Source: Hysterangium stoloniferum (Eukaryota > Basidiomycota > Agaricomycetes > Hysterangiales > Hysterangiaceae). Taken from it: a stretch of DNA of 64,000 nt. Position 1 is the stretch's first letter. Each line of letters starts with the position of its first letter. The notes beneath the pieces are model-generated. The model saw nothing but the letters and a program-made list of their open reading frames with translations, was not told where the DNA came from and made no database searches. Of the stretch, positions 1 through 64,000 are shown one piece after another. The translations under genes and the position numbers were made by a program. Location: positions 806,001-870,000 of the forward strand of contig WHVD01000013.1 in the NCBI GenBank assembly GCA_015178975.1, in the 5' to 3' direction.

Positions 1-1575
1 ATCATGGATAATCCTTCAAACTGTCAATTAACTTTTTTCGATTTCACAGCCAAAATGCTATACGGCCGTTGCTCCCGACATTCTACAATATTGCGTCGCT
101 GGTTAGTGGTTGCTCATTATTCCTCGTTTCCACCGTGCACTAACTAACCGAACTCCAGATAGCAGACGCGATAGCATCAAAGATCGACAATTCTCAGAAT
201 GATATAATAGAGGAGGATATGCAAAGGTGGACAAACCGCTTTAGGTGCAAAAGAATCCTTCCGTGTTACGTGAAGCTTACATTTTTTTCAGTCTCGACAC
301 CATCGGACTCGCTGGATTCTCGTACGAATTTAACTCCGTATCTAACACCGAAAACAAGCTTTCTAGCTCGCTAGAGAGCCTAACAAATTCGGCCGATAAT
401 TTTGCATCTTTCGTCATAAAAGCACTGTTCTTTACCTTCCCCGGCATCTTGAAACGTGCGTGCACCCTTAACACTTTGGCTACTTCAAATTTTAAACGCC
501 TAACCTTCTATATTTGTCCTTAGTTCCCTCTCAGAAGGCAAGGTACATCAACTCTACTCGTAAAGAACTTGGCAAGGCTGCTACCGACATGTGGAATCAA
601 GCGAAGGCGGCTGGAAACATTGAAGACCGGACTCTCATGTCACTGATGAGTATGTGACTAACATCTACTTATCGATCATAATGTGCACTAATTACGGAAA
701 TTTCCTACAGTGAAGGCTGATGGTGCAGACGCAATGACTCAAGAGGAGATAGCAACTCAACTGCGCACGCTTGTCCAAGCTGGTTATGAAACAGTCGGCT
801 GTGAACTTGCTGTTAGTATCTCCCTCATAACTGATATGTTATGTCGACCACTTACTTTGACTTCAGTGGATATTTTATGAAATTGCCAAGGATCATAACG
901 TTCAGAAACGCCTCCGGGATGAGGTTACTGCGACCCCTTCAGAGCCGACATACGATGATCTTCTTGAGCGCACGCCATTCCTAGACGCTGTCATCAAGGA
1001 ATGTCTTCGTCTTCATGCACCCGTTATAGAATTGACCCACGTTGTGAGTATTATCAATTTCTTTTCAATTTTGGCATATTTCCAACCTTTTCTTCAGGCT
1101 GCGCATGACTCCGTTGTTCCTCTAGCCAAGCCCTTAAGAGATGCTGGAGAAGTTACTATGGTGATCCCCCGTGGAACCATTATCCAAATACCGGTTGACG
1201 TCATGCAAAGGGATCCGGAAGTCTGGGGGTCAGACTCCAATCAATTCAGGCCTGAACGTTGGCTATTGGCTGACAATGAAAAGCATCACAGAGAGGTTTG
1301 GGCATTTAGGTTAGTATGTTTGTACACATCATATTGGTCTTTGCTGAAACATCTTCTCTACACGCAGCACTGGACCTCGCAAATGCCCAGGTCGTCAATT
1401 CGCTATGATAGAAATGAAGGCTCTCATTGCCATTCTATTACGCCAGTTTGAATTCCAACTTAACGCCGAAAAGCCAATTGAACCGTTCTGGAGCTTCGTC
1501 GTCCGTACACGTGTGCAAGGGAACAAAAAGAGCGAGCTTCCTCTCCTGATCTCCAAGCTTAAATATGATGAATGA
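1..1575 (+). CDS. cytochrome P450, C-terminal part (5' end outside window)
   Basis: Heme-thiolate monooxygenase; substrate unknown. Only the C-terminal two thirds lie in the window. Splicing several short introns gives a continuous frame with the I-helix (LVQAGYETVG, about 780-800), the K-helix ExxR motif (ECLR at 999-1010), the FRPERW segment (about 1246-1263) and the heme-binding loop FSTGPRKCPG, which an intron splits (about 1310-1395) and which carries the proximal Cys ligand. The reading frame ends at TGA 1573-1575. The usual Thr/Ser after ET in the I-helix is Val here. Such P450s are normally anchored in the ER by an N-terminal helix, which is not visible. Its neighbour on the right is convergent and unrelated, so nothing suggests a cluster. 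The P450 family number cannot be assigned by eye. Confidence 0.93.
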
Positions 1576-1789
1576 AATTATGGCAATGGATCCCAACGAA
1601 TTCAAATGACTAAGTTATTTCCGCCCAATCTGTAGTCTGTAGCCCGGCACGGCATTGTAGCACCATCTAAATATTTATATCGTTACATCAATTATCCTAA
1701 TGCACGAAAATAATCATTCTTTGCCACTATTTAAAATTTAATCATTTAGTTTCAACTTGGCCAGTTTTTCACATCTACTCTTGACACTT

Positions 1790-4592
1790 CTACCGCATCT
1801 TCACCATCAGAAGATAGCCTTGTTTCAGGAAATCAGGCGACCAACAAGTACGACCAGGAACAAACACTTACGAAGCCGAATCTGTGAAGGAGAGTAAACG
1901 ATATACTGCCATATATATTAATTCGACATAAAACATATAACTTCTAAATGACACCTACCTCATTGTATTGGAGATATGCACCAGCAGGATTGACTGGGTG
2001 TCCTTCGCCGTTGGGCATGTATACCCCTGCTAATTCAGGGTGTTCAAGTGCGTCCCCTGCATCCTTCCACTTGACAGGTTGTGTTCTACCGATGCCTTTT
2101 GTCGCCCTTCAAATAAGAAGGCAGAACAGTTGGAATCGGGGAGAATGGAAAAAAATATACATGTGTAGCTTACATCGCTTTGGCAGACTTGCATCCCTGG
2201 TCGGCGTTATAATCAGCATTTTCTAATTCGTGGAATGGTCTGACGGCCGCCTCGCAAAGAAGAAGAAGTCCGATGTCATTGCTCAAGCTAATAATGGCCC
2301 TAGGTTATATCACAGAACAACAAGACGGGATGTGACCATACGATGCATAGCAGTAATTGGCGGATTTAGACATCATCTGCGAAATAATTTTAATTCCGGG
2401 AGTGACGGTGAAGGCAATAGGACATACATCTGCGAGATATATGCCCTTTCCAAACATATAACCGGACACTGGTGCCTCTGGAGGTGCAATCCGTAGACCT
2501 TGTTTCAGTATACCGGCGAAATTGGTTGTCCTAGAACCATGCCAGAGCAGCATTCTTTCACCGTCGCCAAGCTTGTCGTAACCGGCTTCCCTGAAAGCTT
2601 TGACCTCGGCATCTCTAAAAACAAGCAGAATGGGTCGAAGTCAGAAGAGCTGGAAGCTTCGAAAAGTTTTTCCGTAGCGCAGACATACCTCTCGATTCTG
2701 AATGCATTCAAAACCTCGGTGGAGAAATTATGGGTTTGACCGTGAGTATTCTTGACATACGACTGTAATGAGAAAAATTCGTTGCTGGTCCTTGATACAG
2801 GAGACATAAAAGAAAGTCCCAGTGATTGGAAGTTTGAATCAAGAGGGTTGATGGCAACACCTTCAACATTAATGGCAGCGGTCGATGAAATAATGTTCTG
2901 AGCGACTTCCTAGGATACTAGATAAATAAAATACAGTAAATACCACTGATAAAAAAGGACTGGCCATTTCTCCAAGGTTGTCGAGAGTACTAAGTTCCTG
3001 ATAAATGGTCATTACTCAAAATACTGATGTAATTACTATCAAGTTATTTACGGCTTTTAATAGCTCCATGCTGTTGATGATTGTAGGCCGATTGCGTCCA
3101 AAGTCATGCGGGATGACGCTAAACAGCAGTTAAATGCTCACGGTAAGCACAAGACGACAAATAATGCTCACGAGTAATATCGCCCGCTCAATTCGGCGAA
3201 AACCGCATCATTTCTGTCGTAAGGATTAGGATCTTCCAAGATTTCTGCGAGCTCCTACTCAACGACTCAGAATCAGCAAAAACATTACAGTTGCCAAATC
3301 CGATACAACGGACCTTCAAGATAGCGAAGCCCTTCAGGATTGTAGACTTGGCAAGTTTTCCTACAGAGTGAAAAGGTCACTTTTAGAAGAGATATAACGG
3401 CGTTTAATGGTCATGATCACCTAGGGGAAGTTTGTTCGCGTCGTAATTCATTGAAGAAAGATGCGCAGATAAAAGACTGCAAAAAGACAGTGAACAGTGG
3501 AGTCGAGCAATAACAATTTTGTTTACGCTGTGGAGAATATGACTTTGCAGAGTTCCTAATAGTAAGTTAGATTGGATCGGACATTATTTTTGGGAATGAT
3601 GAATAATATACCTGAACTTCAGGCTCCAATTTAGACAGCGGAATAGGACTTTCATTTCCCTCATTGGCACCAGAACCACCAGCCGCAATGTTATCGGATT
3701 CGTCCTCAAAGACACGCTCTGATAGATAGGAAGGCATGGATCAAAAAAGGCGTCGAAATTCTGAGCCATGTAAGGGGCTTACCCAAGAAAGTATACTTGC
3801 CTATGGCAGTAATAAATAATGCTATAATATCTTTCACGTTGCGTGGTTACATACCCTTCTTAGGAACCATACCATGTCGGTGTTCCCAAGCAGTGCCAGT
3901 TTTGGCCTTAAATTGTTTCTTGAATTGGATAATCGCCTCCTGAGGAGAGAACGGGCCCTGGACGAAGTTAGTAGGTAAAATAAAAATTCCCTCCCTTTAA
4001 AAAACACAATCTTGGATCACCTTGGTCTGCGTAGCTCCGTTCTCTCCAACTCTACCCCAGCGTGTAAACATGGTGCATTGACCATCACCTTTATGTAAAA
4101 GTTGTATCACATAGAATCTGAAAAGATAAGATAATGCATTCATAAGATAAACGATTTTCGTACTTGTTGCTGTTGGTACTGCCTGATATGTCTGTTTGAT
4201 TACTGGAACAGATAAATGTATCAGCATCATTCATTGGTGGATAATAAAGTGAACACACAGCATAGCATCCCAAATCTCATTATTATCGTAATACACTTCA
4301 TGGGTGTCTTGATAGTATTAAATGGGCAAGTGTTCATACTGCAGCGAGAGTAATTATAGCCAAACATACCAACACAGGTGGAGTGAGGATCAACTGGCGC
4401 TACTCCTCGTTTCAAAACTGTGACCATTTTCTTTTTATCATCATCGGTCTTTGCCTTCTTCGATACGGGTTTCGAATCACTTTCAGAATCAGAGACTTGG
4501 ACTCGTTTGGAACCAGATTTAGAACTTGGCTTCGCTTTTGACACGGGTTTCGCTTTGGCGGCGCTGGCGGGCTTCTTCGACCTCGGTGGCAT
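1790..4592 (-). CDS. poly(ADP-ribose) polymerase, PARP2-like (WGR + regulatory + catalytic domains)
   Basis: Transfers ADP-ribose from NAD+ onto proteins in chromatin, typically at DNA breaks. The start ATG at 4592 opens a Lys/Ser-rich basic N-terminus ([10 protein letters not shown]...). A WGR domain follows ([18 protein letters not shown], about 4020-4080; [15 protein letters not shown], about 3845-3890). Next is the helical regulatory domain (about 2505-3760), then the catalytic domain with [15 protein letters not shown] (about 2500-2550) and [12 protein letters not shown] (about 2420-2460). The H-Y-E triad appears complete: His in WHGS, Tyr in GKGIYLAD, Glu in LQYNEYIVYS (codon near 1959-1961). 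Polymerase rather than mono-transferase activity is therefore expected. I see no BRCT domain or zinc fingers, so the architecture is that of PARP2. The last exons were rebuilt from short pieces ending at TAG 1790-1792. It lies head-to-head with a RING/PBZ-like ligase. Confidence 0.93.
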
Positions 4593-4960
4593 CCTTGTAT
4601 CAAGATATAGGGTGTGGCGGACAGCAGGAAGTTGGTTGGTTTTGCGTCAAGTGAAATGGAAGCGATCAATATATATTATTATACCGGTCAACCCCCTGTC
4701 GAGCAAATGACCAGCGTCTAATAAATGACTGTGATCGGCTCTTTGAACAAAGTAATATAATTCTTTGAGCGTTGACGTTGAGCCCTAAGCAAGATAGGCA
4801 CCGTTATAACACTCGTATTTCGGAGAAGACTAACAAGTGAGCAAATACTTATACCATAGGCATAAACAAATTACCCCTAGAATTAGCAACTTATGTAATG
4901 ATCGCGTAAATTGCATGACTCCCTTATTTATGTAACGGTAATCCGCCACACCTGACCACA
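4593..4960. promoter_or_regulatory. divergent promoter between PARP and the CHFR-like ligase
   Basis: These 368 bp separate the two start codons and hold no gene. The region must carry the upstream control elements of both divergent genes. I found no clear TATA box or known palindromic operator. The shared upstream DNA suggests joint control, but that is inference. Confidence 0.6.
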
Positions 4961-6692
4961 ATGTCTAACCGTTCTACAGAAGATAGCTTAACTGGCGAAG
5001 GATGTTCCCCTGTTAAACGTGACCATTCAAGTGACGCTGACGAGCCCGAAGCCCAGAGTGAATCCCAAAACAGTACAGCTTCAATTGACCAAGAATTAAG
5101 TTGTGGTAAGTAGGCACCTCGAGTGCGTATTGAAGTTTGTTTTGTGCTGATATATGCTGTACTCGCAATATGGTAGGTATCTGCCTTGATATCCTAGTGT
5201 CCCCATATACCAGTTCGTTTTTGTGCCCATCGTCATGAAATATTAACTGGAGTTCTAAAACAGTCATCCCATGTCTACACTCATTTGACAAGAGTTGTTT
5301 AATGGAATGGTGGAAAAAGTGCAATATCCAATGCCGTTAATATTATCATGACTCATTATAATTGAGTGCAGAAATTCGAACTGTCCCACCTGCCAAAAGG
5401 AATCAACCTCCGCAAAGTCTGCATTCCAGCTAAAAGCCATTATTGATCGTGTTCATAAAAACAAACGGCAAAAGCTGCAATCTACAACTGGTGGTAACAA
5501 TAATAGCGAGATTTTTCCTTCGGGGGATGGGGGGGCAGATCTATTTGACGAGGAAATTATGGAAGACGACGTAGAACCTGAAGATGGTTTGATTTGGCCG
5601 TGTCTCTCATGCGATCCCAATAATGCCACTGGCTATGTTTGTCCTGTCCCTATACCGGCTCCAACACCAGCAGAAAGGCAGGAAGCGAACCATGCTGTAC
5701 CGCCTTCTCGTGAAACGCCCAAGACCCCTCTTGATTCTCCTGCTGCAAACGGGAAGTTAGTGAACATATTTTACTTGCATTTCTTTTGATAATAAACATC
5801 ATGTCTTACAGACCTGGAGTTGACTTCCATACCGTTTGCGTCGCATGCAGCAATTATATCCCCCTCAACTTTACGAGACCAATCAAATGTTGGCTCCGGT
5901 TTTAGTCGCTAGGCTTCTTCTCAGATTTTACTGAAAAATGTGCATAGGCTCGAATTGCTCTAACGCCCGTTGTAACAATTTCGATCCAGCTGGCTGTCCA
6001 AGCGGTATGCCCTTTTACCGTCGTTTGGGTAAGTTCCATATGGATCAAACTTCGCAAAAATCAATTTTAATTGCTCAACAATAGATGTCAAGTTACCGAT
6101 GCACAGCGTGGATGGTTTGTTGATTTACATGCCACCTAATGTTAACCTGAATAGACACGAACGAACTCGCTTTGTGAATTACATGACAGCCAAGAATCTC
6201 TCAGTGGACGATGTGCTCCACGCGTTGTTTGATGCTAAGCATGATCAAGTCGCGGAAGATTTAAATGATCAAATTGCTGATGAAGAATGGGGTCCAGGTG
6301 CCTACTTCTGCAATTACTGTGTTGGGAGTGTGGCCATGTCTATGTTTTTTACTTGGTGGATGCATGAACGACAAAAGAGTCTGGACAATGACGATGGTGA
6401 GTGTTGCATGTATATCAGAGGACTTACGACGTAATGCTTGCCATCTTGACAGGGATTATCCCATCTAAACAGGATTGTTGGTTAGCCATTGGATATGCTC
6501 TAATCGTGGCATCTACTATATTGACAAATGATGTCTCGCAGGTATGGAAGAGAGTGCCGAACACAGACGCACAATGACTCTCACGGAGACAGACTAAATG
6601 TGAGTTTTGACTTTCGGCCAAGGAAAGAGACAATGTTAACTTCATGATCTCTACAGCATATCTGCGAGAACACAAGGCCACCGAATCCCTAG
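4961..6692 (+). CDS. CHFR-like RING E3 ubiquitin ligase with C-terminal PBZ-like zinc finger
   Basis: Predicted ubiquitin ligase. After an acidic, Ser-rich N-terminus (ATG 4961), a C3HC4 RING finger is assembled from three small exons between about 5100 and 5385: CGICLDI, then PCLHSFDKSCLMEWWKK, then NCPTCQKE. A Cys-rich region of the CHFR type follows (WPCLSCDP; FHTVCVACSN; IKCSNCSNARC; GAYFCNYCVG), spaced by a helical stretch. The last two exons encode KQDCWYGRECRTQTHNDSH and then GDRLNHIC (6467-6665), fitting the PBZ pattern K-x2-C-x-Y-G-x2-C...H-x5-H. Translation ends at TAG 6690-6692. Animal CHFR starts with an FHA domain, which is absent here. It lies head-to-head with PARP, the enzyme that makes the ligand a PBZ finger would bind. 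RING and Cys-rich assignments are firm; the PBZ call rests on the pattern only. Confidence 0.85.
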
Positions 6693-7063
6693 TTAGCTAA
6701 TATTCTGTAGTTCAAGCTTCACCTATATGGAGGTAGGATAATTCGTATTCTTTGTACATGGAATGGTGTGAAAGTAATTCTAATGAATCGAGCATGTTCA
6801 TAAAATGTGGGCGAGTTAAAGTACACATGCAACTACATTAGCAATACGACGAATATTTTATGATTATCACAACAAATACCATTATATTTTACGACCATTT
6901 GAATTCGAATAAAAAAAACATTGCGGCTGCATGTCGCGGAACCAAATGCACAACAACGCGTCGGAGCCTCTATTGACTCTAAAACCAAAGGCCACACTCG
7001 CGTTAAACGAGTGGTTACTTCCTCGCCTCTTCTAGTTGAGCCGAGTACCCATCCTTTACCATA
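6693..7063. other. intergenic, no gene seen
   Basis: AT-rich spacer between two genes on the plus strand, holding the ligase 3' region and the NIC96 promoter. No convincing coding, RNA or repeat signal was found. Confidence 0.6.
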
Positions 7064-10000
7064 ATGGCGACAAATGATCTTGCCTCCATTCTCACATCCT
7101 CCAGGGCTCTCAATGCTCACTTACAGACGCGTCCAGATCTACCAACAGTCAATTTAGGTCTTGACCAAGTAGAGCTTCAATCCCGCCGATTAGTCAATCG
7201 ATATGCTGGAGCGTCCTCTGCGGATACCGGGAGAGCGTGAGTGTCAAATATCTATTTTGCAGCTGACTTTTGACACTTGCTATAACAGCAATTATCTTCT
7301 GGCTCAAGCACATGTGGATGCGCCGTCGCTCGCAACTTCTATCGCTGCTTTGAACACCTCTACCACATTTTCTCCACTTCAACCCCTTCTTGATACAGAT
7401 GTCGCGGGCTACCTTCGCCACGCTCACGAACAAACCCTGATTTCAACTATTGAAGAGGGCAGACGCGAGACTGAAACAGAATTCTATCAAGTGCTGGAGG
7501 AACGTGTGCGGCGAGATTGGGAAAGTCGCAAGAAAAGAATTTTCGACGAGCTGGGTGGACGTGGTTTCGCGGTTGAGTCGAGTAGGTCTCCTTCAGATCT
7601 ACATATATCATCCAGAGGAAGTATGCTACAGTCTGTGAGTAAGTTTCTGCAATCTCTGGAATTACTGTGCTCATATCTCATATCACACTTCAAGCTTTCT
7701 GCCTCATCTTTTACACCTAGTCTTCAAATGCACCAAAAAATGATGGCATATGATCGGGTGATTTCAGAGTTGACTGTTGCCCGAATTGGCGGAGTATCAT
7801 ATCCTGTTGTCCATTCATTACTCGGTGCAGTGCGGTCTGTGGGGGGAGATGTAGGTATTCTGATGTCTTTACTTGCAATGTATATTAATCCCATCAGTCT
7901 TCCAATCAGATTCAAGAAATCCTCCACATTCTGACTAAAATTACCAAAGAGCCCCCAGCTCTACCTCGACAATCTCATGGTGGAGCACATCTGCTCAATA
8001 TGCCTATTTATGACCGTAAGTATGCCAGAGCGTATCTTGGTGATGAAAACAGTCGAGAAGCAGTCGATCTCCGAATCCAGATCGCTCATGGATCAAAGGC
8101 AGCATTAGAAGAACAGTAGGCTCCAAACACTTTTTCTAATCGCTATCATTGATGATGTGACCTAGGTATTGGGAGGTTCTGGAACGTACCATCGCTTCGA
8201 ATCCATCACAAGCCGCACTGGGCGGTGACCCAAGCGCGGCCAATCGTGTTCGGGCATACTTGGCTGTGAGGTTTTATAGAAACGGTCAATGGGACGAGCG
8301 GCTTGAGGTACTGTGAGGGTTTGCTGAAATGTTTTCCAGTAAACTGAACCTTTCAATAGCTTCTCAATGGGCGGCCTCTATGGGCTCAGCTGTTCTATCT
8401 TCTTAGAACTGGTCACGCGGAAGATGCGGTGGAATTGGCGTTGAAAAACAAATCAACGTTGGATAGCCGCCAGAGGGATTTCTGTGGTCAGTTCCAGAAA
8501 TGGGTCCTTTCGGAAGATAAAAAGTCGGTTCTATATGATATTTGGGAAACTACATGAGCTGACTAAGTGTAATACCACGTTAGTATCGTCGACGCAAACA
8601 GAAACACATTCCGTACCCATTTAGAACATTCACCCACAGTTGATCCATTCAAAGCCGCTCTATTTAAGCTAATGGGTAGAGTAGAGCCACATACACGCAA
8701 TGTACCGTATGTTACAGGTACTACAGAAGATTGGCTTTGGTTTCAACTTGCAATGGTATGCGTGATCTTAGCTATCTACCAATGGTCTCTAATGGACATT
8801 TGTTCTGTAGATCAATGAAACTGGTGCGAATAACGAGGCCAATGGCTTGAGAGAACTAGTCGAAGTTCTCATGGGCTATGGTGAACAGCATTTCGAGCCT
8901 CCATCCGCTCAAAAAAGTGCTGCGTCAAAGCATGGTACTTGGGCAAGAGTTCTTCTTATATGTGGACAGTTTGAAAGGGTGAGTTACATATTATAGGATT
9001 CCAGTCAGTCAACTCATTCGCCTTGCAATGATAGGCAGTGGCGGCTTTATATGAGCGGCCTGAGTCTCAAGCAGAAGCAGTGCATCTCAGCATCGCATTG
9101 GCGTACCATGGGTTACTGAGAGTAACACCAAAAGTCGAAGCTACAGATGGTACTATCTGTGAGTTTTTTTCCTGTTTATCCTCGGCCACTCATCGATTGA
9201 GTTGCCAGTGACTACTTCGTATAATCGACGAGCGTCACTTAACTTAGCTCTGGTTATTGCACGATACATTCGACAGTTCACTCGTACAGATCCCAAAGAA
9301 GCCATTCAATATGTTTATTGCGTGGGCTTAGGTGCCGACCAGGGCGAAGGTGTTGGGCAGGAACAGATTGAGATGGCGTGGGATCTGTGCCGAAAAGTCA
9401 TTGTAACTGCTGAAGCCAGTGGTGGATGGGAAGAACTCGTTGGTGGTTTCCGTCCTGACGGTATTAAATTCGTGAGTTATGTTGCTCTTGACTGTCCAAC
9501 ATCTTGGAGCCCTTATGCACCTGACTAAGAACGGGGAATTGGAGCGGGGTTTACCACTTCTCAAATTGGACAAGCAAAAGTACTACGAAGTTATCCTTCG
9601 ACCTGCGGCTAAACAATCGGAGCGAGAGAAGCGCATAAATGAGGCAATAAAGCTGTACAATTTGGCCGATTCACCAGATACTGTTATTGCTTGTCTAGCT
9701 CGAGAGCTGAGTGAGCTCATTGACGAGCCAGACAACGGCGGGCACCCTGGTGCAGAACTCGCGCAGACTGCTCGGGATATATTAAGGCATTATGAAAGGA
9801 CAAACAAAGGAGCTGGAAAAGCGAAGGATGCAGTCATCAAATTGCTGAAAATTCGTGATGCCAAAGAAGCTAAAGAGAACGGCAACCTCGAAGCTGCATT
9901 GCAGGTATGTTTCTGAGATTTATCCTAGAGTGGTCTCATATTCTCGCGTTCTACTGCAGGCAATCGAGTCCTCGGGCCTTGTTCCATTGGATGGGGATAT

Positions 10001-10328
10001 CACGACAATCACGAAGCGCGCTGAGGAGTTCAAGGACCATGACGATGCCATTACAAGAAATCTGCATGTTTTCTTGCCTTTAACTATGGATATATTGCAC
10101 AGGCAGCATGAGATCATTAAACGAAGCGTGTATTCTGACTCTGGGCGACAAGCGGTATGTTTTTTTTCGTGTTCATCCCGTATCAAGTCTAAAAGGTTAT
10201 GGTAGACATTGGTCGCATTGAGGACCAAATCCAGGTCGCTCATGGTGTTTGCCGGAATGTTAAAATACCGAATGTCGGCAGATATATATGCTCATCTAGC
10301 TCGAATGGATGTGGATATTGCGCTGTAG
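7064..10328 (+). CDS. NIC96: nucleoporin NIC96/Nup93, inner-ring scaffold of the nuclear pore
   Basis: Structural alpha-solenoid nucleoporin that anchors the Nsp1/Nup62 complex and links inner-ring subunits. The ATG at 7064 gives MATNDLASILTSSRALNAHL, an N-terminal helix typical of the family. The following exons carry a coiled-coil-rich section (EGRRETETEFYQVLEERVRR, about 7455-7515) and then the conserved helical domain (MHQKMMAYDRVISELTVAR, about 7730-7785; LTQLIR-type helices further on). The C-terminus reads MVFAGMLKYRMSADIYAHL, as expected for Nup93 proteins, and stops at TAG 10326-10328. About a dozen short introns interrupt the gene, and one junction near 7640-7695 needs the acceptor CAAG followed by CTTTCT to keep frame. 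Identification is by overall similarity of many segments. The gene looks intact. Confidence 0.9.
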
Positions 10329-10810
10329 GAATACCGTGTACTTTTTTTTATTTTTAAAAAAAAACAAAGATGAAATCCCTATCAATTTACATTTGGTGTC
10401 TTCCCTGGAAACGCGAAGCCTGGAATTTGTCACTTCCATAAATTTGGAATGTAGTATAGTTTTGCTAGGTATATATGTTCCAATTTGTTAGATCTAGGCT
10501 GATAGAAGCCAACACCATGGTGCTGGACTATGATACCAGCTTGGTCTTCATCGATGATGCAAACCATACCGACGTGACACTCGCCAGATCCACAGGCCGC
10601 TTTTCTGACATGGGCATTCTGTTTTCATCTCGCTTATCATAACCATTCATCCGCCATTGTCTATTTACCTGTGACAGGCGCGCGAACTTGAAGATCCGCG
10701 TCTCGACTCTCGATCGTGGTGTCACGCCTCTACAGTGACTCTGCGCACAAGTTACCAACTTGTCGACTAACATTATCTTACAACGCTGACTATCACGACA
10801 CTTTTATGTT
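10329..10810. other. intergenic, promoter side of the ABC transporter
   Basis: No gene recognised. It contains a T-run/A-run stretch near 10340-10370 and otherwise ordinary sequence. Short reading frames on the minus strand here show no family signal. Confidence 0.55.
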
Positions 10811-13543
10811 ATGGCGCGCCGACGCGGAATAAATACCAAAGTATCAATCAAGGAAGCGGGCGCGTTTGACCCAGAGTCGGAACATGTTAAACATACCCGG
10901 GTTGGTGTATGGGATTTTTATGAAGATACCAGCTATAAACAGAGGACAATGACCCCCCCGCTTATGAGGCGACTGGAAGATACTCTTGTTTCTTTGCCAT
11001 ATGTTGCTCGAGCTATCAAAGAGGTAGCCATTCTTGCCAATGGCACCTTGATACTTTACTTCGCCTGCACTCTTGTTGCATCCCTTCTACCAGCCGCGAC
11101 TCTCTACTACTCCAGTCAACTTCTCCATGTGGTCCAGGTGTCCATTGATTCTCGGAGTGTCGACAAAAGTATTCTTTTCGGCGTTCTGTTCTCGCGAATT
11201 ATCTGCGCAACACTGAGCCATATTGGGCATTATGGGCAAAGCTGGGCATCCTTGCGGATTGCTGCTAAAATGCGCTCCCATTATGCGGAAAGTATTCTCT
11301 GTGCCCATGTTCGGTTGGATGTGCCTACTTATAGTGATCCTGCGGTACGCGGACAATTGGAGACAATCGTGACGGCGAGAAGTAATGTCGCCTGGACAGG
11401 AATACGGACCCTCACATCTAGCCTCTCCCTTCTTCTTCAGTTATTATCTCAAATATCAATTCTTGTCGCTGTATTGAAGAATCAACCTGACGGTCCGTTG
11501 CTTGCTCTTTTAAGTTTCGCAGACCCGATGATATCGTGGTTCAGGCGGTCGAATGTGTTATATGAAGGAGGTACGTCATGTTTTGGAAGTAGCCTTATGG
11601 TGTTGCCGCGTTTCAGCAGCAGTTCTGATGTTATTTTGTCGATTAGTTTGGGCTGCTACATGCCGAAATCTGGATTACATCCGTCTACAGGGCTTGAAAG
11701 TGTTGGTAGACAATGAGGATTATCGGAAAGAACTAGTAGCTGCAAATTTGGAAGATCATATTTTATCGGGTGGGTACACTACCATCTCCGAAGTAGCGTT
11801 ATGACACTTAAGTGTGTTCTGTAGAATTTCGTGCTGCACAATTACGGCTTGGGGAAGATGGTGATATGCCATTCCATGAGGCTCACAACGAGAAGATGCG
11901 ACGACAGGAAATGCTTTCTCCATTTTCTTTTCTGAGTAGTCCATTGCAGGAATTGCCCCAAGTACGATATGACCCCAAGTACTATGCTAATGCCCTAGCT
12001 AATGCACCACCTCCAGCTAGTTTTCACCTTAAGAGCTGTTAGGTCACCTCGGTCTATACCGGTGTCCTTGGCCTCCTTGACGCTCATTCGCCAGACTGTC
12101 AGCTCCTTCGTTCACCCACTCCTCACTTTAATGCAGCAAACATCGACTGTATCAGAAACCTTTTCCTCCATCCGCCAATTATATGAAATAGTCAATATTC
12201 CTAACCAAGTCATTGATGGGACAGAACCGTATCCTGAAGATAGTTCGAAGGTGAAGACTGGTATTGCGATAGAATTTATGTACGTGAATATGTATTCTAC
12301 GGGTATGGAATACGAGGTATCTATCCATATTCTAGAGACGTATCTTTTAGATATCCGGGTACAGAAGGGGGTACTTGGGCCATAAAGAAGGTGTCCTTCA
12401 AAATTGAAGCTGGTCAATTATGTGTGCTCGTGGGATTCAATGGCTCGGGTACTGATCATACTAAGTCGTATTGTTTAAAGCGCTGACTGACAGAATTAGG
12501 CAAAAGCACCATCTTGAAACTATTGAACAGACTATACGATCCAACAGAAGGGAGTATCCTCATTGATGGTCGTGATATTAAAAAACTGAAGCTCAAGGAT
12601 CTGCGAAGTTGTATTTCAACATTATTTCAGGACTATACTCATTTCCCCTTGTCGGTGTGTTACACGAGCATCTAATTTGGTGAACGTATCCTGACGAATG
12701 TCAGATCAAAGAAAATATTGGAATGGGTGATCCTCAACACGCTCATGATGAGGATCGGATAAGGCAGGCCGCGGAACTGGGGGGTGCTTTGGATGTGATC
12801 ACTAACCTCCAGGATGGATTTGATACGTTTTTATCACGGCCAGTGAGGGATTATTATGCAGGATTGCCGGAAGGGTCTCGGAGTCTCTTTGGGAGGGTAA
12901 TCGACTATGGTGGCGTGAAGAAAAGGGTGGGAAGGACGCGCGACATTGAATTGTCGGGAGGGCAGATGCAGAAGCTTGCTGTGTAAGCATGGCACAGACA
13001 CTAGTGACAATGTACCCCCTGAACTTTCCCCCAGCTCCCGAACGTTCATGAAGTCGTTAGGAGAGGATTCGAAAGTTGGTCTTCTGTTGTTCGACGAGCC
13101 TAGGTGAGTACATGAAATTGTTTCAGTTATTCATTCTCAGACTTCCGATGTTCAGCGCCTCACTTGATCCAACAGCAGAACACGGTGAGCCTACATTTTT
13201 GCCTTGTCGTCGTCTAATCCGAGAGCTTTAAGATCTATTCGAACGATTGCGAAAGCTTCGTGGTAATAAGACGATGGTCTTCTCTTCGCATCGTTTTGGG
13301 CTACTGACTAAATCTGCTGACCTGGTGAGTCTTGCGTTGTCCCCTTGTTGAAGTGCATTCATATTTTTTTCCGCCTAGATATTGTATGCATCTCAGATAA
13401 TTCTTTATCTAGACCGACACTGATATTCTTTCAGATATATGGCGGACTCTAGTGTTGTTGAAGCAGGGAGTCACGATGATCTGTTGAATCTGAAGGGTGG
13501 ATATTCGAAGATGTATAATTTACAAGCCGCACAATTCAGATAA
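10811..13543 (+). CDS. half-size ABC transporter (membrane domain + one nucleotide-binding domain)
   Basis: ATP-driven membrane transporter; substrate unknown. ATG 10811 opens a basic N-terminus followed by a six-helix-type membrane domain (first helices about 11035-11240, more at 11400-11520 and 12040-12130). The nucleotide-binding domain follows: Walker A GFNGSGKST split by an intron (about 12437-12515), Q-loop LFQDY (about 12625), signature ELSGGQMQKL (about 12950-12978), Walker B GLLLFDEP with D-loop SASLDP (about 13080-13175), and H-loop FSSHRFG (about 13280). All ATPase motifs are present. The frame needs a 5-nt microexon at 13379-13383 to give ILYMADSSVVEAG. An intron at about 11961-11998 is needed to join QELPQ to LMHHLQLVF. 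Stop TAA is at 13541-13543. It has one transport unit and probably works as a dimer. Subfamily not assigned. Confidence 0.88.
13379..13383 (+). other. 5-nt microexon in the ABC transporter
   Basis: Exon ATATT sits between acceptor TAG at 13376-13378 and donor GTATGC at 13384. Joined to the preceding codon CTG and to the exon starting at 13435, it gives D-L-I-L-Y-M-A-D, the normal continuation after the H-loop. Skipping it shifts frame and reaches a stop within a few codons. Confidence 0.7.
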
Positions 13544-13712
13544 CGGATTGTACAAAATCAATACGCGTTGAAGTTGTCCCTGTGGCGACTGATTCACAGA
13601 ATATTCCGTCACTGCATTGTTGATGAACAAAAAACAAGGGGGTTGCTCGTCGACCGTATATTGCAGCGTTATATAGTATGAGTATTTGCTCTGTGATAAG
13701 TTATGACATTTA

Positions 13713-13851
13713 TGTAAGAATATGCGGCAGGTTTCCATGTGGGTGAAGGGGTGACAAAACCCTTAACGAAATACATCCGATGACTAAGCTACTGTACAGT
13801 ATGAGACCATCAAGCTCAACGGCTTGCAACATATCCTAATAAATCCCAACA
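13713..13851 (-). repeat. LTR of the mini-element (3' LTR in element orientation)
   Basis: 139-bp terminal repeat, identical at every base to 14529-14667. It contains the palindrome TACTGTACAGTA near 13790. Confidence 0.92.
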
Positions 13852-14016
13852 CGCCCACTTTGCAAGTTGTTGAGAATGCGCCCACTTGACGCAAAATCCA
13901 TCCGAAAATCCGTCCGAAAATCGAAAATAAAAAATCCACTGCGCCCACCATATGCGATATTCGTCCGAAACTTGAAAATACGCTGCGCCCACTAGACGCA
14001 AAAATCGTCTGGTACA
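13852..14016. repeat. internal repeats with PPT-like cores
   Basis: Four imperfect copies of a unit built around CGCCCACT followed by GACGCAAAA-type sequence (near 13852, 13877, 13941 and 13985), plus repeated ATCCGTCCGAAAAT motifs. On the element strand these read as repeated AGTGGGCGC, resembling the polypurine tract beside the LTR. A second imperfect duplication based on CTCCTAGTACACAT occurs at about 14050 and 14125. Confidence 0.65.
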
Positions 14017-14528
14017 TTTGGCGTCGAATCATACCTTGGAGCATCCCTTGCTCCTAGTACACATTCCCCCAACCTCCCAGACCACACATCCGCTACGTTA
14101 GCGTTGAATTGTACCTCAGGCTCAGAACTCCTAGTACACATCCTCCTAACCTCCCGGAATTCTGATGCCAGACCTCAGAGCCCTGCTCACAACTCGTAGT
14201 CCCCACAAATAACAGAATACTTCAGCCTGGCCACTCGTGGGACAACAGGCCTACTTTGCAAAGGTCGGTTCGCAGAACTCGAAGTCGAATGTTGTTGTCT
14301 TCATCAAACCCATAGATGTTCTTGGAACAGGTACAACAATCTGTGAGTCCATTCCCAATAAACCATGCTCCATATACCACTGCCACTCCACAGTATCTTT
14401 AGTCCCAATACCACACTTTGTAAGTTCACCTCTCATTGCGCCAACAAAAATTTTCGAAATAAGAGCAGCAATGTTGACAATGACGAAGGGGTGTAGCAAA
14501 TTAGAGGCAACTGGCGGGGCCCATAACC

Positions 14529-14667
14529 TGTAAGAATATGCGGCAGGTTTCCATGTGGGTGAAGGGGTGACAAAACCCTTAACGAAATACATCCGATGAC
14601 TAAGCTACTGTACAGTATGAGACCATCAAGCTCAACGGCTTGCAACATATCCTAATAAATCCCAACA
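14529..14667 (-). repeat. LTR of the mini-element (5' LTR in element orientation)
   Basis: 139-bp terminal repeat identical to 13713-13851. The adjacent 12 bp on its internal side (14517-14528) form the half-tRNA-type primer-binding site. Confidence 0.92.
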
Positions 14668-14672
14668 ATTTA

Positions 14673-14971
14673 ATTAGCTAATGGAATAACACAATTTTTC
14701 AAAGTTATTGTTGGTCCACCATTGTTCAGGTATTTGCTGCGGCCGGCGCCACATTTTTGGGTTTCCGAGGTGATGACGATATCGCGTTTCTGGGTTGCCC
14801 TGCATCCAAGCGCTGATTGTCTACTCTTTCCACCTCTACCTTGTTTGCCACTCCTCAAGGTATTTTCGCCTTTGTCTTAGAAGAAAAGGCATTGCAAAAG
14901 GCGAATTTCTTATTACAACCCTACGCGACTTCATCTCCTGCTTGACATTCGACGCGTACCCTCAGACCACA
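14673..14971 (+). promoter_or_regulatory. remaining upstream region of DOT1
   Basis: Only about 300 bp lie between the mini-element and the DOT1 start codon. In-frame upstream ATG codons exist (for example 14795), but the 14972 ATG has the better context (CCACAATG). No TATA box was recognised. Confidence 0.45.
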
Positions 14972-17135
14972 ATGCTCGCCTCATCCAGCTTCACCTGGTA
15001 TTCTCCCCCAACAGCTAATGCTCCCGTCATACACGCGCCGGCTGTAGTTGATAGTCGCACTATACTTGCTCCAAAGCCAAAATATCCCGAGTCATCATCG
15101 CTCACGTCCATTCAACACGCAAGCATGGTGGCTGCCACCCCATCAGCGCCGTCAACGAAGCGTAAACGCGCCCCAGAACTTCCCCTTACCCCTGTGTCGA
15201 TGTCTCCAACTCCCAGTGAAGAGAAGCAACGCGTGCCATCCTCTTCTGATCGTCGCCCGCATCCCGCGAAACGTGCCAAGACCACTCCTACCAAGAAGGC
15301 TTCGAATACTCCCCCAGCAAAAACACCCAAAAGAAAGCGTGCGGCATCGGCCGTGCCACCTCGTCTGGTAGGTGCTTCAGATGCTGGCAACGGAACACGA
15401 AGCCCGAGTGCGCGGTCCCGTTCGACGACCGAATTCGGTTCGCTTGAAGATATTATTCCCCGGGAATGTAGTACCACTCACGATGGCTGGTTTACCGACA
15501 TTATTTCAGCAGAGACCGTAGTAAAGAAGCTGATGCATTCTTACAAGTCGTGTGAGTGTATCCTCGCACAAATCTAACAACGCCGTTTTGACATCTATTA
15601 GATTTTAAAAACCCGGACGATCCCACTGACAAAAGTTTCGAGCCTCATCCCATTAACTTCCCCTTCGTGGAACTCGAATATCCAAATACCAATGCTCGTG
15701 AAAGATTCCCCTTGTTGGTTCCAAAAGACGAAGATCATTACAGCCCGGTTAAAGAAGTGAAAAAATCCCTATTTACCATCATAGAAAGTGGGTACCACAT
15801 CCTTTAAGCATGAATCTCCAACTAAAAAAAAATATTCCTCTAGCATATTTATCCCCTTCGCAAGCGGCGCTCTTTGGCACACCCCCCGGTCAACTTCGCC
15901 CGTCAGACTTTACCCCACCAAAGTCAGATTCACTTGTATCCAGTTCTCCTGGAAGGTCTAAATCACGCCCTTCCTCTCGCTCCGTTTCACCTGTTCCGCC
16001 ATCTAATGATCTCCTACGTACGCTTGTCTGGGCAAACAACCAGCGTGATGGTCCCTTATTTGTATCGACATTCCAAAAGATATCAGAATTACTTCGCGCG
16101 ATCAAGAAAGGCGAGTATGATGAGGATGGCTTCAGAGTAGACGCAGACACCGACGACCAAATGGGGGACCGTCCACAACTTCGACCTACATCAGACCCCA
16201 ACCCCATGCGGAAACTCTTCCAGAGCTGGAAAGGTGTTTCGCCAGTCATCTGGAAAACCATTGTTGACGAGACTTACCAACGGGCGGTTGGCCCTAATAT
16301 TCCCTTGCTACGAAAGTATCAAGCATGGTCCAGTGAGGCGTACGGAGAGTTAGAGACCGAGTATGTTTAATTTTCTCGACGTTTGGGCAGGGAAGTTGAT
16401 TTCAGTCTTTTAGTTTTGTCTCCGACATCGTTCATTATGTGGGACTGACACCATCATCCAATTTCTTTGATATGGGCTCTGGTGTTGGAACTGTTGTGTT
16501 ACAAGCTGCTCTGCAGGCAGGTTGCACTGCTTCTGGTATCGAGAAAAGTCCCAATCCGGCTGCGATAGCCAAGGATCACCTCCCTCAGTTCCAAAAAAGA
16601 TGTAGAATGTGGGGTGTAGAACCTGGAGACCTCGAGCTTCTAGAGGGAGATTTTACAGATGATCATCGTGTCATGGAGAAGATGAAAAATGCCGACCTTG
16701 TGTTGTGCAATAATTATGCTTTCACTGAACCTTGTAAGGTGTTAACTCTTCTTCATTTGTCGGGTTACTCAATTTTCGTAGTAAATCAAGCATTATTGCA
16801 CCATTTCTTGGATATGAAGGAGGGTGCTGTTGTAATATCTCTTCGATCATTTGTTCCACCGGATTTTCGACTTACCGATCGTACGGTGAGAAATTGACTT
16901 TCTTCCCATTTTATTTGCCCTAATACCGTTCCAGATCAACTCACCAGCAGCCATTTTGCGCGTTGAAGAGCGGTCTTTTCGTGCAGGTTCTGTGTCTTGG
17001 ATGCCACGCGCGGGCGTCTACTTCATCAACACTATCGATCGAAGCCTACTCACAGCCTATCTTAATGAAGTCAATGCTGAAACACCCAACGCCGGAACCG
17101 TCAGGCGGTCACGTACCCCCAGGTCGCGACGATGA
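14972..17135 (+). CDS. DOT1: histone H3 lysine-79 methyltransferase DOT1
   Basis: Uses S-adenosylmethionine to methylate Lys79 of histone H3, acting on nucleosomes in the nucleus. The N-terminal 150 residues are basic and rich in Ser, Pro and Lys (KRKRAPEL, PKRKRAASAV), suiting DNA or nucleosome contact. The catalytic core follows: PLLRKYQAWSSEAYGELE (about 16300-16360), motif I FFDMGSGVGTVVLQAA (about 16463-16512), the acidic loop after GIEKSPNP (about 16540), LELLEGDFTDDH (about 16633-16668) and the NNYAF motif (about 16708-16722), with FRAGSVSWMPRAGVYFI near the end. Stop TGA is at 17133-17135. Introns interrupt the core. The joint at about 15790-15840 is a short intron ending CTCTAG that keeps frame into YLSPSQAALF. 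The start at 14972 is preferred over 14795 because of its Kozak-like context. Confidence 0.93.
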
Positions 17136-17533
17136 TGATCTTGGGTTAAATCACGTTATTTTAATTATTGCATCAATTCATTATAGCGCAATATTTATCC
17201 ACGTTGGACCACCCAATTCTCCTCAATGCATTGGAGCCTCCTCACTATTTTCCCTTGATCGTATTGTAGTAGCCTAGAAGCAACATACATACCCCTTCTA
17301 CTTACCGTGACTCGCTTTCCTTGTGCTGTCTATTTTGTTTGCTGTCGTTCATGGAATGTATAAACTGGTAATTAATGTGGCTCAAGAGTAAATATATTTG
17401 ATTCAAGTTGGTTGACTACTACACTACAACAATATCCGTAGTGAGAAATAGTGTTGAACGAAGTTGCACCAGAAGCATAATGTTTATAAACCTCGGAGTG
17501 ATGTTGCAAATAATTATGTGGTGCTTGGTATGT
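17136..17533. other. convergent intergenic region
   Basis: Shared 3' flank of DOT1 and the BAR-SH3 gene. It is AT-rich with several AATAAA-like stretches but no gene. Confidence 0.5.
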
Positions 17534-19252
17534 TTAAGCCTCTTGTACATAGTTACCTGAGAAAACAACGGGTTAAACGATGTTCGTGACTGATATGCAT
17601 TTAAGACTACCGGGGAAGACGCCTTGTCGCCCATTCAACTTGCCAGTCCACCAATCCTCTTGACTAGGCGTTCTCTCGACAATTTCTATCCGATCACCTG
17701 TCATAAAGTCCAAGTCGCCGTCCGCTTGTGCTTGGAAGTCATATAGTGCAACGACGTATTGTACAGCGGGCTTCGGCTTCGGCTTTAATGGTGGTGGTGG
17801 CGGCGGTGCACGTTTAGTTGCTGTGGCAAGGGAACTCGGTGCAGGCGAGTACGGAGGAGGTGCAGCAGTGGTAGCACTGGGAGGAGGAGGCGGCGGCTTC
17901 TTGACAAAGCTGGACGTTGACCTTGAAACACCTGAGACATTGGTACTGGTGGACGCGCTGGTATTGGCTCGTCCAAGCGTAGAACCGCCTCCGGCGCGTG
18001 CAGTCGCCATCATTTTGGCTGCGAGTTCAATCAGGATATTAGTCGGTCAGTTCCCCCGGTGAAACGGGGGTAAGGTGAAGTGGTGCGTGCAACTTACCGG
18101 TTGACGTTATCCGCTTGGTGATACCAAGACCTTCAACTTGTTCTTGTGATTCACCAAGTCGTTCGTGATATTCATCAAGCATCTGTTGGGTGTTCTCTGG
18201 GACAGTGTACTTGCCATCGGCGAAACCTTGGAGTTTTTCCACCATAATGTAGAATATGTTCAGTCTGTTGGGTTTATTAGATGAGGACTTCATAGTGCGC
18301 AAGGAGACGGAAACGGACTGCATGTAATAAAATGAATGGAAAAGTGGATCGATGAACTGCGTTGCAAGGACCATGAATTGGGGCATCTCGGTTTTTAACA
18401 TGTTATTATAGTGCTCGTATTCGTTAGAGGCCACTTCGTACTCTTGCTCGAGCTGAAAGAAATCAATATTATTAAGACAGACGAAAAAGCTCAGTAGTGA
18501 TACCTTGAAGAGATTTTTCTCGTCGCTCAGAGATTTTTCCTTCTTGTCTCTCAACTTTGTCAAAGAATTTGTAAATCGATCAAAGTCAGTTAACTGTCAA
18601 TGCCTTTTTAGCAAAAATTGGATGATGGGGGTTATAGCGCTCACTTTATGATCCCGCTTCGTGATGGTCTTCCGGATCTGCTTCAAAATGCCTTGCAACT
18701 CCTTCGCTGGAGCATAGATCTTAGTTTGGATGAGCTCAAGCTCCGGTGCTAAGGCTTCCTTGAGTTCCTCCATAGTCGCTTGATATATATCGGTGTTCTG
18801 TAGGGTGTTCCCTGCTGCAGGATGTTTCTCAGCGATATCAAACTCGCCTGATAATGGACGAAAAATGTTGGCAAAGTGGATAGACCATTGTTGCCCAGAT
18901 TGGAGCATTGCTAAAAAAACTGAAGCATCACGTATTGATCAAGCGTATGTAGGTACGCACTCACTATTGACATTCTCAGAATATGCCTTGGTGTCCTTGA
19001 GGAGCTTTTCAATTGAGCTTTCCATAGACGTAAATTTGCGATGATACTCGTCAAATTCAGGGTCATTGGATTCTTATACAAGTATAAGGATGAGCATCAC
19101 AGATAGAAAATGATCGATGAGAGCTAACTTTTGGACATGCCGACTTTACTAGTCATCAGGTGCGGTGTCCTGGGCGATAAGGTTTTCAATTTCTATTCCA
19201 CAAACAAAACTAGACATACGTACCGCTTGATCGCTTTTGCTATGCCCTTCAT
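17534..19252 (-). CDS. RVS167: BAR-SH3 protein, RVS167/Hob1-like endocytosis factor
   Basis: Amphiphysin-type protein that bends membranes at cortical actin patches and binds actin regulators. The ATG at 19252 gives [23 protein letters not shown], the amphipathic start of a fungal N-BAR domain, split by an intron. The BAR coiled coil covers about 18040-19130 ([58 protein letters not shown]). A Pro/Ala-rich linker with polyproline runs (about 17790-17990) leads to an SH3 domain ([18 protein letters not shown], about 17700-17755; [16 protein letters not shown]). The last exon follows a short intron and restores the SH3 end GVFPGNYVQEA before TAA 17534-17536. Without that splice the frame ends in an untypical tail. 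The start lies 177 bp from the divergent ARP5 start. Confidence 0.92.
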
Positions 19253-19429
19253 GGTGTTCAAGAGCTAAGGATAAATGACTAGCTGTTATTTGGTGTGAAG
19301 GCAACAGGCGCTGACAACTGCGGCTAAGAAATGCTTTCCAAAGTCCGCTAGCCTTCATTCGAGTCTCTGGCCACTTAAATTACTGTGATCTTAGGCCTCG
19401 GCGTGCCGACAAGTTTGACGTCGTCCAAC
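19253..19429. promoter_or_regulatory. 177-bp divergent promoter, RVS167 / ARP5
   Basis: Short interval between two start codons on opposite strands; it must serve both genes. No named motif was recognised. Confidence 0.5.
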
Positions 19430-22303
19430 ATGGCGAGCACACCCATTTCAAACAACGTTCTCGTTATTCCTATTAACACGGCGACTCCTGCTCCTTCAGA
19501 GCCCAGTTCATATGATCATCTACGCGGCACGGATACTCCCATTGTTATTGACAATGGAGCAACAACTCTCAGATGGGGGTTTGCAACATCAGCGACGCCC
19601 AACTGTCAACCGAATGTGATCACAAAGTACAAAGAACGCAAGACAAATAGACCATTGTTACTCTTTGGTGACGGTGTTGAAGCCGAGAGCGGAGCAAAAG
19701 CCCAGGCGCGTACACCATGGGAGAACGACGTCCTCCTCAATTTTGACGCCTTGGTGCGTCTCTGCCTGCTATTCCTGAACATGTTCACTGACTTTCGCCG
19801 CGTGGTCGTCGCGTCCAGGAGAACGCGCTGGACTATGTCTTCCTCAACTTGGGCATTGATACAGAAACTGTCAGCCATCCCGTTATCATGTCGGAACGTT
19901 TGGCCACGCCTTCTCATTCTCGCGGCCGTATGTTACGTGTTATATGCGGATATTATAATGATTTATGTCCAAGCAGTGACATCTGAGCTTATGTTTGAAC
20001 AATACTCGGTCCCCTCCCTTACTTACTGCGTTGATTCATTGATGTCGCTATACCAAAACAAACACCAGGGTCGTAGACGTGCTTATTCTGCGGATGGTCT
20101 CGTCATCTCTCTCAATACTGCTTCCACTTCGGTCATTCCCGTCCTTAACGGGAGAGGTATTCTGAGTCGGGCTAAGCGGTACGTATCCCATGTCTTTCCG
20201 CCTCGCTGTCATCCATAGAAAAAGGAGACTTGCAGTATACCGTGGTCCACTTCACAAGCCTACGAATATCTGCAGAAATTGATTCAAGTCAAGTATCCTT
20301 CATTTCCCACTCGAATTACAGGAACTCATACTTCGGTATTACACCTTCACGCTTTGTTATCTATGTCTCACCGTTAATCAGTGGATTTTTCAAAATGTCT
20401 GTGAATTTTCACCGGATTATACAATCTTATTACGTAGCCTTCGCGATCCTCTACAAATGCGAGCGAACGAACGCATAATCCAGTTTCCTTTCACTGCACC
20501 GGTATGTTTTTGAGATTTTTCATCGTGAATTCATTAAGAAGAGCCATAGATAGAGTCCGAAAAAACTGAAGAAGAACTCGCTCGTATAGCTGAGCGCCGA
20601 AGGGAGCAAGGTCGTCGTTTACAGGAAATGGCAGCTAAACAGCGTGAAGAGAAGGTGCGTTCTGCCTCGGTTCGAGTTTGCCATCATCAGTGACATGCTA
20701 CTTAAAATAGCTTCTTGAACAAGAGAATCACCTAGATTATCTGCAGGTGCTAAAGAGCTCCAAAACAAACTCAACAGATTTTATGGTAAAAGTATTCTTG
20801 TATGTGCCTCGTCCTTTTGTAAAGATTTGTCCAGGATCGAATAAAGGCAGACGGATTTTACGACGAGATTTCTCTGGATGAAGCAATTAAGAAACTAGAA
20901 ACATCAGTAAAGAGAAGACGTAAAAAAAATCTCGTAGAAAATGAAGAAGCCGCTACTGTATGTTCACTAAAGCTTATCTTGTGAACCACATTTAACCTTT
21001 CATTCAGGAGGAGCCGTTGTGGCCTTTAGCTGATGTACCCGATGATCAGGTAATGCCAATTCTCACCTATCGTTTAAGGCACTTATGTCTAGATAGCTGG
21101 ATGAAGATGGCTTAAAAGAAAAACGTCGTCAAAAACTGATGAAAGCTGGCTATGAAGCTCGTTTGAAAAACCGGCGAGGTAAGGAACGTGAAAAAGCCTT
21201 AAAAGAAGAGGCCGCTAGACGCGAAAACGAGGAAAGGGAACATGACTTACAGGGATGGACATCCAAAATCCGGGCAGAACATGAGGTATGCTATGTGTCA
21301 CGTATAGGAACGAAGGGAAACCAATTTGAATTCATAGGCTGCGATGGAGAAATTAAGAGAGAGAAAGCGGCGGAAAGCGGCACTAAGCGACCGCAAAAGT
21401 GCGACTGCCCAGGCAAGAATGAAAACCATTGCGAGTTTGGCCAGTGATACGCCTACTGGGAAAAAGCGACGAAAAGGCAATGGCGGTATGGCTTATGCAC
21501 TCATCCACTGTGGCAGTGTTAAAACACATTGTTAGAGGACAATTTCGGAGCAAATGACGACGACTGGTCCGTGTATCGTAAACTCGTATGTCCAGCCATG
21601 ACACGCAATGCGTTGTACCACATAAATGACATGCCCCTCTAAATAGAACACGGGGGCAGCGTCTTCCGATGAGGAAGACGACCTAGCACAATTACACACC
21701 CTAGAAGCCAAGCTCTTGGAACATGACCCATTATTCACAGAAGCCGACACGTACTCCGTGTTATCCACGCAGCGGTCTGCACTTGTTGAAGCGTATCGAC
21801 CACGTTATGATGAGGGGAACGTCGCTGGCCAATGTCGTGTACACCTTAGCGTGGAGCGATGGCGTGTCTGTGAACCGTGGTTCACCCCTGGAATGGCAGG
21901 TGTTGATACGGCCGGACTGGGAGAGGTTATTGCTAATATTCTGGCGAGTTTTTCGGATCAAGAGAAAGTCCGTCTTGTTGGGGTATGGTTGTTACGTTTC
22001 CGAAGATGCAAAATCTTATGGCGATTTGTATAGAATGTTTTCTTGACAGGTACACCTGCACAGGTGCCCGGATTGGGGGAGAGACTTCATGCAACTCTAA
22101 GGCCGATTATCGATCCTGATGCCCAGGTAAGAATTACACAGGCATCCGACGTAGGACTGGATGCATGGCGGGGTATGCGAGCATTTGCCAATGCAGACAA
22201 GGAGAGCCTGATCAAGTTCAGTGTGTCTAAACGAGAATATGAAGAATGGGGTGGCGAACGCATAAAACGCTGGTGGGGTGGGAATTGGAATTGGGCCGTC
22301 TAG
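19430..22303 (+). CDS. ARP5: actin-related protein 5, INO80 complex subunit
   Basis: Nuclear actin-fold subunit of the INO80 chromatin remodeler that couples ATP hydrolysis to nucleosome sliding. The ATG at 19430 gives MASTPISNNVLVIPINTATP. The actin-fold phosphate loop follows (TPIVIDNGATTLRWGF, about 19525-19580), then NDVLLNFDALENALDYVF across an intron and MTSELMFEQYSVPSLTY (about 19977-20028). The middle holds a long charged coiled-coil insertion (EERARIAERRREQGRRLQEM type, about 20560-21450), which is the ARP5 hallmark. The C-terminus returns to the actin fold (RPDWERLL, TGTPAQVPGLGERL, about 22040-22095) and ends DAWRGMRAFAN ... NWNWAV with stop TAG 22301-22303. An in-frame ATG at 19385 could add 15 residues. 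Many introns; no breaks seen. Confidence 0.93.
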
Positions 22304-22503
22304 TGTACCTACCATTTTGATCCTTTCTTGTTTTTGAACTTGTAACCTTCTGTTTTAATATTTGTCGATGCTAACATTCAGGGTATAAATATGTTTTACA
22401 TGTGTGTTATGCATTTCATTTGATCTTCGGAAGAGTGAAATACGAATGAGGTATACGTATCTTACAAAGGCCAGTGTAAAATATATATCAACCGTCTTCC
22501 ATA

Positions 22504-23423
<920 letters not shown>

Positions 23424-23634
23424 ATGCTGAAAACTATGGCGGTGAAGCCAACAAAATCGGCAATTAACAGGGAACTACTGACGCTATAGTAGATATTACA
23501 GTTGTGGTGGTGGTGATAATTGAGAAAGGTGCTGGCAACTCTAGACGCTAAAAGGTAACTGATTGAGACGAGTCACGACGTGTCACTCGAATTCGTTAGA
23601 CTCGTTTGGTCATTCCCTACTACCCGATTCTGCA
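23424..23634. promoter_or_regulatory. 211-bp divergent promoter, SEC4 / SDO1
   Basis: Separates two start codons on opposite strands. It contains a GTGGTGGTGGTGAT stretch near 23502-23517 and an imperfect palindrome, GTCACGACGTGTCAC, near 23572-23586. No established factor site is claimed. Confidence 0.45.
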
Positions 23635-24655
23635 ATGCCCATCAACCAGCCTTCGAATCAGATAAAGTAGGCTCAAACAGCGTTTGTTGTAATATCGGCT
23701 CTGAATGTAATATATCAGGCTCACAAATGTCTCTATAGTCCGGTTGAAGAAAGGTGGGAAACGTTTTGAGGTGGGTGGCATTTTGCAAGCTGTGAGGTTA
23801 ACAAGTAAAGCTCATCTGGACTGTGCTAGATTGCATGTTACAAGAACAAAGTGCAAGAGTGGAGAAGTGGAGTTGAGACGGACTTGGATGATGTGTTGCA
23901 GATCAGCAGTGTCTTTATGAATGTGTCCAAGGGCGAGGTTGCGAAAGCCAATGACCTTCAGAAGGCGTTTGGTACATTAGAGGTGAATGATGTCATAAAC
24001 GAGGTGTGTTAATATTGTTTTTCTTGGGTTTTGCATTCGTTAACTAGGCATGAAGATTCTGAAGAAGGGTGAAATGCAAGTGGGTGAAAAGGAGCGTGCA
24101 CATGAGCTCGGCAATTTATGGCGGGATATTGCAACTCAAGTGGCAGGAAAATGCGTAGACCCTGCTACACAACGGCCGTACCCTGTGGGAATGATCGAGA
24201 AAGCGATGACGGAGGCAGGATTTAGCATCAAGCAGGGGAAAAATGCGAAGAGCCAGGTGCGCAGATCCTTCGTATATACGGGCATATCTCCTTATGGTTT
24301 TACAGGTATTAGATTGCATCAGATTGTTGCAAAGCAGCTCGACGCTTCCCATCCAACGTGCACGGATGCGGTTAAGAGTCACGATTCCGACTGTGGACAA
24401 AGAGCGTCTTAGAACCCGTATTTTAGACGGTGCAGAGATGGTCGAGAATGAAGATGATGGTGAGGCAGACTGGGTAGTAGTAAGTATCTTGTACCTTTCC
24501 GATATGATGGTAATCTGATTCCTATTGCACAGACTCTCCTCATTGACCCAGGCCAATTTCGCGTTCTTAATGATCTTGTTCAAAAAGAAGTCAAAGGCAA
24601 AGGTCGTATCGAAACCCTCACTTTTGCCGCCACAGCTGCTACAATATCTACTTAG
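23635..24655 (+). CDS. SDO1: ribosome maturation protein SDO1 (SBDS homologue)
   Basis: Works with the GTPase Efl1 to release Tif6/eIF6 from pre-60S ribosomes in the cytoplasm. ATG 23635 starts [11 protein letters not shown]. Three early introns give [22 protein letters not shown], the conserved N-terminal FYSH domain. The second exon block reads [19 protein letters not shown] (about 23850-23905), followed by [18 protein letters not shown] (about 24055-24105) and the helical domain [13 protein letters not shown]. The C-terminal ferredoxin-like domain includes [10 protein letters not shown] and [18 protein letters not shown], ending at TAG 24653-24655. All three SBDS domains are present and total length is near the family norm of about 250 residues. 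It is convergent with ALG1, 120 bp away. Confidence 0.96.
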
Positions 24656-24775
24656 TTCCGCGGACTATTTCTTACTACATTGTATTAACATTACTTGTTT
24701 GTGTTAATTAATGTTGTAAATACACATGCATATTATTACTACTGAACTTTATTCCACAATAACTCTTCAAGACGG

Positions 24776-26645
24776 CTATTCGAACCCAATCTCGCGCGTG
24801 ACAATGGGTCGCAAAACGTGATCCCAATTTTCAGACCAACAACACCAATCCCACTCAGATTTGTTGCTGGTGAAGAAGGAGCGAAGTGAGGCGAGGCGAG
24901 GTGCTTTAGAGAAAGAAGCGAGAGTTGACTGGGGAGGTTGTCAAAATGGTTGAAAAGGGGTTTGACGGAGTGGAACTTACAATTAGATGCGTCGCCAGCT
25001 CATCCGAATTGTGAAACACAAGGCCATTCTTTCCTTCAATGACGAGTTCGTTGAGACTATTTTCAATGGTCAATGGAGGAAGCAAGAACCGTCTCATTCC
25101 ACGCACCACTTGAAGTCATAGGCGATTACTGGGAGATCACAACCAAACATGTCCACAATTTTCATAGGTAGATCTAATCCTGAGGAACTCGTGTGCAGTG
25201 ATATACCCAAGTCTGCCGCACCCAGAAGTAGTGGATAGTCTTCTGGTTCGAGCCAAACACTGCGACAACGGACATACTCCCAAGGTTCTTTCTCCTCTAA
25301 ATCTAACATTTTCTCCATGTAAAAATCACGTAGTGGACCCTTACCGGTCACAATTACTAGTAATCTTGGGAGGGGATTCTTCCCTGTTTGGGCGCGTTCA
25401 CGTGCTTGCTGCTCGTAATGCAGAAGTCCGGTGAGCAATATGCTGAAATCTTCGTCATCTGTCCAACTAGTACTTGATACAGCCAGTGCAGGGCGATCCG
25501 GGCGCAATATGTGCAGGGGAGAGGAAGGGTATATGGACTCTGGAGTGGATGGTGATGGTGAGTTTGTGAGGGTCGTGAAAGGCGTCGATATGGGAAATGT
25601 GTACGACGGAAAGAAATCTTCCACGGGTGGATTCAAAGTATCTAGAATGCGAAGGAAGAGCTGTGAGAATCGAGTGTTAGAATGGTGTGATTGGGCTACA
25701 AAGCAGGGTATATACATCATGGACTTCCGAGGGTAAACAGGAACGGAAGTGTGAGGGCGGGCGATCGTGTAATACGATTTTAAAACCTCTTCGGAGCTGA
25801 TAAATATCAAGGCTAATGGTGTTTTCCGACATACTTACTGAAGATCCCACTCTTTCATAAGATAATCTCTCATAGCATGCGTCACGAATAAATGCGCATA
25901 TGCAGATCGGCCGAACGTCTTTTCGAAGCTGATCATTCGTTAAAATATCTCCGTAAAGGCTATGAGTGCACATACAACTTTGAAAACCTGACCAGGATAT
26001 TGTTTTGCCCGAGCTTGAGCGCAAGAATTGAATATCCGAGGTTGTGCCAATCAATGATAATTTTTGAACCTCTGAGTTTTCCCACTAGCCAAACGAGCGC
26101 GAGGGTGGGGATGCTAGGCGGGTTCTTGCTGAACAATTTTGATCAGAATTACAGCAGTTACGCCTTGGGAGTGGGCAGACCTGGACTAGAATGAACTGCG
26201 GGGGTTGCCTGAGGCCATAGAAGAGTGCATAAAGAATCGTTATGAGTTGAAATGAGACTTTCAAGGGTGCGAGAAATAGAAAAAGCTTGCGGGGGAGCTT
26301 AGATATGAACGATGGTGGCTCTGGAAGGTAAAAGAAGCGGATTCTGGGAAGTGTGAGCAATACTGGAACAACACGAGAGCCTGACAGCATTTGAATTGAT
26401 AGAATGTACGTACTGCACACTGAATGCTACTTACCTTTATATCCTATAATATAAGTCTCAAAGTCGTTTTGTGCAAAGCTCTGAGCGTGATACATGATGC
26501 GAGGGCTACGGCCGATATCACCCAGAACGACGACGGCGACAGAGCGACGGAGAGGGGGGCCATCATACCTGACGCGAAGAACTAGCCATACAGTTAATAC
26601 GACAAGGAGAGTCACTACTGCCTGGGACAGTATCAACCAGTTCAT
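24776..26645 (-). CDS. ALG1: chitobiosyldiphosphodolichol beta-mannosyltransferase ALG1
   Basis: Adds the first mannose to GlcNAc2-PP-dolichol on the cytosolic face of the ER in N-glycan assembly. ATG 26645 opens a signal-anchor helix ([19 protein letters not shown]) followed by [21 protein letters not shown], typical of ALG1. Later exons give [13 protein letters not shown] (about 26030-26070), [14 protein letters not shown] (about 25845-25890), HDRPPSHF (about 25770-25795), [19 protein letters not shown] (about 25315-25370) and the nucleotide-sugar region [20 protein letters not shown] (about 25145-25205). The last exon begins after CCCCAG near 24926 and gives a C-terminus with the family ENW signature before TAG 24776-24778. 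An alternative acceptor a few bases downstream would change the frame and lose that signature. No breaks seen. Confidence 0.95.
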
Positions 26646-27120
26646 GGTTGAGGGAGAGGCTTAGGTAAGCCAATTTCTGGGCGTCTATTTTTCTTTCCTT
26701 TACACGTCCTCGCTACTAGAGTCGCCTGCATGCCTCGCACTCGTTGTTCCGGGCTTCGCAGGTGCTTGCGACGACGCAGATCATATTCTCGATGTCCAGA
26801 ATAGCATTGGGAGGCTACGTCCTCAATCGAGGAACCTGTTTTTCGCCTTATTGCTCGCTTTTCGAGATACATGTTCTTTGTTACCACCTTTGTTAAGAGA
26901 ATTTATGAAAGTCAAGCACCATGTATACTCCTAGCTTGTATAGCAATAAAATACACTGTTGGACTATGGTTGTCCGCTTATTAAGCTCATTGTTTGCAAC
27001 CCACGACGGTAGCCAGTGAAATACGTCCGAATCCGTCACCCAGCGTCACTCATGAGATTTTTCGCTGCAATTCACTGCTATAAGTAAGACCTAACACTAA
27101 CGTGTCTCAGCATATAAAGA
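26646..27120. promoter_or_regulatory. divergent promoter, ALG1 / HEM3
   Basis: 475 bp between two start codons on opposite strands, without a recognisable gene. An 81-codon minus-strand frame here is Arg-rich with no family signal and was not called. Confidence 0.5.
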
Positions 27121-28264
27121 ATGTCGGCTTCCCACCCAACTCGCAAGTCTATCGTGATCGCCTCCAGAGCATCCAAGCTCGCACAGATCCAGACCTACAT
27201 CGTTCGCGATGCACTCAAGGCCCTATACCCTGACTTGCCTTTTGAAGTGGCGTTGATGTCCACCGAGGGTGACAAAAATCAGTCTCAGGCACTCTATCTA
27301 CTCGGAGGAAAATCGCTGTGGACAAAGGAGCTCGAAGTTGCTTTGCTTGAGGACGAAGTCGATATTCTCGTCCACAGTCTGAAAGACGTACCAACCACCC
27401 TGCCCGAGGGGTGTGAGCTCGGCGCTATCCTCGAACGAGAAGACCCAGCGGATTCCTTGGTCGTAAAAAAGGACTTGCCATACAAGACTATAGAAGAACT
27501 TCCAGACGGGAGCGTGGTAGGCACAAGTAGTGTCCGGAGAGTCGCACAGTTAAAAAGAAAGTTCCCAAATTTAGTGTTTAAAGATGTTGTAAGATTATAT
27601 TATTCATACCATACTATATAACTCTGACATATTTATTCCTAGCGTGGTAACTTGTATGAATTCATACTCGTCTATCTATCCCTTCGCAATACTCACCCTG
27701 TACAGGAACACCCGTCTCGCCAAACTCGATGCACCCGACGGCGAATATGTTGCCCTAATTCTCGCCAAAGCCGGTTTAGTTCGCCTTGATTGGAATGATC
27801 GCATCTCATCCGACCTCGTTCCCCCCACTCTATATCATGCCGTCGGCCAGGCAGCGCTCGGCGTCGAGATACGTTCCAATGATACAGAAACAAAACGCAT
27901 TGTAGCCGGTCTCATTCACCATGCATCTGATATCCGTTGTCGCGCCGAACGTGCATGTCTTCGTGTTCTCGAAGGTGGTTGCAGTGTTCCCGTGGGGACT
28001 GCGACGACTCTGGATGCACACGGAAAGCTGACCATGACGGGGACTATTACGAGTTTGGCGGGTGACCGCCACGTCGAGCAGACTAGGAGTAGAGAGGTGA
28101 ATAGTGTAGAGGATGCCGAGGCGTTGGGGCAGGAAGTTGCTCTTGCCCTCATTGGGACTGGCGGAAGGGCCATCTTAGATGAAGTTGCGGCCGATAGGAC
28201 GTTGAGGCAAGATATCGGAGACAAACTATTGGGAGCACAGTCGCAGCCACAGCCACAGCCTTAG
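27121..28264 (+). CDS. HEM3: porphobilinogen deaminase (hydroxymethylbilane synthase)
   Basis: Third step of heme synthesis: joins four porphobilinogens into hydroxymethylbilane in the cytosol. ATG 27121 starts MSASHPTRKSIVIASRASKLAQ. Motifs are LMSTEGDKNQ (about 27256), ELEVALLEDEVDILVHSLKD with the catalytic Asp region (about 27331-27390), VVGTSSVRRVAQLKRKFP (about 27510-27565) and, after one intron at about 27590-27640 and a second ending just before ACACCC, NTRLAKLDAP. The dipyrromethane cofactor Cys is in EGGCSVPVG (codon 27980-27982). The C-terminal domain ends in a Gln-Pro repeat before TAG 28262-28264. Length matches the family. Confidence 0.96.
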
Positions 28265-28477
28265 AGCGTGGCGGGCGTGGCGTGTTTGTCAGGTATACAT
28301 ACGTGAAAGATGAACCGTGTCTATCTCCATCGCACTGTTGACATGAATAATATTTATGCGGTATTATCTTTTTCTTTGAATGCTGAAAAAGTTTGGAAAG
28401 TACACACGCAATAGATCTACAGGCGACACTACGCTACAAAAAAGAGACAGCAATAATAGAAATGAGAACAAAACCTA

Positions 28478-31356
28478 TTAATTCAGACCGTCTGTTGGAC
28501 CTGAAGTTCCCCACAACGTAGCAAATGTCTCTGTAACCCGAGGCCTAGCTTCCATCCTGAGTATTTTTTGTGGACGAAGACTTCCTTCCTCTATCTCCAT
28601 TTCATCGGCTTCCGCTTCCTTAAGTACACGTTTATCGGCACTTGACCCTCTTTTCTTCATAGAAAGATAATGCAAGTATTTCAGACTGTATCGTGGCATT
28701 GGAGCTCGCGCTACATCAATAGGCGGACCGGAGAACCAAAGGATCTTGCTCGTCTCGGGATCACGATCAAAATGTTTGACTATGTTTACCGACATAAGCA
28801 TCGCAATACCGCGTTATAAAACCAGAGACTCACCTGTTTCCCCCGGTAAAACTTCAATTGATGCCGATGCTCCACCAAGAGCGGTCTTTATTGACCGATC
28901 TTCTATCTTTTTCTGCTGGGACATTTGCACGGGAGGGGTAAGAACAGAGGTACTCTCGAGATTTCCAACGACATCTGGTATTGGGGTGGGTGTACCCACA
29001 AAGGTCCCATACCGCGGGCCAGCCTGGTCAGTAGCCTGGCCAGCCGCAGTCCTCCGCGGTCTCTTCCGCCCTGTTCCCCCGCCTTCAATTTTTTCTCCTT
29101 CCGCCCTTTCAATACTGTCCCCAATGCCTCCGGGACCAGAAATCATCCCACTCACAAATGGGCTAGGATACCGCTTTGGATACACTATCCGTTCAAATGG
29201 ATAAATCGGCATGAAATCGTTTTTGCGGAACTCTTCAGGAATACATGAATTCCAATTTTTTATTTTAACGAAAACACGTTCGCGGTCGTTGTAGCGGGAG
29301 TCACAGACATACAGCGGCCAACCAGGATACCAGTATGGAGGGCGTGGTCGGCCACGGACATGTTTAGCCGTGAATTGGCAGGCTATTTTTTCGATGATAT
29401 CTTCGCAAACATGATCAGCAAAGTGCCCTAGGTGAGAGTGGTTGGTTAGTATGAACTCGAAAAGGCCACCAACACTCACCCGTTTTGAATATTTCATTCT
29501 CCCAGAATTGACGGTGGCGTGGGTGTATTGTCTGGAGATGAGGGTCCTTAGTAAACATTCGCTTCAATCAAGATGTCTTACTTGTTCTGGTCTAAAATAC
29601 CAACATACAGTCAGCCCTTGCTGAGTTTTCCGAGGTCTATGAAAGGTCAGAATTCGAGAGATCATATTGCTTTCGGAAATCAGACTGACGCGTCCCCTTC
29701 TGGTGTCCACGTTTTGAAGACTTGACCAATAATTGGTTTAGCGGGTTCATCTGGGTTCATCAAATGAACCCAATCCCCCATGCGAATTGTCATCCCTTTG
29801 TATATAAGCTCATCTGTAAAAACCCTATCCTTCGTAGGTATGCGGAATGTCGTAACAGCGTGAGAGGCTTCTATAGCTTGGGAGTGTAGTGGCTTAGCAA
29901 CACCAGGTCCGGCCGTAACAGATGAGAAATTAGACGTTGTATGCGGGATGGAATTAGGGAACGGTGGCGAGGTCAAAAGATGATACACTCGCTGCATAGG
30001 TGCCCGAATGCTTCAGTAATGGACAAACGACACAGCTCGCATGCTACTTACCTGAAGCAATATGCATTTTCCATAACCTTCCGAACCGGTGGCATACCAA
30101 CGTCGCCCTTTTTGAAATAGTCGGCCCAAGTCTTGATCAAATTCACGGGGAAGAGTGTAGTGTTGTGAACGCGCGCGTTCCTATGATAGTGTAAGCTGGG
30201 AATTGATATATAAACTCTCCAGGCTGTTCAATCCGTACCTCTATGATATCAAAGGAAAGCTGTTCCTGTAAAGAACTGCATTATACACCCGTAGGCCTTT
30301 TACACCAATCGTACGCACATTAGATGGTAGATCTTTGATTACTGCATCTTCCGGTATCTTCTGGAGTGACAACCATGGATGTTGGTTGCTACGTAAATCA
30401 GCAAAGAGAGGGGCCATATAATGTTGCACTCACGAGGATGTCTTATAATTTTTAAGAAGTGTAAGAATTTCGATATACTTATTAATTAGATCCTATGACA
30501 AACCCACATTAGAATTAACTAGGGGAAAAACAAAGAAGGCTTACCCCAGAAACATCTTCCATCCACCCTTTATCATGGCCGCCTTCCCAGCGAGGAAGAC
30601 CTCTTTCTAGCTGCCGGATGATTTCAGCACTCTCTTCATCTCGAGCCGCAAACTCCCAGCTATGTGATTCGACTTCGTTCTCTTGCGGTTCTGGAGACAT
30701 GTCGCCGTCTTCATCAGCAATACCTTGCGTCTGTGTGGTATGTACCGTGGAAGCCTGCGAAGTCCTTTTTGCTGGCGGGACAATGATACTAGTTGATGCT
30801 CTCGATGGACTTTCTGACACGGTCAAGGGCTGCCTTTTAGATATAGCTATAGCGGGGGACTGTTGAGTGGCCGTAACTGGCGGAGAAGGCGGTGGTGGTG
30901 TAGGCAAGGCGGAGTTGCTTTTCCATGTCTCTTCTAACACGCCCTTCTTCCAAGGTTAGACACGATCATATCCAATAATAAGCTGGAACAAACCTTTAAC
31001 GTGCTGGCGTCTCTCGCTATCTGGCTCCCTTGTTCATTATAGTGCAACGCGTTTGCAAATACGAGCATGAGATCATCGTACACGAGCAAACTATCTTTAT
31101 ATTTTCCCTTCTCGACACCTGTCCGAATACCAAGAAGACAGCGCGGTTCAGGTATAACCTATTGGAAGATATAGGAAAATAAGGTCACAGAGAATATGAG
31201 AAACATTTGAAATAATACTTTGTAGTATTCTGGCCAAGTATCTCTATCGACCAACTCCATAAACATGTCGCATATTTTTCGGCGACTTTTGGTTACAGAA
31301 CAAATAGTTTGTATCACATCTTCAATAGCACGCTTTTGAAGTGGAGAGATGGCCAT
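28478..31356 (-). CDS. bromodomain + BAH protein, RSC1/RSC2-like chromatin remodeler subunit
   Basis: Likely subunit of an RSC/PBAF-class SWI/SNF remodeler that reads acetylated histone tails. ATG 31356 gives MAISPLQKRAIEDVIQTIC, then a bromodomain across two introns (FMELVDRDTWPEYYKVIPEP; YDDLMLVFANALHYNEQGSQI, about 31020-31300). A long Ser/Pro-rich acidic linker follows (about 30515-30940). The section FDQDLGRLFQKGRRWYATG (about 30080-30145) leads into the BAH domain: KGMTIRMGDWVHLMNPDEP, then VCWYFRPEQT, then RQFWENEIFKTGHFADHVCE (about 29390-29850). Next comes YNDRERVFVKIKNWNSCIPE and a basic, low-complexity C-terminus, stop at 28478. Yeast Rsc1/2 carry two bromodomains; I recognise only one clearly here. 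The start codon is 117 bp from that of CAND1. Confidence 0.88.
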
Positions 31357-31473
31357 CAAAAGGAATTGTACCAAAGGAAAGTCACGTGCCACGCGGTTCT
31401 TATCTAATTCACTCACTCCTGAGTCCGCCACAAGTACCTGAGTCTGAAACCCACCTCGACTACTTAACAGCCA
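31357..31473. promoter_or_regulatory. 117-bp divergent promoter with CACGTG box, RSC1-like / CAND1
   Basis: Very short interval between two divergent start codons. It contains GTCACGTG at 31381-31388, a match to the CBF1-type consensus RTCACRTG. The box is 25 bp from the RSC1-like ATG and 85 bp from the CAND1 ATG. Binding by a bHLH factor is inferred only from the motif. Confidence 0.6.
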
Positions 31474-34400
31474 ATGAGCAAGATATACATCATGAATGGT
31501 CTGATGGAAAAGGTGAACCCCCAGATTATTTTCCATGGAATTGTTACTTATCTTTGACAAGATGACCTCGCCTGACCAAGATTTCCGGTATGTTTGTGTT
31601 AACCAATACGATCTCGGCTTTCTAAGTTTGATCTTCTCCTGATATTTAGGTATATGGCTTTGAATGATCTTATGAGTCAAGTCAAATCCGATCCTACCAG
31701 TCTCACCGGAGACGAGAACGTGGAACGCAAAGTCTTGCAGCATGTCCTCCAGCTAGTCCAAGATAAGATTTCAGAAGTAAAGAATCAGGCCGTTAAATGG
31801 TAGCCCATATACATCATTAATATATTATGGTGTCTTATATTTTTGATGGCAGTCTGGGTCAATTGATCAAGATTATTCGAGAGGCCCAGATAAACTTTGT
31901 TGTCGATTCACTCATTGATTTTTCAGGCAGCCAGGAAGAAGAATTGAGGGATATTGCAAGCTTAGGTTAGCCTTCTGCTAATATCCGTGAGATTGGATGT
32001 GCTTCACACTTCACATAGCGTTGAAAACCGTCACTTCGGAAATACCTCAGGACAGCGCGCTTGCTGTTACAGCATGCGCCAGACTTGCTCCAAAACTTCT
32101 TGCTCAACTACGAGCTGTAAGTGTTATCTGTTTGATTTGACGTTATTTTGACTGGCTTTTCATAGCCGTCCACTCCGCCTGAGACTTTGCTGGAAACGCT
32201 ATCAATTCTTTCCATTCTTATATCTCGGTTCCCCACTCACATGGCATCAATGAATCTGCAGCCACCACCTGTACAGGTAATGATTCCATTGCTCGAGCAT
32301 GGGCGGCCTGCAGTGCGCAAGAAGGCCATTGTGACACTAGGCAAGTCGTTATTTGAGACATATACTACTGGAGCTCATAGACCCTACAGCTCAATTCCTC
32401 CCTAGTTCCTCTCCAGAAGTTGCGAATCATTTGTTACGAAATGTAATTGTCTCATCGTTAGACGCTGCGACTCCGGCAGCAATGCAGCGTACGACAATTC
32501 AGTTGTTGGGTGCCATCGCAAGATTCTCTCCACAGATAATCTCCTCCGTCCTTGGGGAAGTAGTGCCATGCATTCTCAAAGCTGCTTCTCAAGACGATGA
32601 TGAGCAAAAGGAAAGCAGCCTTCAGGTATAAATTTTTATCACTACTGCTATGTGACATTGAAATATTATCCAGGCATTAGAAACACTTGTTCTAAGATGC
32701 CCATCCGAAATAACCCCATTTCTGAATCAGACTATCTCAATTGGTGTGACCTTGATTAAATATGACCCTGTATGCTTTTCTTTTTTCACTCCTTTTTTCC
32801 ACCTAAAGCATGTGGAAATTTACCACAGAATTATGCTGGCGATGACGACGATGAGGATGCTGATATGGACAATGGTGACGATGAAGATGATGCCGAACTC
32901 GATGATGAGTCAGTTCATCAGCTAATGTACTATTCACGCAGATTTACTTTTTTAAACCAGATACTCCGACGATGAAGATACATCTTATAAGATTCGTCGT
33001 TCTGCAACCAAACTGCTTTCGTCAGTTATTGGCACCCGACCGGAACTTCTGATAGCCCTCTATAAGTCTGTATCACCCGTTCTCATTTCTCGGTTTAATG
33101 ATCGCGAAGAAAGCGTTAAGCTTGAGATCTGGGGAACGTATTCTGTTTTAGTTACGCAAACTGGTGTTTATGGGGGACAGTTGAAAGATCTCGACGCATC
33201 CTCCCCAACTGTAGGCAAACGAAAACGAGAAGAAGAGGGAGAAATGGATATCGAAGAAAGTCCGTATACCTTACTGCGTGCGCAAGTCCCGTCCCTTTCG
33301 AAAAGACTGTTGAAGCAGCTTCAAGCACCTAAGACATCTCCAGCTACGCTCCAAGCCGGATTCGGTCTCCTTCTGACACTACTTACAGTTCTTCCCGGAT
33401 GCCTGTCTAGTCAAGTGGTTTCACTCGTTACCACAACAAAGACGGTCTTATCGCAGCCACCGACGACCGGCACCTCAGCCTTACACGTCACAGCCATTTC
33501 TTTCATAGCGCTTTTCTTCGCGACACATCCGTCATCCACATTTACCGCATCTCTACCTTTGATAATTCCCTCCATAATAGCATCCATGCGAGAAAGGCAC
33601 CCTCGAGTTGCTGCTGAAGCTTTCCGCGCTTTCTCTGCCCTTTTAACCTCTCTAAAACCTGTAAAACCTGTTGATTGGACGGATAGTATCTACGCAGAGG
33701 CAGTACACCGACTGAAAACCAACGATACCGACTCGGAAGTGCGTGAATGTGCAAGCGAACTCATTGCAGACCTATGGGTGTCTGCTCCAGAGGCTGTCAG
33801 ACACAAGGGTGGCCAAGAATGGCAGGCACTGTTGAAATCTGGAGGTAGGACGGAGGGCCCCGTCAAAGTTATACAGCGGGTTTCGCTGGAAGCAGATGTC
33901 GACGATCTGTGGGTCAACGGATGTATCGAGTGGGTCTCAAACGTCCTCAAAAAAAGGGGCAGAGCAGGCAAGCTGGATGCTTTTGTTACTCTAAACAGTT
34001 TGATTGGAAAGTGCGTATGGAATCCAATTAGGTATAGATGAAATCTAATGTTTTGAAAGATACAAGTCTGGCATACCGACCGATTTGGCCCCGCACTTAA
34101 TACCTCAACTGGGTTTATACTTAACAACTACTGACATAGCTCTTCTATCGCAATCACTGATCACGCTCACTATCCTTCTCCAATGCTCTCCTGCTTCGTC
34201 CTTCCCTGAAATCGAGAGGTCTGTTTTAAAAGACATTTATCCACTTGCTCATTCCCCGCTTGTTTCTGGCGCATCTCTCGATGCTCTTCTTGGATTTTTT
34301 GGTGCTCTTGTCGAAGCCGATGTACAAATTGCATCTCATGTCGTTCCTGGCTTAGTTACGTCCTTGAAAAAGGCAAACGCTGGCGAAGCCGTTCCAGCCA

Positions 34401-36044
34401 ATGTAGCGAAAGTTGTCAGTCGTGTCGTCCGAAGTCAAATGTCTGTAGCTGCAGGGATGATCGCTGAATTTTCGAAGTCATTAAAGGTAGGTTGGTTCCT
34501 GACCAACTTTGCAGGACATAAATCTCATATTAAATATCTCAGGCTGGCTCGAAAGCTCAAGAAGCACAAATACTGCTTAGTCTTCTAGTGTTAGGTGAAT
34601 TAGGTCGTTTCATGTGAGATATTTTTATGGGCATTATACTATTTAATTGAGCCCTTCATAGCGACATGACTTTGCAGCATGATGTATTCAACATCTCGAT
34701 TTCGATGTTGGCATCGGATTCCGAGAATGTGCGCACAGCTGCAGCATTCGCTGTCGGTAAGATCTCCGATTTTGATAATCTTCCATACATATGACCCTAT
34801 TGGGTTACAGGCAACATGACTATTGGCAACATACATCACTTTCTTCCTCCTGTTATCAATCTCGTTCAAACTAACAACGAGAAGCAGTTGCTGGCGCTCC
34901 ATGCCTTGAAAGAGGTACACATCGTCTTTTGCTTTCTATTAATCAACTTTTTATGAGTTTTAGGTTGTCAGCAATTGTTCTGTCGCGCAGTTGGAAAATG
35001 TGGCAGACGCCCTCTGGGTGCCTCTATTCAAAAATTCCGAGAATTCTGACGAAGCTACCCGTAATGTGGCTGCTGCTTGTCTCGGAAAGCTCACAACGAC
35101 CAATCCTTCAAAGTATTTACCTCAATTGCAGGTATGTCTCAATTGTCAATCCTCGACGATGTGTCCTTTAGCATCTGCTTATCCATCAAGGCGCGCCTTC
35201 GGGACCCATCGCCATCAGTAAGAGCAACTGTTGTTTCCGCAATACGCTATACCTTTGCCGATACGGCAAGGTCTTATGATGAATTACTCGCTCCCCTTAT
35301 TACGGAGTTTCTGTCTCTGATTTTGGATGAGGACCTGGTAAACCACATGCTGATATCAATGTTGCAAATCTAATCCTTTTTGCTAGAATGTGCGACGTTT
35401 GTCACTCTCGGCGCTCAACGCTGCAGCTCGTAACAAGCCGCACCTCATCCGTGAACACCTTGGAGCCATCCTACCCCACCTTTATGAACAAACGGTTGTG
35501 AACACCGCGTTGATCAGAATGGTACAGATGGGTCCATGGCAACACAAAGTCGACGACGGTTTGGAGGTCCGTAAGACTGCCTATGAGACGATGTACACGT
35601 TGGTGAGCCCGTTTGTAATGGAATTTCTATAATGGGTACTGAATCATGACGAATTAGCTGGACACATGTCTCAACAAGCTTGATCTGCATGCATTCTTTG
35701 CCAGGGTGTCTGCAGGGCTTGCTGATGAATCAGATGAGATCAAAGTATTATGTCATATGATGCTTTTCCGTCTCTCCCAGGTTGCGCCAACGACTCTCGC
35801 ACAACGCCTGGACGAGATAACACCTGAACTTGAGAAGACCATGCAAGGAGCCGCCGTTACCAAGGACACCGTCAAGCAAGATCTCGAACGTACCGCCGAA
35901 CTGCAACGTAGTGCTCTCAGAGCCATTGCTGCCCTTAGCAAAATCAACAACCCTGGCTTTGCGCCTAAATTTGAGGCTTGCGTCGAGAATATCCGCAAGT
36001 CACCTTGGGCAACAGAGTTCGGGGAGCTGGCTATCAAAGCCTGA
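31474..36044 (+). CDS. CAND1: CAND1/TIP120, cullin exchange factor
   Basis: HEAT-repeat protein that binds unneddylated cullin-RING cores and swaps their substrate receptors. The first exon is MSKIYIMNGLMEK (ATG 31474), spliced to MTSPDQDFRYMALNDLM, the conserved CAND1 N-terminus. HEAT repeats run through the protein. An acidic stretch DDDDEDADMDNGDDEDD (about 32840-32895) matches the acidic loop after the N-terminal repeats. Near the end, MGPWQHKVDDGLEVRKTAYE (about 35527-35590) is the family signature. Stop is TGA 36042-36044 after EFGELAIKA. One intron (32341-32399) has a GC donor that is required to read VTLAQFLPSSSPE. About 1,250 residues, normal for the family. Convergent with PUT1 (87 bp between stops). 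Confidence 0.96.
32341..32399 (+). other. GC-AG intron in CAND1
   Basis: Exon end CTAG is followed by GCAAGT, the strong consensus seen at GC donors, and the intron ends CTACAG at 32399. This junction yields T-L-A-Q-F-L-P, matching CAND1 proteins. The nearby GT (32345) leaves the wrong phase. Confidence 0.75.
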
Positions 36045-36131
36045 ATCGGAACTTTGTAGTTTGATAGTACAATAGCAATATTAAAGAGGGTGTATAATCC
36101 ATAGTCCCTAATTAAAATGACTTCATGACCT

Positions 36132-38083
36132 TTAGAAGCCCAACATACGTCGCCTAATTTCTGTGCCCACCCGCCGCCGTTCAGCAGCGGCGCCATCGGC
36201 ACCAAATAAAACCGACTTGTTCTCAATAGCTCTTCTACACAAGTAGGGCATAACCTGAATAATATTAGCAAGTAAGTGACGGCCCAATGTTAGAACGCAA
36301 ACCGCACACTCACAGCAGATACGGGCCCATACGGAACATATCTATAACAACAGGTTATTACGGTTAACATTCATAAATTGCTGTGCATTCACTTGATTAT
36401 GAAGGGTGATGACGACTGTACTTTATTTACCAAGCTGTCAGTTAGAGCGTCTGACATACCTGGAGACATTTTTAATCATTGATAGTAAATGATGTGCCCC
36501 AGATACGTACCAAAGAGTTGGCCGATCGCGCAACGGCTTGCAACGGCATCTGGCACGACTACCTGCCCGCCTCGTTCTTCTGCTACGTTCCGTGCTACCA
36601 GTCCGTCCAGGATCTTTATGCAGCTATGCGCGTTATGAGTACCGAAGAGAATTCCTATCTGTGGGCGAAGGGCGCTCGAAATATCATCCTTGAGGGCTGA
36701 CAGCAAAACAGCAGCACACTGGTCATAGCACGCATCCGTCTCCGGCTTGCTGGTCCAAACTGGACACTCTGCGGGCGTAGGGGCTGCTTCGACTTCAAAC
36801 GGATGATAAGCACCACGGACAAGTTTGATTCCCAGGGAGTATCCGCCTGCTTTGGCATCTTGAATGCTTTGCTGGATGTAACTTGGTGTGCTAAAGTAAA
36901 AAAAAAAAAAGAGCTTTGTGCTTCTCTCTTAGGCGACATGGTGAGAATTTACCGTCTCAAATACGCCTGGTACGTAGCGTACACCAATGGTTGGACTGGC
37001 TGGACAGTTGAGGATTCTAGACGATGGGTCGATAAGTTGAATCGGCGCATAAGTGACAACGTAAAAGCATCTATAGCAGGCTGAGACAGTTGGTGACATG
37101 GCACCGCGAGTTTCTGAAGTGGCGTACTTGATACCAAGTGTACTCCGCATCCACAATGATTTTCACACCTCGTTGTTGTCCGCGTTCAGCGATGCGGGTC
37201 AGATCCGCATATAGCTCTTTCAGAGCTGCGACGTCACTCATTGTGAGCGTTGTAGGTGGCGGGGCGCCAGAGTCTATGAAAGCTAGATCAGATGTACGTG
37301 GAACCCCTGGAAAGGGAACTAGAGTTAACGATTGGGGGCGAGAGTGACGCAAATGTGCAGAAAGGTTGATTAATGATTGTGCTGATGGTAATAATGCGGT
37401 CTATGTGGTAGTTAATCATTGCGAAGCTAATTTATGGTGAAGCGACAGACAAGCTTCACAGCGACCCAAGTTTTCCTTTCGACACCAACACCTAATCTGT
37501 CTTCAAAGTCTGCAGCGACATCAATACACCGAATGGTCTCCTCCACGTTCTGTTTGTGTATCTGCGAACTAGATCGCAACGCCCGTTTCTCAACCTTCCC
37601 TTCTGCTTCATGTTGACGGACCTCGACGCTGTATGCCAATAACACGCCCTTATTTTCTTCTCGGAGTTGCTGCAAGAGCGGGATCGTATCTTCGGCACTA
37701 TCCCCGCCGACGAACTGAGCAAAGAAGGTTGCCCGCACGATAGCCTCAGTCACTTGCTTTACGCCTGGAATGGAAATTAAAGTTGTAAGGATAGATGGCG
37801 AATAATCAACTAAGACTGGGATCGAGCAGAGAGCGTATACTGTATACGAGCGAAGGAGAGTCGACAGAGGCGTTTGGGTTCTTGAGGGTTTATCGATCTC
37901 CGGTGCGTCGGCAAAGATCGAGTGAGTCTTGAGATACCATGTTCCTCCAGCTATACCACAACCTAATAATGCAAGCCTCGTAGGGGATATAGAATAATGG
38001 CTTAGAGATGAACGAGTATGAAGGAATTTGTGTGGACGTGGAGACCACAATCGAGTAGGACGCGCCTTACGTAGTGGGAACAT
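36132..38083 (-). CDS. PUT1: mitochondrial proline dehydrogenase
   Basis: FAD enzyme of the mitochondrial inner membrane that oxidises proline to pyrroline-5-carboxylate. ATG 38083 starts MFPLRKARPTRLWSPRPHKF, an Arg-rich, acid-free leader expected of a mitochondrial presequence, followed by a hydrophobic segment (LALLGCGIAGGTWYL). Catalytic-barrel motifs include GVKIIVDAEYTWYQ (about 37130-37170), PLVYATYQAYLRR (about 36950-36990), GGYSLGIKLVRGAYH (about 36800-36850), GILFGTHNAHSC (about 36595-36650) and GQLFGMSDALTD. The C-terminus reads RRRMLGF before TAA 36132-36134, with the Arg pair expected to bind substrate. One intron has a T-run just before its acceptor (36899-36912 on the plus strand as an A-run). 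The upstream region carries two CBF1-type boxes. Confidence 0.95.
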
Positions 38084-39600
38084 ATGGGGGAGCTACGAGA
38101 TCGAACAGAGTGGCGAAGCTATTGGTTAAATAGTCTCGACTGCCTAGATCCGTGCGCTTGTTCGATGAACGTGAACAATTTGTAGGCTATGCTTGCCGCT
38201 GGATAGGAACTTGGGACGGAAAAGTCCGATGGTGGCCACCAATTGCCTGAAGAAATTCAGGAGAATATGACATTGTATGAGTGCATCACGTGTTAGAACG
38301 CGGTCATGTGATCGATCGTGCTGCCACAACGGCTATGAGCCGAAATGGGAAATTGAATAATCAAAGATTCAGCTTCAATTGTGAGGTGTTCAGAAAATTG
38401 TCCTTTTGGGAAAGCACTGGCGATTATACATACCAGGAACATGTTCTGATATCTTGATAGCAAGCATGCACTTCATGAAGGGAACGGATATGCTATCGGG
38501 AATCGCGTATGACAAACTACGTCACGGCAGCTAAAGGACGGCGTTATCGGCACAGTACTTCGTGTGACGTCAAGTAGTTAAGTACCGTTTGGGTATTGAA
38601 GATATGGGTGATCTGTAGTGGAACTAATGACGGTCCAGTGAGAAAGTGGGTTCTTTCTATTTAATAAATCGGCCAACAGTTGGTCGGATCCGGCGACAGG
38701 ATTGACCGCTGTGGAATCGGTCCAAACAAGCAAGCCTATCATGTGTCTCGATATAGTCGCAATCTAAATCTTCGTCAACGGATAGCGTAAATACAAAAAT
38801 CTATACTAGTTATATACGCTTTGAGAACAATAGACGTATGGCAACAAAAGGTTACGCTGAACAATGGGGTGGCAAATTGCCGGTGTGGCACCTTATGCAT
38901 GCTCGCACAGCCCTATATTCTAACACAGTGGATGATATATGCAGCAATCACGAGAATCGACAAAAGCCTACCGTAAACCACTTTCCTTCCATCGGTAACT
39001 TTCAGCTGATTAGCATAGATAATTTATGTTAAACAAGGATCACAGGCAGCCTCCATGCAAATGTCTGGAAAGATTTTTATCGAAATGACCCAATGTGGGT
39101 CGAATAATGAGTATGAGTTGGTAGATAAAGAGGACTACCTTTGAGTTTCTTATCCGGAGAATATTTCAAGTCGTACGGGCAGGGAATGCGTTGGCCTATA
39201 AATTCAGCAAATAAGTCCATGTAGCGTCGATGTCAATGAGTTGGGGCGACGGCTTTAAATGGATCCAACGGTAAATAGCCAGGGCCAGAAACGCGACAAT
39301 ACAGCTACCACATCAGTTACAAACATAAAGGTATTGATTCAAACGCGGTTGAAGGGGCATGTTCAAAGCAACGCTGATCATGAAAATTCCTGGGTTCGTC
39401 GCCATTGGGGTAATCACTGTACATAGGGAGACAACCATTGCGCGTAGCCTTTATGACTCAATTAAAAAAAGGGTAATTTCGATGCGGGTTGCGAATCCAC
39501 AACAAAGCGTATCTGCTGGTGAGAAACCATGATAATTGGCGCGAACGCGTTATTTGCGCATATTTGTCTTATTTTATTACCCTCAACCGCTCACCAGAAA
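38084..39600. promoter_or_regulatory. 1.5-kb divergent intergenic region, PUT1 / BCP1
   Basis: The longest gap in the housekeeping block. It contains ATCACGTG (38285-38292), ATCACATG on the minus strand (38305-38312), and a perfect CRE-type octamer TGACGTCA (38565-38572). The first two lie about 200-230 bp upstream of PUT1. No intact gene, tRNA or repeat was found. A short minus-strand stretch around 39195-39315 faintly resembles a P450 N-terminus and is treated as a finding only. Confidence 0.5.
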
Positions 39601-40663
39601 ATGCCAAAACGCAAAGACCAAGACGATGACTCTGATAGCGATGTTGTGCGTGACTTTCACTTCAACTTTTTTCATCTTTATCACTCACATCCACGCCCAG
39701 TAGAGTCTCATCGATGTCGATTTCGAGTTCTTTGACCCAAGACCGGTCGATTACATTGCATTGAAACGACTCATGGTGCAGCTGTTCCAAACGGATGTCG
39801 AGCAGATTGATGTGCATGAAATGGCGGAGCTGATCATTGCGCAACCACTGGTGGGCACCACTGTGAAGACCGATGGCATCGAGAGCGATCCGTATGCATA
39901 CCTGACAGTGCTTAACTTGGCGGTGCACAAGGTGAGCAGTGAGCAACACCCAGTCTGGCGCAAGGTTACATGAACAGTATATACAGGACAACGTCGCGAT
40001 CAAGACATTGACGCAGTATATTCTTAAAAAGGCGGCTGCTTCGCCGTCCCTACAATCGATGCTACAGACATTGTTTACGACGCAACAGGTTGCATTTGTG
40101 TTCAGTGAGCGGTTAATAAACATGCCTGTTCAAGTTGTCCCGCCAATGTATCGCATGTTGTCTGATGAGATGCAGTGGGCGATAGAGGAAGTGCGTAAAT
40201 CATATCAACATAGACATGCATGCATGTTCATGTTTTGGCAGAACGAACCATACACATTCTCACATTATATATTCATTTCGCGGACGTACCGTCTCTCAGC
40301 CGAAGAAGAAAACGCAATGGAGGACGTCCAAATGACTAGCCCGCCGACCAAACGATCCAAAAAAAAGTTTACACCTGCCGCGAAGCCAACTGTCCCTTCA
40401 GTACACTCATTTCACCCAGAAGACGAGCAAATTCAGAAGGTGCCTGCACAAGTTGAACATTTCTCATCACGCATTAGCTAACGTTATCCATAAAGTTCGC
40501 TGCCCATACACTCGACTATGAGTTCAGCAACAAGCAACCAAGGGAGCAGGATTCGTTTGGGACGGATGTCGCAGGTCGGTTAATGCTCATGCCTGCCGAC
40601 CGATTTCCTGCTCTTGTTCGAGCCATGGCAGAGGCCTATCCAGAACCCACTGCAAAACCATGA
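39601..40663 (+). CDS. BCP1: BCP1 / BCCIP-family nuclear export and ribosome-linked chaperone
   Basis: In yeast, Bcp1 supports nuclear export of the PI4P 5-kinase Mss4 and chaperones ribosomal protein uL14. ATG 39601 gives MPKRKDQDDDSDSDV, the acidic nuclear start of the family, spliced to SLIDVDFEFFDPRPVDYIAL. Further signatures are LIIAQPLVGTTVKTDG (about 39832-39880), DPYAYLTVLNLAVHK, TQQVAFVFSERLINMP (about 40084-40131) and, after an intron, EPYTFSHYIFISRTYRL (about 40246-40295). A basic linker with TKRSKKKFTPAAK may act as a nuclear localisation signal. The final exon after about 40495 gives the usual end LMLMPADRFPALV before TGA 40661-40663. Confidence 0.94.
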
Positions 40664-40773
40664 AAAGTGGCCAATCCTCACAGGAGCATCATGAAGGAAA
40701 TATTTCCATTTACATTTGTGGGTTGTCTACACGCTGCACTGCGCTGCATAGGGCTTTCTGTGCTTCAAGTGAC

Positions 40774-40788
40774 ATATATATATATATA
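40774..40788. repeat. AT dinucleotide microsatellite
   Basis: About seven AT units directly downstream of the SDR stop codon. Confidence 0.9.
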
Positions 40789-40794
40789 ATGTAC

Positions 40795-42114
40795 TTAGAT
40801 TCCTGCACCGCCAGTCACTTCGAGTGTGTGACCTGAGACGTACGATGCAAGGGGGGAGCAGAGGCTACAGAGCAACGGTGAATAATTGGGCGATGGAGAA
40901 GGATGGGATATCGGGATGGGCACTCACAACAGGATAGCGGCGGCAGCTTCATCGGGCGCCCCGCCACGGGCAAGGGGGATAGCAGCTGTGCGGTTTGGCC
41001 CGTTGCTTCCTCCTGGGATACCGAGGGCGACCTTCTTACCATCAATAGTGATGGAAGCGCCACTCTCCTTGGCAGCGGTCAATCTACGTGCTTAACATTT
41101 GAATGCCCTTGCTGCATGGATAAGATTACTGCTTAACACACCGTGTCTCAATATATCCGAAGGCAATGGTGCTATTCCGTTTCTCAACTTTGGATTCTAT
41201 ATCAGATAATTCACAGATTGACTCACTTTGCACGCACACCAAATGAACCCCATTCCTTCGCAGTCGTCTTCGTCAGACCGATAACTGCCGCCTTTGCGGC
41301 AGCGTAATTGGCCTGTCCGACGTTCCCATGCAAACCGGAGGTACTCGAGACGTTGACGATGCTACGGTTTTCACGCCTCTCGGCTTCTTTGATACGGAAG
41401 TAGGGTGCAGCGGCGCGGATGAGACGGAAAGGAGCACGGACGTGCACCTTCTGTATAACATCCCATGCATCGTCGGCGCAGGTGTGAAGCATCTGGGAGG
41501 TGGGTGTAAGGGTGAGTTGTAGGGTTCCATCCGCTTGATGAGACTCACGCGGTCATATGTGAAACCGGCTATATGCAAGAAAGGTTTCAGAACGCAAGGA
41601 TGACTATAGAACGCGACAGACCGTTGTTAACAATGTGATTAATCTTGCCGTATTCCTTAATGGTAGCTTGGACAACTTTCTCCGGGAAGTCATCTGTACT
41701 GACATCTCCAGAGACTGCGATGGCGCTGCCGCCTGCCTTTTTTATTTCGTCGACGACAGCTTGTGCTTTGCCCTGGTCTAGGCTGTAGTGACAATATTGG
41801 TCACTGTGTATGGGGGAAATGAAGGTAAGTGCGTACTCGCTTACGACGACTTTGGCACCCTCACGTGCGAAGATGATAGCAGCACTACGGCCAATACCCT
41901 GCAAATAAGGTAACGAACATTATATATGACCATTGTTGAATGGCAAAGACGTTTTATTGACCTGACCAGCACCGCTACGAAAAATGCTTAAACATGAGAG
42001 GTAAGCGTACTAACAGCAAGAAACGTACGTGATAATAGCAACTTCGTTATTCAGTAAACCTCTTCCCCAAGTGTTTGAGAGGTGACCTGAGATCTGTGAG
42101 ATACGTTGGGACAT
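40795..42114 (-). CDS. short-chain dehydrogenase, 3-oxoacyl-ACP reductase-like
   Basis: Classical SDR using NAD(P)H. ATG 42114 starts [21 protein letters not shown]. After an intron comes VAIITGAGQGIGRSA with the TGxxxGxG nucleotide loop (about 41880-42050). Further motifs are [35 protein letters not shown] across an intron, and the active site [13 protein letters not shown] with YAAAK (about 41265-41350). Two short introns between about 41095 and 41225 are needed to read [13 protein letters not shown]. The C-terminus is [12 protein letters not shown] before TAA 40795-40797. A role as ketoacyl-ACP reductase (mitochondrial fatty acid synthesis) is the best family guess, but other SDR substrates are possible. 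It is divergent from the GPALPP gene, with 111 bp between starts. Confidence 0.9.
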
Positions 42115-42225
42115 TGTAGGGAAAGTATAGTAAAGTTAAAAGGTATAGAAACTTCCCGGTAGAGTGGGGACCGGGGTTTTGTCACGTGCATTGTCGCGGC
42201 TCAGCTCCTCACTTCCGAGAGCCAC
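42115..42225. promoter_or_regulatory. 111-bp divergent promoter with CACGTG box
   Basis: Between the SDR and GPALPP-protein start codons. It contains GTCACGTG at 42181-42188, again matching the RTCACRTG consensus, 37 bp before the plus-strand ATG. Confidence 0.6.
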
Positions 42226-43283
42226 ATGCCCCTTATTGGTCCTCAGATCCCGACACGCAATGGTTATGACAGCGATGGCGAGGAAGGCAGTTGTCAAAGC
42301 TCTAATCTCCACAACGACGAAGAGTACGGTCCAGCCCCTCCACCTCCACTGCCAAAAACAGCAGGACCGTCACTCCCCCCTCATTTAGTTAAAGCTAACC
42401 CTGTCGATGATGAAGACGGTGATGAAGACGCGTATGCTCCAGCCCTGCCTCCCCAATTCATCCCACGTCCAAAACGAACCGTCGGTCCCACTTTTCCTTC
42501 CGTTCCTCCACCCCAAGCAGCATACGATTCAGACGACGAAGTGGGTCCGATGCCTGCCCCTGCGAGTGCAGCGGCGGATGACCCTGTGCGTGAGTTCATG
42601 GAGCGTGAGGAGCGGCGGAAGAAAGCGCAGGAGGAGGCTGCGAAGCCCGTCAAGCCAAGGAGAGAAGAGTGGATGCTTGTGCCACCTACAAATAGTGGCC
42701 TATTGGGATGTAAGTGCGTTGTTTGTCCAGTAGCTCCTACATAGTGCTGATGTCGTACAGCGTTGGATCCTACAAAACTAAAGGCTCGTCAATTCTCACG
42801 TAGTGCCCGACCTTCACAGGCGGCGTCGGCGGATAACTCATTATGGACTGAGACACCTGCGGAGCGGCAGGCGAGGATCAAGGATGAGGTTGATGGGAAG
42901 CGGCGACGAGCGACGGAGGTAGCGGACGAGGATGCAGATGATAGAAATGCAGAGCGTAAACGAATGAAGTATGATGAAGAGGTCAAAGCTCAGGTCGAAG
43001 CATATAACGTGAGCAAGCAGCGATGCCACTTGCGTATATATCTCCACTAACTGGCGTCTTCACTCGAAAGCGGGAAACACGTGGACAGTCTCTCGTTGAC
43101 ATGCACAAGTCCGCAAAGGGCAAGGAATCCGAGCAAGAGAAAGCGCAAGAAGGGATATGGGACCATGCTCGAGATATGTCTGTCGGGGGCCGGCTGATGG
43201 ATGACAAACAGCGTTCGAGGATGATTCAAGACGCACGAACCTTGGGCGATCGGTTCGGTAAAGGGAAAAGTGGGTTTTTATAA
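42226..43283 (+). CDS. GPALPP-motif protein (DUF3752 family)
   Basis: Conserved eukaryotic protein of poorly known role, probably nuclear. ATG 42226 starts MPLIGPQIPTRNGYDSDGEE. GPALPP-like motifs recur (IGPQIPTR, YGPAPPPPLP, AGPSLPPHL, YAPALPPQF, VGPTFPSV), separated by acidic Asp/Glu stretches. The C-terminal DUF3752 part has EEWMLVPPTNSGLLGSLDP, KLKARQFSRSARP, WTETPAERQARI (about 42840-42880), a charged KRRRATEVADEDADD helix and, after an intron, RGQSLVDMHKSAKGK and GGRLMDDKQRSRMIQDARTL, ending KGKSGFL with TAA 43281-43283. Two introns. Complete. Confidence 0.93.
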
Positions 43284-43519
43284 GACGAAAAGCCGCAGCA
43301 CACATGTATTGATTAGAATGGTGGACAAGTAAGATAATTGATGGAAGGTATCATTAGAGAAGGTATATAACGATATTTCATAATGTAATACTACAAAAAG
43401 CGAAGTACAATGCACAGATGGATTAACTGACACAAAATGATGGGGAGGAAGGAAGAAAAATGGTGATACAATGTACGTGAATGGAATGGTATATGAGCAA
43501 ACAGACGCGAAGTGAACAT

Positions 43520-44901
43520 TCAACGCATAGCACTGACACCAATGTCCGATATGCCGGCTGCGACGCCACGTAAGACAGAGGCTGAACCTTTGATGATAGA
43601 TTCGGAGGCAGCACTAAAGGAAGGACGCCGGCCCTGGACTTTTTTTGGAGAAGTAGAGGGGGCGCGGGGGGGCGCAGACGATGCAATGGGTACTTGGGAT
43701 GCAAGAGTAATAGGAAGTGCATCCGGATGGGGAAGGTCATTCGAAAGGGTAATGGGAAGGAAGCTTTCGCTGGCAGAAGGCGTAAGGCTCGGAGAAGGAT
43801 TTGGGGATCGGCGTGGAGAAGGCAAAGGGAAAAGCATGCTTTCATCTTCCTCAAATAAAACTGCGACATCGACGCATTGGCACTCTGGTGGCGCATCCAC
43901 ATCGGACTGGAGAGGCGGCAGAGGATGATTATTGAAACTGCCCGAGTGTCGCCTGTGCGCATCGATCTCATCTACGTTTAGTGCATCAGCGAGTGGTACA
44001 TGACGGGCACCTTTGGGAGGGTTCCATGGAAAGCTGACACCATACGAGCCAGGTTCGCCTTCACTATATCTCCGAACAGCGCCACTGCTCCATCTTGGGC
44101 TCCAACTCTCACCTTGTGCAAGTGCGTCATCAACATGAGTGTGACATGCCTCGCAACACGGACGGAGTGGTACGGTCGCGGCCAACGGGGAGGGAGAGGA
44201 CGGCTCAACGGTCGGGAATGATGGAGCACGACGGAGGGGCGGCGGTGATGTTAAGATGGGGGATATTGAGGGTGAGGCTGATGGCGAAGTGGTGGAGTCT
44301 GCTAATGAACCTGTAGGGTTGCGCTTGGAGAGACAAGGGGATGCAGGGGGTAAAGAAGGGCGTCGTGAGCGGGGTTTGATGATTAGACTGACCGTGTCAC
44401 GGTAAATCAAACTGAGTGAAGTAAAACGTGAAGACTAGATACTGACCTGGGAACTGAGAGGGTGAGACTGAACGGTTTGCGTTCTGCGTTTGAGTTCTCA
44501 TCAATGTCGGGAGTATCAAAGACTGAGACCGGAGACGGAATGGCGCTTTTTTTGCCTGAAGCTGGGGACTTCCAAAGTGGGAGAGAGTAGGACTTTGTGA
44601 TTAGACGAGGACGGGCTTTGGACGGGACACAGGGTGGGATTAGAATGCAAGTGTCCTCAAAGCGAACAGAGCATGAACGTGAGCCTGAGATTGGGGATGT
44701 CGACGACATCGCTACGGACGTTGAGTATATTGTTGGAGAGGTCGAGGTCAAGGGCATTGTTGGAGAGGTCGAGGTCGAGGTCATTGTTGGAGAGGTCGAG
44801 GTCGAGGTCAAAGTCATTGTTGGAGAGGTCGAAGTTATTGTCGGAGAGGTCGAGGTCGTCGTTGAAGATGCCGATGTCGTCGTAAGAAAGGTCGAGGTCA
44901 T
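43520..44901 (-). CDS. uncharacterised Ser/Thr/Pro-rich protein
   Basis: No function recognised. ATG 44901 opens a Ser/Thr-rich tract (TSTSPTM-type repeats) encoded by an 18-bp minisatellite. A compact conserved-looking segment follows (SVRFEDTCILIPPCVP; RLITKSYSLPLWKSP, about 44590-44690), with its pattern of charged and aromatic residues. One intron (about 44408-44453) leads to SLIYRDTVSLIIKP and then a proline/serine-rich region with a possible Cys cluster (RPCCEACHTHVDD, about 44130-44170; ECQCVDVAVLFEEDE). The end is GSASVLRGVAAGISDIGVSAMR, stop at 43520. The RFEDTCILIP...SYSLPLW block keeps the frame despite the repeat, which supports it as real coding sequence. The start is less certain because the repeat is open in two frames. 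Confidence 0.65.
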
Positions 44902-44911
44902 CGTTGGAGAC
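44731..44911. repeat. 18-bp minisatellite inside a coding exon
   Basis: About eight to ten degenerate copies of GTTGGAGAGGTCGAGGTC, differing by 6-bp additions and point changes. On the minus strand the repeat encodes TSTSPTM in the gene frame and DLDLSNN in another open frame. Confidence 0.85.
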
Positions 44912-45174
44912 GGCGAGGATATTGATGGAGCGGAAGGAAAAAGTATTGTGGTATCGAGATTTACGAAGTCTGTAAGATTTTAAGTAAAACGACCAGATCC
45001 GCTTTCTGCCAGCTGGTCACATGGATCCCTGTATATTTACTACATCTTATTACTTCTTTTTCTTTTTCTTTTTTGTTCTTTTTTATTTATTTTTGTGTCA
45101 GAAGACAAGGAATTATTTAATTGATGGGACATTGACAGTGCAGGTATTGGTAACATGCACAGCGGTCAAGTTCT

Positions 45175-46510
45175 TCATTCCATTTTACTTCTTGTCTCTG
45201 CGTCCTCCCTCATCTCTCGTCCAAATTCCATAGGTGCTACCACTCCCAGACTAGCCACTACTGTAGCCAACACACATCTAGACAACCCTCCATCAGCAAT
45301 CTTCCATCGAGTCTCTTCCTGGTCTCTGTGTCCAAACAAACCCCACCCAAACAACACAACGCACGTCCAAACTATATCCCACCCAATGCTCGCCTGTGCA
45401 GGGTGAGAATGCAGTGTTTTCCAAGCTGCCCCATACACGGCTGCGGGTGCGTTCCACAATATGACCGCAAGATCACTCGGGTATGACAGGGAGAAGAAGG
45501 GTGACGAGGTAATTCGCAGAAATGAGAGCAGTTTCGCAGTAGTTCGGATACGGAGAGTGATGGACAGTAAGGCAATCAACGTGTAGAATGAACTCGCTCT
45601 AGGGGAGAGACTCCTGACCGCAAACTGCGGGAGAGGCAGGAGGGGGATTATCAGCAAGGCATGCATTATCAAAAGGTTGGGCAAGAATGTGCTGGTGGAT
45701 GTGTATGGGGACAAAGAGACTGTCAACAACGAGAGAACAACGGGGACTGTCACCAGAAGTGGGAGACGCAATGTGGGACGTTCTGACGCATGTGACGATG
45801 GCGGAAGAACCACCAGTGCCACATTGAGGAGTGACCATGCGACGGAAATGGCAACGACCTGGCCAAGAAGCATATAGGCCCATATGTGTGGTACTCTTTC
45901 TCCTAAAAGAATGACGAAAAATCAGTCAACCGGGGTGAGGCTAACCACGGGGAGTAACCTTAAAACTCACGTTGCATGAAGAGGAAGACAGTGAACGCGC
46001 CGGTTGTAAAAAGGCATAACTGCTCGCTCCACCACCAGTTTAAGGGTGACTTGCACACTGCAAGCCACGCTTCTTCAAATAGACCTGTCTTTGTGAGCCA
46101 GTTGGCCACCCTCAGCAATGGGCCCTTCTGTGTGATTTCTGCAAGTGTTTGCTTGCTTTCGAAGTTGCTGAAGCTCCACTAATATGAATGTCAGTGCATA
46201 CAGTCAATTAAATATAGCTGATGCCATTCGCGATGTGACATTTACGAGCATGTATTTAAACATCCCTATAATGGAATGATGTCAATAATCTGAAGGCATT
46301 GTCTTATTGCGTGCCTTGATACGTACAAAACCACGTATGCCCGAAGGACACTACGGTCAACGCGTTGAATAGCCATACGCGACCTGGATATGCTGGTGAA
46401 GTTGAATACTTTCGGATGGACGATACAATGAGGTAGAAGAGGCCAAATATGAGCAAGAAATAAGAGGAAAATATGGAGAGTGCGACGATATGCTCTATGG
46501 TTAAGTTCAT
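45175..46510 (-). CDS. uncharacterised fungal polytopic membrane protein
   Basis: No family name recognised. ATG 46510 gives MNLTIEHIVALSIFSSYFLL with a first membrane helix. Introns join HTWFWMFKYMLWSFSNF to ESKQTLAEITQKGPLL and NWWWSEQLCLFTTGAFTVFL. The main exon holds several more hydrophobic helices (about 45840-45870 LLGQVVAISVAWSLLNVAL; PLLVTVPVVLSLLTV; LPNLLIMHALLIIPLL; ASSFYTLIALLSITL; WDIVWTCVVLFGWGLFG; VLATVVASLGVVAPM). The end, after MEFGREMREDAETR, is charged, with stop at 45175. About eight to nine helices suggest an endomembrane protein. Nothing visible gives an activity; enzyme or transporter are both open. Confidence 0.8.
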
Positions 46511-46724
46511 GACATGCAGTGACAGTTACGGAGTGTGTGTAAATACCAATTCATCTCTCCCCTGTTTCTTGTTATGAGGGACATTATTGCTCACAATATT
46601 CTATCAGAATGATAGAATAGGGCACGGAATAGTGACCCTAGTGGATGAATCACTCTGACACAGACACAAGACTATACTAGTCACCAGACTCAGACGACCG
46701 CATGTGGACATAGGGCGTACATCG

Positions 46725-48764
46725 TCAGGAAATACATTTACGTAGTATCGCGACCGACTCGACATGCGCCGTTTGGGGAAACAAGTCGAACCCTCTCAGA
46801 CTCTCGAGCTCATACCGCCCATCCGCTCTGTGCTCCGTTTCTTTTAATATAATCCCCACATCTCGAGCCTGTGTGTGCACGTTACAACTGACGTAGACCA
46901 CGGTGGCAGGTCCAAAGTTGATCAGTTGTTTCAAAAAAGCAATATCACACCCCTTCCTTGGGGGATCGACAACAATCACCGTCTGATTGGGTGGGAAGCT
47001 TGTCACGGACTCAAAGATCGCCTCTGCTTTGCCTGCGTGGAAGGTGCATTTACTTGCAGGCACTTGGTTAAGTTCCGCGTTGTGCCGTGCATACTCTATG
47101 CTTTCTTTGCTGATTTCTACCCCCGCTACGCGGGAAAAGTGCGGCGAAAGTGTGATCGAAAACAAGCCGCTTCCGCAATACGCATCGACAAGATGAGTGG
47201 GAGGCGTGGTAGATGTCCCTAGTACAGCGTCTCGCACGTACGAAGTAAGCGGTTCCAGAATGGAATCGTTGTTTTGGAAAAAGCTACCGGCAGGGTACTC
47301 AAACAAGAATTCCCCAACACGTGTTCGTACCAGGGCATGATAGTCTGTGATACAGACATGTTCTTCGGAGGGCGCATCATTGACACTTGCGCCGGTGTTA
47401 ACGCCATCATTGGCTCCTTTTAGTGGAATAACAAGCGAGTCACGCAATAGAAGGGTTGCGCCTCTTTTATAGCTGGCAATGCGACTGAGAGAAACAGTTT
47501 TATGAGCAAGTTGATACCATGGACTAAATTCAACTCACCTCTGGACATCTTTTCGGATAGGGACAAGAGCTTTATTCAGGACTGGCGTAGCTATCGGACA
47601 CTCCTGGGATGAATTTTAGATTGACAAGATATCCTAATAGTGACTGCACACCTCAATATCCATGACTGCTCGCCTGCCTTTCTGACCAAACCCAATCCGC
47701 AGCTCCCACTCCTTCTGAATTGCACTTTCAAATTTTCGAGGCTTTTTAGGCGGGATGTCAAAGTGCGGGGTGATTTTTGTGCGGTAGCCATAAATGAAGG
47801 GTGATGCTATTGTTGGTAAAGCAAAAGGTATTAGCTCTTGAGGGAGGTCTGTAAAAGACATGAATTATTTGTGAAGAAAACAATAAGAAAGAAGGCTCAC
47901 TCGAAAAATTAATGTAAGCCTTATCGACAACTTTTCGTTTGAAGTCAAGCTGATCTTGATATGACAACATCTACAGCGACAATCAAAAGTCGTCCTTCAA
48001 GTATTAGAAAATCTGTAAGGCTCACCTGATATTGGCATCCAGCACATTTACCGAAGTACTTGCATTGCACTCTAGACATATCTCTAAGCTCTTCGTTGGG
48101 ATTTTCCACGCTCATAAGATCCGCGAAAGAGACAAATTTTGCGTTGCGGTATATACGGACACGAGCACGTTCCCCGGGCAAAACAAATGGAACAGCCACT
48201 GTCCATGGTGGATAGGGTTCTGGGAGAATGGATAGTGAGTCGCCTGCGATGCCACGAGTAATCAAAATAAAAACGGTCAATGCGTACTCCATCTCATGAT
48301 GGGACAGACGGCGAACCAGTAGATGACAGGTCTGAAGCAACAAGCTCGAGCTCTGTCCCAATCGGGAGAGGTGCATCCCATGCATTGTCCTCCTCGATGA
48401 TTTTTCCTGACTTCTGCAGTAGAGCAGTAACATCATGGTATAGGACGTCATCTGACGAGTAAGGTTCCACCACTGGTTGCTTTTGCTTTCTTTTCCTTCG
48501 TGTTATGCCAACCTTTTTTGGCCCCTCAGATTTGTCAGGACAAATTGGCTGGTCTGTGTCCAAGAGTGAAACATTAGCGTCGAGCGAAGTAACTTCATCT
48601 TTTTGTTCCAGTCGCAGCCGTTTTTCAGGTCTATTTGACATGGACGATGGACTTTCCGGTGTAAGAGACCTCATCCCAGAGAGCTTGTGTGTTGCTTGGT
48701 GTAATTGAGGTTTGTACAACCGAGACGCAAGAAAGCAAAGATAATTTGATCTTATAAGGAGCAT
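46725..48764 (-). CDS. TRM2: tRNA (uracil-54-C5)-methyltransferase TRM2
   Basis: S-adenosylmethionine enzyme forming m5U54 in tRNA. ATG 48764 gives a leader rich in Leu, Arg and Ser (LIRSNYLCFLASRLYKPQLH) that could target mitochondria; later Met codons near 48675 and 48641 could start a nuclear/cytosolic form. A TRAM-like region (VPFVLPGERARVRIYRN) precedes a RumA-type cysteine cluster, CKYFGKCAGCQ (about 48040-48075), with a further Cys in EECPIATPVLN. Spliced exons continue with LPTIASPFIYGYRTKITPHF and RIASYKRGATLLLRDSLVIP. The methyltransferase domain has FFQNNDSILEPL, VDAYCGSGLFSITL (about 47145-47190), VIVVDPPRKGCD (about 46945-46980) and the catalytic YVSCNVHTQARDV, ending HVESVAILRKCIS with stop 46725. 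Complete. Confidence 0.93.
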
Positions 48765-49162
48765 GGTTCAAGCGCCCTAGTTGGAAAATAGGCTTGTGTA
48801 TCGGTGACTAGTACGAATTTATTAGGTTTACAATCATACTAATATACTGCATTTTATTTAATTAATCTTGTTGACGATGAGCACGACGACTACATCCGAC
48901 CGAAATCACGCGCTGTTTTCCGTTCATGCAACATTCTACAAGTATTGTCAATTGAATGCAAAGCCCATCGTATTACACATGCAGAAAAGAAAAAGAAAGT
49001 ACGGAAGACGTCGTGTGTAAAACAGACGGGAAAAATGTCTACGACCGCGGAAGGACGACTACACTGGCAAGCGGTAAAAATGAAAGAGGAGGTATCGAGA
49101 GCCAATGTAACCAGATATATGACAAAATACAAATACGCCCCTGTGAACATCATGTACAACTT
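48765..49162. other. intergenic between TRM2 and ATG4
   Basis: Upstream of TRM2 and downstream of ATG4, both on the minus strand. Plus-strand frames here lack any family signal. No gene called. Confidence 0.55.
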
Positions 49163-51994
49163 CTATGACTCATCTCCGCTATCCACATATACACCCTTCA
49201 CGCCGCCACTCTGGGTTCGTCCACCATTCCTTGCACGAATTGACCGAATGTGAGGTGTTGGCTTTGCTTCCCCGCGATCCCGCAAAGCCCGCGAACTAGC
49301 ACTTGAGGGCCTCGAATCATCACCGTCGTCTGATGATGGGAAGGGAAAGTGCTGAACGGGATGTAGCGATGTGTTTGTGTGATGCACGACCTCTTTGCCC
49401 TTCTTGCTACCACTCGATTGAGTTCGGGGAGCACCTTTCGAGCTGCTGCGTGGTGAAGATGGGGGAGGCGATGGATCGACCCAGTCTTCATCATCTTCAA
49501 CAATAACGTCGGGTTCGAATTCTTCTTCGTCACGCATCGGATCTAACTGACGGCCTGTTGAGGTACTTGGCGTGATCGGATCCAATGAAGAGGAGTCTGT
49601 TACTGAAGGCGGAACGGGAGACGGCGAGTTAGAAAAAAAGGCACCCTCCTCGCCATCTTCTTGGTCATGATCCATGTCAGGTTCAGAAACAGATTCCAAT
49701 CCAACGTCATCCGAGTCATCGCTCCATGTTGGTGGTTCTTCTTGGATCGAGAAAATAGGTTTATGTTTCTTACATAGCTATAATAATGTTAACAAAAGGA
49801 CAGCAAAAGAGATATGTACGAAAGACACTTACATCTGTTACTCGTATACGGAAATCCTGGTAATCTGCCTCATCTTTGCATAAAAAGCCAAGTAACATGC
49901 TGGGATCCAAACCAGAGAGCGGCATCTTGCGCACTCGGTCGCAATGGAACGTACGCAACTCTGGTATTGGATAAGCATTGATGTAATGGTCCATAACAGG
50001 GTCAAGCTCGAGGGCTGGACTTGCTGTACCAGAGATATACTCATATGAAAGGGGCGACGGCGGTAGAGTCTGGTGGGTGGGCGAACTGGGCGACCATGTC
50101 CGTCCTGGGGCAGGACTGGATCGAGGCGAGTGCGAAAAGATGTGACGTTGTAGGTCGGGACTCTCAGCAACTCTTGGTCGTGGTTGTGGTAAACGTCCGT
50201 CATCTTCATCAGGTGGCTGGCGTAAAGGTATAGTAGGCCGAGCATGATGCGGATCAAGATAAAAAAGGCTGTCGCCCTGTGACCCTACGAAATAATACGA
50301 AGAAGATGGACGACCGCCTGCAATGCCAACGCTTTGAGGAAACGCAAAGAGGGCCTATGCGAGACATGTAGAAAGATACAAACATCAATATTGAAACACA
50401 TACCTTGACACCATCATAATAGATAGGGTTGACACCGTCAAGACCGAGACGAATACCCACTAAAACAAGTACAGCGCGATTTCCCCATGGGAAACGACCA
50501 TCCCGGCGTTTACGTTGTGCATTCTCACCAAGATTAGATGCTGCGTAAACATCTGAGTCAAAAACCACGCCGTCGGAGGCAACAGAAACAGCCAGTTGCC
50601 CATCGGGAAACTGGTGAACGAGACGTTTAATCGCACCAGCGGCTGTACTTGGTCCAAACCATTGACCGACATCCTTGCCGAGCTCCTTTCCAGCAAGCGC
50701 CATACGGTGTACACCGAAAGGGCAGAGTGAGGAAGGGTTATCCAAAAACCACGTCAAGATCTTGACATAGGTAGCATAGTCCTGTGATGACGTGGCATGT
50801 AATGGACGTCGCCAATCTATAACCAAATATGAATATTCATCAGAAATGTAATTGAATAAGTTATCGCTTCTACGGACCTCGATTAAGATGAAGGTGTATC
50901 AGTGCATTGGCTAGCATAGATTGCCCAGTACGCAACATACAGCCCCATCCAGTATCACTAGTCCATCCTTTCTCTCCTATTACAGGCCAATTCCACTTCT
51001 TATTTTGTGAGCTGGAAAGTTGAGAAGTCTCTGAAGGATCAAGGTCTAGTGAAGCCAGGTCAACGTCACGAATAGGTGCATAGTGAGACCGGTACGTCAA
51101 CCAAATACGAGAAGTAAAATCGGAATAAAATGCGGGAGGCCAAGAAGGAACATGCTTGGAAGAAGACGTAGACTGAGACGTGTTGAGGGTTGAATGTGAG
51201 TGAGAGGAGGAGCTACTTGACCTTCGAGAAGGCGGTGAGCGTCTCGAGTCGATCGAATCGCGACGGGTTGGAGGTGGCGTAGAGGGGGGAGGAGGAACGG
51301 AAGGTGGGGGAGGCTCATATCCTGGATGTAAAACACCCAATAGCCAAATTGGATCAGTAGACTTGTCTGGTTGTGCGTCGCTGTCAAGGAGATAGCGCAC
51401 GGCCTTGTCCAGATGCCCTTTTCCATGTCTGGCGGCAGTAAGGAGACCTGACGCCTTGCTTTTGGGAGAAGCATTAGCGACGGCCGCATGAAGTTGCTGC
51501 TGAGAAAGGATGGCAGGAAGAGATAAGTCAGTGGAGGAACCGGTGAACGTGTGAGAGAGCCAGCCAGACAGGCGGGAGGGCAGATCAGAGAGGCGTCCGG
51601 ACGAGGTAGACGGATAAACTGAACTATATGGTCCTCCGTCAGAAATGCTACTCATTGGGCGATTCTCAGTAGCGAGTCTCGAACGGAACGTTGAGGGGGA
51701 AGAAGCCGGCTCCACGATTGTGGGGGTCGTAAGCTGTTCGTCCTTCTCCTTAAGATCAAACAGTCTGCTCGACTTGCGAGTCGCGATATGCTTAGAGCTA
51801 TTGGTTGAAGATTGAGACACAGAAATTGCCGTGTCAACAGGAGCTGGTGGCTGAAGGTCAGCTGTGGATTTTGCTCGATCTCGAGGGTGACGATGAAGAA
51901 ACTTTGGGAGCTTTGAAGGTGGGGGAGGTTGAGGAGAAGAAATAGGAAGATGGGGAGAAGATGTAGAAGGAGATGTATTAGCGTGTCCAGCCAT
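49163..51994 (-). CDS. ATG4: autophagy cysteine protease ATG4, with long low-complexity extensions
   Basis: Processes Atg8 before lipidation and releases it from membranes afterwards. The ATG at 51994 starts [20 protein letters not shown]; the frame is open further upstream but only with TTG, so this start is chosen. About 270 residues of Ser/Pro-rich sequence precede the C54 peptidase core: [20 protein letters not shown] (about 51090-51150), [18 protein letters not shown] with the catalytic Cys (codon 50939-50941), [35 protein letters not shown] and [20 protein letters not shown]. Asp-His follow in DPHHARP (about 50230-50260), then [18 protein letters not shown]. The C-terminal 190 residues are acidic and Ser-rich ([16 protein letters not shown]), stop TAG 49163-49165. 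About 880 residues, far longer than yeast Atg4 (about 490). Confidence 0.94.
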
Positions 51995-52282
51995 TAGGAC
52001 GCGTTCACTGTCGGACACAGTATCCCTCCTAGTGAACCTGTACAAGCGCCGCTTCAATTTCTCCGCTAAGCCACCTACCTCTTGCTCTCACTGCCATCTT
52101 GTAGATCTAGTACGCAGTCTTGATGCATCCTTTCAAGCAATCTTTTAACGTCAACGAACTTTCGCTAGTCTGCAGAAGTCCGAGCTTCTGAGATTTCACG
52201 TGTTGTTCAAGTCCCTCAAACTTGGCGCTAGCTTTGTTTCTTTTTTACGCCGGGCGATGTTGCCTGAATGATGGCATATCTA

Positions 52283-53413
52283 TCATACAGTTAGGTCTGT
52301 GTATTCCAGAAGATCTTTCCATCGAAATTCATCTGCTCTCTCGTGGAAATTTTTCAACAACTTGGCTCGCTCAACCGAGCTCTGGTCCTCGCTAGCCAAA
52401 TAAAACCGCTGTAAGCCCCCGACTAGCAACTGTGCATCCATTTGCGACAATGAAAACCTCTCTGGGAATGATGGGGAAGGCGTTAGTTCGCCTCTCATAA
52501 GGACTATGCCATGCGTTGTAACCAGATCGGTATAAAACGTGAGAACGAGATACGGTTGCGCAAATGATTGACGAAGTTTATATTCTTGAAGTGGTGTGAA
52601 TAGCACAGTTGAACATACGGGATTTGCCTTTGCAGTGGGTGGAGGAAGGGGAAGTTTATCTTCAAATGGTAGACTAGATATCGACGCAGTCAGTAGAGGA
52701 TGCTGAGGTACCTCGTAGAAGCTCCATTGTAAATAGAAAAATTCATAGGCCCTTCCTTCAGCGTTCTCCGAAGATGTCCGTGAGAGAGGTAGTATAAAAG
52801 AGGGATACTTTGCAGCAGTTCGTAGTGCCATGTTCGCATATATTTCCAAGGATATCGTAGCTGAAAGATAGCCTTGTCCTATTCCCTTCGGCTTGGCGAC
52901 ATGAAAGGCATTCCATATTTGCGATATTTGTTCCGCTGAATGCTGGCTTTCAAAGATCTTCCGAAGGTCCATAATGTCTGCCAATGGCTAGATCACGGTA
53001 AGTCGTTTCCATTCTATTGAGTGTATTGAACATGATACTAGCCTTAACAGGGGAGCTATCCTTTCTCACAGTAATATGCGCCGCCTTATTCGAAGACATC
53101 CGTGCCATCGTCGTTGCTTGGGGGTTGTCCTTTGAGAGTAAACTCAGCGGGGTGGGAAGCTTCGCCGTCAACTCTTTGAAGTCAGACAAACCCTCTCTGT
53201 GCAATAATAATTAGATGCGATATCGAGATGATCGGATTACGCCTACCTTTTCGCTCGTTCACGCAACTTATCTGCATATTTCGACTCAAATTCTCTTCGA
53301 CGTTCCGACAAGTCAACTAGTGAACGAGATTGCAATCCCAAAACTGTTTTCCTGACTGTTTTGACCACACTATTGGAGTGGTAAAATGCATGTTTTCGGA
53401 TACAAGACAACAT
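52283..53413 (-). CDS. ATP11: ATP11, mitochondrial F1-ATPase assembly chaperone
   Basis: Binds free F1 beta subunits in the mitochondrial matrix during ATP synthase assembly. ATG 53413 gives MLSCIRKHAFYHSNSVVK, a basic mitochondrial presequence. Later segments are RRREFESKYADKLRERAK (about 53245-53300), GLSDFKELTAKLPTPL and, after an intron near 52990-53050, PLADIMDLRKIFESQHSAEQ. The core reads IWNAFHVAKPKGIGQGYLSA (about 52870-52930), EFFYLQWSFYEVPQHPLLTA (about 52690-52750), LVLTFYTDLVTTHGIVLMRG (about 52500-52555) and ends EYTDLTV with stop at 52283. Typical order and length for ATP11. Confidence 0.94.
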
Positions 53414-54155
53414 AAGGAGTGCAAGCAGAAGTTGAAAGCTGAGGAGCAACACTTATATATATATATATAAACGGGACCTGACTGACTATCGGCGGTAATA
53501 TTTGGTCGCAGAGATGCCGTTTCGGCCTGGTTATAGTCACACTCACAAAATGGTCACGCTAATATGATAATTCGAGCCGCTACTTTTATTTTCCGCTCAA
53601 CCACAGATCCGTTTTGTATAATCAGAGATGCGATATAATTATTCCGTTCATTAAATTTCGGGAAAACCGTCAGAAGTAGTTCGTCTATACTGTTTCAATA
53701 GTCTTTATTACGTAAGGCGCACACTTGTATGCCACAAACAGCTGTAATGACAAAATACACTCCTTGAGTATGTAGATACGCGAGCTTATATGCCCTAAAA
53801 ATTCAGTTTCAGAATTGAACCAATCCGTGAGTTGTCGACACACAAGTAAACTGCTCTAGTTAACCTAACATTGCCCGTACTCTGTTTGCGCCAAGGTTTA
53901 TCGAATTCGATGCGGGAACCGATCCCTTTATCGCGAAGGCCGGGTCGTTATCACTGGGACCGATTTCTCATATTGGGAATGTCGTATATCGGTAATACTT
54001 ACTCGGAAACAGCATTATTGCTACTGATTTTTGGTATTTATATAAATAACTGCCGCTTGGCAAGTGCCGTTCTTCACCGTCAGGCACCTGGATTTATTTA
54101 AGTCTCATTCTGGGCGGCAGTCCAAGCTTTAAATTATCACTTGCTTCGAACCATT
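53414..54155. promoter_or_regulatory. divergent intergenic region, ATP11 / oxidoreductase
   Basis: 742 bp with an AT microsatellite (53454-53469, about eight units) 41 bp upstream of the ATP11 start. No gene or RNA recognised. A plus-strand frame at 53871-54101 has no family signal. Confidence 0.5.
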
Positions 54156-56047
54156 ATGCTTGACCATCGTCGCCATCTTACGATATATGGAGCCACGGGC
54201 TTTACAGCCAGAGTCATTTTGCACGAACTAGTACAAGGCAATCCAAAAAGATGGCCAAATGACTTTAAGTGGGCACTCGCAGGTCGCAGTCGCAATGCAC
54301 TGGAGGAATTACGCTTGTCTTTATTCCCTTCGCGAAATTCCGACTCTCCAGGTCCAATACCCTTTCCAGATATAGTCGTCGCCGATGTTTTCGACCGAGA
54401 AAGTCTGAATTTAATGGCCTCTGCAACGAACCGTGCGCCAGAATTTCAGCTACATGTCATCACTTAAGTCTTAATTTATGAGTTGTTTTACCTCTAGTTC
54501 TTTTAAACTGTGTTGGTCCATATCGAGACTATGGTGAACCTGTCGTTCAGGCATGCCTGCACGCTGGAACCGATTATATTGATTTATGCGGTATTATTCA
54601 ATGATATTGTCTTCATACCGATTGGTTAATGAAACTTGCAGGAGAACCCGCCTTTATCGAGAAGATGCACATCCTTTACCATGATTCGGCTGTGAAATCT
54701 GCAGTTACCATCTGTCATGCTGCGGTATGCGCTTTCTGACGATACTTTTCTGCAGCAAAATAATTTGGCTTTTATTTGTGTCATTTTACAGGCCTTTGAC
54801 TCGGTTCCTTGTGATTTAAGTGTTAATCTATGCAAGAAATTGCTTGTAGAGAAAGGCGCTTACCCCTCATCTGTCGAAATGTTCATTACTCTCAAAACGA
54901 CAACGAAGTTCGCTTGTATGCTGCTCTAACCCATCATGCTGCGCAACAGTCGGCTAAAATACTTCCCAGTAAATTATGCAACGTATCAGGCTGCTATTAA
55001 AGGTTTCTCTTCGACTACTGAATTACGGGAAATGCGCAAAAATTTGGCACGCCTGAGGCCTACGCCCATCCCTGCCGGACCGCCTCTGAAGGTTAAGGTT
55101 GGAGGTGTAAATAGCGGTAGGACTCATTACTACATGTAATTTGTGCTGACAATTTCTGTACCAGGTATATTTGGTCGAGCTGCCTTTAGCCGTAATCCTC
55201 GTAACGGTGCCTGGCTGGTACCCTATTTCTTTAGTGGTCGGTCCCTTGTAATGCTCAAAATTCAGCCTACTTCATCCCTCGCGAATATAGATCCTGCAAT
55301 TGTTCGCCTCTCCCAAATAATCACTTTGCACAATTCAAGGGTCTCAGGAATTTCTGTGCCAACGTACCCTCCTGTCCACTTTGCCGCCCATATTGAGATT
55401 CCTAGTCGCACATATTTCATGTTATTCTTCGTGCACTTTGTAATATTTCAATATTTGGCAGTTCGATCTTGGGGACGAAACTTGCTCTACAGGTAAGTTG
55501 GCCGCAATAGTCCCTTTATCTTTTGCCTACCACCAATTTAGTTACCCCTCATTGTTCTCTTGGGGATTAGTGAGGAACAAGGACATAACCATGCACGAGT
55601 AAGCAAAACTATAATAAAGGTTATTACAGCTGTTAACTCCGCAGTCAACATTAAGATTGCAGGGTACTACCTTTACAGAAACCTTTCATGCACGGGGTAA
55701 CTCCAGATCTAGTGCCTTCTCAGTACAAAGGAATATGTTACTAATTGTATCTCTCTGTGATAGGATATTCTTCAACGCTCCATCCAACGCCCGTGAATAA
55801 GCCCGACGTTGATCTCGTTGTCCGGGTTTCTGGCCCGGAACCTGGCTATATATCCACTGCAATCATATTCTTAGAGACGGCCAGCTTAATGCTCAGGCGG
55901 AGAAACCACATCAGAAAAGGCGTACTTACACCTGCCGTCGCATTCGGAGATTTAGACAAAACTGAAGACCGGGGTAGTTTAGAAGATGGTGTCATGAATG
56001 CTCTTCAGAAGGATGGGAGGATCACATGGAGCATTTTGAGCACATAA
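54156..56047 (+). CDS. saccharopine-dehydrogenase-like oxidoreductase (SCCPDH family)
   Basis: Rossmann-fold protein of the SCCPDH / trans-acting enoyl reductase group, often on lipid droplets or membranes; substrate unknown. ATG 54156 gives MLDHRRHLTIYGATGFTARV with the dinucleotide loop GATGFT. Motifs continue with FKWALAGRSRNALEEL, LLLNCVGPYRDYGEPVVQAC, GTDYIDLCGEPAFIEKMH and AAFDSVPCDLSVNLCKK. Intron choices by family similarity give LNYATYQAAIKGFSSTTELR and SGIFGRAAFSRNPRNGAWLV. A hydrophobic segment, TYFMLFFVHFVIFQYLAV (about 55410-55465), resembles the mid-protein membrane region of SCCPDH. The end reads GYSSTLHPTPVNKPD and GPEPGYISTAIIFLETA, then ITWSILST with TAA 56045-56047. Convergent with MSH4. 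Confidence 0.9.
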
Positions 56048-56219
56048 GCTTTTTTCGCAAAATGGAAAGGTGCCATCGGCGATCTATATAATCACATGTA
56101 ACGAGCTCTATGCTCAAGCTGCATATATTATCCTGTTTATCGCTTAAGAAAAGTCTAATACAATGTCGCGGAAAGAACACTGGAGCATTAATTTCGAAAC
56201 AGCTAGTTTGGGGCGCCAC

Positions 56220-59200
56220 TCAGGAAGCCTCACTTAATGTTTCTCCCAAGAGCTCCACTACATCGTGTTGAATTTTTGTAAGATATTTCAAGAGATCTTC
56301 TTCTGGCAAGGTGGAGTGGTCCAAAGCTTGAGTAAGTTGCGTGCGTAACTAGAAATTTAACAGAGGGAGCTTAGCGTCGTAATATCCAAAGATATCAGGG
56401 ATCTTCTATCCGACATGCCTGAAGTAAAGCCTTACGCCTAATGAGAATCTTTCCACTAAGACTTCCTTTGTTACGTGCTTCTTGTAGTTCAGCAAGCCTT
56501 TTGGCGACTGTTTTCCCCTCAACGAGAACGGCCTCCGGAAGATCAGCAAGCTCCGCCAATTCTATGCCTTGAGATCGGGGTTAGTAGAATAAGCTGTAAC
56601 ATCAATACTAATGGAACAACCATAATGATGGATCTCCTTGGGAGGACCGTCCATGATTCTAATTTTCATTGGTGAGGTACACTAACCTATCGAAGATGAC
56701 TGTCCTACTTATACTTGAAGATCATCCCGAAACAGGACTCGTTCCGACGTGTTTTCTGTGTTTTGAGATTGAGGGAGTTTCATTTCTAGGTAACGGCGCT
56801 TACTTGGATGGAGAGGTGAAGGCTAATGTTCATCAGTATCAATCTAGATGCCAACAAACTATTCTGTGAAATTATCATACTTCACAATAGACGGATGCCG
56901 CGACAAGGTGGTCGACAGTTCGTCAAAATGACTGTATATGCGCCTTGGTTTCATTTCCTCGTATTAAGCCAGCCAACAGATAACGTACGTAGCAAAAAAG
57001 ACGAAAGCCTGCTAATAGATATCATAGTGTTAATTAGAAAATCGAGACTGCATAATACCTTAATTGTGAGCAGTTCCTCGGCAATGGCATGGGAAATTCC
57101 GACGCCATCCCGGGGAGACGTTCCTCTCCCGAGCTCGTCAATAAGGATCAACGAGCGAGGGGTCGCGAGACCTATGGAGATGTTATGTGTTATGTAGGTA
57201 GAATATTTAGAGCACTGGAGTCCTGGACTTACTCAATATCATACTAGACGACGCCATTTCATTCGCAAATGTACTCAGACTGCGCTCTATATCGTCATCG
57301 TTTGAGAGACGACTCAGAAGCGCATCATGAACTCTAAAGGGTGAAGGTGGAACTTCGATCATAAGCAGTGCTTGGGAATATTAAATACCTGAAACTGGCA
57401 AACTCGGCGGGAACGTAGCAGCCACACATGGCCATTACTGTGAGGAGCCCAATTTGACGAAGATAGGTGCTTTTGCCTGGAAGATCAAGCTATTAACGTC
57501 GGTAGGAGCCTGCAGCAAAAGCTACCTCACCTGACATACTATTTTTATTTCCTAATCTAAACATGTTGTAAAATATTTGCATATTAAGTCAAACCTCACT
57601 TTGGGCCTTGAACTATTTGGAAGCACGATGAATCACAACAGTAAACGTCATTGGGGACAAGCGTTCCAGAAGATGATTGTAAACACTCGAGGATTGGATG
57701 TCGGCCCGCTTTGATAGCAAGAGTTCCTGTAAACTCCGGACGAACTAATATTCGTATGGGATGCAATGAATTCATAAAAATGAATGGATGGTTCTATTGG
57801 AGCTGACCATAATTCCGCACTGCACGCCCTGATGATCAATCAAGGTTGAGAGGGTGTTAACAAACTTACAAATCGAGGCATGAGCAAACGACCAAACCAT
57901 GTCGAGCAAGGCTAACTGTTTGTGACGAGTAAAAAGGGTAGGTAAGCAAAGATGCACTTTATCGTGACGGTTTGAGGACTAACGGCCTCTGAGGCTTTAT
58001 ACAGCGCACCAATATCATCTAATACATCGTCCAGAAGGTGTTGGATCACTCTAAATTAATTAGCCGGCACTCATCCAATCACAATATATGAGCTTACTTG
58101 TCGCTCAATATAAGAGTCTCATCCAGTGCGTCCTTTGTCCTAGCATTCTTCTTTCTCTAAGAAAAAAGTTGGGCATGACATTGGACTGAGGGCAGGTGAC
58201 TCACAAGTTCCACAGTTGAGAAAGCCCATTTATCACCTTTGGAAACAACATTTATAAACCCTTTGGGGAGTTCCCCATTCACATTAACTTTCCTCAAAGT
58301 AAAAGAGTATCCCCCAGAATCAGAGTAGGAAAGTTGGAGTGGAAGATCATACTGTTCAGAGAGGTCGCGGCAAAGTTGATGGGTATCTCCTACATTTTCA
58401 CGGTATGTCTCACGAGCAACGTCCAATAAGCGATTGATGCTAGCCTGCAACAGGTTCGTTCAATCTTTTAATGCTGACACAATCAGTGTTCTCACTTTAA
58501 CTGCATATACTCGCACATTCACCGCGGAAATTCCACCCTTCTTCAGTGGTGCATTGTTGCTAGGTATTCAATGAATATGTGGCAACACAACAAACCTTGT
58601 TCGATGCTGCATCCTCATTCAGGCTTTCCGATACCCTCTTTTCTATGTTTGTGATTCGGTCATCAGCTAGCATCTATCCAGAGACATCTAGATCACAGGC
58701 GACAGTATGGCAACGAAGTTTTACCATCGCAATTATTCTCAGAAGGTGAGACTTAGAGGTTCGCAGAGCTTCTTGTAAAATTGGTAGTGAGCGAACAATA
58801 TTACGGATATGAAGCATCTGAGTGACACGGGATGCCGCAGGTCTCAAGGACGTCCCACTCGGTTCGCGAGTATGCGACGTAGCAATCTGGATTTTTGACG
58901 TTAATACTATCGTGGCTTACATCGAATATGTAGGTAATAAATAACATACGGCGGCAATGAGCTTGTCAAGGTCGATTCTGTGAAGAGTACGAAGGCCATC
59001 CTTTATTGCAGTGTAAGCATCTTCGTTTTGAATTAGTTCTGCGAAAACAAAATACGTCGGAATATAATTTGATTTTGTAATTAGTGCTGCGTCGCACCTT
59101 CTACAGCGTCCAATCTTGCATTGATGGCAGATTGTACTAGGCAAGAGTTAACCGCCATATACATAAGCCTTGAACAGAACAAACCTGTGATCGGAGCAAG

Positions 59201-60331
59201 CAGGTTGGTGCGGAGAAGCCTACTGGCCATGGCGGTAAATGTGTAATCAAGTATTCTGTCGGTAGCATGCGATATCAGCATATGTAGGGAGAAATGAGAT
59301 GTCTTTTGAGGGATACCCAAATAGTGAATGCTTGCTTTTTCTTTTCGACATGTTTTCAACTAGTTCAAGATTTTTGGCAGTCTCCGTATCAATCATCATA
59401 GTACCTGAATATATTCAACAAGGGAGCATAAAATCTTTCCATGCCATACCTTCGACCGCTGCGTAAGTGATTCGAAGTGAGTGAGCCGCGAAGATCGTGT
59501 TCATCTTAGTTTCAATATGTTTAAACATTGCGGCTGCGGCACTGAGAGCATAATATCTAGAGAGTATTCAGGATACATGTTCGTAGTAATAGGGGATTCG
59601 CGGTGTCACTTATTAGACACGGAGAGTACAAGCGCGGTATGATCTTCGATTCCTACGCAAAGTTGATTGATAAAATCTAATCCTTAATTATCTAGGTAAG
59701 CGACCGTGTCTCTTTAAACGTGCGTATAAGTTTACCAGCAATCTCACTCCAGTATTTTCTAATGACAGGCTCTATTGGTACACCTGAAAACTCTTCCTGT
59801 AAGCAGTCTAAGAGAATAGTACTTTGCGTAGGTCCGTTTGGGTGTCGAGTGCCAGAAATGGCTGGACCAAAAAACGTATCGGGGACAAGAATGAGTGTAG
59901 GCGTATGAAGATGAAGGTGATGAATTGTTTTGACGTAAGTTTGGCAGTCTGCTACCTAATCGCAACACCTCAAATCAGAAGCAGGGTTTTTATTTTGGTG
60001 CGCACTTGAATCAGAATAGTCCTTCCTGTGTCTTTATCTAGGGCCGCGATGCCAACCTCATGGCCTATGCCTAAGCAAAATGCGAAGTGGAAGAACGGTT
60101 ATTATCCGTAGCATATTATTGAAGATTACCTCGCCCTTCTATTACTGCTACAATATAGCCTGCCTCCCGGTGACCAACTGTAGTCGAGACTGTAGTCAGG
60201 GGACGTGTGGTATGTGGGCGTGCAGTAGAGGGTGCGGCATCATGGGAGCGGGAGTTTGTAGAACGATAATAGGCCATACCCTGGTAAGCGCATGACGTTG
60301 AACCATTAGTTAATGGAATGTGTCTATTCAT
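56220..60331 (-). CDS. MSH4: meiotic MutS homologue MSH4
   Basis: With MSH5 it stabilises recombination intermediates that become meiotic crossovers; it does not repair mismatches. ATG 60331 gives [20 protein letters not shown] with no mismatch-binding domain I, as expected for MSH4. Connector and lever segments follow over many introns ([18 protein letters not shown], about 59350-59420; [15 protein letters not shown], about 59190-59235; [17 protein letters not shown]). The ATPase has a Walker [20 protein letters not shown] (about 57440-57640, intron-split), [20 protein letters not shown], Walker [21 protein letters not shown] (about 57085-57150) and an FFATHFDEL signature. The HTH end is KRLAELQ to LGETLSEAS, with stop TGA 56220-56222. 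About twenty introns. It looks intact, which fits a sexually competent lineage. Confidence 0.94.
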
Positions 60332-60720
60332 GGTGGCGTATAGACAAGACGCGCTTTGTCACACGTCACTTTTGGAGGACGTGAGGGCTCAGTCACGAAA
60401 CTCCCTATATAGGACACCAAGCGGATCATATTACTTAAATTCTTATATCGCACCTCCGATCATACGCTCTGGATGCTTGATCTAACCCCTTTACGTTTCT
60501 ACAAAATGTTGGATCAACAAGCATGAAATAGTCCGCGATGACCGTATTCGGCTATACGGCCACACGGTCATACGGTCATGCAAAGGCCGCAATATGGCCT
60601 TACGGCGATATAAACATTGGTAACAATAGTTATTTCGTACCCTTGTCTTGATATTATATATTATATGGATATTTCTCTTGGCTACTAGACAGTTTAAATA
60701 CAGGACAAATTTAGTTAGTA
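60332..60720. other. MSH4 upstream region
   Basis: Holds the MSH4 promoter. It contains repeats of ACGGTCAT (about 60560-60580) within a GGCCG-rich patch that can fold on itself (AAGGCC ... GGCCTT near 60584-60602). No gene. Confidence 0.5.
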
Positions 60721-60893
60721 TCACCTCAGCTATTTGGCATACTGCGCGCAAATACTGAGGTGAGATAGTTATCACTACTTTTATTTATCTTTCTTACTCA
60801 TTTATTACCTAGTATTAATTGTTGTATCTAGGTAATCAACTCAGCTATTTGGCATACTGCGCGCAAATACTGAGTATTAATTGTTGTATCTAG
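60721..60893. repeat. duplicated hairpin modules
   Basis: A 34-bp unit at 60726-60759 recurs exactly at 60841-60874, and a 21-bp unit at 60811-60831 recurs exactly at 60873-60893. The first 34-bp copy lies in a hairpin with a stem of about 15 bp and one bulged base (60721-60763). The first 21-bp copy lies in a perfect 9-bp stem, ATTACCTAG/CTAGGTAAT (60804-60835). Confidence 0.85.
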
Positions 60894-61310
60894 ACTCTTA
60901 ACTCTAATACAAAAGCCGCCAGCTCTGCGCCGTCAAGCTGTATGATCAGCACTCCAGCAACCAATATCTTTTTTCTACCTCGTCCTCCGGCACCACATCA
61001 ACTCACTTCACCGTCCCAGTAGCTACAATGGCAACCCCACTAACCACTAATACGGGGACTGCGCTTGAAGACTCCTTCCCAATAGTTCCGATATTGTTCA
61101 CAGTTATAGTACCACCATGCCTGGGAATTTCGGCTGACCCTAGCGTACATAGAAGCTGCCGACCCAGATATTGCCCTCGGCGTAGTCGACCCTGTTGAAA
61201 TATTAGCATTATGTAAGCTACCTTTGGTAAGCTGGAACGCAGTGTAGGGTAACTGTATAGTTACATTACACTTATGGATACTATATTAGCATAGAGACTG
61301 ATCGCGTAGC
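60894..61310. other. gene-free interval
   Basis: No supported feature. A 68-codon minus-strand frame (61003-61209) ends in a hydrophobic stretch but matches nothing I recognise and has no supporting exon structure. Confidence 0.45.
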
Positions 61311-61450
61311 CTCTCAGTGAAGGTTTATCACTCACTGAGAGGTATGCAATTTTCCCTAGTTCTACATTAATAGTTTACTTACTATTAATTCAGTATTATT
61401 TAGGTAGATAACAATAGATGTTATAGTGAAGGTTTATCACTCACTGAGAG
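61311..61450. repeat. repeated 26-bp hairpin unit
   Basis: A 26-bp unit at 61316-61341 recurs exactly at 61425-61450. The first copy completes a perfect 10-bp stem, CTCTCAGTGA/TCACTGAGAG, spanning 61311-61341. Confidence 0.85.
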
Positions 61451-61674
61451 TATTATTTAGAACTGCGCAAATAATCTCAACAGACCCGTGATATGTATAC
61501 GAGCTTATGTATCAATCGCAGCCAGCGTCGCGTGTATGAACCCGACGACCTAAACAGAGCATGGCACGTGACAGGGTCTGTAGGAGGAAGAAATGCAAGC
61601 CTGTATATTGCATAGTCGGATTTGCCTGTGGAGCTTCAGGGAAAACACCATAAGTGTGAGAGGTATGGTGAAAT

Positions 61675-62455
61675 ACACTCAGGAAATATAGTCGGATGAG
61701 CTCTTACTATATCTCCTTTATTATTTCTATTTTCTCTCTTTTATTATATCTATAATTAGTTCAATGATCTATGTATGTGGTACATCAACTCTTGTGGGTG
61801 TACACACGCCAGACTTATGTATTCTAGCACCCGTAGTTTAAAACTCAGATACTTTTTACACCGTAACCACGACTTACTCAGTGTGAAGAGTGGTAGAAGT
61901 TCTAACTGTTCTATATACGAAGAATATCGACCGTTGAAGTACGATACCACAATGTATTGACTACTTAGTTCAATACGGTAGAGAGAAGTAGCTATCTAAA
62001 GTAAGGTAGATAGCTAGAACGAATAAGCAGAATCAACTGGTTAAGTGTGATTCTGGACAACTGCTCGAGTGCAAGTAGAGTAGTTAGAGAGTCAAATAAT
62101 AGAGTAGTGTGGATGTAGTCCACAACGAGTTGAGATAAGGATTGAGTTTCGACTGATACAGTTCGAAACTCAGTTTGAATGAGTAGCTAAAGCCCGTCTG
62201 TGACAGTCGAGACAATACACCAATCACAACTTACAGGACACTAACGGGTGTCTGGGTAAGTCGTGGTTGTGGTGTAAAAAGTGTCTGAGTTCTAAACTAC
62301 GGGTGCTAGAATACATAAGTCTGCGTGTGTGCCCACAAGAGTCAATGTACCGCATACATAGGTCGTCGAACTAATTATAGATATAATAAAAGAGAGAAAA
62401 TAGAAATAATAAAGGAGATATAGTAAGAGCTCATCCGACTATATTTCCTGAGTGT
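61675..62455. repeat. inverted repeat with ~200-bp arms (fold-back or TIR element)
   Basis: Arm 61675-61877 is the reverse complement of 62256-62455, with about ten transitions and one 3-bp indel. The outermost bases are ACACTCAGG. The 378-bp spacer has its own hairpins (TAGCTATCTA/TAGATAGCTA near 61990-62016; GAGTTTCGA/TCGAAACTC near 62144-62171). No transposase frame is present, so this may be a non-autonomous fold-back or MITE-like element. Confidence 0.85.
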
Positions 62456-62645
62456 GAAGAGTCGATAGATTCTGACTGTTCTATATACAAAGAATAGCGT
62501 TTATTCAACTACTATTAGTAGGTATTGACTGTACAGTACAATACCGTAGATTACTAGACTGGCAGTACTAGTAAGGAGACACGCTATGCGTCACAAGAGC
62601 AACTGTACAGTTGCTCTTGATGGCTAGAATGAGAGAAGGAAAGTG
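62454..62645 (+). repeat. repeat A, inverted partner of 63665-63854
   Basis: About 190 bp, reverse complementary to 63665-63854 with scattered, mostly transition differences. It starts at the outer edge of the preceding inverted repeat and contains a 26-bp perfect palindrome at 62596-62621. Confidence 0.85.
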
Positions 62646-63524
62646 TAAAGGGTATGCATATATGCATAATTGGACTAAGGAATAATAGTTGGATTATAGT
62701 ACTTTATTATTTATCTTTTATTTTCTTTCTTTACATTCTTTCTATATTTCGAGCATACTTTTATTTTGTAGTTTGAAGCTTTGTGTATACGTATGGGCAC
62801 TCTCGGCGCCAAAACGACAGACACTTTTTACCCAGCAGACACCACCTTGTAAACGACCCAGACGTCGAATAGCGAGAGGTGTCAAGGGTAACGTCTCAAC
62901 TACCTATAAAGGTAGTATTCTCTCGCATACTAACGTACTGTTAAGTGCCGTGTCGGGAACTTATTCCGGAACTATCGGGAAGTCACCGGGAAGTCGGAAA
63001 CTCGTGGATAGGGTCAGGACGTCGGCTTCAGCTTATGTGCTGCACCTCTACGCAAACACTCAATGTCCTTAATTTCGGAAGTGAACTAACGACGGAAGAT
63101 ATGGATATTCAGAGTTCCGAAGAGTTCCGAATATCGAGCGTACAGAAAGACGGGAGGAGGAATAAGAAACTAAGTCGATATCAGATCTAAAGTAAAGTAC
63201 AAATTCGCGGAAACTAATATAAGTCTACTCGTTATTGTACTACAAACTGAGACCATAATAAGACGGAAACGGAAGTGTTCTTAAAACGGAAATACAATAA
63301 GACATATTAGGAAGACAATATTCCGAGACGGGAATACAACAACAAACGAGTGAATACTTGTCAACGGACAAATTACCAAATGCGGAACAAACGAAGAACG
63401 CGGATGATACGGTAACTATGATGTTCCGTAGTCGGATATCGGATATCGAAGGTGGGAGATCGGAAGTCGGATATTGAAACATCCGGGAACGGGTCGTAAC
63501 ATGTACTTTGGACTCGAACTGCGA
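62646..63524. other. gene-free interval between repeats
   Basis: Separates repeat A from the right-hand fold-back. It is AT-rich at first (62690-62780), then richer in short CGGA-containing motifs (63240-63480). Open frames here show no family signal. Confidence 0.45.
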
Positions 63525-64000
63525 AGGTCGAGTTCCACTCTAAGGTCTTTGTGCTAGTCGACATTATAGTCGACTCGCGCTATTATCTCTTTACTCTAGA
63601 TATTCAGTTTTGCGTTGATTATCTATTTTACATCTAGCTACGAGTTGTACCGTGAAGGTTAACTCTTTCATTCTTTCATTCTAGCCGTCAAGAGCAACTG
63701 TACAGTTGCTCTTGTGATGCATAGCGTGTCTTCTTACTAGTACTGCTTGTCTAGTAATCTACGGTATTGTACTGTACGGTCAATACCTGCTAATAGTAGT
63801 TGAATAAACACTATTCTTCGTATATCGAACGGTCAGAATCTATTGACTCTTCACAGAAAGAGTTGACCTTCACGGTACAACTCGTAGCTAGACGTAAGAT
63901 AGATAATCAACGAGAAGCTGAATATCTAAAGTAAAGATATAGTAGTGTGAGTCGACTATAGTGTCGACGAGCGCAAAGACCTTAGAGGGGAACTTGACCT
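63525..64000. repeat. fold-back B - A' - B', cut by the window edge
   Basis: B (63525-63668) and B' (63857-64000) are inverted copies of about 144 bp. B' reaches the last base of the window, so the full arm may be longer. The stretch between them (63665-63854) is A', the inverted copy of repeat A at 62454-62645. A' carries the same 26-bp palindrome (63689-63714). Confidence 0.85.

What the first reader, a model, noticed from the sequence alone, without database searches (positions are those of the whole stretch)
1790..6692. PARP and a RING ligase with a PBZ-like finger share a divergent promoter
Seen: a PARP2-like enzyme with an apparently complete H-Y-E triad lies head-to-head, 368 bp apart, with a RING protein whose last residues fit a poly(ADP-ribose)-binding PBZ finger. 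Known: animal CHFR binds poly(ADP-ribose) through its PBZ finger and ubiquitylates PARP1. Inference: this fungus may have a physically linked writer-reader/eraser pair in which ADP-ribosylation recruits the ligase, possibly to remove auto-modified PARP. The rest of the region is unrelated housekeeping genes, so this pairing stands out as a possible undescribed two-gene module.
Basis: partly seen in the sequence, partly recalled or inferred. Interest (0 to 1): 0.85.

Follow-up and report, generated by a model that had tools for sequence, protein, structure and literature searches.

The report
Fungal PARP beside CHFR-like ubiquitin ligase
In a truffle-like fungus, and apparently in relatives, the gene for an enzyme that makes the DNA-damage signal poly(ADP-ribose) lies near the gene for a ubiquitin ligase that looks built to read that signal, a kind of reader that a published survey did not find in fungi.

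Summary

Linkage is probably not private to this strain: in Ramaria rubella both proteins come from contigs of identical length (444,749 b), and two unnamed stinkhorn-like proteins from contigs of 3,797 b. Co-loss is not supported: none of the genera of 106 named PARP rows from other Agaricomycetes appears in my ligase lists. Perina et al. 2014 found no PBZ in Fungi; 33 of 45 named fungal hits here carry the motif. Co-regulation, PAR binding and PARP ubiquitylation are inferred. Human CHFR-PARP1 and the human PARP9/DTX3L bidirectional pair are precedents.

The parts
1790..4592 (-). PARP2-type poly(ADP-ribose) polymerase gene, 20 exons, 19 introns of 46-74 nt, 572 aa
   Evidence: spliced model, whose last 517 residues equal the deposited protein P0025; Pfam WGR, PARP_reg, PARP on the first 582-aa version
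2539..2541 (-). codon of catalytic His416 (LLWHGSR)
   Evidence: residue number, codon place worked out from the exons and read
2437..2439 (-). codon of catalytic Tyr450 (GKGIYLAD)
   Evidence: residue number, codon place worked out from the exons
1959..1961 (-). codon of catalytic Glu552 (YNEYIVY), last codon of exon 18
   Evidence: residue number, codon place worked out from the exons
4593..4960 (.). 368-bp divergent intergenic region, candidate bidirectional promoter
   Evidence: distance between the two start codons; promoter activity not tested
4961..6692 (+). CHFR-like RING ubiquitin ligase gene without FHA domain, 10 exons, 9 introns of 51-71 nt, 403 aa
   Evidence: spliced model; RING and zf-CRD; relatives
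5102..5393 (+). RING domain (residues 48-86), spread over exons 1-4, with Asp at zinc-ligand position 5
   Evidence: coordinates worked out from the exons
5601..6359 (+). CHFR-type cysteine-rich domain (residues about 156-351)
   Evidence: Pfam PF17979 at 212-351; conserved Cys from 156 on; profile match to 2xp0/2xoc; fold match of the orthologue P0002
6476..6665 (+). PBZ-like finger CWYGRECRTQTHNDSHGDRLNHIC (residues 372-395), spread over exons 8-10
   Evidence: coordinates worked out from the exons

Best explanation
The locus is a linked writer-reader pair. The PARP2-type enzyme is switched on by DNA breaks through its WGR and regulatory domains and makes poly(ADP-ribose) on itself and on neighbours. 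The divergently transcribed CHFR-family ligase binds that polymer through its CRD-PBZ unit and ubiquitylates the modified proteins, auto-modified PARP probably among them, so the signal both recruits the ligase and limits the writer. Having no phospho-threonine-reading FHA domain (a separate FHA-RING gene lies elsewhere in the genome), the ligase should find its targets mainly through poly(ADP-ribose). The shared 368-bp upstream region would keep the two in step. Shown here: domains, catalytic triad, CHFR fold in an orthologue's predicted model, head-to-head linkage in this genome, and indirect evidence of linkage in two others. Inferred: PAR binding, E3 activity, PARP as substrate, co-regulation.
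Against: No biochemical or expression data. The PBZ scores below its Pfam cut-off, has Leu where the published consensus has Phe/Tyr (consensus in PMC4030884, passages), and has one more residue between the second Cys and the first His than human CHFR (alignment). RING ligand 5 is Asp, not Cys. The fold match is loose as a whole (rmsd 5.7-7.2, TM-score 0.51 or less by target length). No baseline for gene-order conservation was measured. In human cells the interaction also stabilises CHFR, so the pair may not simply limit PARP.
Confidence: 0.48

Rival explanations
1. Neighbours only: both genes are real and active, but they lie together because gene order in Phallomycetidae has not been broken since the common ancestor, with no shared regulation or direct substrate relation.
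For: Linkage in related lineages is what common descent alone can give; baseline gene-order conservation was not measured; PARP is listed for many other Agaricomycetes without a ligase hit.
Against: Human CHFR binds PARylated PARP1, so the neighbour is just the partner expected. For the 3,797-b pair the two coding lengths take 3,066 b, so spacing would be tight there too.
Confidence: 0.3
2. The ligase reads poly(ADP-ribose) but its main substrates are other modified proteins (chromatin, repair or mitotic proteins), not PARP itself.
For: Human CHFR has a mitotic checkpoint role and co-facilitates histone ubiquitination (PMC4741567, introduction passage).
Against: None direct; linkage to PARP is slightly better explained if PARP is a substrate or co-regulated.
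Confidence: 0.3
3. The ligase has lost function: Asp at RING ligand 5 and the off-consensus finger make it a remnant without E3 activity or PAR binding.
For: Asp for Cys at ligand 5 in 12 of the 44 proteins in which the RING pattern could be read; PBZ model below cut-off.
Against: The Asp is fixed in all 9 readable rows of the 11-row clade that holds the window protein, and the finger's Cys/His set is kept in its intact models, which is conservation, not decay. Asp at ligand 5 or 6 defines the RING-D type of plants, and the majority of Arabidopsis RING proteins were reported active in vitro (PMC5240574, passages; not stated for RING-D alone).
Confidence: 0.1

Closest known systems
CHFR (checkpoint with FHA and RING), human; PDB 2xoc, 2xoy, 2xp0
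   Same: RING (human RING recalled), then cysteine-rich multi-zinc domain, then C-terminal PBZ finger; same fold in an orthologue's model; very similar C-terminal motif
   Different: no FHA domain; Asp instead of Cys at RING ligand 5; gene lies next to PARP
Human PARP2 / fungal PARP (DNA-repair PARPs)
   Same: WGR, regulatory and catalytic domains, H-Y-E triad; match at E 9e-91; ordinary among the listed Agaricomycete PARPs
   Different: nothing noted beyond usual divergence
PARP9 (BAL1) / DTX3L (BBAP) gene pair, human
   Same: a PARP-family gene and an E3 ubiquitin ligase gene sharing a bidirectional promoter (title of Juszczynski et al. 2006, seen as a reference entry only)
   Different: other PARP class and other ligase family (recalled); interferon-responsive; the resemblance would be convergent
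Dma1/Chf1-type FHA-RING ligases of fungi
   Same: usually named as the fungal CHFR relatives (recalled); an FHA-RING gene is in this genome at C530:358411
   Different: FHA plus RING, no zf-CRD match in the 386-aa frame scanned; not linked to the PARP

Membership tests
CHFR family | RING domain | tested here: met
   Pfam zf-C3HC4_2 40.2 bits, cut-off 27; note Asp at ligand 5
CHFR family | cysteine-rich multi-zinc domain (PF17979) | tested here: met
   39.1 bits, cut-off 26.3; fold match of the orthologue P0002 to 2xoy/2xoc
CHFR family | C-terminal PBZ finger | tested here: inconclusive
   Cys/His set and CHFR-type motif present, match to human CHFR E about 1e-4; Pfam PBZ model 15.5 bits, below cut-off 22.7
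CHFR family | N-terminal FHA domain | tested here: not met
   no FHA match at E <= 1; the start codon is 47 residues before the RING and the PARP start codon lies 368 bp upstream; PF00498 is listed for none of P0001-P0011 but for 8 of 24 hits overall. So: CHFR-like, not a full CHFR
CHFR family | binds poly(ADP-ribose) and ubiquitylates PARP | not testable with these tools
   needs protein biochemistry
DNA-repair PARP (PARP2 type) | WGR, regulatory and catalytic domains in that order, without N-terminal zinc-finger or BRCT matches | tested here: met
   (first 582-aa model; the final model differs only at two internal junctions)
DNA-repair PARP (PARP2 type) | H-Y-E catalytic triad | tested here: met
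   H416, Y450, E552, aligned to human PARP2
PARP9/DTX3L-like bidirectional pair | one promoter region drives both genes | not testable with these tools
   368-bp spacing only

The most novel reading that the evidence does not exclude
A dedicated two-gene PAR circuit of Phallomycetidae: a PARP and an FHA-less, Asp-type RING, PAR-reading ubiquitin ligase, kept side by side for co-expression since before the split of Hysterangiales, Gomphales and Phallales, in which poly(ADP-ribose) alone directs the ligase to the writer and ends the damage signal. It would be an evolutionary parallel to the human PARP9/DTX3L pair.
Probability: 0.28. Interest if true: 0.72.

Novelty: new variant of a known kind. 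Interest (0 to 1): 0.57.

Why it matters
A 2014 survey used PBZ fingers as a marker of PAR metabolism and reported none in Fungi (PMC4245714, passages). If the pair works as proposed, it makes the CHFR-PARP relation testable in a genome where one PARP locus was found, and separates the PAR-reading part of CHFR from its FHA part.

Tried and rejected
A second PBZ candidate in the own genome (C514:201800, 19.1 bits) lies in another reading frame than the 276-aa open frame over it, next to stop codons, and was rejected as chance. That search did not list the window's own finger, which is split by introns, so it cannot count fingers. The zf-CRD search listed only this locus, and below cut-off (20 bits). 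Canonical PARG (PF05028) and HPF1 (PF10228) gave no match, but their controls were silent, so absence is not shown. A second copy of the ligase and intergenic DNA was sought; only the locus itself and a 69-b stretch elsewhere matched. My first PARP model (582 aa) had two poor junctions (introns of 37 and 42 nt), replaced by introns of 55 and 54 nt, giving 572 aa. Searches used the 582-aa version and a 578-aa version. The profile search for more ligases scored only the 7,991 candidates sharing most words and did not list known members such as P0004, P0005 and P0006, so it is not evidence of absence; one search reported 601 candidates without such a limit. In one search only 7,987 candidates were scored and the best 120 of 4,953 are listed, so linkage could not be checked for Sphaerobolus, Gautieria, Clathrus, Tulasnella and the Ceratobasidiaceae, whose PARPs are not in that list. 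Papers by Oberoi et al. 2010 and Kashima et al. 2012 are not held and were seen only as reference entries. Literature searches for fungal CHFR/PBZ and fungal PARP pairs (open-licence library; papers listed of papers found: 2 of 2, 20 of 51, 15 of 34, 5 of 5, 1 of 1, 10 of 311, 10 of 5,078) listed no title or abstract start that describes this pair; most lists were cut, so this is not proof that it is unpublished.

Full report
What is there. The window is part of a 1,272,789-b contig (C35) of a 111-Mb assembly. Both encoded proteins match Hysterangium stoloniferum records whose longest contig has the same length: P0001 (100% identity over 92% of the query) and P0025 (99% over 90%). I take the organism to be that species.

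The PARP gene. Exons joined by hand on the minus strand from 4592 to 1790 give 572 residues in 20 exons, with introns of 46-74 nt, all GT-AG. The last 517 residues equal the deposited protein P0025; my model starts 55 residues earlier. The 582-aa first version scores 74.1 bits for WGR, 128.3 for PARP_reg and 185.6 for PARP and aligns with human PARP2 at E 9e-91. H416, Y450 and E552 are in place. An exon-wise search listed one PARP locus in the genome. The gene is ordinary: 4,953 proteins at E <= 1e-40 among 7,987 scored candidates, of which 120 are listed.

The ligase gene. On the plus strand 4961-6692 gives 403 residues in 10 exons. RING and zf-CRD pass their Pfam cut-offs; the PBZ model does not (15.5 against 22.7 bits). 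The finger is still convincing: a 38-residue stretch at the C-terminus matches human CHFR at E 8e-5 in the PDB set, and the motif recurs in 40 of the 55 proteins listed by the two ligase searches. Of these 55, 45 are named fungal proteins (33 with the motif), 9 are from unnamed sources (7 with it) and one is a fish Topors-like protein (without; counted by eye). Several relatives end just after it. The deposited model P0001 follows mine for 372 residues, then takes another splice and loses the finger. The models of Gautieria (P0003) and Clathrus (P0007) also depart at or before the finger.

Linkage. The protein search reports, for each protein, the length of its longest contig. As a control, the two Hysterangium proteins both show 1,272,789, the true length of C35. 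Ramaria rubella: ligase P0005 and PARP P0026 both show 444,749. Unnamed 'lgn' source: ligase P0004 and PARP P0027 both show 3,797, each with one contig. P0004 pairs with Clathrus (100/100) and P0027 groups with Hysterangium and Ramaria (100/100), as expected if both come from one stinkhorn-like fungus. The two coding lengths sum to 3,066 of 3,797 b, so the genes would be close neighbours; there is little room for introns like those in Hysterangium, so I infer a contig built from RNA reads. Orientation there is unknown. Equal contig length is strong but indirect evidence; in Ramaria it means only the same contig. For a genome of about 120 Mb (my assumption) chance co-location on such a contig is about 0.4%. 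P0005 lacks its RING in the deposited model, which I cannot judge. For five further ligase sources (Sphaerobolus, Gautieria, Clathrus, Tulasnella, Ceratobasidiaceae) no PARP is in the list of 120, so linkage there was not tested.

Against the module idea. Of the 120 listed PARP rows, 12 are unnamed, 2 are Hysterangium and Ramaria, and 106 are named rows of other Agaricomycetes (counted by eye; some species have two rows; class recalled); none of their genera appears among the 24 ligase hits or the 37. So PARP seems widely kept without the ligase. needs shared 5-residue words, so a divergent ligase could be missed, and one search was limited.

Context in the genome. The zf-CRD search lists only this locus, below cut-off, one exon at a time. 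A separate FHA-RING gene lies at C530:358411 (FHA and RING over cut-off). Microbial-type PARG has two matches, C13 and C514, the first with GGGFLSGANAQEE; one macrodomain match lies on C496. The pair is thus writer and reader; probable erasers are elsewhere.

Novelty. Perina et al. [quoted passage not shown] The window's finger and that of P0002 score below the Pfam cut-off, which may explain the miss; two listed hits (P0162, P0167) do carry PF10283 in the precomputed column. In human cells CHFR binds PARylated PARP1 through the PBZ, CHFR knockdown raises PARP1, and PARP1 knockdown lowers CHFR (PMC4741567, abstract, passages, sections 6 and 7). A PARP gene and an E3 gene under one bidirectional promoter exist in humans (PARP9/DTX3L; title in reference lists only). 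I therefore rate this as a new variant of a known kind: a CHFR-family subtype with an unusual, probably conserved gene neighbour.

Noticed in passing
window 6453-6692: The deposited Hysterangium protein P0001 splices the last exons differently and so lacks the PBZ-like finger; the Gautieria (P0003) and Clathrus (P0007) models also depart there.
   Followed up: yes
window 4805-4869; C2:233553-233621 (L005): A 65-b stretch of the divergent intergenic region recurs once elsewhere in the genome at 78% identity (E 2.5e-7); meaning unknown.
   Followed up: partly
window 861-1451: Cytochrome P450 coding exons on the plus strand, convergent with the PARP gene (Pfam p450).
   Followed up: partly
proteins P0009, P0010, P0016, P0153-P0161, P0166-P0168, P0170: Mostly Ceratobasidiaceae: a second, longer CHFR-like type with a PF11901 domain, in some cases neighbours by locus tag (FRC12_009720/009721, FRC08_001475/001476).
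   Followed up: no
L009 (C530:358411): An FHA-RING gene, separate from the CHFR-like gene and unlinked to the PARP.
   Followed up: partly
L007 (C514:482437): A second microbial-type PARG match; my simple pattern found no GG-X-QEE signature there.
   Followed up: partly
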